Positions 1 through 64,000 of a stretch of 64,000 nucleotides of DNA are shown piece after piece. The notes under the pieces were generated by a model, which did not search any database, had not been told where the DNA came from, and worked only from the letters and a program-made list of their open reading frames with translations. The position numbers were made by a program, and so were the translations under genes. The DNA comes from Ascidia mentula (Eukaryota > Chordata > Ascidiacea > Phlebobranchia > Ascidiidae), in assembly GCA_947561715.1 (NCBI GenBank), contig OX387203.1:4340001-4404000 (forward strand). The letters are read 5' to 3'. The first letter of the stretch is position 1. Every line of letters starts with the position of its first letter.

Positions 1-538
1 GATTTTTATTGGGATTTAATGTATTTTGTATCGTAGCTTTTAATGTTAGTACGTTTTATTAAAGTCTGACGCCCATTTAGTGAAATCAGTGTGAGGTATT
101 TTGGCTATAGTGGCGAGCCGTTATTGTAGGGTCCGGGCATTTCCGAATTAGGGAGGCAGCGTTGGGGTGCAGATCTTATTTGAGGCTCAGGGTTGTATTT
201 GGTGGTAGGGGGTCGCCGCTCAAACCATAATAGTCTCAATTCCCGCGCTGTCGAAATAATAGAACCTCACAAAACAGTTATTCGCTCCAATTTTATTGCC
301 GTAAGAAACAAACAGCACATAATACATATGATGGTTTTCCTGGTTCCAATCGCCAGTGGAATGTTTTAGTATGTTCTGAATGAAAATAAAGATAAAGGTA
401 AGAGTGGTCAAATATTATTAACCGAACTTGTTGTATTCAATGTGCTTGTATTGATAAACAATAGAAAACAGTGTTATTCAAAAGCCGGGAAGAATTGTGT
501 ACAATACTCCCGCAACAGCAGGAAAATATGCGTTACGT

Positions 539-548
539 GGGAGTTTCC
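539..548. promoter_or_regulatory. kappaB-like site, unit 1
   Basis: GGGAGTTTCC matches the NF-kappaB/Rel consensus GGGRNNYYCC. The same block is present at 6805-6814, close to gene B's promoter. In unit 1 gene B is absent, so this copy lies about 1.2 kb upstream of gene A and may be a left-over. Binding is inferred. Confidence 0.4.
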
Positions 549-1716
549 CCTTGAGTGAGTCGTTTGGACATCGTGTTTTGGGGCAACGGTATGGGTGTTC
601 TTTGGGGCAGTTTTAAGCTATTTTAAATGCAATTTCCTGACATCTTTTGAAGGACGAACTGCACTTGATGTTTTCTGTCGCAAGCCTAACGTTTTTCTCC
701 GCTACCATTCAAAATTTGATCCAATATCACAGCATTACTTCTAAACTGTTATAATGCATTTTGTCCACAGCGCCTTGGGATGCTGCATTAAGAATATTAG
801 TTCGTTTAGGATATTTATTACATTGTACCCATTATCTTCACCCTTTCGGCAATAGCGCTGAAGAAGTGGATTTTTTAGACGATAGAACCACTGTGACGTA
901 CGCTGTGATGACTCAGCAAGACTTCCCAGCATTGTCGCCCCAATTCGCTGCTGAACTCGATTTAACTGTTGGAATGAATCATCGATTTCAAGAGGTTTTT
1001 CAGTTTTTAAGTCTTGAGTAAAAACATTTTATTATCAGCAAAAAATGCGAAAATATTGATTTGTGTTGATAACTTTTTGCAAAAACTTGTCTTGTCTGAC
1101 TGTTTTTGCGTCACATAACTTGTACATTGTTATCAAATTGTTGGTTAATTCAAATTGAAAAGCTTTTATTTACTAATGTATGTTTTTGAAAGCAGGAAAT
1201 ATGCGTTCTGACCAACGAAACACATCATAAATTAAGGACTGGTGAATAACCTAAAAGCATGTGTTCATTCACCGTCTTTGTATTCTTAACAGTCATGTGT
1301 GTTTAATCTATTAAAATTTTCATGGATAAGCAAACCTGACAATAATCCATACTTTTGAACAAAGGTGGAAATTTTGTTGTTATTCCACAGAGGTGCGAGG
1401 GATAATCTATCTGTAATTCATATGGATCTTTTTGAGCAGCAACGATAAATTCGGTGTGGAGTTGCTGCAAAACAATTCACACTAAACTGACATTCTGTGG
1501 TGAGTCACAGTTACTCGGAATTGTTATCGCAGTTTTCAGCAATTATGTTATTGCCTGGAGTTTCCCATTCCAAACGTAATTCCTCCAGTAAAACTTCTTT
1601 CCCTTTGTAGGGCTTCAATGGTCACGGCACCAAATTATTACTGAACGTCTTTGTATAATTTTAAACAAATGACCTTTAGGCGACTGGTCATTGAATCTTA
1701 CGCACCTGCGGCTATC

Positions 1717-1788
1717 TGACGCAAATTTGACGTAGATGACGTAGATCGTTCGGACGCCGGAAAAAACACCTTGAACTGGTATATAAGG
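1717..1788 (+). promoter_or_regulatory. Core promoter of gene A: CRE/ATF-like sites and TATA box
   Basis: A TATATAAG box lies at about 1780-1787. Three TGACG-core sites (TGACGCAA 1717-1724, TGACGTAG 1728-1735 and 1737-1744) sit 35-70 bases upstream. The same layout is partly conserved at gene C. A short non-coding first exon should start near 1810 and end at the donor GTAAGT at 1860. The pattern suggests a bZIP (CREB/ATF)-responsive, strongly inducible promoter; this is inference. Confidence 0.6.
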
Positions 1789-2070
1789 TGCAGACGTTCT
1801 GGTCAAAATCATCAATCGTGTGCTGAATTTAAAGAAGACCACAAAAGAAGAAACTGAAAGTAAGTTACGTTTTCTAATATGATGTTGCTGTTTCATTGTT
1901 AAATTGCTACTAACGTGTATATTCAAATGTTGCATGGTTTTATTCGTAAATAAGACTAATATACAAACCGTTGTAGTATAATATTATATACTTGATTTAG
2001 ACCAAGCTTCTAGCATTTTTTTTGAACAATTTACTAACATTACCCTGCTTTCAGAAACTCATCTTACGAA

Positions 2071-3042
2071 ATGAAGATTTCAATTGTAATTTTTTTTACC
2101 GTGGTCGCTTGTTGCAAAGCAGTCAAATACTACCCAGGTAAGTGTTAAATTAATCTGCTTGTCACAGGGATGGCCAAATAATTTTGTTGTGCTTAAGTTA
2201 CTCTCAACGATCTCGGATGTTGGAAAGACACTGGAAACAGAGCAATCCCTACAAGAGAAGGAAATCCGATTCTTGATGGAGCAAGTTACCAAGCAAGAGT
2301 GAATGCGATCGCAAAATGTGCCAGAGTCGCTCACAACAATGGTGATGACGTATTCGCTGTCCAGGTAAAGGCCCTTTAACGACGTCAGTTAGTATTGCGC
2401 GATAGCTTTTTAGATAAAAATCTCACAAAAGTTGCAAGGTTTGATATGCAGAACTCATAAACTATGGGATAACATTGCGTTCAATTACAGCACGGAGGTT
2501 GGTGTGCGAGTTCTGCTACAGCAAGAAGCACATATAGAAAATACGGAAGAAGCACAGCTTGCAAAACTGACGGAGAAGGTGGACCTTGGGGAAATCAAGT
2601 TTACGAAATCGACAGCATTTCACGAGGTAGGAAAATAGTTAAAAAACTTAAAGTACGAATATACCACCAGTTATCCCTTACTTTCGAAACTGTGTAATTC
2701 AATAGTTTATTGACGTTAATGTTTGATATGTTAGTGTCACTTACCAACTTGGGTTGTTGGCGAGACTCTGGAGATCGCGCCATTCCCACCCTAGAAGGAT
2801 TGGACCGAGTTTTGGATGGACCTTACCAACAACGCCAAGAAGCGATCGCTAAATGTGTGCAAGCCGCCCACGCGAGAGGATACAACGTCATTGCGTTGCA
2901 GCACGGTGGTTGGTGCGCTGGATCACGTGACGCAGTGCACACATACAAAAAGTATGGTTCGAGCACTGCTTGTGGCAATTCTGGAAAGGGAGGACCGTGG
3001 GCGAACCAAGTTTATCGAATCGACATTGAAGTTACCACGTAA
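2071..3042 (+). CDS. Gene A: secreted protein with two GCW/GGWC domains
   Basis: Predicted 225-residue secreted protein. Coding exons are 2071-2137 (signal peptide, MKISIVIFF start, hydrophobic to about residue 19), 2198-2364, 2491-2626 and 2735-3042; all junctions keep phase and use GT-AG. Each of the two ~95-residue domains has four cysteines in the order GCW, AKC, GGWC and TAC or similar, and ends in a GGPW-NQVY motif. Domain 1 is split by a phase-0 intron just before HGGWC; domain 2 lies in one exon. I do not recognise a named family with certainty; the pattern resembles a domain recurring in secreted invertebrate proteins. No catalytic motif is evident, so binding or lectin-like roles are only guesses. 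The TAA stop overlaps a strong splice donor at 3039, so a spliced form ending in exon 3338-3368 (…MPYAYH) is possible. A 5' non-coding exon precedes it. Paralogs are B and C. Confidence 0.85.
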
Positions 3043-4827
3043 GTAAAATCTCTTCAAGAAAAAAAGAAAATTTTAAAACTCCGACGTTTGATATGTTTAT
3101 CGCATCTAAAGAATGGTTCCCAAAAAAAATTGTATCGCGTACATCAAAGTCCTGCAAAGATGCTGCAAAACCACTAGTGCATTTCACGAAAAACATGTCA
3201 CAATCGAGTGAAGTAGCACCTTTAAAACTTTGTCTTGGTCGCAGGATTTAAGCACCATATTTGAATGTATGATTTCTAATCATTTTTTTATATGCGAGTT
3301 TGTCCACAACAAACATTTTTGTCTGATGTTTTTTTAGTGCCACCGTGATGCCTTACGCGTACCACTAGTAAGTCTCGTATCGTGACTTTACTGCGTTAAA
3401 ATATTTTTGTTTTTACTTTTGCAGAACTTACTGAAGAAACTCATGGATTTCACTTATATTGCGAAGAAACGTTTTGCTATGACAACTTGCACCATTTCAC
3501 TTATGAAGCGATTTAACAAAACTTTAAAATGTGCATTTTTTATCATCGCTTTATTGAGATTTCGAACGCCTTTATACACTTGTAATGTCTCCAAAGAACG
3601 AATCACGTTGATGATCTGCGATTGTATAATCTGATAGTAATTGGTTTCATGCATTTTCAAGTGACTCAAAAAGTATTAATAAATACCAGTTTTTTAAAAA
3701 TTTCTTGCATTATTGTTAAATTTTGTAGTATTCAAAATTGATTGCCCTTTAATACAATACACAACTTTGCATGTATGTACCTCATCTACTGAACTATATC
3801 GACTGAATCGCACATTGGGCCCAGCAATTTACCAACTTAGTTTCCTGTAGCTGGATGAACTAAAAATACTCTGTTCCTTAATTCGGGACCTGCATTTTCT
3901 GCAAACGTTTCTGATCTTGAAAGCCGTGAAAAAATGTTTGAGGACCCCATGCGACTTTTGGAGCCATGGTTGGCAAAGACTGTTTTCCTTTCATGAAGAT
4001 GGCAATGATATTTTGTAGACTACAATATTAGGCCTAAGCACGACAACATGGAAACCTGTGTGCCTGCTAGTTTAATAGCTTAGCTCAGTGCCACAGTAAC
4101 CAACTGCACTGATGATACCTTGCAGGTTGAAAGAGCGTGTATACGCTTATCTGCAGATCCCAATATTAGCACACTTATTCCTTAGTTTGTTAGCCAGGCA
4201 ACAATCTAATCAGTTAAACCAAAGTAGAACTGCTTAATTTATTTTATTGAACTGCCACTTATCATAACTATACCGACAAGTTATTTCTTTGATGTTACCT
4301 ACCATTTACCGCATGCTATAGGCATTCGATTTAAAATGGCTGCGAAAACAGTATATCTTTATGTAAGCTTTTCACATTAACTTTGCATTCCGGCTGTGTT
4401 GTGTGCAGGAATTTTTATTCTTTACAGTTTATACAAGAAGTCTACTGTTTCATCGCGCGGTGTCAATAGTGTTTCGAATTCGACACATGGTACCAACGCT
4501 TTGTGTTTTCTTTGATTATCTGTGTTGTTTATTTGAAATACTCTTCACTACATATTTACACAACACATTGCAATATTCTTTTTTTATCGGGTTCCTGCAG
4601 TCACGTTTCATCTAATTTCCCTTTGTATTTTATTTCCGCACTATAGTATTTTTTTTCTATGTTTGCCACATCCCGTTACGCTCCATTGGTTCACGTGCAG
4701 TTCGTTGATTGGTTGATTGGTTAATTGGCCAATGCAAGTATAGCTGCGTGAATGACTCGTTCGTCTTGAGATGGGCGTCGTGCTGTACAGTGGTTGTTGA
4801 ATGTTGTCAAGTAATTTGTACTGAAGG
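3043..4827. other. 3' flank of gene A; no further confident gene
   Basis: Contains the alternative terminal exon of gene A (3338-3368), a possible 3' UTR exon after the acceptor near 3424, and AATAAA near 3677. The rest to 4827 is AT-rich with only short, unsupported reading frames. I see no RNA gene. Confidence 0.5.
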
Positions 4828-5426
4828 GTTTATTGATTTTTGTTGGGATTTTATGTATTTTGTATCGTAGCTTTTAATATTAGTACGTTTTATTCAAGTC
4901 AGACGCCCATTTAGTGAAACCAGTGTGAGGTATTTTGGCTATAGTGGCGAGCCGTTATTGGAGGGTCCAGGCATTTCCGAATTAGGGTCCAGGCATTCCG
5001 AATATACTTTTTTACCCATGTAGTTTGAATTCCCGCGCTGCCGAAAGAATTCCGTAACAATAGCATATGGCGAAGGTTAAAATAAAGAAAGTAATAAAGA
5101 CAACTTTCTTAACAGCATCAGTATTGCGTAATGTGTCCGCTGGCATTTCAGTTTGCAACAACCTCACAAAACAGTCATTCGCTCTAATTTTATTGCCGTA
5201 AGAAACAACACAGCACACAATAGATACATATGATGATATTCCGGGTCCCAATCGCTCGTGGAATGGTTTAGTATGTTCTGAAAAAATAAAGATAAACGTA
5301 AGCGTTGTCAAATATTATTAACCGAATTTGGCGTTATTAATGTGCTTGTCTTGATAAACAATAGAAAACAGTGTTATTCAAAAGCCGGGAAAATTGTGTA
5401 CAATACTCCCGCAATACAAAATTCAC

Positions 5427-6469
5427 TTACGTGTTAACTTCAATGTCGATTCGGTAAACTTGGTTCGCCCAAGGTCCACCTTTTCCAGAACTGCCACAAG
5501 CGGAGCTCGATCCATACTTCTTGTATGTGTGTACTGCATCACGTGATCCAGCGCACCAACCACCGTGCTGCAACGCAATGACGTTGTATCCTCTCGCGTG
5601 GGCGGCTTGCACACATTTAGCGATCGCTTCTTGGCGTTGTTGGTAAGGTCCGTCAAGAACTCGGTCCAATCCTTCTAGGGTGGGAATGGCGCGATCTCCA
5701 GAGTCCCGCCAACAACCCAAGTTGGTAAGTGACACTAATATATTAAACATTAACGTCAATAAACCAATGAATTACACAGTTCCGAAGGTAAGGGATAACT
5801 GGTGGTATATTCGTACTTTATGTTTTTTAACCATTTTCCTACCTTGTGAAATGCTGTCGATTTCGTAAACTTGATTTCCCCAAGGTCCACCTTCACCGTC
5901 AGTTTTGCAAGTTGTGCTTGCTCCGTATTTTCTGTATGTGCTTCTTGCTGTGGATGAACTCGCACACCAACCTCCGTGCTGTAAATGGAAAAGTTTATAT
6001 TATCAGGCATTCGTTCATATGTCGAAATAATGATTAATATTTTAGATTTGATCTAGTTGGTAGGTCGTTGATTGTTTTTCAGTTTATTATTTAGTTTATC
6101 ACAATTAGTAATTATCCCTTGAAGATAATAAAAGAAAATTTGAAATGGAAACCTACCTGGACAGCGAATACGTCTTCGCCATTGTTGTGAGCGACTCTGG
6201 CACATTTGGAGATCGCATTCACTCTTGCTTGGTAACTTGCTCCATCAAGAATCGGATCTCCTTCTCTTGTAGGGATTGCTCTGTTTCCAGTGTCCTTCCA
6301 ACATCCGAGATCGTTGAAGGTAACTTGTAAAGTAAAATCACAATTGGTAAGCACAATTCTTAACCCTCTCAGCATTTTCCTAACCTAAGTTTACAATACC
6401 TAGATAATACTTGACTGCATGACTTGCTGCGACAAAGATGCACAAAAGGGTAAAAATCATCGAATTCAT
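5427..6469 (-). CDS. Gene B: secreted protein with two GCW/GGWC domains, inverted
   Basis: Minus-strand paralog of A and C, predicted 226 residues. Coding exons in transcript order are 6469-6400, 6323-6157, 5978-5843 and 5734-5427, with the same lengths and phases as gene A after the first. The signal-peptide exon is different in sequence (MNSMIFTLLCIFVAASH) although the domains are nearly identical, and the promoter is unrelated to that of A and C. A non-coding first exon ends at the donor at 6596. Both domains keep four cysteines, GGWC and GGPW. The TAA stop again overlaps GTAAGT, but downstream homology stops at about 5415, so the alternative last exon seen in A and C is missing. B and C are transcribed away from each other. 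Family name uncertain. Confidence 0.85.
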
Positions 6470-6684
6470 CTTCTGTAATACAATTTCATGAATTGAAACA
6501 CTCAATATTATTGCGCTCAATAAATAAAATATAAAAAATTCAATTACTACATTATATTGTTGAGGAAAAAGTTTGAAATTATAACTTGAGACATACCTTC
6601 AATCTTTTTCTTGCTTCTCTCTGAATATTCTTGTTGTACGTTTGTTAAACGAGTTGAGTATGATTTGCAGAGGAGTCGGCGCAC

Positions 6685-6814
6685 ATTTTATAGGCCGAGC
6701 AGGTACTTGCCGTTGGTTTGATCCGATTTCGACGAAAAATGAAAAACAAGTTATGACGTCATTGGTAACACCGGCTATCGACCTCTGGTCAGCAAACTTT
6801 ACGTGGGAGTTTCC
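6685..6814 (-). promoter_or_regulatory. Promoter of gene B: TATA, CRE, CCAAT, kappaB-like
   Basis: On the minus strand a TATAAAAT box lies at 6692-6685. About 60 bases upstream is a perfect palindromic CRE, TGACGTCA (6754-6761), directly adjacent to a CCAAT motif, and GGGAGTTTCC (6805-6814) lies about 115 bases upstream of TATA. The motif strings are seen directly; Rel and CREB/ATF control is inferred. Confidence 0.55.
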
Positions 6815-7987
6815 CCTTAAGTGAGTCGTTTGGACATCATGTTTTTGGGCAACGGTATTGGTGTTTTTTAGGGCAGTTTTAAGCTATTTTAAATGCAATT
6901 TCCTGACATCTTTGAAAGGACGAACTGCACTTGTTTTCTGTCGTAAGCCAAACATTTTTCTCTGCTACCGTTCAAAATTTGATCAAATATCACAGCATTA
7001 CTTCTTAAACCGTTATAATGCATTTTGTCCACAGCGCCTTTGGATGCTGCATTAAGAATATTAGTTCGTTTAGGATATTTATTACATTGTACCCATTATC
7101 TTTATATTTTCTGCAGTAGCGCTAACGAAGTGGATTTTTCAGACGGTAGAACCATTGTGACGTACGCTGTGATGACTCAGCAAGACTTCCCAGCATTGTC
7201 GCCCCAATTCGCTGACGAACTCGGTTCAACTGTTCGAATGAATCACCGATTTCAAGAGGTTTTTCAGATTTTAAGTGTCGAGTAAAAAACATTTTATTAT
7301 CAGCAAAAAATGCGAAAATATTGATTTATGTGGAAAACATTGAGCAAAAACTTGTCTTCTTTGACAGTTTTTTGCGTCACATAACTTGTACATTGTTATC
7401 ATATTGTTGGTTAATGCAAATTGAAAAGCTTTATTTAATAATGATTTTTTCAAAAGCAGAAAATATGCGTTCTGACCAACGAAACACATCATAAATTAAG
7501 GACTGGTGAATGACCTAAAAATATATGTTCATTTACCGTCTTTGTATTGTGTGTTTAATCTATTAAAATTTTCATGGATAAGCAAACCTGAGAATAATCG
7601 ATACTTTTGAACAAAGGTGGAAATTTTGTTGTTTTTCCACAGAGGTGCGAAGGATAATCTATCTGTAATTCATAAGGATCTTTTTGAGCAGCAACGGGAA
7701 ATTTGGTGTGGAGTTTCTGCAAAACAATTCACACTAAACTGACATTCTGTGGTGAGGTGAGTCACAGCTACTCGGAATTGTTATCGCGGTTTTCAGCAAT
7801 TATGTTCTTGCCTGGAGTTTCCCATTACAAGCGTAATTCCTCTGGTATAAGAGATAATGTGCGGTAAAACTTCTTCCCCTTTGTAGGGCTTTAATGTTCA
7901 CGGCACTAATATTGAACATGTTTGAATAATTTTAAACAGATGACCGCCAGCCGACTGGTCATTGAATCTTACGCCCCTGCGGCTATC

Positions 7988-8056
7988 TGACGCAGATTTA
8001 ACGTAGATGACGTAAATCGTTCGGACGGCGGAAAAAACCTCGAGGTGGTATATAAG
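7988..8056 (+). promoter_or_regulatory. Core promoter of gene C: CRE-like sites and TATA box
   Basis: TATATAAG at 8049-8056 is preceded by TGACGCAG (7988-7995) and TGACGTAA (8008-8015). The arrangement matches gene A's promoter and belongs to the duplicated block. The non-coding first exon likely runs from about 8078 to 8126 (donor GTAAGT). Confidence 0.6.
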
Positions 8057-8344
8057 GTGCAGACGTTTTGGTCGAAATTATCAATAGTGTGTTGAATGCA
8101 AAGGAAAACAACAAAAGAAACTGAAAGTAAGTTGCTTTTTCATTCTGGCGTGTAAATTGTTACTAACATACAGATGCAAATGTTGCATTGTTTTATTCGT
8201 AAAAAAAGATTAATATACGAACCGTTGTAGGATAATAATTATATACTTTATTGTATCGCAACGATTTATTAGACAGAGCTTTCAGCATTTTTTAAAACAA
8301 TTTACTATCATTACCCCGCTTTCAGAAACTCATCTTTGTACGAC

Positions 8345-9328
8345 ATGAAGATTTCAATTGTGATTTTTCTTGCCGTGGTCGCTTGTTGCAATGCAGCCAA
8401 TTACTACCCAAGTAAGTTTAAATCGTTAAAAATGATCTACTTGTCATGGGGATGGCCAAATAATTTTGTTGTGCTTAAGTGACCTTCAACGATCTCGGAT
8501 GTTGGAAGGACACTGGAAACAGAGCAATCCCTACAAGAGAGGGAGATTCGATTCTTGATGGAGCAAGTTACCAAGCAAGAGTGAATGCGATCGCAAAATG
8601 TGCCAGAGTCGCTCATAACAATGGAGATGACGTATTCGCTGTCCAGGTATATTTCCTTCAACGACATCAGTTAGTATTGTGCCATAGCTGTTTGGATAAA
8701 AATCTCACAAAAGTTGCAAGCAAGGTTTGATACGCAGAACTCATAAACTATTGGAATACATTGCATTCTTTGGCAGCACGGAGGTTGGTGTGCGAGTTCT
8801 GCTACAGCAAGAAGCACTTACAGGAAATACGGAACAAGCACAACTTGCAAAACTGACGGAGAAGGTGGACCTTGGGGAAATCAAGTTTACGAAATCGACA
8901 GCATTTCACGAGGTAGGAAAATAGTTAAAAAAAATAAAGTACGAATATACCACCAGTTATGCCTTATCTTCGGAACTGTGTAATTCATTGGTTTATTGAC
9001 GTTAATGTTTGGTTTATTAGTGTCACTTACCAACTTGGGTTGTTGGCGGGACACTGGAAATCGCGCCATCCCCACCCTAGAAGGATTGGACCGAGTTTTG
9101 GACGGACCTTACCAACAACGCCAAGAAGCGATCGCTAAATGTGTGCAAGCCGCCCACGCGAGAGGACACAACGTCATTGCGTTGCAGCACGGTGGTTGGT
9201 GCGCTGGATCACGTGACGCAGTACACACATACAAGAAGTATGGTGCGAGCGGTGCTTGTGGCAATTCTGGAAAAGGTGGACCTTGGGCGAACCAAGTTTA
9301 CCGAATCGACATTGAAGTTACCACGTAA
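8345..9328 (+). CDS. Gene C: secreted protein with two GCW/GGWC domains
   Basis: Closest paralog of gene A, predicted 225 residues. Coding exons are 8345-8411 (signal peptide, MKISIVIFLAVVACC start), 8480-8646, 8777-8912 and 9021-9328; lengths 67, 167, 136 and 308 equal those of gene A. The two four-cysteine domains and the intron asymmetry (domain 1 split, domain 2 intronless) are conserved. The stop TAA at 9326-9328 lies inside the donor-like GTAAGT at 9325. If that donor is used, exon 9611-9641 adds a short tail ending AYH, as in gene A. Expected to be secreted; molecular function unknown. Confidence 0.85.
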
Positions 9329-9641
9329 GTAACAGAATTTGTTAAAAATTAAGGCAAAAATTTTGTGATGAATTGTTTCCAAACGTTAATGGTATGCTAG
9401 TTTCAAACTCCCGACGTTTGATTTCTTGATCGGATTAAAACAGTGGTTCCCAACAAGACCACAAATACATTTCATTAAAAAAGCATGCCACAATCGAGTG
9501 AAGTAACACTTTTTAAAGGACCATATATCAATGTATAATTTCTAATTATTTTTAGAATTTTGTTTGTGTTAGTTTGTCCACGGCAAAAATTTTTGTTAAA
9601 TGTTTTTAAGTGCCACCAGGATGGCTGTCGCGTACCACTAG

Positions 9642-10368
9642 TGGTTGCTGTACAGCACCAGTATCACGGACTTTACTGCGTCGTAATATTTTTGTTTTTA
9701 CTTTTACAGAACTTACTGAAGAAATCCATTGACTCCACTTTTATTGCGAAGCAACATTTTGCTTTGACAACTTGCGCCATTTCATTTATCAAGTAATTTA
9801 TCAAAAATTTCGAACGGCAACATAAACATTTTATGCCTTCAACGAACAAATCCTGTGGTTTTATAATCTAATAGCATGCATTGTAGTTCCGTTATAATTG
9901 TTATTGCATAATTTTCTAAAAATATTAGAAACATGAAATAAAAATCTTATTAATTTTGTTGAAAAACTGCACTACATGTTATATCCCAACCCAACTGCTT
10001 CACTTTTCCCTCCAAAATTACTTTCCTCATTGCATTGCAACGCATACATACTAGACATACACATACACATATACATGTACGAGTGTTTATTTACTTTTGT
10101 CACATCTTTGTATGTAAGCTGATACAGAAAAGCGTAACAACGTTACCGATTTACAGGGATAAAAATGTATTTGCATTTAGACATATACACGTTTAAACAA
10201 ACAAAGCAATGTACAAAGTAAAGCAAAAGTTATTGGTCCATTGTTAACCTTTTTTTTGATCTTGTCTAGATGGCACAAATGAATTATGTGAATAGCAGCC
10301 TGTTAAGCAAATATATCATGTGCATTATTTCGTGATTTGAATAAAATGGAGATATTTACAAGTTGACT
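9642..10368. other. Intergenic region, genes C to ZU5
   Basis: Holds the 3' flank of gene C to about 9960 (still homologous to unit 1) and an AT-rich stretch with short CA/TA-rich runs near 10040-10080. No gene seen. Confidence 0.5.
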
Positions 10369-11649
10369 TTAAACTGAACTTCCTACTTGCACATTGTATA
10401 CATTACTCCTGCACGCGTTTTGAAATGCCGATTTATTCCAGTTGAGGTAAAAACTATTCTTTACTTTCTCCCTCTGGCCCAACTCGTTTTCTTGGACAAC
10501 CGTGTAATCCACAGGAAAAGCATTTAACGAGTCTCCATCGCAACCCTCCGAAAGCTTTAAACCGAAACTGTACGACAGGACGTCATCATCCCTAAGAGTT
10601 TGACGACTGACAAGTTGATCCAAGGGCCTGAATGTGATATGTTCCGATTCCGAGAATAAGTTTAAGCGCAGGTCGTAGGTGGGGTTATAGCGGAATTTGT
10701 GGACTTTGATGCAAAGTTTGTCGTTTTCGTGAAGTTTGGTTATTTCGTTAAAGGAATTTTCACTGCTGATTAGGAGGTACCAGGTAACTTCCATTGCCCG
10801 TTCACAAATCCACGTTTTGTATCCGAACGTGGTTAGTTTCCAACCGACATTGCCACTCACACTTTCTGCGTGCTCTATGGCAACTGCACGGTCGGAAAAA
10901 TGGTTGGCTTCGTATTGGATTTCCCCATTGACTCCCAGAGTTGTTTCAGATTCGTGTTTCCATGGCAAGTTTTCGTTTTGTCGAACAAAGACGAAAACTT
11001 TTGCCGGTTTCACTTTGGAAAGGGAAAAATAAGGGCTTTTAACGTAGACGTGAAATTTGTTCTTGAATGTAGTTCCGCTTGGTTGACCGCGCAGAACCGA
11101 CGCCACGCTGACGTAGACAGCATTTCCCACACTAAATGTTTTCAGGCTTGGCTGCAAGCAAACCTCAAAATTGACGTTTTCTGACTGAGGACAAGGTGGG
11201 AACGTGATTTTATACTCCTTGAGGTTAAATTGCTGTTCCGACAATTCCGTTTTTGTTACTGGCAAACTCCGTTTCATGTTTTTTTTGGTTTTAGCTGCAT
11301 TGTGATTTTGAGAACTGTATGTAGAGTTGTTTTTGCAAAGGGACTTGATCATTTCTTCCGCTGCTTTTCTTTCAAACCAAGCCACCATCAACTTGCCCAA
11401 CTTGCCGACTTGATACAGGAGAAATCCACATATCACAGACAAAGCTATCAAAACCACCAAAACCAACACATCAGTAAAGAACAAATTTTCTTTTCGATGA
11501 GTTTCATTTTCGATCAATTCTTCGAGGGCCTTGCTTGATGATGCAAAGTATGTTATATCCGTGATTTCTGTCTGCGTTGTCCAGTATAGCTTTCCTGTAG
11601 AAGAGTCAATGTGTACCAACAAGCGTTTGTCCATTGATAAAAACTTCAT
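10369..11649 (-). CDS. Membrane-anchored ZU5/UPA-like protein 1
   Basis: Single open frame of 426 residues. An N-terminal region of about 56 residues is followed by one strong transmembrane segment (about 57-80) and a basic stretch. A ZU5-like beta-rich domain spans about 140-260, recognised from the run of ITFP, the Q/EPSG turn and the paired strands ending in LGVNG. A UPA-like region follows from about 270 (TWYLL...FYLNW near the end). HFSD at 250-253 resembles the F|S self-cleavage site of ZU5/FIIND modules in PIDD1, NLRP1 and CARD8; cleavage here is inference. There is no death, CARD or ankyrin region. Positive charges after the membrane segment favour a cytoplasmic ZU5 part. Paralog of the gene at 13066-14301, same strand. 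An upstream 5' exon cannot be excluded. Confidence 0.75.
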   Translation of the reverse strand: MKFLSMDKRLLVHIDSSTGKLYWTTQTEITDITYFASSSKALEELIENETHRKENLFFTDVLVLVVLIALSVICGFLLYQVGKLGKLMVAWFERKAAEEMIKSLCKNNSTYSSQNHNAAKTKKNMKRSLPVTKTELSEQQFNLKEYKITFPPCPQSENVNFEVCLQPSLKTFSVGNAVYVSVASVLRGQPSGTTFKNKFHVYVKSPYFSLSKVKPAKVFVFVRQNENLPWKHESETTLGVNGEIQYEANHFSDRAVAIEHAESVSGNVGWKLTTFGYKTWICERAMEVTWYLLISSENSFNEITKLHENDKLCIKVHKFRYNPTYDLRLNLFSESEHITFRPLDQLVSRQTLRDDDVLSYSFGLKLSEGCDGDSLNAFPVDYTVVQENELGQREKVKNSFYLNWNKSAFQNACRSNVYNVQVGSSV

Positions 11650-13065
11650 TTTAAGACCTAACAGAACACTGGATTTCCACTTAACGAATTTCTATAAAAT
11701 GTATGGCCTACAACAATTGCATCCTTCGTGGAACAACTTATTAAACATTGGAAGAATAATGTTTATACTCCGAATGCACTAATGTGGTACGTGTTAATGC
11801 TGCATTAAAGACACATACAAAAAATGACTGCTTTTTGTGCACACAGTTTACGGATATAGCGGCGAAAACCCAGTATAAATGTTTGCCCACTCGACGTTCA
11901 AAACCACCACACAGCCTTGCAGAAGAAGGAAAAGTACCTATTGGTTGCCACCCGCTTAAACTTACCTAGGTCGTCATGGTAATGAGCCCCAATAGTGAAA
12001 TGTTACTGCCACTGGTTTCCTGTGCAGCACCGTTCCTGAATTTTGAAGTGATAATTGTGATTCTGTGGTTTTCTGTTGTAGTTGTGAAGTTATGTACAAC
12101 TAAAATAGAAAAATGCGACTCTCCACCATCATCACATTTGGTTTTATGATTAAACTCATCAGTTTCACTGCTGAAACGTTAATTAGGTCAAAAAATACAA
12201 AATCCTGACGAAATCGGTGCCAACAGCGTTGTTGGGAATTGCATTATCAAAATCTCCAGAAACATTTCATTTGCAATTGCACGTAATTCATTTAGGCAAT
12301 ATTTGGAAACAACTTCGACACTTTGTCTTAGCTTAATCCGGCTTTCTAGGGTGGTAAAACGTGCATATTGTTGGTGCATTTTGGAAAGAAATCTGAGAAA
12401 ATATTTAACGATAACTTGTGCGCTAAAGCACGCCGGTTAGCCACCATGCTGCGTGTTTTGAATGATGTTTTGATTTTATTTGTCCAATATATGCAGCTTG
12501 TTAGAATTCGCGATTTTCTCCAGGTGTAACCCCGCTGCAAAAGTATACCTCCGCGGTTGAGCGCTGTTAAATCGAACGTACAATCTTGAATTATCGAAAT
12601 GCCCAGAACATAAAATGAACAAGAAATAAACATGCCATGAGATAATCTTATAAAAATGGTGCCAAATATTCACATACAATTATAATAGTCCGCTGCAGAC
12701 CTAAGGTCCGGCAAAACGTTATACATTTAGGACAGTTGAATCACTTGCTGCAGTCGTGTGGATGCATACGGTTTAAATTGCCGCTGGTGAAAAAAGTAAC
12801 AGCAGTTCGGGTAGCTAAACAAGTCTGTGTTTGTCTGGGTGAGGCACCCGCAAAAAGTTTCCGGGAAATCACCGTCTGGTGTTATTCGTGATTTTCCCCT
12901 GGTTATTGTGCGTTGTGTTGCGCAAGAAAATACATTAAAGGGGCACTGCTCATGCTATTGTACTTTCTTCCGACGAGTCTCTAAAATACATTGAAAACTA
13001 CGTGCAAATTTTCACAGAATATTACTTTTTGAACCTTCAAATAGTTGTAGCATTCTTAGGTCCTT
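11650..13065. other. Intergenic region between the two ZU5 genes
   Basis: About 1.4 kb with only short, overlapping, unsupported frames on both strands. Probably holds the promoter of the 10369-11649 gene and the 3' flank of the 13066-14301 gene. No repeat or RNA gene recognised. Confidence 0.4.
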
Positions 13066-14301
13066 TTATGTGTCCACAATTGCATTTTGTGTAGAATGCG
13101 TTGAAGGCTCCCTTTCAGTGAAATAGTTTGCTATCGTCCCGCCAAAATGAAGATGGTTGTTTTCACCTTGAACTATGATATTGGTTTCCTGCTGGAGATC
13201 CGTCCAGTGCACGTAAAATCTTCCGTCGATCAGCGGGTTTTCCAGTTGTTTTACTGCGTAGGTAACCGTAGAATTTGGGCGTTCCTCATTTTCTGATTGA
13301 AGGAGGAACTTGGTAGGAAGAGACATGAGTTGACGTAGGCGACTGGCTGGAACCTCAACGTTGTTACGGTCAACCGTTGTTTCGTCTCCACCGAGTTCAA
13401 GGGTCAAGCTGTGATCAAGCGCGACCCTTGTAGTGTGATAAGGTATCGCTTCTTCCAAACCCATATTCTGGTCGCGAACACGGTTGTATGTAAGTTCATC
13501 CATGCGATCGATCAGGTACCACGTCATGTCTCTTCTGCGACCTCCAGGCGAACGCATGTAAGCAAATGTGGCAATTTCCCTGCCAACGATCGGTGCGTTT
13601 GAGCTGCTCACCACTACCTCGCGATCGGAGAAGTGATCAGCTTTAAAGGAAACTTTTCCATTCACTCCGAGAGACGAAATTGACTCAAATTCCCAATCAA
13701 ACTGCTCGTTATGTCGGACAAATACACTCACAGGGACAGGTTGGAGCGTTGATTTGGCAAAGAAGCTACTTTTTAAAGTGACCTCAAACGGTTTTGAAAA
13801 CTTGATTCCGGAAGGCTCACATCTCAAAATGGGGGCAATGCGAAATCCATCCTTTGTAGATATTGATTCATAGTCATATGAATAAACGGATAAAGTAAGA
13901 GTTGTTTTTTCTTTGACGGACTCTTTAGGAAACGTAATTTTGCAAAAACCAACGTCTACAATTCCCCCTTTTGCTGTCAAATCATGTGTCGTAGAGATTC
14001 GACTTTTTACAAATGCGCAATTTGATTGTTTTCCAAAAACAACTTTTTCTGTTCTTTGTGTTGTACTGCACACAGAACCGACCGACAGAAACAGAAAAAC
14101 AATCAATACCAGAACTAAATACACAAAGCCAACCCAGAAGGGTCGAAAAATATAACGCTCTTCGAATTTACTGCTCTTTTTGATTGATTCTTCTTCTGGA
14201 AAAGTATCTGTGTCGTCGTCAGGCGATGCGAGAGTTGCATCAAAGTCTAATTTGCAATTATCGCTCGAAGCTTGGACCTGTGAACAATGATTTGTTGTCA
14301 T
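13066..14301 (-). CDS. Membrane-anchored ZU5/UPA-like protein 2
   Basis: Single open frame of 411 residues, paralogous to its neighbour. An acidic N-terminus (SPDDD...EEES) and a basic patch precede one transmembrane segment (about 54-77). ZU5 spans about 111-230 and is the clearer of the pair: GGIVDVGF, ITFPKESV, the CEPSG turn and FEVTLKSSFF are typical of UNC5/PIDD/ankyrin-type ZU5. HFSD at 223-226 sits where ZU5/FIIND proteins self-cleave. A UPA-like region starts near 255 (MTWYLIDRM) and ends with FYVHW near 375. No death domain. The basic residues before the membrane segment leave topology ambiguous. Head-to-tail with the other copy, so likely local duplication followed by strong divergence. 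Confidence 0.8.
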   Translation of the reverse strand: MTTNHCSQVQASSDNCKLDFDATLASPDDDTDTFPEEESIKKSSKFEERYIFRPFWVGFVYLVLVLIVFLFLSVGSVCSTTQRTEKVVFGKQSNCAFVKSRISTTHDLTAKGGIVDVGFCKITFPKESVKEKTTLTLSVYSYDYESISTKDGFRIAPILRCEPSGIKFSKPFEVTLKSSFFAKSTLQPVPVSVFVRHNEQFDWEFESISSLGVNGKVSFKADHFSDREVVVSSSNAPIVGREIATFAYMRSPGGRRRDMTWYLIDRMDELTYNRVRDQNMGLEEAIPYHTTRVALDHSLTLELGGDETTVDRNNVEVPASRLRQLMSLPTKFLLQSENEERPNSTVTYAVKQLENPLIDGRFYVHWTDLQQETNIIVQGENNHLHFGGTIANYFTEREPSTHSTQNAIVDT

Positions 14302-16928
14302 TCAAAACGATGCAAGATAAGGCGTTACAATTTCACCACGCTTTAAATTGCCAAAAAAATAGGAAACACGCACTGTGTCTTTGTATGCAAAAATGTAACA
14401 ACTGTAGGCTAAGACTTACCCCCATTCAACTTAAGGTATAGATTTTCATGGTTTATTTTATCACAAGAAAGTGAGTACTCGTCCTATTCCTTACAATAAG
14501 GTACACCTGTAAAAGTGCATAAATTCATAGTTGTATCAACAGCTGTCGTCTTAGTTATGGTTGCCAAGCTATATATCCTTCATAACGGTTTAACCGCCAT
14601 ATTGTACGACCTGCTATGGCAGTTCTTCTCTTTAAACTGAAGCTACCCTTCATTTTATCTTTTCGAAGTCCTGCACAGTTGCCGCGAACCACGCGTACCA
14701 CTAATGATACCAACGGGAAGCCCCAACGGTAAACTGTGTGTGGTGGTGAGTCGACTCGCCTGAAGGCAAATAGCGACGCGTACGCGGGTATGATATATAT
14801 TTGCGTAGTCTAGAACAGCGATGGATCAAACTCTCAATGCACACACGGTGTATTTAGCAGTGTTTGAGCTTTCTTTGTTGAAAGCTGACTCGCCGATCCG
14901 ACTCTCTCGTTTTCGGCGAAGAGAAAAAGGCAAGCGTCTTAAGCCGTCTCAGCCTTCGATCTAACGCGGAGAGTGGTTTACGGGACAGCTTAAGCGATTA
15001 AGTCAGCTTAAACCCAGTTGCGACAAGTGCCGCGAAGAAGTTAGGATTAGGTAATTCGTTTGTGAGGTTGTGCGTTGAGGGTTTGCTGTTTACAATAAAC
15101 CTTAAAAATAATAAACTAGTTCTAGTACAACTACGTGAGTATGCTCTATGCTGCAGGGGCGAGAAGGATGTGCTATCTCGAGTTAAATTTGATAAATACT
15201 GCGCATCAAGATACAAAACAAGCAGCATTCGTTTTGAGGACCTAAATTGCATTATTGAGACCTGAAGGAAACAAATGCATTGCAGGAATGCTGACACTTG
15301 CTTGAAAGAAGAATGCACTTGTGTTAACTGTTTTCATTTGCTGCTGGATGTGCTATAATATATAAAGTCAATGCAAACTGGTTGTTTATTCACATTTAGG
15401 TTACTGCATCTTATTTATGCAAGGATTATGTGAACAACAATCAACCATAAAATACAAAAGCAGGCTTATGTAAACCTTTTCTGTTTGTCAAAATAAAAGA
15501 AATATGACAAGAATGCCATGACACAAGTTTCTGTTATGTCACATCTTCTGTATATTTGTTTCAATTTAATTAACATTGGGCTGCTATGAAACATTCCATT
15601 CAGCCTTTTCTGACACTCAATTGTATATGGGATTACGGGATTAGACAGCTTCTGAAAAGGATCCTGTGAAGAAGGACAGAGATAATTAATACTACTAAAC
15701 ATGAAATTTTCACTTGAATACTCTTACCATGGTGTTGTTGTGAACACATTCCAGGAAACTGCAGCCTTTTAGTTTAATCATCTATTATATCTGGCAAAGT
15801 AAACTCACATTATAATCAAGGACCATTTTGCAGCAAGCATTTGCGTAAACTAACTGCCAATAACTTTTCTCTGCATGCTTAGATTAGAAATATTGATAAT
15901 TTATTTAGTACAGAGTCTGAATTTACAGCCTGTCAGCCCGAGACAGCTTAACTTAAGCTGACTTAAAAGCCCCATGTAAATTCGTCGTTTTCGCGCGTCG
16001 AATTTGAAAATCACGTGACCCGGTCACGAGTCGACTTGATGCTCAAGTCGACTTGGCCATGTAAACAGGGTTATTGATTTTATGAATGTTCAAATGCACT
16101 TCCATTGAGAATAAAAAATCTTTAGGAGCTGCAATTTGGAAACAAATTAAACCAAAAAAAATCCATTCTGCTATGTAAGTTTTACGTTCTACAGTAGGCC
16201 TTTACCACCCAATAATCCTTCATGAATTGCGTTTCCAAGCGCAGTCGATAACAATTAAATCGTCCCAATTCGAATTGGGACGATCTTCATTATGTTTGCT
16301 AAACTCTGGAGACACCGATTATTTTATTATGCTTCGAAACCATATGATAATTCTAAATTGCATTTGAAGGAAGAAATCCACCAGATTTGATCAATCTGTT
16401 TAATACGAAAAACTATAAAACATTCTTTGCAGTGAAATAGCGCATCTAAAAACAACGCAGTATCAACAATCCCGATCAGAATGAACGCCTTCCACTCTAT
16501 CCATTTACCAATAAACTTATTTTACATCTTAAAATCTACCTGTAATTCTGTTTTTAAAGAGTCCCAATCAGTACTGGCAACAACTGAAACAATCATTGAC
16601 CAACCAAACGTGACCAACGTGAGGCATGCTACAATTGCCGTTTCACAGATCGAAATTAACAGAAAAATTGTGGGGATTCACATCACAAACAGATTAATAT
16701 GGATTTTCATTGTTAAACATTAATACAAGTCCTGATAATTTTGCATTTTTCGATCGGGTGTCACCTTTTACTCTTTTCTTCGCAGTTTCCAAACCCAACA
16801 AACAATCCTTCAGGGCTGATTGCTAATTGAAAGCGCCTCAAAATTTGATCAAGGAGCACGGTTTCTTCCAGAAATACTATTACACCAAACCTTGTAGCAG
16901 GGAAATTTGGGTGCTTGTTTGTTTCTTT
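14302..16928. other. Gene-poor region with a perfect palindrome
   Basis: No gene is supported. CG-richer patches near 14650-15010 and 15940-16070 contain related 'AGCTTAA...AAGCTGACTTAA' inverted motifs about 1 kb apart, possibly the ends of an old DNA transposon (weak). The palindrome at 16259-16284 is listed separately. Confidence 0.35.
16259..16284. repeat. 26-bp perfect palindrome
   Basis: ATCGTCCCAATTC followed immediately by its exact reverse complement, with no spacer. Confidence 0.85.
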
Positions 16929-18020
16929 GATTTTCCCACAGATCTTGGTTCCCTGCGGCTGAAAAAGGAGCGCTGATTAAAATTGGGAAACTTTTTTCTC
17001 TTCACCTTCAATCCTGAGAACGTGTTGTTCCATTCGCTCAAGCTTTTACATGGGAAGGTTGTGTTTGGTTTCATCAGGTAAGTGATTAACTTCCCATATA
17101 ATGCTTTGTAACATTTATTTAATCAAAATGGCTTCAGAAATTATTGTTCAGATCGATCCCAACATTTGCATGCTCGTTGTTTTGTTGTGTGACGCATCAC
17201 TTGCTTGCCTTGCATGTTTGTTACGCATCACGTGTTCCAACTCTAGCTTAGGAAGAACACTAATAATATGGCGCCCGTTATAACTAGCACGTTTAAGTTA
17301 GGAGCGCGCGATGCACATTTTCGTGATGTTGGGATCGAATATGCTGGAATATCCGTACTGTAAATACCTTATATTTATATGCAGTAACTACTTCATAACA
17401 TAGTTGAACTTATTGCATTATTTGTAACGTTTTTGTTATTCAGATCTTGTGTGACGTCTTCAACCTGTTGAGTTGATTCTTTATGGTTGTATTAGAAAGC
17501 ATTGACATGTATTTTCCTATATCTTTTTTTGCAGATGTAAAACACATCGTGTTTGGTGTTTGTCTGCCAGTTGAATGATAACGAATGCAATTTGTTTTTT
17601 CTCAATTGCTTTGCGATCAAATTTTATTGAACAAACAAAATTGAACAGAGACTAGTTGGAGCGTCTTTTTGCTTCAGGTCAGTGTTGTGTTAAATTAACG
17701 TCAATTGTTAACCAAGAAACAGTTTATCATTACAGGTATATGGAATCGTTAGTATGGTACTGTAAGCTTTCTTATCTTTTGATCATAGATTCATTACAAT
17801 CCAGCAACGCAACTGCTGACTTCCCTGGAAAGACAGATATGTGTCCAAAGAATTGTTCACTGTAGAGCTTTAATTCGTAACGCTTGTGTGTTTACTTCGT
17901 TGTACGATATCTGTCGTGGTGTTTTCGTGTCAGAAGTTAGAAAAATACGTTCACGACGTTTATAGCTGAACCTCCGGGTGCACACGGTGGTGTTGCTGTA
18001 AACGTTGTGAACGCAGAGTA
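16929..18020 (+). repeat. Divergent inverted copy of the 2.3-kb repeat unit
   Basis: Reading forward, this stretch matches the reverse complement of the units at 23.5-30.6 kb: CCCTGCGGC...CTGATTAAAATTGGGAA near 16953, the TTTGCATGCTCGTTG and TGTTACGCATCACGTG blocks near 17165-17235, and GGGTGCACAC near 17978. Splice-like signals also correspond (acceptor before 16942, donor GTAAGT at about 17075 versus GTGAGC in the units). Identity is clearly lower than among the three tandem units, so this copy is older. Confidence 0.65.
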
Positions 18021-19744
18021 GGATGGTTGCGTTAATTTGCGGTATCCTGTTAAGGTTTGATCGGTTGCAATATAAATGCGAAAAAAAACTAATCGGCGTA
18101 AATAAAATACTAAACGTATGTTTTTGAGATTTGGTCGTTTCTAGGAAGTTGATTTAATCGCACAATATATGAACAATCGTCAGCAAGCGCGTCATTAGTT
18201 CGTCACTGGTTTTTATTTTTAATGGTAAGTCATTGTCGGGGAGGGTAAATGAAATGCAGATAAGGATGTTGATTGTACTGCAGAATGTAAAAATATAGAG
18301 TTTAACACAGCCCTCGTGTAATGGGAAATCAAAATCACTTATCTTACGCGCAGAGTTACAGCGCAAGTGGACAATAAATGTTACGCACAAAATGGCATAG
18401 ACACCGATTATGGGTTATCGAGTCCGGCGACCCATAGCTTTGGATAAAAAAAATAAAAACCGGTGAGCAGTCCGATGCAAGGAAACAAACTATGAAAACT
18501 GGCTGGAAATGATTTGACAGGAATCCGGTTCCATGCAGCAAAATGTTAGTTCTCAAACGACTTTAAACTGTCACATATTTTGTTAGTATTAGCAGAAATA
18601 CAGCTGGCTCATAATATCAGGTGAGTTTAAGTTTAGCATTAGCTCTCGGTTCGAATAAACTTTGTTGGTCTTCATTGTAAATCTTGCGCCCACTTTTAAC
18701 CTTCCCGCCCTGCCCCCCTTAAAAGTGCAGGCCCCAATTGGTTCATATCGCAAATGTGCCAAGGACTATCCAACTAAAAGTGAAATTTAGGGTCGACCTT
18801 CTTTATTTAAGTACAATTATAAGAACCAATGGTAACTATTATATGGTCGCAGAATCTCACAGGCAAACAAACGTTTGAAAAGTTACGTGGTTTCCAACCA
18901 TTGTTGACCACTGCATCCATGCGGACCAGTGAATTTCTATGACCTAAATAGTAGAACGTCATAGGCCCCAAGTGCTCGAACTCGTGATGGTGAAATGTCT
19001 GGTAAAAGTGGTTAAAGTAATTGAAAACTTATATGTGCAAAAAAGCCATATTATTGCAAAGTTACAGACAGGGTGTGTACACGCATTGTTTCAACCTGTA
19101 AGGTCTCATCATTGAAAACTTTTACACAATTTTTTGCATTACTTCTTTTAAATTAATTATCGTTCACAATATCTTATGAAATTAACGTCATTGATTATGG
19201 TTCCATTGATGTTCCTCCATACACCATTGAACAGTTGACACGCCGTCAGGCAGGTCTGAACCTATAACCTACCGCTCACATATAACCTGCTGCTGTACAA
19301 ACTACCTCAGACACTAACTGAACTGACAAGCTCACCTGCTTTAAACTCACTTAAGGATGAAATTATTTGAGTGTGTCTTGAAACTCTCCGAACAGGGGAT
19401 AAATGGATTTATTTCCAGTAAGTGTGAAGTCAGCGGATTGGTCTTGTTGGCTAAAACTCCTTATTTAGATTAAGAATAATGTAAGGGTCTCGGTTCGAAC
19501 CTCATTGTAAAAGTGTGTTGTGTTTGCTTTTCTATCTTTTTAAAATAACAAAACAAACAAGTACATATTTCTTTTTACAGTTCGAAAACTCGTCAGCAAA
19601 TTGGCTGTTGTGGTTGTGAGATTGTACTCATAGTTCCGAGATAGCCGGTTGTAGTCTCTCGTAAGCTACCTCCTTTCATCGGTTGTTTTTTTTTAAAAAA
19701 AAGAACAAAATGAAAGTTTTAACGATAACTTCATCTCAAACGAA
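18021..19744. other. Gene-poor region with scattered repeat fragments
   Basis: Only short unsupported frames. A B-box-like GGTTCGAACC occurs near 19493. A stretch near 19066-19115 resembles one near 42668-42715 (both contain a GTTT...CCTGT.AGGTCTC pattern), suggesting a shared dispersed repeat. Confidence 0.35.
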
Positions 19745-19749
19745 TCGTC

Positions 19750-19830
19750 GCCAGTCGTGGTGTAGAGGTTAAAGTCACATTCATGTAATGCTCTGCACCC
19801 GAGTTCGAACCCCGGTAAAGTTAACATCTT
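19750..19830 (+). repeat. tRNA-derived SINE head
   Basis: A-box-like GTGGTGTAGAGGTTA and B-box GAGTTCGAACCCC (19801-19813) at tRNA spacing. The acceptor stem does not pair well, so this is a SINE, not a tRNA gene. The same module appears three times inverted at 20847-21296. Confidence 0.65.
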
Positions 19831-20028
19831 TCCACCGTAACCGATAAGTCACATTGGGTTCGAACTATCCCCTCCCAGTTAAACTTGAACTGGCGATCCT
19901 CCTTAATACGGAGTTCTGACTCGATAACCGGTAACTCCCTTAGTAAAACGCTGGATTAACGCCTTCCAAGTTCGATCAGTTAGAATAATCTCTCCCGATA
20001 AAACTGACAACCTGTCATATGTTGTCTT

Positions 20029-20365
20029 AATGCCCGGGATTAACCCAACATTACATAAGTTATGTCACTATCCTTACCATTAACGTTCGGGATTAACCCA
20101 GGAACGATAATGAATAAATTAATCTAATTTCATCAGAACTAAATCATAGCCTGTTCTTCAGTATCGTAAGGCCCGGGATTAACCCAACTGTCAACCTGTC
20201 CCAATGAATCAATCGTAAGGACCCGGGACTAACCCAACTGTCAACGCTGTCCCAATGAATTAATCGTAAGGCCCGGGACTAACCCAACTGTCACCGCTGT
20301 CTCAATGAATTAATCGTAAGGCCCCGGAATACCCCAGCTATCACCTCTGTCCCGATGAATTAACC
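20029..20365. repeat. Minisatellite, ~50-bp period
   Basis: Four clear units beginning CGTAAGG.CCCGGGA start near 20165, 20214, 20265 and 20315, each ending AATGAATTAAT or similar. More degenerate units with GGGATTAACCCA extend left to about 20029. Confidence 0.8.
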
Positions 20366-20505
20366 CCCCAAACTGTATCAGTCGCCATCGCATCGTTGAT
20401 AAAAAACTATCCCAGCCTAAACAAAAATCCCAGAAAAAATCGGAGGACATACACAATTTTTTTAAATATTTTACAAAATCATTAGCTGACTAATCTCCTC
20501 GTGCG

Positions 20506-20625
20506 CCCGCTTCTGAGTTGGCCACCTGCCTATGCCCCCTGATGGGACACTTGCCCCCTGGTGGGGCGCTCCCTGATGGAGCATAAGGTGTGTTTTCGGA
20601 CCTCGGTGGCCAACTCAGAAGCGGG
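20506..20625. repeat. Inverted repeat, 21-bp perfect arms
   Basis: Arm 20506-20526 (CCCGCTTCTGAGTTGGCCACC) is the reverse complement of 20605-20625, with a 78-base GC-rich loop containing GATGG and CCCCCTG repeats. Possibly a small non-autonomous DNA element. Confidence 0.7.
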
Positions 20626-20759
20626 GACTTCTTAGCCTGACTAAACGCAGGGCTACCTGGCCTTGGTCCTTAGCCTGATTTTAGTGAGTTAACGGGGGTG
20701 GGGGAGATAATTACCGAATTACTTTTACCCATCCGTGACAGGCACACACACGGAGAGGT

Positions 20760-21300
20760 GACACCAGCGGGAAGAATTTAGTTAGATTGGGATAAGTCCG
20801 AACCCGAAGTGAATTAACGGTTACCGGGAAAGAAGTATTAACTTTACCGGGGTTCGAACTGTGGTGCAGAGCATCAATAGAGGGGGGCGGTAACCTCTAC
20901 ACCACGGCTGGTGACAATGGTTTGAAGAACTAATTGCCCTTTTAGGTTTCTTTGTGCAAAGTTTTTACTTAAAAGTAATTTAGCTAAGCTCGCAGTCGAC
21001 GTGCATTAATGGTTACTGGGAAAGGGGTTTGACATTACCGGGGTTCGAACTATGGTGCAGCGCGTCTTGTTTTCGGGGCGTTAACCTCTACACCAAGTCT
21101 GGTGACGAGAGTTTAACGAAGTAATTGCCCTTTTAGGTTTGATGGTACATAGTTTTTACCTAAAAGTAACTTGGTTAAGTCCGCAGTCGACGTAAATTAT
21201 GGCTGAGAGTAAATCATTCGAACTGTACAGGGGTTCGAACCGCGGTGCACCGTGTCATCTAATGGGGATGGTAACCTCCACACCAAGACTGGTGACGAAA
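20760..21300 (-). repeat. Tandem array of tRNA-like SINE units, 190-bp spacing
   Basis: Three minus-strand tRNA-like modules, each with a B-box (plus-strand GGTTCGAAC; TTCGAAC starts at 20853, 21044 and 21234) and an A-box-like CCTCTACACCA or CCTCCACACCA about 45 bases away. Spacing is 191 and 190 bases. The sequence between modules, including AATTGCCCTTTTAGGTTT and CCGCAGTCGACGT, is repeated too, so the whole ~190-bp unit was multiplied. Confidence 0.75.
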
Positions 21301-21598
21301 TGTTGTGTTCAAAATGTTACCTAAGTTTTTGTTTTTTCTCAAAAATGGAAAAGCCAAAGATGGAGTCGTTGTATGTTTGCTGCCGCTCGGAAACAATCTA
21401 GCCTTGAAATACACGACGATGGAATACATTAATTCTCGTTGATGCAAATGAACGAAAAGGATGCAGCTTTGGGCGATATTCCAACTAATAACCTCTGGCA
21501 CTACTGCCAAGAACTCACGCTATAACAGAATGCACTGCAGCCGTAACTGGGTTTTTATGCAGAATTTGCACAAACCGACACCCAATTCCATCAGATGT

Positions 21599-23537
21599 GA
21601 TAGTTGCAAACGATTCTATGCACATTTTGACACAAAATCACTGTTTAAAATTTTCAAAATTTATTAACTTCCTGACTGTTGTGCCTTGTATCTGCTGGTA
21701 CACACATTCTGATAAATTATTCACATCAATTTTCTAGGGTTTTTATCCAGTTTTTGTCCAAATCGGGATCTCATTCGAACTTATATGATAGTTGCAAACG
21801 ATTCTATGCGCATTTTAACACTGAAATCACTGTTTAAAATTTTTCAAAAATTATTAATTTTCTGACTGTTGTGCCTTGTATCTGGTGGTACACACATTCT
21901 GATAAATTATTCACATCAATTTTCTAGGGTTTTTATCCAGTTTTTGGCCAAATCGGGATTTCATTCGGACATATCTGATAGTTGCAAACGATTCTATGCG
22001 CATTTTAACATTGAAATCACTGTTTAAAATTTTTCAAAATTTATTAACTTCCTGCCTGTTGTGCCTTGTATCTGATGGTACACACTTTCTGATAAATTAT
22101 TCACATCAATTTTCTAGGGTTTTTATCCAGTTTTTAGCCAAATCGGGATTTAATTCGGACATATCTGTTAGTTGCAAACGATTCTATGCGCATTATAACA
22201 CTGAAATCACTGTTTAAAATTTTTCAAAAATTATTAATTTCCTGACTGTTGTGCCTTGTATCTGGTGGTACACACATTCTGATAAATTATTCACATCAAT
22301 TTTCTAGGGTTTTTATCCAGTTTTTGGCCAAATCGGGATTTCATTCGGACATATCTGATAGTTGCAAACGACTCTATGCGCATTTTAACACTGAAATCAC
22401 TATTTGAAATTTTAAAAAAATTATTAACTTCCCGACTGTTGTGCCTTGTATCTGGTGGTACACACATTCTGATAAATTATTCACATCAATTTTCTAGGGT
22501 TTTTATCCAGTTTTTGGCCAAATCGGGATTTCATTCGGACATATCTGATAGTTGCAAACGATTCTATGCGCATTTTAACACTGAAATCACTGTCAAAAAT
22601 TTTTCAAAAATTATTAACTTCCTAACTGTTGTGCCTTGTATCTGCTGGTATACACATTCTGATAAATTATTTACATCAATTTTCTAGGGTTTTTATCCAG
22701 TTTTTGGCCAAATCGGGATTTCATTCGGACATATCTGATAGTTGCAAACGATTCTATGCGCATTTTAACACTAAAATCACTGTTTAAAATTTTTCAAAAA
22801 TTATTAACTTCCTGACTGTTGTGCCTTGTATCTGGTGGTACACACATTCTGATAAATTATTCACATCAATTTTCTAGGGTTTTTATCCAGTTTTTGGCCA
22901 AATCGGGATTTCATTCGGACATATCTGATAGTTGCAAACGATTCTATGCGCATTTTAACACTGAAATCACTGTTCAAAATTTTTCAAAAATTATTAACTT
23001 CCTAACTGTTGTGCCTTGTATCTGCTGGTAAACACATTCTGATAAATTATTCACATCAATTTTCTAGGGTTTTTATCCAGTTTTTGGCCAAATCGGGATT
23101 TCATTCGGACATATCTGATAGTTGCAAACGATTCTATGCGCATTTTAACACTAAAATCACTGTTTAAAATTTTTCAAAAATTATTAACTTCCTGACTGTT
23201 GTGCCTTGTATCTGGTGGTACACACATTCTGATAAATTATTCACATCAATTTTCTAGGGTTTTTATCCAGTTTTTGGCCAAATCGGGATTTCATTCGGAC
23301 ATATCTGATAGTTGCAAACGATTCTATGCGCATTTTAACACTAAAATCACTGTTCAAAATTTTTCAAAAATTATTAACTTCCTGACTGTTGTGCCTTGTA
23401 TCTGGTGGTACACACATTCTGATAAATTATTCACATTAATTTTCTACGGCTTTTATCCAGTTCTTGCACAAACCGACATCTAATTCCATCATATGTGACA
23501 GTTGCAAACGATTCTATGCGCATTTTGACACTAAAGG
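21599..23537. repeat. Satellite array, exact 190-bp period, ten monomers
   Basis: The monomer starts GATAGTTGCAAACGATTCTA. Starts fall at 21599, 21787, 21977, 22167, 22357, 22547, 22737, 22927, 23117, 23307 and 23497; after the first step of 188 every step is exactly 190. Monomers differ by a few percent. CTGCTGGTA and CTGGTGGTA variants alternate in the middle, indicating a 380-bp dimer pattern over about 22547-23307. The last partial monomer merges into the 2.3-kb units. Long reading frames here are a by-product of low stop density. Confidence 0.95.
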
Positions 23538-25518
23538 TTTATTTATACGCGATTTCATTTAGCACCTATTAAGTCTCAAATTTACAGACGAAATATATTG
23601 CCACTATCTGTTTCTGTATTGTTGGAACATTCAGATCACAATTCCATCAGACCAATCTAGTTTATTTACGCCCGTTTTTTGTTGTACGCCGGCCGAACCG
23701 CTACGCTTTTAATTTTTTTTACTGTCAATATTGTAACAGTTTGCTTTTACAACATTTGTAGCAACGCCTCTGTGTGCACCCAGAAACATAGCTCCAAATT
23801 CCTTAAACCTCGAATTTCTGACGCTAAAACAGCTGTAACTGAACAATCATGAAATAGCTGCAAGTATACAGGTAAAAAAAATACGCAATCGTTTCACGCA
23901 TTAATAAGATAACAAACATATTCTTGCAGTCGAGGTATTACAACTGATGAGGTTTGCTGTTGCTGTCCGGTCATGACCACGTGAATATGCATGTACAACA
24001 AAGCAGTGGTTATCACGATGCATTGAAATTGGAGAACTTCCTTAAAAAAATAAAAAAATACTTTGTTAGAATCCAAATCACTAAATTCATTACAACTGAC
24101 CTGGCAAAGATTTTCTTGGCGAACCGTTTATATAATTGTGTTCATCAAATCCAATCAAAAGCAATAAACATAAATTCAACTGCATCCTTAACCATTCCGA
24201 CTACCTATGTTATCTATATATAAAGGGTGTATTATATGACCTAAATGAAGGTTTTTATTCCGCGGCAAAAAAAGAACCCAACTCACCATCAAGGAGACGT
24301 TGAACATTCAAAAATATCCTCTCCGTTGCAACATGCCAAAACAAAGATACTTGGTTACTAAATTATTTTCATATTGCAGGAGCTGGTTGATTTTAAAGGT
24401 ATCAATATCATGTGTTATAGAATCGATCCCAACATCACGAGATTGTGCATCACCTGACTAACAACGCGCTAGTTGTAACGGGTGCCATATTATTAGTGTT
24501 CTTCCTATGCTAGAGTTGTAACACGTGATGCGTAACAAACATGCAAGACAAGCAAAGTCACACCACAAAACACATCAACGAGCATGCAAAGTTGGGATCG
24601 ATCTAAAGTATATTCACAAAAATATTTCTAATTTGTCGACTACTGTTGCGACCTTTATCAAATATAGAAAATTAGTCGCTCACCTGATAACCAACCACAA
24701 CCTTCCTTCGTGAAAACTGGAACGAATGAAACAACACGTTCTACTGCATTGAAGGTGAAGAGAAAAAAAATTCCCAATTTTAATCAGCGTTTTGGTTTCC
24801 GCCGCAGGGACCCTGATTAAATGGAGAATTGAAGAGAAAAGCAAGGACACAAACTTACCTGAGGGTGAATGTGTTTCCTTTCAGAACCAACCACGCTTTT
24901 TCCATTCCAATTAAGTAGTAAGGCATCAAATCGCATGCGTTTGCATTTGGACGATTTAAAACCAATACGGAAATTCCTAACCACAAGATTTCTTTTCGAA
25001 TTAGAGCCCGTTTTGAAGACTTGCATGATTATAAGCAGTTCGGTTTTTCTCCATTTCTTTTACACCCACCTTAGGATTCGAACCAACATCATCTCGCACA
25101 TCTCTCTCCATGAAGCTTTGTTAGTTCCATATGGGCTGACAAAACACAGTTTCACTGACAATTCGTTCCCATAACCCTAAATCCTTTACACTCGGGACTT
25201 GGGAAAACATGCGGGTTGGCCAATTTATAAAACTCGTTAAAACTCTCATGACCACACGACACCAAAATTAAAAACGTTTCCATTGTTTAACGGTGTTAGA
25301 GACCGAAAAAATTCCGAGAATCCACTTAACACCAGCTTACTTTTCCCTCTCAAACATTTCTAATGAGCATGAATTCCCGCGCGTTTCGCTGGCAGGCTGA
25401 TTTTCTCAAAAATTCTTCTGGCAATAGATTAACATGAATTGGCACATGACAGAAGACCTAACATGACACGGATGTTTTTGCATCAACTGATGACAAAAAA
25501 CTGGCGTAAGAAAAGTGT
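23497..25518. repeat. 2.3-kb repeat unit U1
   Basis: First of three direct tandem units. It begins with a partial satellite monomer, continues through a TTTATTTATACGCG block, a CACGTGAATA block, the 24.4-24.6 kb ATCGATCCCAACATC block and a small minus-strand frame, and ends before the satellite monomer at 25519. It lacks about 65 bases found in U2 and U3 near 27560 and 30380. Confidence 0.85.
24780..25026 (-). CDS. Recurrent small frame in U1 (hypothetical)
   Basis: Minus-strand frame of about 56 codons (25026-24859) rich in K/R (KRNLVVRNFRIGF, SSKCKRMRFDALLLNW) ending at a consensus donor (CAG|GTAAGT). The acceptor at 24813 gives a second exon, 24812-24780, that ends in frame as GPCGGNQNAD. 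The same two-exon pattern recurs in U2 and U3. No family is recognised and the true start is unclear; it may be part of a non-coding or mobile transcript. Confidence 0.25.
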
Positions 25519-27805
25519 GATAGTTGCAAACGATTGTATGCGCATTTTGACCCTAAAATCACTGTTTAAAATTTTTTTTTTTAAATTAACTTCCTGACGG
25601 TTGTGCCTTATATCTGCTGGTACACACATTCTGATAAATTATTTACATCTATTTTCTAGGGTTTTTATCCAGTTTTTGCCCCAAAACACATCTAATTCCA
25701 ACATATCTCATAGTTGCAAACGATTATACGCGCATTGTGACAACAACCACTTTTCATATTTTACAATTACCACTTTCTTTCAGAAAATCCATCGCAAAGC
25801 TTTATTTATACGCGCTTTCATTTAGCACCTATGGAGTCTCCAATTTACACCCAAAATATATTGCCACTATCTGTTTCTGTATTGGTGGAACATTCAGATC
25901 ACAATTCCATCAGACCGATCTAGTTTATTTACGCCCGTTTTTTGGTCTACGCCGACCAAACCGCTACCCTTTTAATTTTTGTACTGCAATATTGTAACAG
26001 TTTGCTTTTACAACATTTGTAGCAACGCCTCTGTGTGCACCCAGAAGCAAAGCTCCAAATCCCTTAAACCTATAATTCCTGACGCTAAAACAGCTGCAAG
26101 TACACAGATAAAAAAATACGCAATCGTTTCATGCATTAATAACATTTAACAAACATCTTCTTGCAGTCGAGGTATTACAACTGATGAGGTTTGCTGTTGC
26201 TGTCCTGTCATGACCACGTGAATAAACATGTACAACAAATCAGTGGTTATCACGATGCATTGAAATTGGAGAACTTCCTTTAAAAAATTAAAAAAATACT
26301 TTGTTAGAATCCAAATCACTGAATTCATTACAACTGACCTGAAAATAGTTTTCTTGGGAGAACCGTTGATATAATTGTGTTTATTAAATCCAATCAAAAG
26401 CAATGACCATAAATTCAACTGCATCCTTAACCATTCCGACTACATGTGTTATCTGCATATAAAGGGTGTATTATATGACCTAAATGAAGGTTTTTATTCC
26501 GCAGCAAAAAAGAACCCAACCCACCATCAAGGAGACGTTGAACATTCAAAAATATCCTCTCCGTTTCAACATGCCAAAACAAAGATGCTTGGTTACTAAA
26601 TTATTTTAATATTGCAGGAGCTGGTTGATTTTAAAGATATCAATATCATGTGTTATAGAATCGATCCCAACATCACGTGATTGTGCATCACCTGACTAAC
26701 AACGCGCTAGTTGTAACGGGCGCTATATTATTAGTGTTCTTCCTATGCTAGAGTTGTAACACGTGATGCGTAACAAACATGCAAGACAAGCAAAGTCACA
26801 TCACAAAACACAACAACGAGCATGCAAATGTTGGGATCGATCTAAAGTATATTCACAAAATATTTCTGATTTGTCGACTACTGTTGAACTTCTATCAAAT
26901 ATAGAAAATTGGTCGCTCACCTGATAACCAACCACAACCTTCCTTCGTGAAGACTGGAACGAATGAAACAACACGTTCTACTGCATTGAAGGCGAAGAGA
27001 AAAAAGTTTCCCAATTTTAATCAGCGTTTTGGTTCGCGCCGCAGGGACCCTGATTAACAGGAGAATATAAGAAAAAAGCAAGGACACAGACTTACCTGAG
27101 GGTGAATGCGTTTCCTTTCAGAACCAACCACGCTTTTTGCATTCCAATTAAGTAGTAAGGCATCAAATCGCATGCGTTTGCATTTGGACGAGTTAAAACC
27201 AATACAGAAATTCCTAACCACAAGATTTCTTTTCCAATTAGAGCCCTTTTGATGACTTGCATCGTTATAAGCTGTTCGGTTTTTCTCCATTTCTTTTACA
27301 CTCACCTTAGGATTCGAACCAAAATCATCTCGCACATCTAACTCCACGAAGCTTTGTTAGCTCCATATGGGATGACAAAACACAGTTTCACTGACAATTC
27401 GTTCCCATAACCCTAAATTCTTTGCACTCGAGACTTAGGAAAACATGCGGGTTGGCCAATATATAAAACTCGTTAAAACTCTCATGACCACACGACACCA
27501 AAATTAAAAGCGTTTCCATTGTTTAACGGTGTCAGAAACCGAAAAAAATCCGAGAATCAAGTTCGGCTTCCATGCAAAAGCAAATTTCGTGCAGAGAATT
27601 GCTGAGGGCTCATGCACTTAACACCAGCTTACTTTTCCCTCTCAATCATTTCTCTTGAACATGAATTCCCGCGCGTTTCGCTGGCAGGCTGAAAATTCTC
27701 AGAAATTCTCCTGGTAATAGATTAACATGACGTGACACATGACAGCAGACATAACATGACACGAATGTTTTTGCATCAACTGAAGACAAATAACTGCAAA
27801 AGTGT
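25519..27805. repeat. 2.3-kb repeat unit U2
   Basis: Direct repeat of U1. It starts with one full satellite monomer plus the start of another (25519 and 25709, again 190 apart), so the satellite is an internal part of the larger unit. Confidence 0.88.
27017..27347 (-). CDS. Recurrent small frame in U2 (hypothetical)
   Basis: Minus-strand frame 27347-27096 (84 codons, MELDVRDDFGSNPK start) spliced at CAG|GTAAGT to 27049-27017, ending GPCGANQNAD. It is the longest of the three copies and keeps the K/R-rich core. A perfect B-box (GGTTCGAATCC) lies inside the frame on the coding strand, which also fits a pol III SINE origin. Function unknown. Confidence 0.28.
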
Positions 27806-28098
27806 GACATTTGCAAACGATTGTATGCGCATTTTGACACTAAACTAACAGTTTAATTTTTTTTTAAATAATTAACTTCCTGACGGTTGTGCCTTGTATC
27901 TGCTGGTACACATATTCTGATAAAATTATTTACATCAATTTTCTAGGGTTTTTATCCAGTTTTTGCCCCAAAACACATCTAATTCCAACATATCTCATGG
28001 TTGCAAACGATTATACGCGCATTGTGACAACAAAGACTTTTCATATTTTACAATTACCACTTTCTTTCAGAAAATCCATCGAAAAGCTTTATTTATAC

Positions 28099-28649
28099 TG
28101 TAAATAACTCGAAGTGTTTCTGAGATATTTAACAGTGTCTCGATGGCCTGAGCGGTTATTGAGTCTCTTCGATTGTTAAACCTGCTTCTGCCCCGTTCTA
28201 TAAAGCACCCAGAACTAGGATATCTTCCCGAATTATTGTATTCATTTCTGTTATCTTCTTCATTACGACGGTACATTACAGCTTTCAATACAACGTTGAT
28301 AGGATGCCAGCAAATAGAATGGCGAAGACTAGACTCGACTGGACTGAATTTACGGGTAAAAACTGGGCTCTTTAACGCTCTCCATTATGAGAGCTGATTG
28401 GCCAATAATGTCACGTGATATCATGAGGCGCTTTAAGTAATATAATACAAGAACATAGGTGTGATGTGACATAAGCATAGCAGAACATTTTATGTGGCAA
28501 ACAGGATGTTGAATGAATCACTTTACTCGAGAATATTCGATGGCTAAATCATTTGGGTCACATTATGGGGTTATGCAGTACATGTGCAAAGCTGCGCGCA
28601 AAACATTACGCAATACAAGCACTGGTTTCTGTGACGTTTGTTACCATAC
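28099..28649. mobile_element. 551-bp insertion in U3
   Basis: Absent from U1 and U2 at the matching site and flanked by ATAC (28095-28098 and 28646-28649), a likely short target duplication. Near 28148 it contains an A-box-like TGGCCTGAGCGG. No coding capacity; no long terminal inverted repeat seen. Probably a non-autonomous DNA element. Confidence 0.6.
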
Positions 28650-29833
28650 GCACTTTCATTTAGCACCTCTGTGGAGTCTCAAATTTACAGCCAAAATATA
28701 TTGCCACTATCTGTTTCTGTATTGGTGGAACATTCAGATCACAATTCCATCAGAACAAGTTTATTTACGCCCGTTTTTAGGTCTGTGCCGACCAAACCTA
28801 CGCTCTTATTTTTTTTACTGTGAATATTGTAACAGTTTGCTTTTACAACATTTGTAGCCACGCCTCTGTGTGCACCCAGAAACATAGCTCCAAATCCCTT
28901 AAAACCTCTAATTTCTGACGCTAAAACAGCTGCAAGTAAACAGGTAAAAAAGTTTCACGCATTAATAACATTTAACAAACATCTTCTTGCAGTCTAGGTA
29001 TTACAACTGATAAGGTTTGCTGTTGCTGTCCGGTCTTGACCACGTGAATATCCATGTACAACAAAGCAGTGGTTATCACGATGCATTGAAATTGGAGAAC
29101 TTCCTTTAAAAAATTAAAAAAATACTTTGTTAGAATCCAAATCACTGAATTCATTAAAACTGACCTGAAAATAATTTTCTTGGGAGAACCGTTGATATAA
29201 TTGTGTTTATTAAATCCAATCAAAAGCAATAACCATAAATTCAACTGCATCCTTAACCATTCCGACTACATGTGTTATCTGCATATAAAGGGTGTATTAT
29301 TAACCTGAATGAAGGTTTTTATTCCGCAGCAAAAAAGGGCCCAACCCACCAGCAAAGAGACGTTGAACATTCAAAAATATCCTCTCCGTTGCAACATGCC
29401 AAAACAAAGATACTTGGTTACTAAATTATTTTCATATTGCAGGAGCTGGTTGATTTTAAAGGTTCAATATCATATGTTATAGAATCGATCCCAACATCAC
29501 GAGATTGTGCATCACTTGACTAACGACGCGCTAGTTGTAACGGGTACCATATTATTAGTGTCCTTCCTATGCTAGAGTTGTAATACGTGATGCGTAACAA
29601 ACATGCAAGACAAGCACCACAAAACACAACAACGAGCATGCAAATGTTGGGATCGATCTAAAGTATATTCACATAAATATTTCTGATTTGTCGACTACTG
29701 TTGACCTTTATCAAATGTAGAAAATTAGTCGCTCACCTGATAACCAACCACAACCTTCCTTCGTGAAAACTGGAACGAATGAAACAAACACGTTCTACTG
29801 CATTGAAGGTGAAGAGAAAAAAGTTTCCCAATT

Positions 29834-30080
29834 TTAATCAGCGTTTTGTTTTGCGCCGCAGGGACCCTGATAAACAGGAGAATAGAAGAAAAAAGCAAGG
29901 ACACAAACTTACCTGAGGTTGACTGTGTTTCCTTTCAGAAACAACCACGCTTTTTGCATTCCAATTAAGTAGTAAGGCATCAAATCGCATGCGTTTGCAT
30001 TTGGACGAGTTAAAACCAATACGGAAATTCCCAACCACAAGATTGCTTTTCCAATTAGAGTCCGTTTTAAAGACTTGCAT
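29834..30080 (-). CDS. Recurrent small frame in U3 (hypothetical)
   Basis: Minus-strand frame 30080-29913, donor CAG|GTAAGT, second exon 29866-29834 ending GPCGAKQNAD. The core KCKRMRFDALLLNWNAKSVV is almost unchanged from U2. Conservation may simply reflect recent duplication. Confidence 0.25.
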
Positions 30081-30827
30081 CGTTATAAGCAGTTCGGTTT
30101 TTCTCCATTTCTTTTACACCCACCTTAGGATTCGAACCAACATCATCTCGCACATCTAACTCCATGAAGCTTTGTTAGCTCCATATGGGCTGACAAAACA
30201 CAGTTTCACTGACAATTCGTTCCCATAACCCTAAATCCTTTACATTCGGGACTTAGGAAAACATGCGGGTTGGCCAATATATAAAACTCGTTAAAACTCT
30301 CATGACCACACGACACCAAAATTAAAAGCATTTCCATTGTTTAACGGTGTCAGAGACCGAAAAAATTCCGAGAATCAAGTTCGGCTTCCATGTAAAAGCA
30401 AACTCCGCGCAGAGAATTGCTGAGGGCTCATCCACTTAACACCAGCTTACTTTTCCCCTTTCAAATATTTCTAATGAACATGAATTCCCGCGCGTTTCGC
30501 TGGCAGGCTGATTTTCTCAAAAATTCTCTTGGCAATAGATTAACATGACATGACACATGACAGAAGACATAACATGACACGAATGTTTTTGCTTTAACTG
30601 ATGACAAACAACTGGCATATCAAAATAAGTTTTTTCTGCTTTCTAATCCAAAAGTCTGAACAAATCTCGGGGCTCTTGGATCGAATTCCGGTGTGGTAAT
30701 AAAACACTAATGCACACGTGTCGCTTTGATCGAATTGCTTTTAATTTGCCCTGTGGATCGCTGAGAGTTCGCCATCTGGTCGCAATACGACCCGAGTTAA
30801 ATATATTCAGAGAAGACACCCGGTTTT

Positions 30828-33800
30828 CTACACTCCTGCGTAAGCTGCTGTCAGAGGAATTATTTTTACATTCTTCATCGGATAAAACCCTGTCTTTTTA
30901 GTTCGGTTGTTCGTCCCAATGCAATCCTTATAACAATTCGCGTCCACTATGATGTCACCGACTTCAAGTTGTATATCGTTTCCATTCCTCGGCTCAAAAG
31001 CCTGTATGGTTTCATGTCGGCCGTTTTGACCGGGATATGACCAAAATGCATCCACAGATATCGCGGTTGCTTCACTCAAACCTCTTCTGGCCAACATTCT
31101 TTCGTAAACAAATCTTCCAATCTGCGTATCAAAGTTAACGGATGGTCTGTATTTTATCTTGTCAATAATTGAATAACGAGGTATTGTTTATGTGCTTCAC
31201 TTACGTTTGAACTAAAGGTGCATACGACGTGGTCGCATTCACTGAGCAAAGCAACGTCCTCAACGATCCCCCAAAACCCTTCTGATGTTCCTCTTTGTGA
31301 AAAATGCGATTTAGTTGCGAAGGACACAAAAACGTAATTGGGAAATCTGCAAAATCAGGACAGAATCGTAAATCTCGGGTTAACGTAAAAATATATTTTC
31401 ACACTTTTCCATCGCCTCTTTGTGTACCCTGACGTCATCAGTTGCCAGGAAAACTCTTCCAATGACGTTGCTCTTTGTGACGTTTCTGTAGTTGTCAAAC
31501 CACTTCTCCACATGAACCATGTAATCGTGAAGAGAATAAAAATCAGATTCTTCGGCCAACTTGTCTGTCCTTCTGACGTGGACTCTGTAGTTTTGTACGA
31601 TGTTATTTGTTTTTTAAAGTAAATAACAAAGAAAACTGTCATGCGCTGCTGTTAAATGAAGTAAACAAGCAAAGGGGAAAAACAAAAAATGTGTTTGAAA
31701 CTTTTTCCTTAAAACATGTGATATCACGACATGTCAGGTTATGATAACCATTTTCCACGACTCAAAATGTTTTTCATCCCGTCCAAGGGCCTTAACCATA
31801 CTTTGTACAAACATTTTTAGGACGAGAATGACATTCTTTTGAACCCGGGATGTCCTGGCAATGAATCCCGATCAGGTTTTCTTCTTAGTATATGGGTCGG
31901 GTAATTGACCAATGCTGCCGTAACATCTCACTTTACCCGACAATTGGATGCACGAAGGCGACCTCTCTCTTAGCTCTTTCGAGTCGATTGGTGAGTGCTG
32001 GTTGAGGTCTGGTGATGAATTCCATCAACTGACCAATCCACCATATTTGTGGCTCGTCACAAACGGGAGATAGAGTTTCCTTGAGAGTTTCTGGGTACGT
32101 GTTGGGTGCGAATGGAGTAAATGGTCGGAATTGATTTTTCACAGTAATTTTCACGATACGTTTATCGTTCGTTGTCTCCGAACGTTTGTCCCCTGCAAAA
32201 ATCATAGTTTCACAAAGTTGCTGAAACATTGTTGCTCCTGTTTCACGTACAGAAATCACCGTTCCACAAAACAAATTTGTTCTGTGAATACGCGTTTGAC
32301 AAAAAGTTTAAAATTTGTTCGCAGGAATAATGTTTTAAAGTGTCTCACACAAGTGCAGTTAGTAAACCTCATTTCATGAAAGAAAATCACATGTCGTAAT
32401 TAATATTCCATCATTTTATCTTATTTGGGCGATTTTTAAAGATATGATGCTTTTGTGTGATTTGTTGCATACCTGCCATTTCGGGAACATTATTGAACTC
32501 TTCCTCTGACCAATCGTTGCACGTTTCGCTAAGAGGCAAATACGCCTCGTTCAGTGACTTAACTGGGTACATCGCCAACTCAGTCTTCAACACTAAAGTT
32601 CTGTTTGTTCCAATCGCAAGCAGGAAACATATTCCGATGTGGTGAAGATTGCATATTAATCCACAGTTACCGGCTTGTATCTTACAAAGAAGCTTGCGCG
32701 CTTTTGAGCAGTTTGCAGGATTCTATTCACAAACAAAGATTGTTTATTTCTTGTTTATTTACGTTGTTGTTAATCATTAATCAATCAAGTTATTCACCTG
32801 TTTGTGGCAAAACGCCACAAATACTCCTTTGAAAGCACACAAACGTTAAAAAAAAAGTTAAAAAAATATTGGAGTTGTGCGTATATAACACGTGGCTTCA
32901 GTTGCAAATTGAAAACTAATTTTTGCTCTCGATGTAAATACTCTACCTTATTTACCTGCAGATGTCGTAGTTTCTTCTGAACTGAGCGATGTAGTTTGGC
33001 CAGTGTGGAATTCCCTTCTATTAGCGTTGTGTAGATTTGTGGAGATGATTTTTCAGTCCTGTTAATCCCTTCTTTTAGAAACAATTACAAATTATTTTAT
33101 TTAGCGTAACGTCCCAAGTGAAACAGTTCTATAAAGATGATTATTGCTTTTACGAAATGATTAACCCACATGTAAGAAAAGATAATCATGCAAAAAGTAT
33201 ACTAAGATCTTCTTTTTTCGTCAAGTCTCATTTTGGTCCAATGTAAGGGCCGCCAAGAAAAATGTTAAAAAATATAAAATTTTGGGTCGCTGCTAGTTGG
33301 CGCTGTTTGTTCAAACTATAGTTATGAAAGATTGCCGTTAACATTTTTGGTATTTAGGGGTGGACAAACCATTCGACTCCCGGGCCAGAAATTAGCACAT
33401 ATATGGCAAGCGGGACAATGGTGTTTTTACGACCTATTTACGTTTAAAAGATTGCATCCGCGGGCCGCGGTTTGTCATGTGTGGTTCATGCGGTCATTGA
33501 TCAACAAAATAATATGTTTTGTATAGCTCTTGGTCCAATCGACCCAAACCGGATACAAGAGACGCAGTAAGGCGCGTAACTAATGAGCAGGAATGTTTAG
33601 AAATCGTAATGGGGTCCACTGATCGTTAAATCGTTTACTCACTAGACAAGGTTGCTTCGTTCGCATCACTCAACTGAAATACTTCAACTGATCTGAAAAA
33701 AAAAACATGTTATAATATCACACCCTTTGTTTTATCAGGTGTTTTAGGACTGGCCTTTTTTAATGTTTTTTTTCTGATATTTGTAAACATCCACAGAATT

Positions 33801-34316
33801 AACATGCTATATACGTTCTTGCTAACTCATATTTGACCTCTAATCATTGGTTAAATTAAATTAAAATAATTTTGCAGAAATGCATTATTTGTAACGTGAC
33901 AAGTTTCATTGTCTCGCGTTTTCGGCCGGTTCAATTCGTGTTGGAACGATTCGTCTAAATCGGGTCCGCGCATTTAAGGGGTCAATAGGAGTACTTTTTT
34001 GGTTAAGTCGTACATATTTTTTTTCTTATCGGACCCGAAATTGCTAGGTCCGCCCCTGTTTCGCGTCCTTAATATATCTCCACAACTGACAACTATTTAA
34101 GAGGTTACATAAAATGGAATATTCAACTGCTCACGCAGATTGGCCCCCATAAAAAAAAACACCAAAGATAGTTATTCTAAAAAACTGAACTTTATAGTAC
34201 GTGTTCATATGTTACCACCAAGCCATTTTTTACCTATTTTGCAAACTTGTGTAGAAACTCGCCAACAACATCACCGTCACGACAAATATTACTCCCAATG
34301 ACTTATTTGATAACAT
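30828..34316 (-). CDS. FUT8: FUT8-like alpha-1,6-fucosyltransferase (GT23)
   Basis: Complete eight-exon model, 456 residues: 34316-34234, 33692-33643, 33071-32956, 32722-32473, 32192-31937, 31584-31405, 31346-31205, 31121-30828. All junctions keep phase. FUT8 adds core fucose to N-glycans in the Golgi, using GDP-fucose. Seen: an N-terminal type II anchor (SLGVIFVVTVMLLASFY, about 6-22), a short stem, the family's NPANCSKARKLLC segment (84 on), SETC, RPQP, HVRRTDK (254-260), ATDD (299-302) and CTFSS (354-358), which carry the family's GDP-fucose-binding and catalytic residues, and a C-terminal SH3-like domain (GDII...KKTGFYP). It is about 120 residues shorter than the 575-residue human protein, mainly in the stem. 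Likely functional; could be a FUT8 paralog, not the sole orthologue. Confidence 0.9.
33355..33490. mobile_element. hAT-like MITE fragment in FUT8 intron
   Basis: Starts AGGGGTGGACAAACCA with GGGCC and ends GGGCCGCGGTTTGTCATG, an imperfect inverted pair typical of hAT (Charlie-like) ends. About 135 bp, non-coding, within the second FUT8 intron. Confidence 0.4.
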
Positions 34317-34872
34317 GGTGTTCAAATTACCTAGTAACAAACAAAAGAAAACACTACAGAGTTATTAATATTCCTGCAATATAGAATATATAACCAAGGT
34401 TGCCATCGGCCAGGTACAAAAGTAAGCATTTCTGTATTTTAATGCTGAATTTAGCTTAATTGACTTTGACCTTTATTACGGATTTTTGTTTTGCTTTTGC
34501 CTGGCTGGTCACAATATCACGAATAATCCCTATTCAAAACAGCGAAGCAAACAAATAATGTATCATTTGGCCTGCTCACGAAGTGTTTTGATAACAACTA
34601 GAAGGAATGTCAAACTATTACGCGACGACGTGCAGTTTGGAAACCTCTTGCCTCGAGTAACCGCAAGCTGCAGGCCACAAAACCGGGCAAGGAGAAACGC
34701 TTCTGGCCCGCGGCCCGCTGGTCCAACGCCCCTAACAATTTCAAATATTACTACAAGTTTTAGAAAGAAGTGTTGCTGTTTAGGTTGATTTCGTGCAGTT
34801 AAAACATTTTCATTGTTCCCCTTAAACAACTCACAAATGCCTGTATGTCAACACTTAGCTTGCTTTCGTCAT
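34317..34872. other. Region upstream of FUT8
   Basis: No gene seen. Should contain the FUT8 promoter; no clear TATA was found. A GC-rich GGCCCGCGGCCCG stretch near 34707 resembles hAT ends. Confidence 0.4.
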
Positions 34873-36345
34873 GTAAACGTATTTTTGCCCTAGTCCGTCT
34901 CGATTTTAGGGAAAAAGCGCGCCAATGCACACCTAAAAAACCTGCTCTGCGTCACATATGAGTGGGCACAATGCATAATTTCAACTAAGTTTACATTTTG
35001 TTACAAAAGCTACCAAGCATCATATTCAATACATTCAAAGAATGTTGTTTGGACTGAAACGTTGACCGAATAAATAAGTTTTTGCCAGAAGAGCTATGAA
35101 TTTATTGAATAAGATACATACAATTTATATGCAGACTGCCACCTCTGACTAACTGTGCTAACATTTCTTTGTTAACGACGTTTTGCAACAGGATGTTATA
35201 CATACGTGCATGCTTTCGCCTTTAGGCCATTAATAGCTTAGCGCATGGGAAATGACATCCGAGAACAGGAAGCCTCCACACTATAATAACAGTTGCATTT
35301 TACGCATAATGTTTACTTTATTTCAGATCGGATACTTTTGCAAATAATAACAACGAAGGCTACACATACGCTTGCTGAGCTGTCCTTTTTGTCATTTATA
35401 GACGTTTCTACATCGTAAAAATAACAAACACTTATATCGCGCAATAAAATACAGACTGTAATTTCTATCAGATTCTACAAATTGCTGTCGTGGTAATTTT
35501 AATTATTTCAACTTAAAAATCCGACAAGTGAAATTGACCTAATAACAAGTGACAATAGTCAACCTGTGCATATACATATGTCCATGACTATAACGTGAGC
35601 GCTTTAGGCTCAACAGGAACGACCAGTTACTTTCTCGTGTGATGACTCACACAATTCTAACACTGTGGCTTCGCACTCTCAGCCAGGTTTACTTCTCGAC
35701 CAAACTTCCCAGGTAAAACCACCAGTAAAAAATGAAAAAAAAAATCGTTAAATCGGTTTGCAAACACTGCGGTTGAGAGGAAACCCATTAAGGCGTGAGA
35801 CGCTATGGCACTGGCACACGATATAGGTGTTCGGTTCACTAAACCATTTTTTCATTTACTGCGATTGTGGTTTTTGATAAACAATTTACTTTAATTTCAA
35901 TAAAGTTACGTTTTTTATATGTGTTAGAAGAACAGATTATTAAATTACAATATGCCTGGCAGCAATAGGAACATTATATACAATTTACTGTTTGGTAAAG
36001 TGTCTCCTCAAATAAGCCAAAGCCGACAGTTTAATCTCATCCTGCTCAATCGTTACATCTGATTGTCAGTTTGTGAGATATTTTACATTTATATGTTTAT
36101 ATTCTTGTATTAATGTTGGTTTTAACTGCGTTGTTTGTGTGTTTTTAGCGATACTGATGATGCCTGCAAACACATTCAACTTTAAACTAAAAAAAGGGTT
36201 CTCGAAAGCAGAAAATGAACGGAAATGATGCTCATGTGGTAAAAGTTGTCATGGTAAGCGTCAATTTGAAACCATCTGTTTTTTAAACGCTGAACATAAA
36301 ACCGTTAACGGAAAAATGCATTCTCACATTAAAGTATTTTTGTTA
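34873..36345. repeat. Tandem duplication, copy 1 (~1.47 kb)
   Basis: Runs from AAACGTATTTTTGCCCT to CACATTAAAGTATTTTTGTT and is matched by 36376-38055. No coding potential recognised in either copy. Confidence 0.85.
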
Positions 36346-36375
36346 TTGTTTAGATCGACTTGCCAAAAAGCAAAA

Positions 36376-38055
36376 CGTATTTTTGCCCTAATCCGTCTCG
36401 ATTTTAGGGTAAAAAGCGCGCCAATGCACAACCCTGCGTCACATATGAGTGGGCATAAATGCATAATTTCAACTAAGTTTACATTTTGTTGCTGAAGCTA
36501 CCAAGCATCATATTCAATATATTCAAAGAATGTTGGTTGGACTGAAACGTCGACCGAATAAATAAGTTTTTGCCCGAATGAATTTAATAAGTAAGATACA
36601 TACAATTTATATGCAGACTACAACCTCTGACTAACTGTGCTAACATTTCTTTGTTAACACCTGTTTTGCAACAGGATGTTATGCATACGTGTTTTCGCCT
36701 GTAGGGCATTAATAACTCATCGCATGGGAAGTGACATCCAATGTAAGAACAGGAAGCCTCCACACTATAACAACAGTTGCATTTTACGCAGAATGTTTAC
36801 TTCATTCTTTTTGGTTCAGATCGCATACTTTTGCCAATGATAACAATGAAGGCTACATATACACCTGCTGAGCTGTCTGTTTCGTTTCAACATCGTAAAA
36901 ACAACAAACACTTATATCGCGCAATAAAACACAGACTTTTTACAAGTAATACTGTTCCCTTAGTTTTTTCCGAATCTAGCCCTCTGGTTGGCATTGTTTA
37001 CTATTCAGCGACACCAATCTCCTATTTAGTATTAAGAATTCAATGAAACTAGCAGAAGTTTCGAATTGAGTCAGCTGATTTATTAGTAAAAAATCAATTT
37101 CGCCTGAACTGGCATCCTCAGTTTCAATTTAAATAAGAAACTGAGGATGCCAGTTCAGGCGAAATCGATTTTTTGCTAATAAATCAGCTGACTCAATTCG
37201 AAACTTCTGCTAGTTTCATTGACTTTTTACAAGTTTACGATAGCTGTAATTTCTATCAGATTCTACAAATTGCTGTCGTGGTTATTTTTATTATTTCAAC
37301 TTAAAAATCCAACAAGTGAAATTGACCTCAAACAAGTGACAATAGTCAACCTGTGCATATACATAAGGCCCATGACTATAACGTGAGCGCTTTAGGCTCA
37401 ACAGGAACTACCAGTTACTTATTCGTGTGCTGACTACCCCCACGCAATTCTAACACTGTGGCTTCGCACTCTCATCCAGCTTTACTTCTGTCCCAGATTA
37501 AACCACTAGTAAAAAATCAAAAATAAATCGTTGAATCGGTTTGGAAACACTGCGGTTGAGAGGAAACCAATAAGGGCGTGGCACGCTATGGCACTGGCAC
37601 ACGATATAGGTGTTCGTTTCACTAGTGGGACCAATATTTCATTTACTGCGATTTTGGTTAATGACATACAATTTACTGTTCAGGAAAGTGTCTCCTCAAA
37701 TAAGCCAAAGCCGACAGTTTATAGTCTCATCTTGGTCAATCGTTACATCTGATTGTCAGTTTGTGAGATATTTTACATTTATATGTTTATATTTTTTACA
37801 TTTATATGTTTCTTGTATTAATGTTGGTTTTACCTGCGTTGTTTGTGTGTTTTTAGCGATACTGATGATGCCTGCAAACGCATTCAAATTTAAATTAAAA
37901 AAGGTTTTTGAAAGCAGAGAATGAACGGAAATAATGCTCACGTGGTAAAAGTAGCCGTCATGGTAAGCGTCAATTTGAAACCATCTGTTTTTTATACGCT
38001 GAACATGAAACCGTTAACGGAAAAATGCATCCTCACATTGAAGTATTTTTGTTGG
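36376..38055. repeat. Tandem duplication, copy 2 (~1.68 kb)
   Basis: Second copy of 34873-36345, longer because of a ~285-bp insertion at about 36949-37234. Small indels elsewhere, including a duplicated TTTACATTTATATGTTT near 37788. Confidence 0.85.
36949..37234. mobile_element. Insertion with 85-bp fold-back arms
   Basis: Absent from copy 1 of the duplication. Flanked by direct repeats GACTTTTTACAAGT (36935-36948 and 37221-37234). Inside, 37041-37125 and 37137-37221 are near-perfect inverted arms around an 11-base AT loop. Looks like a fold-back DNA element; no coding frame. Confidence 0.75.
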
Positions 38056-38602
38056 CAAGGTTCATTGCAACGTTATATTGTCATATAAGTTCCTTATAAA
38101 TAGTTCTCTGTATAACCTGAAACATTTTTCCACCTTAAACCAAGAATTCAAATTAGGCACCAAACTGAAATAGATTATCTGTATATTTCACGATTCCTTG
38201 ACCTGTTATGGCACCTGTCCACAAAGCTGGCTTTAGTTGAAATATCCGACAGAAGGATTTTTTATCAAGATAAGGCGCGACGACCTTCACCCGCACTGGT
38301 ATTGATTCCTGTGCTGATTATCATTTTTTATTGGTAAATTTAGGTACTCTGACATTTCTTGGTTCCGTGGCAAAGTTCCCCATAATGGTTAGCGCAAGGA
38401 GAACATCTCAATTCTTAACCAGTGTGTGTTAAACCACTTAATTGAATCCAAAAGATTTTTTAAAGAATAACGAGCAAGTGGCTTGTGAAAAACACAGTGG
38501 ATTTTTTTTGTAGAAAACAATGAAAATAAGCAGAAAATTTCTTGAAAGCAACATAATAACACGAGAGTGCAAACAAATGGGCGTTAATTAAGACCTAATT
38601 CT
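38056..38602. other. Intergenic, 3' of the GT10 gene
   Basis: AT-rich, no gene or repeat recognised. Confidence 0.4.
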
Positions 38603-41600
38603 CTATCCAACTTTTTTTTTCCAAAAATATTTGAAGAAGAACCCGGAATTAGATTCCGTTTCCATTTGCGGAACCTTTAGACAATCACTATATTCACGCC
38701 CATAAAACCAATCGTAAAGGGAAGATACAATTCGCGGCTTCTCTGTGTTGGTGTTGTTCTTATTTTCGTGTAAAATCCTACATAATTTGCAAAATCCGGT
38801 CAGTTTTTCTCTACCTTGAAATTTTGGCACACTCTTCATCCAACTTAAATACTCCTTATAAGCGGTATCGTTTTTGTCTAGATAGTTTAAATAATCGGCT
38901 AAGTCTTTGGTCGAGTTAAAATCAGCAGCGTATATAAATGAAGTTGGAGACGGCGCTACAAGCTCATAGTCTTTCTTAGGTGGCCCGAGCACCACTGGCA
39001 CAGTGCCGTGTTTTAATGCGTTGTCCCAAAACTTCTCAGTAATGTAGTCTTTGCAGTTCCATTGGTTTTCAAAGGCGAGATAGAACTTGTACTTGTGATT
39101 TTCGAAGTCATCTTTGATGTTGTCAAAACATCCCCCACCTAGATCCACCTGAAGTCCGTTGTCAATCAGTTCCATGACGAAGCTCTTTCTTTCTCGGGCG
39201 TGTGGCATGACTTCGCAGTTTGACACAACCCACAATGCCATGCGAGTTTTGTTGCGAACGAAGTGATCTAATTCAGTTGCGTTTCGTGTCAAATTCTTGT
39301 GCTGGGACCACAACGAATACGTAGTTCCGTACGGGCACCAGACATCGGAATCTCTTCTGAAGACGCATTATTTGTTAGAAGTTTATCTGTACGGTATAAC
39401 CACAAGTCAACTATCCGGTCAAATAGGCCTTGATGGGTAACACTTAGTCATATTGAGTAAAGACATCAAGGGACTGTCAAGCCACAAATCGAAAGTCAAA
39501 TTTAGACCATTTGCGTACAGGTATATCTGTTTATTCAAATGTTGTGCGAATACGAATAACCCAAAAAGAACAATAGTTTTTTTGTCTGTGGCGGTTGATT
39601 CAAGTCGGTGGCGATGAAAATTATCTTTCTATCTGTCATGAATTGTGGCCCAAAAATGCCGTCTATTTAGCATTTGATTCTTAAAGCACTTTTTCGAACA
39701 ACGTGTTTGTTTTTTTCCTTTGAAAAGCATTTGTAGACGTTCTTCGTTACATACCTGTAGCTCATCGTAAGATTAAAAAAACCATCAAACTCCCTTAATT
39801 TCATGTTTCGCAGGTGATAAATAGCGACAGGGCCTTCCCCGGTGTACCAAACGTAATACTGATCCAACCGTCTACATTCAATAAATTAACATTTTTAACA
39901 GTTGGTGTTGATGCAAGAAACTACTTGCCTCTGTCGTGGAGCTAACCGGAAAATTGGATCATTGAAATGAAACACCAGCGCTTTTGTATTGTTCAGACTA
40001 GCCTGCAAAAAGGAATGTTATTATAAGGGTTCAAATATTAAATGTGCCGTATCAGTCTTTAAATGTCTACGAACTGAATTCTCTTAATTTGGCACTCTTT
40101 TAAAAAGACTGACTTTTGTGTTGAAAAATACACTAGCTTTCGCGAGTACCTCTCGCTTTATCAGGTGTAAAAATGATAAGGGTTTTAAAGAACAATTGAA
40201 TTTACAGAAAAAAATAAACCATTGTGTTTTCGTGTACTTGGTGAGACTTCTTGAAACAGTAAATTAATTTACTAAGTTGAGGTCATGTAGAGTTTTTCCC
40301 AACAAACAAAGGAATTACATAACATGAAAATTGGGACAGATTTAAGTTTTTTTTATTATTTCTTGGCCAGTTATAACAACTGTCCACAAAAATGACTTTA
40401 GCTGTTAAATTAATTGCTCGTTTCTGGAATAATCTGGATTTTTATGACCATACCCGTCTTATATTGTGAGAAATAACGCAACTTCCGCACTTTTTAGGCA
40501 ACTGTTTCATCTCTTCGATTAAACCGTATTCGGGATTCATCACTAAAATAGTCAACTGAAAAAGTAAAAATTAAAGGTTCAAAACACAGAAAACAAAACC
40601 AAGATTGTTCCACGAAATGAACCGGTCTACGTTTATGTTCAAAATTTTTGTAAATTGAAATGAAAATTATTTTCTTTTTAGGGTAAGACCATCAAAAATT
40701 ACCTTGCTGAGGTCTACGTTGTGTATGGATTCAGGGTACCTGGGCGGCGTTGCTTCCTATGAGAAATTGTTGTTAAATACGAATTTATTTAACATGGAAA
40801 ACAAGAAAACGCAACCATGTTGACTTTATGTGGTCGTGTACATCCAAAATAGAGTCAAGCGTTGTTAGCTCCATTATTGTGAATGTGCATTTTAGAAACA
40901 CAGTACTGTTTCATGCAACGGCATGATTGGCAGGATCGCCCCACTACGCAGGTCCTTACTTCGAGATCATTAGGTTTACAGGCTTCGCAGTCTATGCATT
41001 GCAGCCTAGCTGGATCAGCTGATTTTCCCGACAAGTCGGAGCGAGATTTGCAAAATCAAGCTCCCGGTCAGGTTTGAATTCACGACCCTGGGCTAACCAG
41101 TCCTAACGCTCTATCAACTGGATAAAGAGGCTGATCCAGCTGGGCTGCAATGCCTGGGCTGCGAAGCCTGTATGTAAACCTTTTAGAAACACCCTATATT
41201 TTTGACGGCCTCATTCTGGTTATATATACGCGACTTGCTTCTATACGTCATGGTACTAAAACAGCCATGTTTGACATGGTTTTTAAATGTAAACACGTGC
41301 CAACACGTATATCGCTAGTAACATCGGTCCGAGCAGGCATATGTGCGTATAACCTAAGAATAAGAACTACAACACGACGAAGTCATAAACTCCAATAAAA
41401 GCAGAATCGCGAGTAACAAAAGCGATAGATGTTAAGTTCGTTTATTGGCCGCAGCAAGTGACTTGCTTATAAGACCTATACCGGGTCGGCCGGTATTTTA
41501 TCCTTTAATTCTTCAGTCAAACAAACTACTTGGCATGATTCAGAAAAACTTAGGGCCGCTGTAAAAGAGATTGGGAACAGTAGCATTATGCAGTTAAGGC

Positions 41601-42106
41601 TTTTTTATAATTTAGTTCAAAATTCGTTTCTAACCTGGCCAATCATTGGACAAAATTGACTTTTTCTAGCTAATGACTCTACTCTCAACAGAGATATTAC
41701 CAACATGAAAGGCGTACAAGGTTTGCAAGGAAACGAAAATCAAACGTAGTCACCAGTCAACTGCAGTGACAAAGGACAATGACAGCAGTTCATAGTTGTA
41801 CCGCGCTATCAGGTTACTTAAAGCCTGAACAACCACTCAGTTGGGCGGTAGCAACTGACCAAAAGTTAATAACTGGACTGTTCAATAAGCACCGCATGTG
41901 TGATACCAACAACCAGTTATATTTAATTTTGTGGGTCTTAATAAGTCAAACACCGCATAAAAACGTACAATGATAAAAAAATAGCTATGTGCATACAGCA
42001 CCGATGTCACATACATATCAAAGGCTAGACTTACCTCATACACAGACAAGTAGACCAGGATGAAAACTAAGGTATGCAACATGATAAAGCTGAAAAATAT
42101 TTTCAT
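38603..42106 (-). CDS. Alpha-1,3-fucosyltransferase-like protein (GT10)
   Basis: Six-exon model, 390 residues: 42106-42035, 40756-40703, 40555-40454, 40002-39929, 39871-39755, 39356-38603, phases consistent. GT10 enzymes transfer fucose from GDP-fucose to GlcNAc in glycans, in the Golgi. Seen: a type II signal-anchor (MKIFFSFIMLHTLVFILVYL), a short stem, LVFHFNDP, the family motif FNLTMSYRRDSDV (about 133-145), and the donor-binding segment YLAFENQWNCKDYITEKF with ALKHGTVPVVLG (about 232-264). Length is normal for the family. The intron after 39929 has a GC donor (AG|GCAAGT) and an AG acceptor. The 1.3-kb first intron holds a SINE-like element. Upstream in-frame ATGs to 42217 exist, but the anchor directly after 42106 makes this start the best. 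Confidence 0.9.
40905..41185 (-). repeat. tRNA-like SINE with inverted-repeat flanks
   Basis: Arms 40972-41020 and 41130-41181 are about 85-90% inverted matches (AGGTTTACAGGCTTCGCAG versus its complement). Between them, on the minus strand, lies a tRNA-like stretch (TTGATAGAGCGTTAGGACT; GAATTCAAACCTG as a degenerate B-box). A partial relative is at 49655-49735. Lies in intron 1 of the GT10 gene. Confidence 0.6.
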
Positions 42107-44123
42107 CTTCGTTGTTACGCACTGTCTTGCTCCAGCTTTACATAACATTACATCTATCATACCTACTATTTTGTACATACGCCTAAGTAGAAAATGGATA
42201 TTTTGATTAGGCAACATAACAGATATAATAATATGTACATTATGGTACGGTGAAGGCTTTTGCAGTGCTTACTGTTACTTACTAGTTTTCAAAATAGCTT
42301 TGTTTGCCTCTGTACGTATTTAATGGTGCTGCTATGATGACACAACAAAATTGATGTTAGCTTTGTGTGCACATGTCCTCAGCTTTGTGTGCACATGTCG
42401 AATGTCAAATAGGATACGCTACTTACACAACTAACATGACTTGTGCTGAAAACGAAACAACCCGGTAGCCTTAAACATGCTCTAATCTAATGTCAGTAGA
42501 TTTGTTTGGAAAAAACGATCTTGCTAAGGTGCTATCATAAGCATCATAAGATTCTGCGAATTTAAACAATAAAATCCTGTACAATCCTCCAAAAAAGTCC
42601 CCAAAATGGCGACCTTTGTAAGCATGTTGTAATTAAATAGAACTAAAATATTCAGTTAGTTTTGCAGGCAGTTGTGCGCACTGTTTCGGCCTGTCAGGTC
42701 TCGTCAGTACTGGTTGAAAGTAAGCACAACTGCAGCTCACTTGTTTGCACACATGGCTCTGTGATAAAATGTGCAACCAATATTCAATCACTGATCTTTT
42801 TTAGCCTACTGACTGTTAATTTCAGCTGACCACATGCTTTGGCTTGTTAGTAACATGATATGTCAAAAAACCTAACAATCAACTGGATACTGTTTTTGCC
42901 ATTTTGTTTGCTATCAGATTTGAAACGCATAAAAGGAAATGCCACATGTACGTAGCGACTTGGTGCATAACTGTGCAAATAAGGAAGATGCCTCTGTTGG
43001 TCCCGTGCCTAGTAAACATGTAAACAGCCTTTAACATAGGCTTTTCATACGCTTGTAGGGTCTCAGTTACTATTTATTTCGATCGTTTTGCTTTAAGAAT
43101 ATTATACGTACTTAAAGACTGCTATGTACATGGTGTCCATAAACTGTCGTAAAAGACCCGCTCATTGGGTCTAGGTAAGCAAACTTTAACATAGATAACT
43201 TAAAAGCTTGGAGGATACCTATACTCTTCGCGTTCATCAACGTTGATCGGCAGCAACGAGAAATCGCAAAGTCGGTACACCGTGTTTCCACCACTGGAGA
43301 GACTGACCAAACATCTCATGTAAAAACAATACGTTCTTATATTAAATTATTCAATTTTTGAAGATCGAAACCACCGCAATAACTTTCGTGTAAGTATAAT
43401 GAAGGCTGCACACTTAACTGTTTCACTTCCTTCTAAGAATACTGCTCCTATTAAACTGAGGGCCCCAATCACCATGCAACGGATCGGTACCAGTCCGTAA
43501 GGAATATATAGCCGAAAAACAGCTTGCAAACTTTATCCAGTCATCAATAACTTCCGCATACTGCTTATGTCATTGACGGGCCTCCAAGGAGCTATATTAA
43601 GATCTCTGTAACTTGTGAGTTCTCTACATTCGCCACTTATTCATACTGTATGTGTTTGCAACACCTTGAAAGGTCGGTGCGTAAAATACTACCTGTGTTA
43701 AACTGGCTCGTATTGCTAGAATTTTAGGACCTCTGGTCTGAACAGCTGCTTGGTTCTGCGTAAAAACGAGCAGATGTAGACCTACAGCTGCTTATAACAA
43801 ATGACTGGCAGAAAACCCTAAATCAAAACTTTTGCATACTCACAGACGATAACAATACAATGCTTATGATAACAATACAGTTTGTAATATCGGAAATTAG
43901 TCAGAGCTTACTTTTGCATTGTTTCTCTATTGATTACTATCAAACAGATACATCAATAAAGCAATAAAAAAATATCAAAATTTGCGGCCAAATACCAACT
44001 TCAACCAAAAGCAAAAAATAAAAAAGTTTTCCATCAAACAACCGATGGTTCGTTGTGCATGATCGATCGCACGTGACCTGGCGCATTGGAGCGTAAAACA
44101 CAGAATTGTTTTAAATCATTTCA
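42107..44123. other. Unassigned region upstream of GT10 gene
   Basis: No confident gene. A minus-strand frame at 43529-43347 has a hydrophobic stretch (VIGALSLIGAVFL) but no supported exon ends. A duplicated CAGCTTTGTGTGCACATGTC lies near 42358-42397. Confidence 0.35.
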
Positions 44124-45801
44124 TCAGTTTTTCTTTTTGTTTGCTTTGTCCTTGCTTTTGACTCTTTTCCTTGTAGCTGATGTTTCTCTGTCGTTGCGAC
44201 TGGAGTCCTCTACCACCCGCTCTCTAGCGACATCTTGCGGCGTTGGCAACATGATTATGCTGCTCATGCACATGAACGTAAAAATCATCAAGCCGTTAGA
44301 TCCTCCGATAATCCTAAAAAACGGCAATGATTACAACGGAAAGTAATACATATTACACAAATTTAATCACTCAGTTACTATATTTAATTCCTTCAAGTTA
44401 TGACTTGAACCAATTTTTCATAGCATAAAAATAACAACGACAACAAAAACATTCACAACACATTTTCCGAAATACCCCGAAATCCTAGATGGACCAACAT
44501 GTAACAAGCACTTACAATACCAGGTTCGGAGTACGACAGTCGTCAAATTCGTTAACTATGTTTGACAAATAAAACTTTGTAGTCGTGGTTCCACGAATTG
44601 AAACCGCAAAAGTTACAAAGGACGTTTACTTGAATTGTACCGATTGCGCCAGTCGTGCGCCAAGGGAGTTCGCCCGTCAATTCAAAAAAAAGACAAATAT
44701 AACGCAACGGATCTACCACAAAAAAAATGTACACATTGTGTCTAGTGTGCATGGACTGTTATATATAGCGCACACTGCATCAAACTGCATGTACGTTACC
44801 ACGGCGTAGAGGTTCCCAAATTTCACGTGACGTACTCATCCCTAATAAGATGTTATAACGATGCAACCAAACAAACATACCTTTTTTTAGAGATTTTAGT
44901 CCTACAGTTTTTTTACAGTGTTGACCGTTTTAAAGACGAATTCCATCACAAAATACGATAATTGGTAAGCCAGTGACGCACCAATAAAATTAAAACAAAC
45001 GACGCACCATATGTGAACCTCTGCTCTAGCATAACATGCCATTTGGGCCAAGTAAGTTTTAAGCGCAATGTCACGTAATACGCTTTTTGGCCAATCACAA
45101 TGCGACGTTTAAGTGGTAGCGTTTGGCTACAGGACAGAAAAAGGGCTGGGTGTTGTCGAGCATAGGAGCGAACCGAAGCGGGACAGAGCGAACCGCACTC
45201 TCACCGGAGGGGGTTTTGCTGTGGTCTCTTAGCAATGAGGCCAATTCGCGAACGCTGCACAGTAGGAAGTAATACTTGCCTGGCTGGGAGAAGGTGGCAA
45301 GGAAAAGGCGTACGTTGCAGAAACTGCGATTTGTTGCGGCCAGTTTTTGTTTCATATTGCACTGCAATTGTGTAAACGACATTTTGAGCGTGGCCTTTTT
45401 GTAAATACTTGACAAATGCAATTGCAACCCTGAGTTAGCGTGCGCGCTATTGTGTATACGCCAGCTCAGGCAAAATTTTAACAATTAGTGTTAAAACCTG
45501 CAATCAGTAATCATAGGAAACATCGCGAAACTATCGTTTCTGAAAAACAGCTTCAAAATAAGTTGAAAGTACTGCAGACGTGTTCGACCGAATCATGTTA
45601 TTCTGAACGCACTTTGCGTGACAAACAATACTTAGCCTTTGCTTACCTACACAACGGTTGAGCAACCATGAATAGAACGCCGACGTTCATCATGGCACGA
45701 TTGTCTGTGAATATATGGCCTCGGTTGTAGCGGTACATAAATATAGCAAAGTAGGCCGCGGTGACCATACCGTACATCGCTGTTTCGTTGGGTGCTGGCA
45801 T
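44124..45801 (-). CDS. Putative small membrane protein (tentative two-exon model)
   Basis: Exon 45801-45647 starts with ATG (MPAPNETAMYGMV), follows an in-frame stop and a likely 5' UTR acceptor, and ends in phase 2 at a GTAAGC donor. Exon 44313-44124 begins after TTTTTAG, accepts phase 2 and ends with a stop. Joined, they give 114 residues with two or three hydrophobic segments (TAAYFAIFMY; VGVLFMVAQ; GLMIFTFMCMSSIIML), then a charged tail ending KKKN, which fits the KKXX endoplasmic-reticulum retrieval signal. I do not recognise the family, and exons between could be missed. Phase agreement and codon openness are the only support. Confidence 0.4.
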
Positions 45802-48221
45802 GCTTTAATATACTTAAGAGTTTTAAGGAACCTGCAACAATTAACAATTATCACCGTATTTCCCTTCAGCACTAAAAGCTTTTAGTAGCACGTGTAGAGA
45901 TTGTGTATGGCGTAGTGAGGTGCTTTTATACAAGCACAGTTACTGAAGCGTTTAATATCATGTAAACTTAGTCGAAAATATAAACGGAAAGTTGTTTATC
46001 GCAAACCATGCGAGCGGCAACGCGAAGAGCTTTCGAAACCGAAAGCCAACGTGTATCCAGTTACTTTGCCACATTGCTTTCCTTTTCAACGCCACACGAT
46101 GTACTGACTGCGGCTGTTTACCTTTCTAAAATCTTGCCGATTATTTTTTGCACCTTACACCTCCTAATGTTTTGCAGCAAGACCAAAAGTGCGTTTTTAC
46201 ATAGCATGTGCGCAGAATAGGTACAAGTGTACTTTGCACTGTGTAACGTTTGCAAGACTTCTTCCAACGTTTGTGTAAATGCCTATAGCGCGACCCGCGA
46301 AACGTCACTCCCTAGTTGATCAGTAACTATCAACGTCCAGACGGCACAATAGCAGGCTGCCTGCCACTGCTGTCGCTGAGATAGAAAGCCTTTTCTAGCT
46401 TCCTCAATAAAAAAGAACGCTAAACATGCCTCTGGTCCGCTCTCCTATGCGCATGTAAGCCTTAACATAGCCTGTTTCATCATCTATTTTTCACCATTTC
46501 CATTGTACTATAGTCATATTGTTGTCCATTAGGATGTTGTCAATTCGACTGTAACGTTGTATCGATATTTTTTGTCCACGTGACACGCTTCTGGTGGTGG
46601 CCTCGAAATAGCAGTGAAAACGTGTTCAGAAATGACGAAAATAGACAATTGGGAAACTTTTTGGCTCTCTTTTGCCAGGATGGCAGAAACACAAACGTCA
46701 TGGCTGACGAAATGATTTGTCCTAGCTGTAAACAAGGTGGTTGGAGGTTGGATTGCCGCGCGCACGCAGCGAAACCTACACCAAGTCAGGCGTCAACGTA
46801 GTCCATGGTTTCAGTACATAAATATCACATTGAATGTTTTCCTGTCTCGTCTGGGACGTTCGCAGACCGACGAACACTTCTATTGTGTAGAGATAGTGGT
46901 GAAAGTGCATCGGTTTCTTACATGTAAAATAACCTCGCGCCGCGCTTGTGTGTTCTGAACAGAAACCTACGGCCGTAAGTCAGGTGTCATTTTGCACAAG
47001 TTCGAATGAGATTGTGTTGTAGCTTTGGGGTTTTGAAAATTTCGGTTTTTGGTACCAACTTGGGCATGGTGAGAAGTACAGCTTCAAACTCATAAAGATG
47101 AAGTTACTCAGACGGGTAACTCCATTCTTTTATCATCGAAACCATAGTAGTCCCTCTATCAAGCAGTTTTGAATACAAAATTTAGATTAGACGCTATTTG
47201 CATTCTAGTGCGGTATGAACTTATCAACTGCAGTAAACTGTTTTACTTTTCTTTGGGTAAGTGCTTCATTTGCATAGTAATTAGCTGGCGAGAACCCCTT
47301 AGTCAAAACCTTTGCTATCCCGCGGCGACGGGAAAAAGGACCGTGTCCGTATGTATTGCGCCCACTCGAAGCCCGTGTGCGGCAAAGGTTTGCTAACTTT
47401 GCAAGTGACAACTTGACGATGACAAGGTTCGACCGACCAGGAACACGAATTTCAGAGCAGTTTGGAATCACATGTTAGTGGCCACTATCAGACAATTCTG
47501 GTTCCAATTTTAGGTTTTATTTAGCTCAGCAGAAGCTACGTTAAACGTGCGCAGGACTATTTTCGATGTTAGCCTACAGCAAGAAAAATTCATTGTTTGT
47601 TTTCGATTCAAAAGGGCCGCAGTCGACATCAAGTTTTGAAACAGTTCGCAGTATACACTATGTTAAAAGGCTGTAAATCACTAACCTTTACCTGTGACTC
47701 TGTTAATATGTAACTTGGTTTATTGACAATCTATTGCGAACGCTACTTCAGGTTTCCACTGGGTAAAATCGTCGACTTTCATTTGCATGGAAGTTTTTGG
47801 CAGACCTTCGACTTCAACCGCACAGTGTATGCGCCATGGAGGGTGTTCCTTTGCTTACAAAGTTAAACCGACACACCTTTACCAGTATTGGCAGAGTGTA
47901 CAAACGGCGACGGTAACTATGGTACAACGACCAATGACGAGCAATAAATATTATTTGTCAGGTCCCCTTTAACTTTGACCTTTTGCAAAGCGATGGGAGA
48001 ATATTGTTGGTCTTTGTATGTCTGATTGAGAAGTAGAGAATATCAGGTGATTCAGTTGTTTTCTACTTCTCGTTTAGTTAAAACCACAATCAATAAACAA
48101 ATTGCATAGAGCACAACTTTTACTCGATATTTTCACAGATGTTTAGTAAGGCTTCATAGAGGTGAAGTTGTGTTTTCTAAACTAGACACGCCTATTGTGA
48201 AGACTAAACAAAGCTAGCAGG
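45802..48221. other. Unassigned region upstream of TNF-like gene
   Basis: Only short frames without family likeness or splice support. Should include promoters for the divergent neighbours. No repeat array seen. Confidence 0.35.
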
Positions 48222-51200
48222 ATGCGGGCGGGCGCTCTATCCTCCAAAAACGACCTGCTGATAGTTACAGAGTCACATGATCGGAACGACTGCCAGGCCA
48301 GCGGACAAAGAGCCAACAACGAACACACTTTACTTGCAACCACGAAAGCCTATTTTACCTTCATAGTGCTTCTGGCCATTTTGTGCACTGTGCAAATTGG
48401 CTGGAACATGTACCTCACCAAGGAGTTGGCCTCGGTGCGCCAAGACGTAATGTTTCTTAAGCAAGAGCTTGTTTCTCAAAAAAAACCTGCATTTCCTGAT
48501 GATGCTTTCGAGGATGACGGCAGTCGAAACGAAATGATGCAATTTATGGTGAGCAATTATTATATGTCGGCAAACCTCGACAATATTCTAGGTATTCAAC
48601 TTGGATATTAAGTGAAGGGTTTACTTATCAAAAATTTTGCTTGGCAGTTTAGATGAGGAAATGCGTTTGTTGTGAAATGTAAGTTAAATTTTCACCAAAG
48701 TATGTAAACACCTGGCCAATGCTTTTCCACCTTTAAAATGATTTAAACATGCTGTATTTTGTTAGAAGTTTTGCATTTGGTTTTGCAACCAGATTAGTTT
48801 TGTATATGCGTTTAGTAAGGAATTTTCTGCGTAATTGCCGCAACGCACTCGAGATTTGGCATGCTGCCAAAAAACAAATGAAGGTTGAATCAAAAACGTA
48901 AAACGTTGTTTTTAACAGGACCCGTCCACGGGGCAGAGCCAATCCGAACAAAACTTTCCAGCGGGATTAGTGGCAACGGATGTAAATACTCAGAAGCCAA
49001 CAGTTGTTCATGCTCTTGCCAAGCGAAGTGCAGGTAAACTTCCATTGGCACAGGATATGATAAAACAGGCCCCACGAGAGGGGGTGCAGGCCTGCTCGTT
49101 GAAGGGGGCCCATGAGCAGCAAATGGGAGCCCATGGATTAAGGAGTTTCTATCGTAAAAGGCTGGGTTCCACCGTCTAAATTACAACAGGGCCTCGCACA
49201 GGCACATTTTTCACTCTCGAGGGCCCTGCGTCAAAATCATATAGGCCTATGTTAGTACTAGCGTGTCGTTAAAGCACTTGGTGTAGCTATAAGCTCAAAT
49301 GTGGTTAATTGAACCTCCTAATTATTAAGTTCGTAAGCCTGTGACATGGTGTTAATATTCACTTAAAAGAAAACCGTAATGTTGTTAAGGCAAGCATGAC
49401 GCACTAACCCATAACCCAATGTTTTGCACGGTCTGTCGCTTTCCTGACACTTATTGGTTCAATAAGAAATTGCCCACCAGAACACAAGCACTTCAACCCA
49501 CCTACGGGACTTGGACAATTTAATGTATATTTTTGACGGTCGTATTTGATAACGGTTTTCTTTAGGGAGTGGTGAAAGTAACACGGAAAGGTTAAGGACT
49601 TGCGAATGGCCCCAAAAAGTTATGAAACGCTTAAATTTAGTTAATATATTCACTTATTAGGTTTGCAGGCTTGGCAGCCCAGCAAGGACCTGCACAGTGG
49701 GGCGATCCCGCCCATAATGCCATTGCATTAAATATTACTGCGTTGTATTCACTTATTTTAGCATTCTTACGTAGTTACGAAAACACCCATGGTTTATTTT
49801 TTGTGTGATTTAATCTTTCCGTTAGGAAATTTGTTTTACTTTCACCACTTGCTTCAGGCAACACCGACATCCTTGTAAACGTCCCACTGATAACACAATA
49901 TAATTTTGTACGACTCATGTCAGGATTTCTCAAACTTTTATGTTCTCCGAGCGCATTTTGAGAAAGATGTTACTATGCGACTTTTTATGTGCGGCTTTCA
50001 CATTTATTATAAAACAATACACGTGTGATTGTAAATCTTAGGTGACTGTGCTTTATTACGCAACCTCAAAATGAGATTCGACGACTTTAATGAAGTCGCC
50101 ATAGTTTGAGAAGCCCTGATTTATACAACATCACTGGGCTCAAACGATTATAAATATCGTTTTTATTATATTCTTGTTTTATGCAGAGGTTCCTGTTGCC
50201 AAAAGCGGTCGAAAGGGAAGGCGCAAAGGCAAGAAACCGAAAAGGGAGGGGAAAAAGAAAAAAGGTTGGCTTTGTTTAGAAATTGTTTCTTAAAGTTCAT
50301 GGAACGCGATTAAGAACTGTCAAAGTCAGCGAATAACTTCGTGCGTAATTTTTCAAATTTGTTATTGTATAGAGTGTGGACGTCTGCGACGAACAATACG
50401 AAACGCAGTAATGCCAATACCTGCTGGTATTATTGGTTGTATTTTTAGTTTTTTCTTTTAGTTTTCGTTTGAATGCCTACGCATGAAAGTCCGATTTTCT
50501 TTGGTTAAATTCTGTCACCTTTTAATCGAAAATTATGTGAAAATGATATGGACAATTTGTCAACTCAAAACCATTCTTGTCGCATGCTCTGGTGTTTGTT
50601 TTATGTTTCCGTTGGATAAAACCATCGCTGTATTTTGTGTAATTCTCCATACCTTACACTCTTTGTTTTTCTTCTAAAGCTATCGCAATTCACATTCAAG
50701 CGAACGAGGACATTACGAACTATCTCTCTCCAACAGGTAATAGCTAACAAATTAAAATTTACCAAATATGGTTGCTATAGCATTGGTATTAAAAGGTTAT
50801 CCCAGCAATTCTCAAAGTGGACTAAACGCATCAGCTAGCGTGCCTGCAGTAATACAGAAATTTGCCTTATGCTCTGAACTTGATAAAGGGGTAGCCTTGA
50901 GCTGAATTCACTTTTTGGTATCATTGTGGTTGATAGATAAAAGCCATCAAAGCGCAACGGGAAAGGGAGTCAGAAACGCGACCGGCACGGGTATAATGTA
51001 TTTTCTCTATAGATGTGCCCCGTCTATACAACGCAAGCCAAACCTATTGGGTAAAAACGCCGTCATCTTGTTTTTCAGACGGTGAAACCCTAGTGGCGTG
51101 GACGATTCCGCCAGCACCTAGATTCCAAACCGACGAGCTTCTTACGCGTGGATATATAAGGGTTCCAAAAGATGGGTTTTATTTTGTGTACAGTCAGGTA

Positions 51201-52230
51201 AGCTTGGGTGCAAAATATTTGGAGTTGATAACTTTGAAAATTAAAGCCAAATCTGAAATGCTTTGAACCCAGTTAGTGTTCGAAACGTTTACTAATGATT
51301 AACAGCATTTTAGCTTTGGCTTTCATTTTCAGGTAAGCTTATTGTGTTGGTAAAAAGGGCCGTCGGCTTTATCATAGGAAATTACATTGCTTTTGAAACA
51401 AGCATCTGTTACGTATACACTGTATATATGTAAGATTAATATCAGATGTACTAGGAACTATGGACAGTACAGCTACTGATTAGCCTATGTACATGTGGCA
51501 ATTACCTAAATGTTTACTACACTGTAACAAACACGATTGTTTGAATAACCCAACGCAATTTAAAACATGGTTGTTATCGTAATACAAGCTATTGGATGTT
51601 GTGGAATTTATACAGAGGCAAATACGTTTATGCTTATATACAATAAACCTCGGTTAATCCGGATTTGATTTGTCTGAAGTTTTGTTCAATTTAACTAGAT
51701 TCTAATAAATCGAGGTCATCAGGTTTCATATAATAATTGAATATGTATGGACATGTAATGTTATCTTTATTTACTACTGGAAGAATCGGCAAATATTTTG
51801 GTTTATTTTATACAACATTTTTGTATAAAATCAACCAAGAATAACCGGGTATAAATCGACACTTGCGGGTTTGTAATATTTGTTTTATTTGCAAATCATC
51901 ATATTTTTTGGTATTTTCGTAATATGTTGAATCCATCCACCATGGAATAAAACAACATTGTATTTTTTTTAGGTCGTGTTTCAGACCAATTCTATACAGC
52001 ATATGGTGGCTGAAATGGGCGTAAAAACCTTTGGCGCCGAGATATTTTCCAAGTGTCTCTTCTCGCGACCGAACAACGCAACGCCAAATTCCTACGTCAC
52101 GTGTACCTCAAACGGCGTGGTCAAATTAAGCCGAGGACAAGGTATTTCGGTCAAGGTTCGTCCACCCGGGATAACAATACTCATGCGATCCCAGTCGACC
52201 TATTTCGGGGCTTTTTACCTTGGAAAGTAA
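48222..52230 (+). CDS. TNF-superfamily ligand, type II membrane protein
   Basis: Six exons, 339 residues, phases consistent: 48222-48548, 48919-49033, 50187-50264, 50680-50736, 51013-51197, 51973-52230. TNF ligands are trimeric and act on TNF receptors, anchored or after shedding. Seen: a cytoplasmic N-terminus, a transmembrane segment (about 43-63), a heptad-like stalk (ELASVRQDVMFLKQEL), a Lys/Arg-rich exon (KSGRKGRRKGKKPKREGKKK, about 153-172) likely to hold furin-type sites, then a TNF homology domain of about 166 residues. It starts AIHIQAN, contains VPKDGFYFVYSQVVF, a cysteine pair (about 282 and 298) placed like TNF's C145-C177 loop cysteines, and ends FGAFYLGK. AATAAA at 52362. A TNF has been described in Ciona; whether this is that gene needs a sequence match. 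The ATG is the first in frame before the anchor. Confidence 0.88.
49655..49735. repeat. Partial copy of the 40.9-kb SINE family
   Basis: AGGTTTGCAGGCTTGGCAGCC matches the arm at 40972, followed by the reverse complement of 40905-40960 (GGACCTGCACAGTGGGGCGA...). Lies in intron 2 of the TNF-like gene. Confidence 0.55.
51206..51328. mobile_element. Small repeat element in TNF-like intron 5
   Basis: About 123 bp, flanked by the 12-base duplication TCAGGTAAGCTT (51194-51205 and 51329-51340). Contains internal inverted arms (51236-51262 and 51304-51330). Its GGGTGCAAA end and GCTTTGGCTTT block match the element at 58375-58530. The duplication includes the exon 5 splice donor. Confidence 0.65.
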
Positions 52231-55093
52231 AGCGAAGTACTTGGCTTTTCACCTCAATGGAATCCTGTTGTATACTGTGTGGCTTTATCGGCCAGTTTAC
52301 AAGCAGTACTTTTTTCCTGTTAAGTTCAATTTAGCTATTTCGAGAGCTTGGAATTTGTTTAATAAACGTTCATTTGATGTTTCGTAATTACTTTTTAAAC
52401 GTGCTTCTGACCCCGTGACTTCGGGCCACATTTTGGTTAGATTAAGTTCAGTTAGACATCAGTTTACTTTTAAGATTGTAACACATATCTCCACGCAATA
52501 CGTAACTGATTTTGCGTAAATTAAAGTCCATACGTTAGTCCCCTTTTCAAAATCCTTGATACACTGTGTACAAAAATCTTTCAATCTCGACAAGTTCTGC
52601 ATTGCTTGCGTGAAACTACCTTTCAATGCAAAACAACGTATATTTTTTGCCCCAGTGGCAGAATGTTGCTTTTTGTTCCCTGTATAACAGCTGTACATTG
52701 CTTTAATCTTGTGTGCATGCCTTTCATCAATAGTAACTTACTTCTGTTCTTATGTTTAAACTGTAATTGCTTTAATTACTAATTCCATCATGCGACGTCA
52801 AAATTAAAGGAAGTAATTTTTCGTTCACCACATTGTTGCACTTGTGGCCTTCTGGAGGCTTTAGTAGTTCAAAACAGTTTTTAGTTTCACGATTGTTTTG
52901 AGTGATTTAGATTCTCTTGTAAATGTTGTTTCTTAACGTGCCTGGTTAACATTCTTCTATCGATAGCTCTTCTCTATGCATGTAATGATTGTATCGAAAT
53001 CGGTGTAAATGGATGATGCCAACGAAAGTTCCAATTGATTAAATACGCATTTTGTTGTGTTTAGATTGTATAAAGTTCATTGCTCGCATAGCCTTTTTGT
53101 ACATAGTGTTGTGACTTCAATACAGCTATTTCTAGTGAATCGTGAATAATTTTTCTGGGTCGTTGCAAAAACAGGCTACAGCGCACCAATATCCGTTAGA
53201 TAGCAGGGCTTGTGAGCACAAGACTGTACAACAGATACAACATACAATAAACTGCTTAAAATACATGACTGTCTGATTTAACGTGGATGCCTTGCCCAAA
53301 TTTGGAGAAACGGCTGAAATTTTTTTAATAAATATGGCGTTAAGAGAAGTGCACCAAGCATGTGGTAACCGTTCGAATCCGAACAACTTCATTCAATATT
53401 CGACCGAATATTTAATGACGTCATTAATTTGCATAAGGTCTTAAAACACTCGCAATTAAGGTTTTATATTTTTGCTACAGCGACGTGAATCGTTCGTTAA
53501 ATTTGCCAGTTTTTGTCTCTTTTAATCCCACTATTTCCTGCTCAAATATGAAATCCTTACGATTTCAAGGGTTGGTATTTTGCCTGAAAGCATATTGCAT
53601 GTAGGATTCGCTCTCAGTATTCGTATTCGAGCCACACGGCTACTGCATTGTAGGCCTAAAGTTCGGCAAAAAAGAGAACAGCCCAGACAAAAGACCTGTT
53701 AGGTGAATGCTTTACACCTGCTTCTTTCATCATCAAAACAGACAATAAAACATAAAAGACTGTAGGTTACATACACATGAAACATATGGGACCTTGGGAC
53801 AATAAAGGCGTACATTCAAGTCGATTGAAAATTGGATGCGATATGTTTATTATTCGCGCGTATTGTTTATTTTCCATTGCACTTTCAAATAGACACCGTT
53901 CCACAATTAGAGGTTGGTTTGTAGAATGATAAACAGTTTTAAATTTTTTTGTCATTGTATAACTACGCCGGCGTTGACTTATTAGTGTACGTAAAACGAA
54001 ACATTACCTACATGCGTCCTGTAGTGTGGAACCAGGTGGGTAAACCAACCTTTTTACTTTTGATGCAATCACTTTTTTTAATTGAGTGCAGATGTAACAA
54101 CTGTAGCACAAATTTGGTAACTTGAAAATAAAAATGGGGTCTAGTGTTGTGCGTACATAGGTACGTACAATTGTACACTAAACCCTAAAAATGAAAAAAA
54201 AAAATTGCCAAACTGGGTTATAGTGTATTTTTTTTTAAGAAAGTCATAAAATTGTTCCGGGCAGTTTTTGGTTGATTGGATTCAATTTCATAAACAAATA
54301 TCTAAAAACTATGAAGGAATATCGTTCGATTTGAATAGAGCTCTTTGCTATTTGGCTACACTTATTGATGATATGTAAAAAATGCCATAATTTTGAAAAA
54401 TTCATGGTGCACTATGTTTACAATTTCTTGTGCATGCAAAAAAGCAACACCAGAAATCTAATAAACACTTCCAAAATGGAAAAACGTATCAAAAATTTGG
54501 TTTCACAGACTGGCGAAATTTTTTCATATGTTAATATTAATATATTGGTTGATTTTTTGTGCAGTATACCGATAAAATCTTTTATCTGATATGTAAAGTA
54601 TATGATGAATTTATGCCTATAGGCACTTTGCATATCAGGTTTGACCAGAATTTTTTATCCAGTGAGTCAGAGGCAGATAAAACCATGCCTAAAAATTATG
54701 AAACAAAGAAAGATAACGATAAAAGATATGGTACTTTTGCACAAGAAATCCTGGCACTCAAACATTTGTTTCAGGCCCAATAAATTCCCTTTTGAATATC
54801 TTCATCATTGCATGATATTTTTGTGTAACACCCAGTTACAGGTGAATCTATTTACAATTTGTGTATTTATGGATCCTCAGGAAAACATGTTGATGTTACA
54901 GATAGGGATATTTTCCTGTTGCCGTGTGCGTCTATTTCCTGCAAATAAGTACTGGTCTGCATAACCTCTATGTGTTTATATTTAAATGGTTAGTTGTTGT
55001 AAGTTTTTCAGGTTTTTAATAGTTTTGACAGAGCTGCACTAATGTGAATGAAACCAACAAACCGTGTTACTTCATTTGACATCCATCACGAAG
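52231..55093. other. Intergenic, TNF-like gene to kinase
   Basis: 3' UTR and polyadenylation signal of the TNF-like gene at the left; otherwise AT-rich with unsupported short frames. A B-box-like GTTCGAATCC occurs near 53374. The kinase promoter and any 5' UTR exon should lie at the right end. Confidence 0.4.
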
Positions 55094-61000
<5,907 letters not shown>

Positions 61001-63259
61001 ACAACTGCTAGCTGTGCTGGCCTATGTAACCAGGTGGATCGTACCAGTACACCTAAACAAGCCTTCCCTTGCTTGTGCCTGTGTTTATCAAGTAGGGACA
61101 TATTGTTTCCATGCTTAGCTTGCTTACAGTGCCGCCATATGGTATCCTGGAGTTAACATCAGATTGTTAATCATGATTTAGTGGGAAATCATGGGTTTTT
61201 TAGTCCAGGTCAATCATTTTTCTTGGGAAAATAAGGTCTAAGCTGCTTGCAATAATCAACGTTTTTCAGCATCCACTTTCGAAGGTTTTTAAAATTTTGG
61301 GTGATCTTGACTCGATTGTTAATGAAATGCATTCCACACTCAAAGGGCAAACCTGGTATACTTATCGAAGTTGTAGTCCGGTATATACCCTTAAATTAGG
61401 CTTGGTTCATTTTTTTACAATTTATGTTAATGTTACCCAAAATTCATGCATTTTTAATCAAGAACTAGTTTAATCAAAAACAGCACCATACACCTTGTGG
61501 CTTCAAAACGATTTATCGCAAAACCTATTATCCCGAAACATAGACATACAAAGTCACTTCCAATAAATTACCTTTATTTGTACCCACATGTCATTGCTCG
61601 TACCCAAATAAATTGGTTTCCATATTTTAGGCATATTGTTTCTTCAAACACTTGTTATGGTGCAACATGTGTCCCACATTAATTTCATTCTTGCATACTG
61701 CATTATTAAAGTGAATTTGCGCCACCTTGTTGAGCATTTTTGTGTGGTAAATCTGCTTCGTAATATTTTGTCAATACTCCCACTTTAAGTATCTGTTTAT
61801 CATAGACTAAAAGTTGCTTATATCGGCCGCTGAAAATCCTCAGCATTAAACAATTAAATAACCTTACAGCAAAACTTAAAAATAGCCCTTCTGGATGTAT
61901 ACTGTGTTTAATAAACCATGTTAAATTCTGAAAAACTCGCTGACAATCAGTTTGGTTGTTGTTGTTGTTCTCCGTGCAAACAGTAATAATGTAAAACTCA
62001 AATTGCACTTTTACCTGGGGGTTCCACTACATCGCAAAAAGTCCCCAAAACTTCACATTCTGTGCAATTGCCTCCTGTGCCTTTACCCACCCCACTTCCA
62101 TGTGAGTTAACTACATTTGTTGAAGCTGCAAGTCTGCAGACAACTTCTGTTGCCTGGCAAGAAATACCCAACATAGCATACTAGTGTGGTGCCTCACTGT
62201 GCTATTAATTCTCACTAGCTCGATCGCTTTAATATGAATAAGGAAAAGCGTGTCTTGTGCTTTGATGTATCCTAAGTTCATATTCAACCCATATATACAT
62301 AGTATCCAAGTGTTTCCGATTTCTCATGAACAGCGAATTTTTTTGCTGTGTGACCAAACGCACCCAGTGTAATTTTCCGAGCGCGAATCATTTTCATGTG
62401 CTACAGGTCATGTATTGGTGTGTGTGTGTGTGTGTGACATTCTTTCTCAAAAAAGATGTTTTTATAAATACAATTACTGTTATTGATTTCGGAGCAGCTG
62501 CTGGATAAGTATTTAATATATGTATCCCTGTTACATCAAAATAATAGTATGATGGTACTATAATAGGTAATTTCAAAGCAGAACTTACTCAAACTGTGGC
62601 CCTTACTTTGGACTGCACAGATTATTAGTGATATTTTGCAACTTTGGATGGACCAGTATGTTAACAAAAACAAATCTGGGGAAACCATCATCTAGTTCAC
62701 AGCACACAATGCACTCCAAAATCCGGCAAAATTTCTGAAATCTATTCAACTTTGGCATCCAACTTCATCCAGCTTATTATTTAGTCCTGACTGATGATAA
62801 CTTTGTCACGCTGCCTATAGTACTAAAAACTACAGTATGTCGATACTATCAACAGGAACAAGTTGTCTTAAGACTGACCTCAGGACAGGCCGATTTTGTG
62901 ACATAAATACAAGAAGTTTGGTACAGAGCTTTTTCAAAATGCAAGAGAAATGGGTACCACAGGGTAAAGGCAACAATATCCATGTCAACAGCGGTATGAG
63001 GTGAAACTGAATTATCACCTGTGTGTGTACAAAAAAACACAATATTGCACGATGTGTTATTATAAGTAATTGTTCCCATTTGTTGTGGTAATCAAACCAT
63101 GTTCCTTAAAAATTAAATACACCAGTCCATAAAACGGCGCCGCACTCCGTAAAATCCAGGCCAGATAACTAAAATACTGACAAGCACCAAGAAACAGCCA
63201 GGCAACTCAAGCAAAAGGGCATATTTGGCTCGTCAACGAAAACAACATAATTCCTAACT
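61001..63259. other. Convergent intergenic region, kinase to GOLT1B
   Basis: Kinase 3' UTR with AATAAA near 61562. A (TG)n microsatellite of about 20 bases at 62417-62436. Frames on both strands are short and unsupported. No RNA gene seen. Confidence 0.4.
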
Positions 63260-63955
63260 CTAAACCATAGGGTGTTGCCCCTCAAGCTTCTCAGCAAACT
63301 GTAAAAAACAAACAAGGATTAGACTTTAACCTGCACTGTGACCCGCATGTGAGTTTACAGACTTGGAGTGTTTGTCTCACGACCCTAATACCTTGTTAAT
63401 AACTGGAATATTGAACAAACTTCCGATGATTGGAATTCGTCTCAGAAAGTTGATAATCACAGGAAAGAAGCCACTAAAACAGTAATAATATTAATTGTAA
63501 TTAAACAACAAAATATAAATAAATAAAAAGTGCATATAACCCTCGAACACTCAAACAGAGCTAATAAAACTGTATATATATTATGAGTTCTCAAGTAACT
63601 TGACACAAAACACCTTGAACACAAGTAACAATTTTCCTGAGAAAATTTCAAGGTTTAAAACAGGAGTACTAGTTTTCTAAATCCCAAATAAAATTGCCAT
63701 GGTATGATTGGTCTGGTCACCATATGTTTCTGCTCTACTTGTTGCCAACTAGTTATATATATATATATATACATACCTAAATAAAAGGAAAAAACCATAG
63801 GCTTCAACAAGCATGCCAATCAATGGGTAGCCAAGCAGAACAATGAAAATCCCAGTAAAGAAAAATCCACTTGACTTCGCTTTATGTTTTTGGAAGAAAA
63901 AATTAAATGTTCGCTGCAGACCGATGATAAAGGAGAGTCCACTGATGAACAACAA
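63260..63955 (-). CDS. GOLT1B: GOLT1B (Golgi transport 1), C-terminal part
   Basis: Three minus-strand exons, 63955-63777, 63473-63392 and 63298-63260, give the last 99 residues of a protein that is about 138 residues in human. Got1/GOLT1 is a small four-helix membrane protein of ER-Golgi and Golgi-endosome traffic. Seen: LLFISGLSFIIGLQRTFNFF, FFQKHKAKSSGFF, GYPLIGMLVEAYGFFLLF, GFFPVIINFLRRIPIIGS, and the C-terminus EGQHPMV. These match the family helix by helix, with R to S before GFFPV. Phases are consistent (2 then 0). The N-terminal exon(s) lie beyond the right edge of the window. Convergent with the kinase gene. A short (TA)n run lies in the intron near 63753-63770. Confidence 0.93.
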
Positions 63956-64000
63956 CTATATAGAGAATAGTGTATCAACATTTTGTATTTAGCTATATTA

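Follow-up and report, generated by a model that had tools for sequence, protein, structure and literature searches.

Gene pair in the window

The window, by which we mean the whole 64 kb stretch of DNA analysed, holds three stop-to-stop closed open reading frames (ORFs) of at least 140 amino acids. The two longest, P0002 and P0001, are single-exon genes on the minus strand, with P0002 located upstream of P0001 (Table 1), and their products are 34% identical across 189 amino acids. Both ORFs lie where the preliminary description had them. The ATG of P0002 is immediately preceded by an in-frame TGA, while the closest in-frame stop to the ATG of P0001 is 15 codons upstream; an AATAAA starts approximately 277 bases past the stop codon of P0001 and approximately 585 bases past that of P0002. 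The third closed ORF encodes a fucosyltransferase domain.

Table 1. Features of the two genes, in positions of the window.
Feature	Position	Strand	Basis
P0002 gene, single-exon, 411 aa, TM-ZU5-(UPA)-tail, group B	13066..14301	-	open frame; in-frame TGA; omega 0.22 vs L025a
P0002 transmembrane helix, residues 52-75	14077..14148	-	AlphaFold helix, block pLDDT 66 and 77; mean hydropathy 2.83 (20-residue span)
P0002 ZU5 domain, residues 98-224	13630..14010	-	
P0002 HFSD, H223-F224/S225-D226, predicted self-cleavage F/S	13624..13635	-	strand-loop-strand in model; structural superposition
P0002 presumed UPA region, residues 225-368	13198..13629	-	position after ZU5; low-confidence beta strands; conserved WY, L.L, F, F, W
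P0002 C-terminal tail motif TNIIVQGENNHLHFGGTIANY	13123..13185	-	kept in 5 further loci, one truncated
P0001 gene, single-exon, 426 aa, TM-ZU5-(UPA)-tail, group A	10369..11649	-	open frame; upstream in-frame stop
P0001 transmembrane segment, ~residues 59-80	11410..11475	-	mean hydropathy 2.73 for residues 59-78 (20-residue span)
P0001 ZU5 domain	10897..11268	-	alignment
P0001 HFSD, H250-F251/S252-D253	10891..10902	-	alignment columns identical to those of P0002
P0001 presumed UPA region	10432..10896	-	alignment
P0001 C-terminal tail NVYNVQVGSSV, RHIM-like core VQVG	10372..10404	-	VQ[VI]G in 4/4 group-A loci

The flanks at about 7.6–10.4, 11.6–13.1 and 14.3–17.0 kb contain 23 minus-strand open stretches of at least 55 amino acids. 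Ten of these, mostly the longer ones, were scanned, and none gave a Pfam match to E 0.1. This result argues against a classical UNC5-like architecture completed by extra exons within about 7.6–17.0 kb, and agrees with the earlier view of these ZU5 proteins as standing alone behind a single transmembrane (TM) helix.

A family on one chromosome

A genome-wide search with P0001 returned 15 matches, grouped as 13 loci, and a search with one tail added a fourteenth, a 5'-truncated copy at 8.1927 Mb; the family therefore has at least 14 loci. All 14 share a single contig, C71, of 19.9 Mb, where they form four clusters: one each at 1.13 Mb, 2.13 Mb, 4.35 Mb (the window) and 8.16–8.20 Mb. The ORFs had been described as paired, which holds for the two in the window and understates a family of 14 loci on one chromosome. 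Eleven loci, the window pair included, retain intact single-exon frames of 337–509 amino acids; the three broken ones are L027, which carries stops, a copy of L023 at 2.127 Mb with a frame break, and the truncated copy. At 8.19 Mb, the broken pair repeats the gene order of the window pair, indicating that the block was probably duplicated there.

When the 11 intact proteins are placed in a tree, P0001 and L023b form group A (support 100/100), P0002 and four others form group B (80/86), and three members form group C (74/78); L023c is a long branch. Five of seven tested pairs, at 47–98% identity, had a measurable dS and gave omega values of 0.22–0.54, and dS was saturated in the remaining two. 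Between P0001 and L023b, dS is saturated.

Membrane anchor and topology

Close to the N terminus, P0001 and P0002 each carry a single strongly hydrophobic segment, bearing out the single TM anchor proposed earlier. The segment is weaker and at the extreme N terminus in L024b and L025a, and L021a, L025b and L026a have none within the ORF. Over 25 flanking residues, the net charge of the N-terminal flank is more negative than that of the C-terminal flank in five of the six TM members, L023c being tied. Lysine and arginine counts over 15 flanking residues favour a C-in orientation for L022a, L023b, L023c, L024a and the broken L023 copy; P0001 is tied, and P0002, with more of these residues on the N-terminal side, opposes it. 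N-glycosylation sequons precede the TM segment in P0001, L023c and L024a and, as sequence features, suggest that the N terminus is outside. With moderate confidence we place the ZU5 part in the cytosol, as in UNC5.

The ZU5 domain and the region after it

The ZU5 beta-sandwich fold was recovered by structure comparison of the predicted model. The clear fold matches are the ZU5 domains of ankyrins; the matches also include the GAIN domains of CD97, BAI3, CL1 and BAI2, together with UNC5b and NLRP1. The Pfam ZU5 model (PF00791) matches P0002 with an E-value of 0.0054 and 17.4 bits, against a curated cut-off of 21, and the top paralog, L023c, reaches 20.1 bits against the same cut-off; P0001 gives no match. 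Among solved structures (PDB), no ZU5 match was found by sequence, either with single proteins or with the 11-row full profile. A ZU5-only profile pointed to ankyrin-2 with whole-sequence E-values of 0.0055/0.01, which was discounted: the best single stretch was no better than E 7 and the unrelated PTBP1 was near, at 0.046.

Approximately 145 residues past the cut site keep a set of common residues in the family alignment (Table 1). The predicted model of this region has a pLDDT below 40 with some weakly predicted strands, and the fold matches stop at or before residue 240. No UPA match was obtained in Pfam for the 11 members, nor in the PDB with the 11-row profile. Of the ZU5/UPA label given in the preliminary description, the ZU5 part thus stands by fold, while the UPA part is presumed from position only.

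The HFSD site

The sequence HFSD occurs once per protein, at H250 in P0001 and H223 in P0002. In the P0002 model, HFS is at the break between strands 216–223 and 226–232 (119–126 and 129–135 in the crop model). In the structure overlay, the row of CL1 (latrophilin-1) ends with F224 on residue 837, the P1 position of the H836-x-T838 triad. The BAI2 row ends with 234 on 921, which by ungapped count sets H223-F224-S225 on H910-L911-S912, and the UNC5b row ends with 234 on 687, which by the same count sets F224 on L677; the NLRP1 row ends with 235 on 978, and counting back to the cut F968/S969 is one residue off. These pairings are the first and last residues of rows, and gaps near the end are possible for all but CL1. 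The HFSD had been predicted to occupy the equivalent of the ZU5 cleavage loop; it is found between two strands, and the overlay superposes HFS on its equivalents in GAIN and UNC5b. L677 of UNC5b has been described as the equivalent of the P1 phenylalanine of CARD8 (PMC3210808).

Among the 11 intact paralogs, the histidine and the phenylalanine are each kept in 11 and the serine in 10; the exception, L022a, has HFL in an intact frame. HFSD is also kept in both broken copies that reach this region. Across the 269 aligned columns of P0002 residues 100–368, only PSG and HFS are three-column runs kept in at least 10 of the 11 paralogs. Judged from the alignment, the conservation of HFS is above chance.

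In PIDD the cut falls directly after each ZU5, at HF/S (PMC3210808), and an HF/S of this type is present at the end of the ZU5 here. The place of the separate catalytic histidine of FIIND, 26 residues before the cut, is occupied by N, D, K or R in all 11 members; any cut would therefore go the PIDD/NUP98/GAIN way, with the histidine of the triad itself as the base. The triad alone is insufficient, as the HLS triad of BAI2 is reported to be uncleaved (PMC13062082). The PIDD-type peptidase model (Peptidase_S68) has nine matches in the genome, none of them over the cut-off and none on the contig of the family.

C-terminal tails

A tail of 3–90 residues stands where a CARD or death domain would be. 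L023c has no tail, so the fold seems to be independent of it. The P0002-type tail, in the five further loci, follows the consensus TNI(T/I)(I/V)(Q/E)G.NN...(I/F/V)G.T..NY, and group-C tails have N/I/G-rich stretches with a common G(R/L)PASR. In all four group-A loci, two intact and two broken, VQ[VI]G starts at most seven residues from the stop: the tails end in NVYNVQVGSSV, NVYNVQVGSSI and NVFNVQIGGVN, and in PIQTGTVQIG in the frame-broken copy. The core [VI]Q[VIL]G is absent from the other nine intact tails, and in L024a a VQVG is found where the ZU5 begins. A random 40-residue tail would contain this core with a probability of about 0.5% given tail composition or 0.2% given whole-protein composition, figures to be read with the relatedness of the group-A tails and the post hoc nature of the look in mind.

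The tails resemble the RHIM, PP and BASS amyloid motifs in being short, N/Q/G/I/V-rich and at the protein end, and in the VQ[VI]G core of group A. They differ in that seven tails searched to E 10 matched neither the Pfam RHIM model (PF12721) nor the fungal amyloid models, and the best RHIM match in the genome, at 16.6 bits against a cut-off of 20, is elsewhere; membership of the RHIM family was accordingly rejected. Amyloid signalling motifs have been described as short, diverse and elusive to profiles (PMC8086366; see also PMC7889193). When one tail from group B and one from group A were used to search, up to E 10, for a partner gene sharing the tail, only family loci came back (six and four matches, respectively). 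A hint of EAD10 was also seen in the tails (E 0.042), EAD10 being described in the literature as an alpha+beta adaptor domain.

Comparison with known systems

To our knowledge, PIDD1, NLRP1 and CARD8 have no TM helix. UNC5 netrin receptors, with their Ig/TSP ectodomains, are membrane-anchored ZU5-UPA proteins. A membrane-anchored protein of this kind is for this reason not entirely without precedent; what sets the family apart from UNC5 is the failure to find a death domain, the PIDD-type HF/S in place of Leu-677, and the tail motif. The order of TM helix and ZU5 is that of UNC5, and F224 counts back to L677. UNC5 differs in its death domain and its leucine at P1 (PMC3210808); neither a death domain nor Ig/TSP was matched by Pfam in the family ORFs or the ten flanking stretches, and the N terminus is short.

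The family shares with PIDD1 the HF/S immediately past the ZU5 (PMC3210808), while in human PIDD1 two ZU5 matches are accompanied by leucine-rich repeats (LRRs) and a death domain (PMC9573974). Neither LRRs nor a second ZU5 nor a death domain are among the Pfam matches of the family ORFs or the ten flanking stretches. In the FIIND of NLRP1 and CARD8, the cut in the ZU5 likewise precedes the strand by which the halves are joined, and the C-terminal fragment can be freed; these proteins differ by their SF/S, their separate catalytic histidine and a C-terminal CARD (PMC3210808), a domain missing from the Pfam matches of the family ORFs. The GAIN domain of adhesion GPCRs has an H-X-S/T triad at the equivalent place of the fold and a membrane-tethered self-cleavage such as is predicted for the tunicate family, with the difference that GAIN lies outside the cell and has a 7TM part after it (PMC13062082). 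P0002 ends 186 residues past S225 and its model has no long helix there, so a 7TM part after the GPS is absent. Invertebrate immune-type proteins combining TRADD-N with FIIND/ZU5-UPA also have predicted ZU5 self-cleavage (Kaur 2021, PMC8195603); TRADD-N is not among the Pfam matches of the family. As no LRR, second ZU5, CARD, death domain, Ig/TSP or 7TM was seen in the scanned sequence, orthology to PIDD, NLRP1/CARD8 or the other systems is not assigned.

No description of TM-ZU5 proteins lacking death domains was found among the open-access papers searched. An amphioxus kinase record combines ankyrin repeats with a ZU5 (PMC9573974), and among the same papers ZU5 and tunicates come together in one on giant ankyrins.

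Proposed mechanism and alternatives

A ZU5-type domain cuts itself in human immune and death proteins. We propose, as a reading with an even chance of being right, that the family consists of membrane-anchored, PIDD-type self-cleaving ZU5-UPA proteins whose C-terminal fragment is released on loss of the anchored half. The short N terminus would be outside or lumenal, with the TM helix holding a cytosolic ZU5. Folding would strain the H-F-S loop and lead to a cut between F and S, in which the histidine would act as base and the serine as nucleophile of an N-O acyl shift, followed by hydrolysis. The first strand after the cut would complete the ZU5 sheet, and the halves would for this reason stay joined. 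The trigger would be a stress by which the ZU5 half held at the membrane is pulled, degraded or unfolded; the C-terminal fragment, UPA and short tail, would then leave the membrane and act. Such a release would be akin to the ‘functional degradation’ of NLRP1/CARD8, with the tail motif replacing the CARD or death domain.

An extension that we regard as improbable is that freed UPA fragments, through UPA contacts, bring together an amyloid-type motif at their C terminus (VQ[VI]G or NIxIxGxNNxIxIG) that seeds cell-death or immune signalling, as an inflammasome-like, TM-tethered switch. It would amount, with the same low probability, to an NLRP1/CARD8 with an amyloid tail for the CARD and a TM anchor for the sensor.

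We know of no self-cleavage in ankyrin ZU5s or in UNC5b, and it is possible, though somewhat unlikely, that the tunicate proteins are likewise non-cleaving membrane scaffolds, in which ZU5-UPA is a binding platform and HFS is kept since the phenylalanine anchors the loop. The ankyrin fold matches, the open frame of L022a with its HFL, and BAI2, in which a correct triad may remain uncut (PMC13062082), are consistent with this. However, the histidine and serine are kept besides the phenylalanine, and an anchor alone needs neither; moreover, UNC5b has leucine at the phenylalanine place (PMC3210808).

An extracellular switch, with a type II TM anchor, the ZU5/GAIN-like part outside and a cut that frees an extracellular C-terminal ligand, is quite improbable. 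It would account for the GAIN domains among the fold matches, the H-X-S/T of the GPS motif (PMC13062082), the K/R excess on the N-terminal side of the P0002 helix and the sequons NET and NIT in group-B tails. The net charges, however, favour C-in for five of six TM members, and the sequons before the TM segment suggest an outside N terminus; in addition, there are no invariant cysteine columns, and the P0002 model has no further long helix past residue 75, hence no 7TM. That the loci are a decaying, functionless retrogene family of intronless copies from recent duplication is very improbable: the single exons and three broken loci would fit, but the omega values and the 11 frames kept intact even between members at 38–42% identity argue against it.

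Self-cleavage of the ZU5 type connects PIDD with NLRP1/CARD8, and the GAIN domain joins them by its fold. If the membrane-anchored self-cleaving reading is true, a minimal form that is bound to the membrane, lacks death-fold domains and has multiplied in a tunicate would imply that the cut-and-hold module can serve quite different outputs. Release is directly testable in a system this small, made of two parts, and L022a, with its HFL, is the naturally occurring candidate for a control that is not cut. Should the tails polymerise, a single protein would combine amyloid seeding with functional degradation, two principles of signalling. The COX1 of this genome has AGA/AGG at conserved glycine places, as in the ascidian code, which confirms a tunicate origin. 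Tunicates are the sister group of vertebrates.

A paralog with an altered predicted cleavage triad

In one intact paralog (at locus L022) the predicted self-cleavage triad HFS is replaced by HFL, while its sibling L021a retains HFS; the L022 protein is a natural candidate for a non-cleaving member of the family. Common to the proteins of group C is the motif G(R/L)PASR, which lies close to the C terminus, past the N/I/G-rich stretch. Two paralogs carry N-terminal repeat units of the type SSxPRxxNEILPVCGPSxRPxxN, positioned between the hydrophobic start and the ZU5 domain.

Related and neighbouring loci

At L027 the window pair is present as a broken copy with the same member order, the first member being truncated and the second interrupted by stops. 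The near copies of a ZU5 exon at L028 and L029, with the sequence IDVDGCKLSIPSGALD..., lack HFS in the stretch read and look like part of a separate multi-exon gene family.

The open stretch with the WSC match is perhaps a neighbour gene on the opposite strand. The fucosyltransferase domain match is clear. In COX1 (L050, contig C79), AGA/AGG are read as glycine, the ascidian mitochondrial code, which marks the genome as that of a tunicate.

Positions of the features (within each locus or the window)
Feature	Location	Strand	Remarks
HFL paralog	L022 2367-3629	-	frame intact
G(R/L)PASR proteins (group C)	L021 3110-4123; L022 2367-3629; L024 2982-4511	-	
Paralogs with N-terminal repeats	L024 5743-7200; L025 456-1967	-	
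Broken copy of window pair	L027 3460-3873 and 5572-6821	+	
ZU5 exon near copies (n=3)	L028 4337-4735; L029 1738-2019 and 4719-5030	-	contig C69
Open stretch, WSC match	window 8996-9328	+	sub-threshold, E 0.0019
Fucosyltransferase domain	window 38603-39367	-	Glyco_transf_10, E 1e-50
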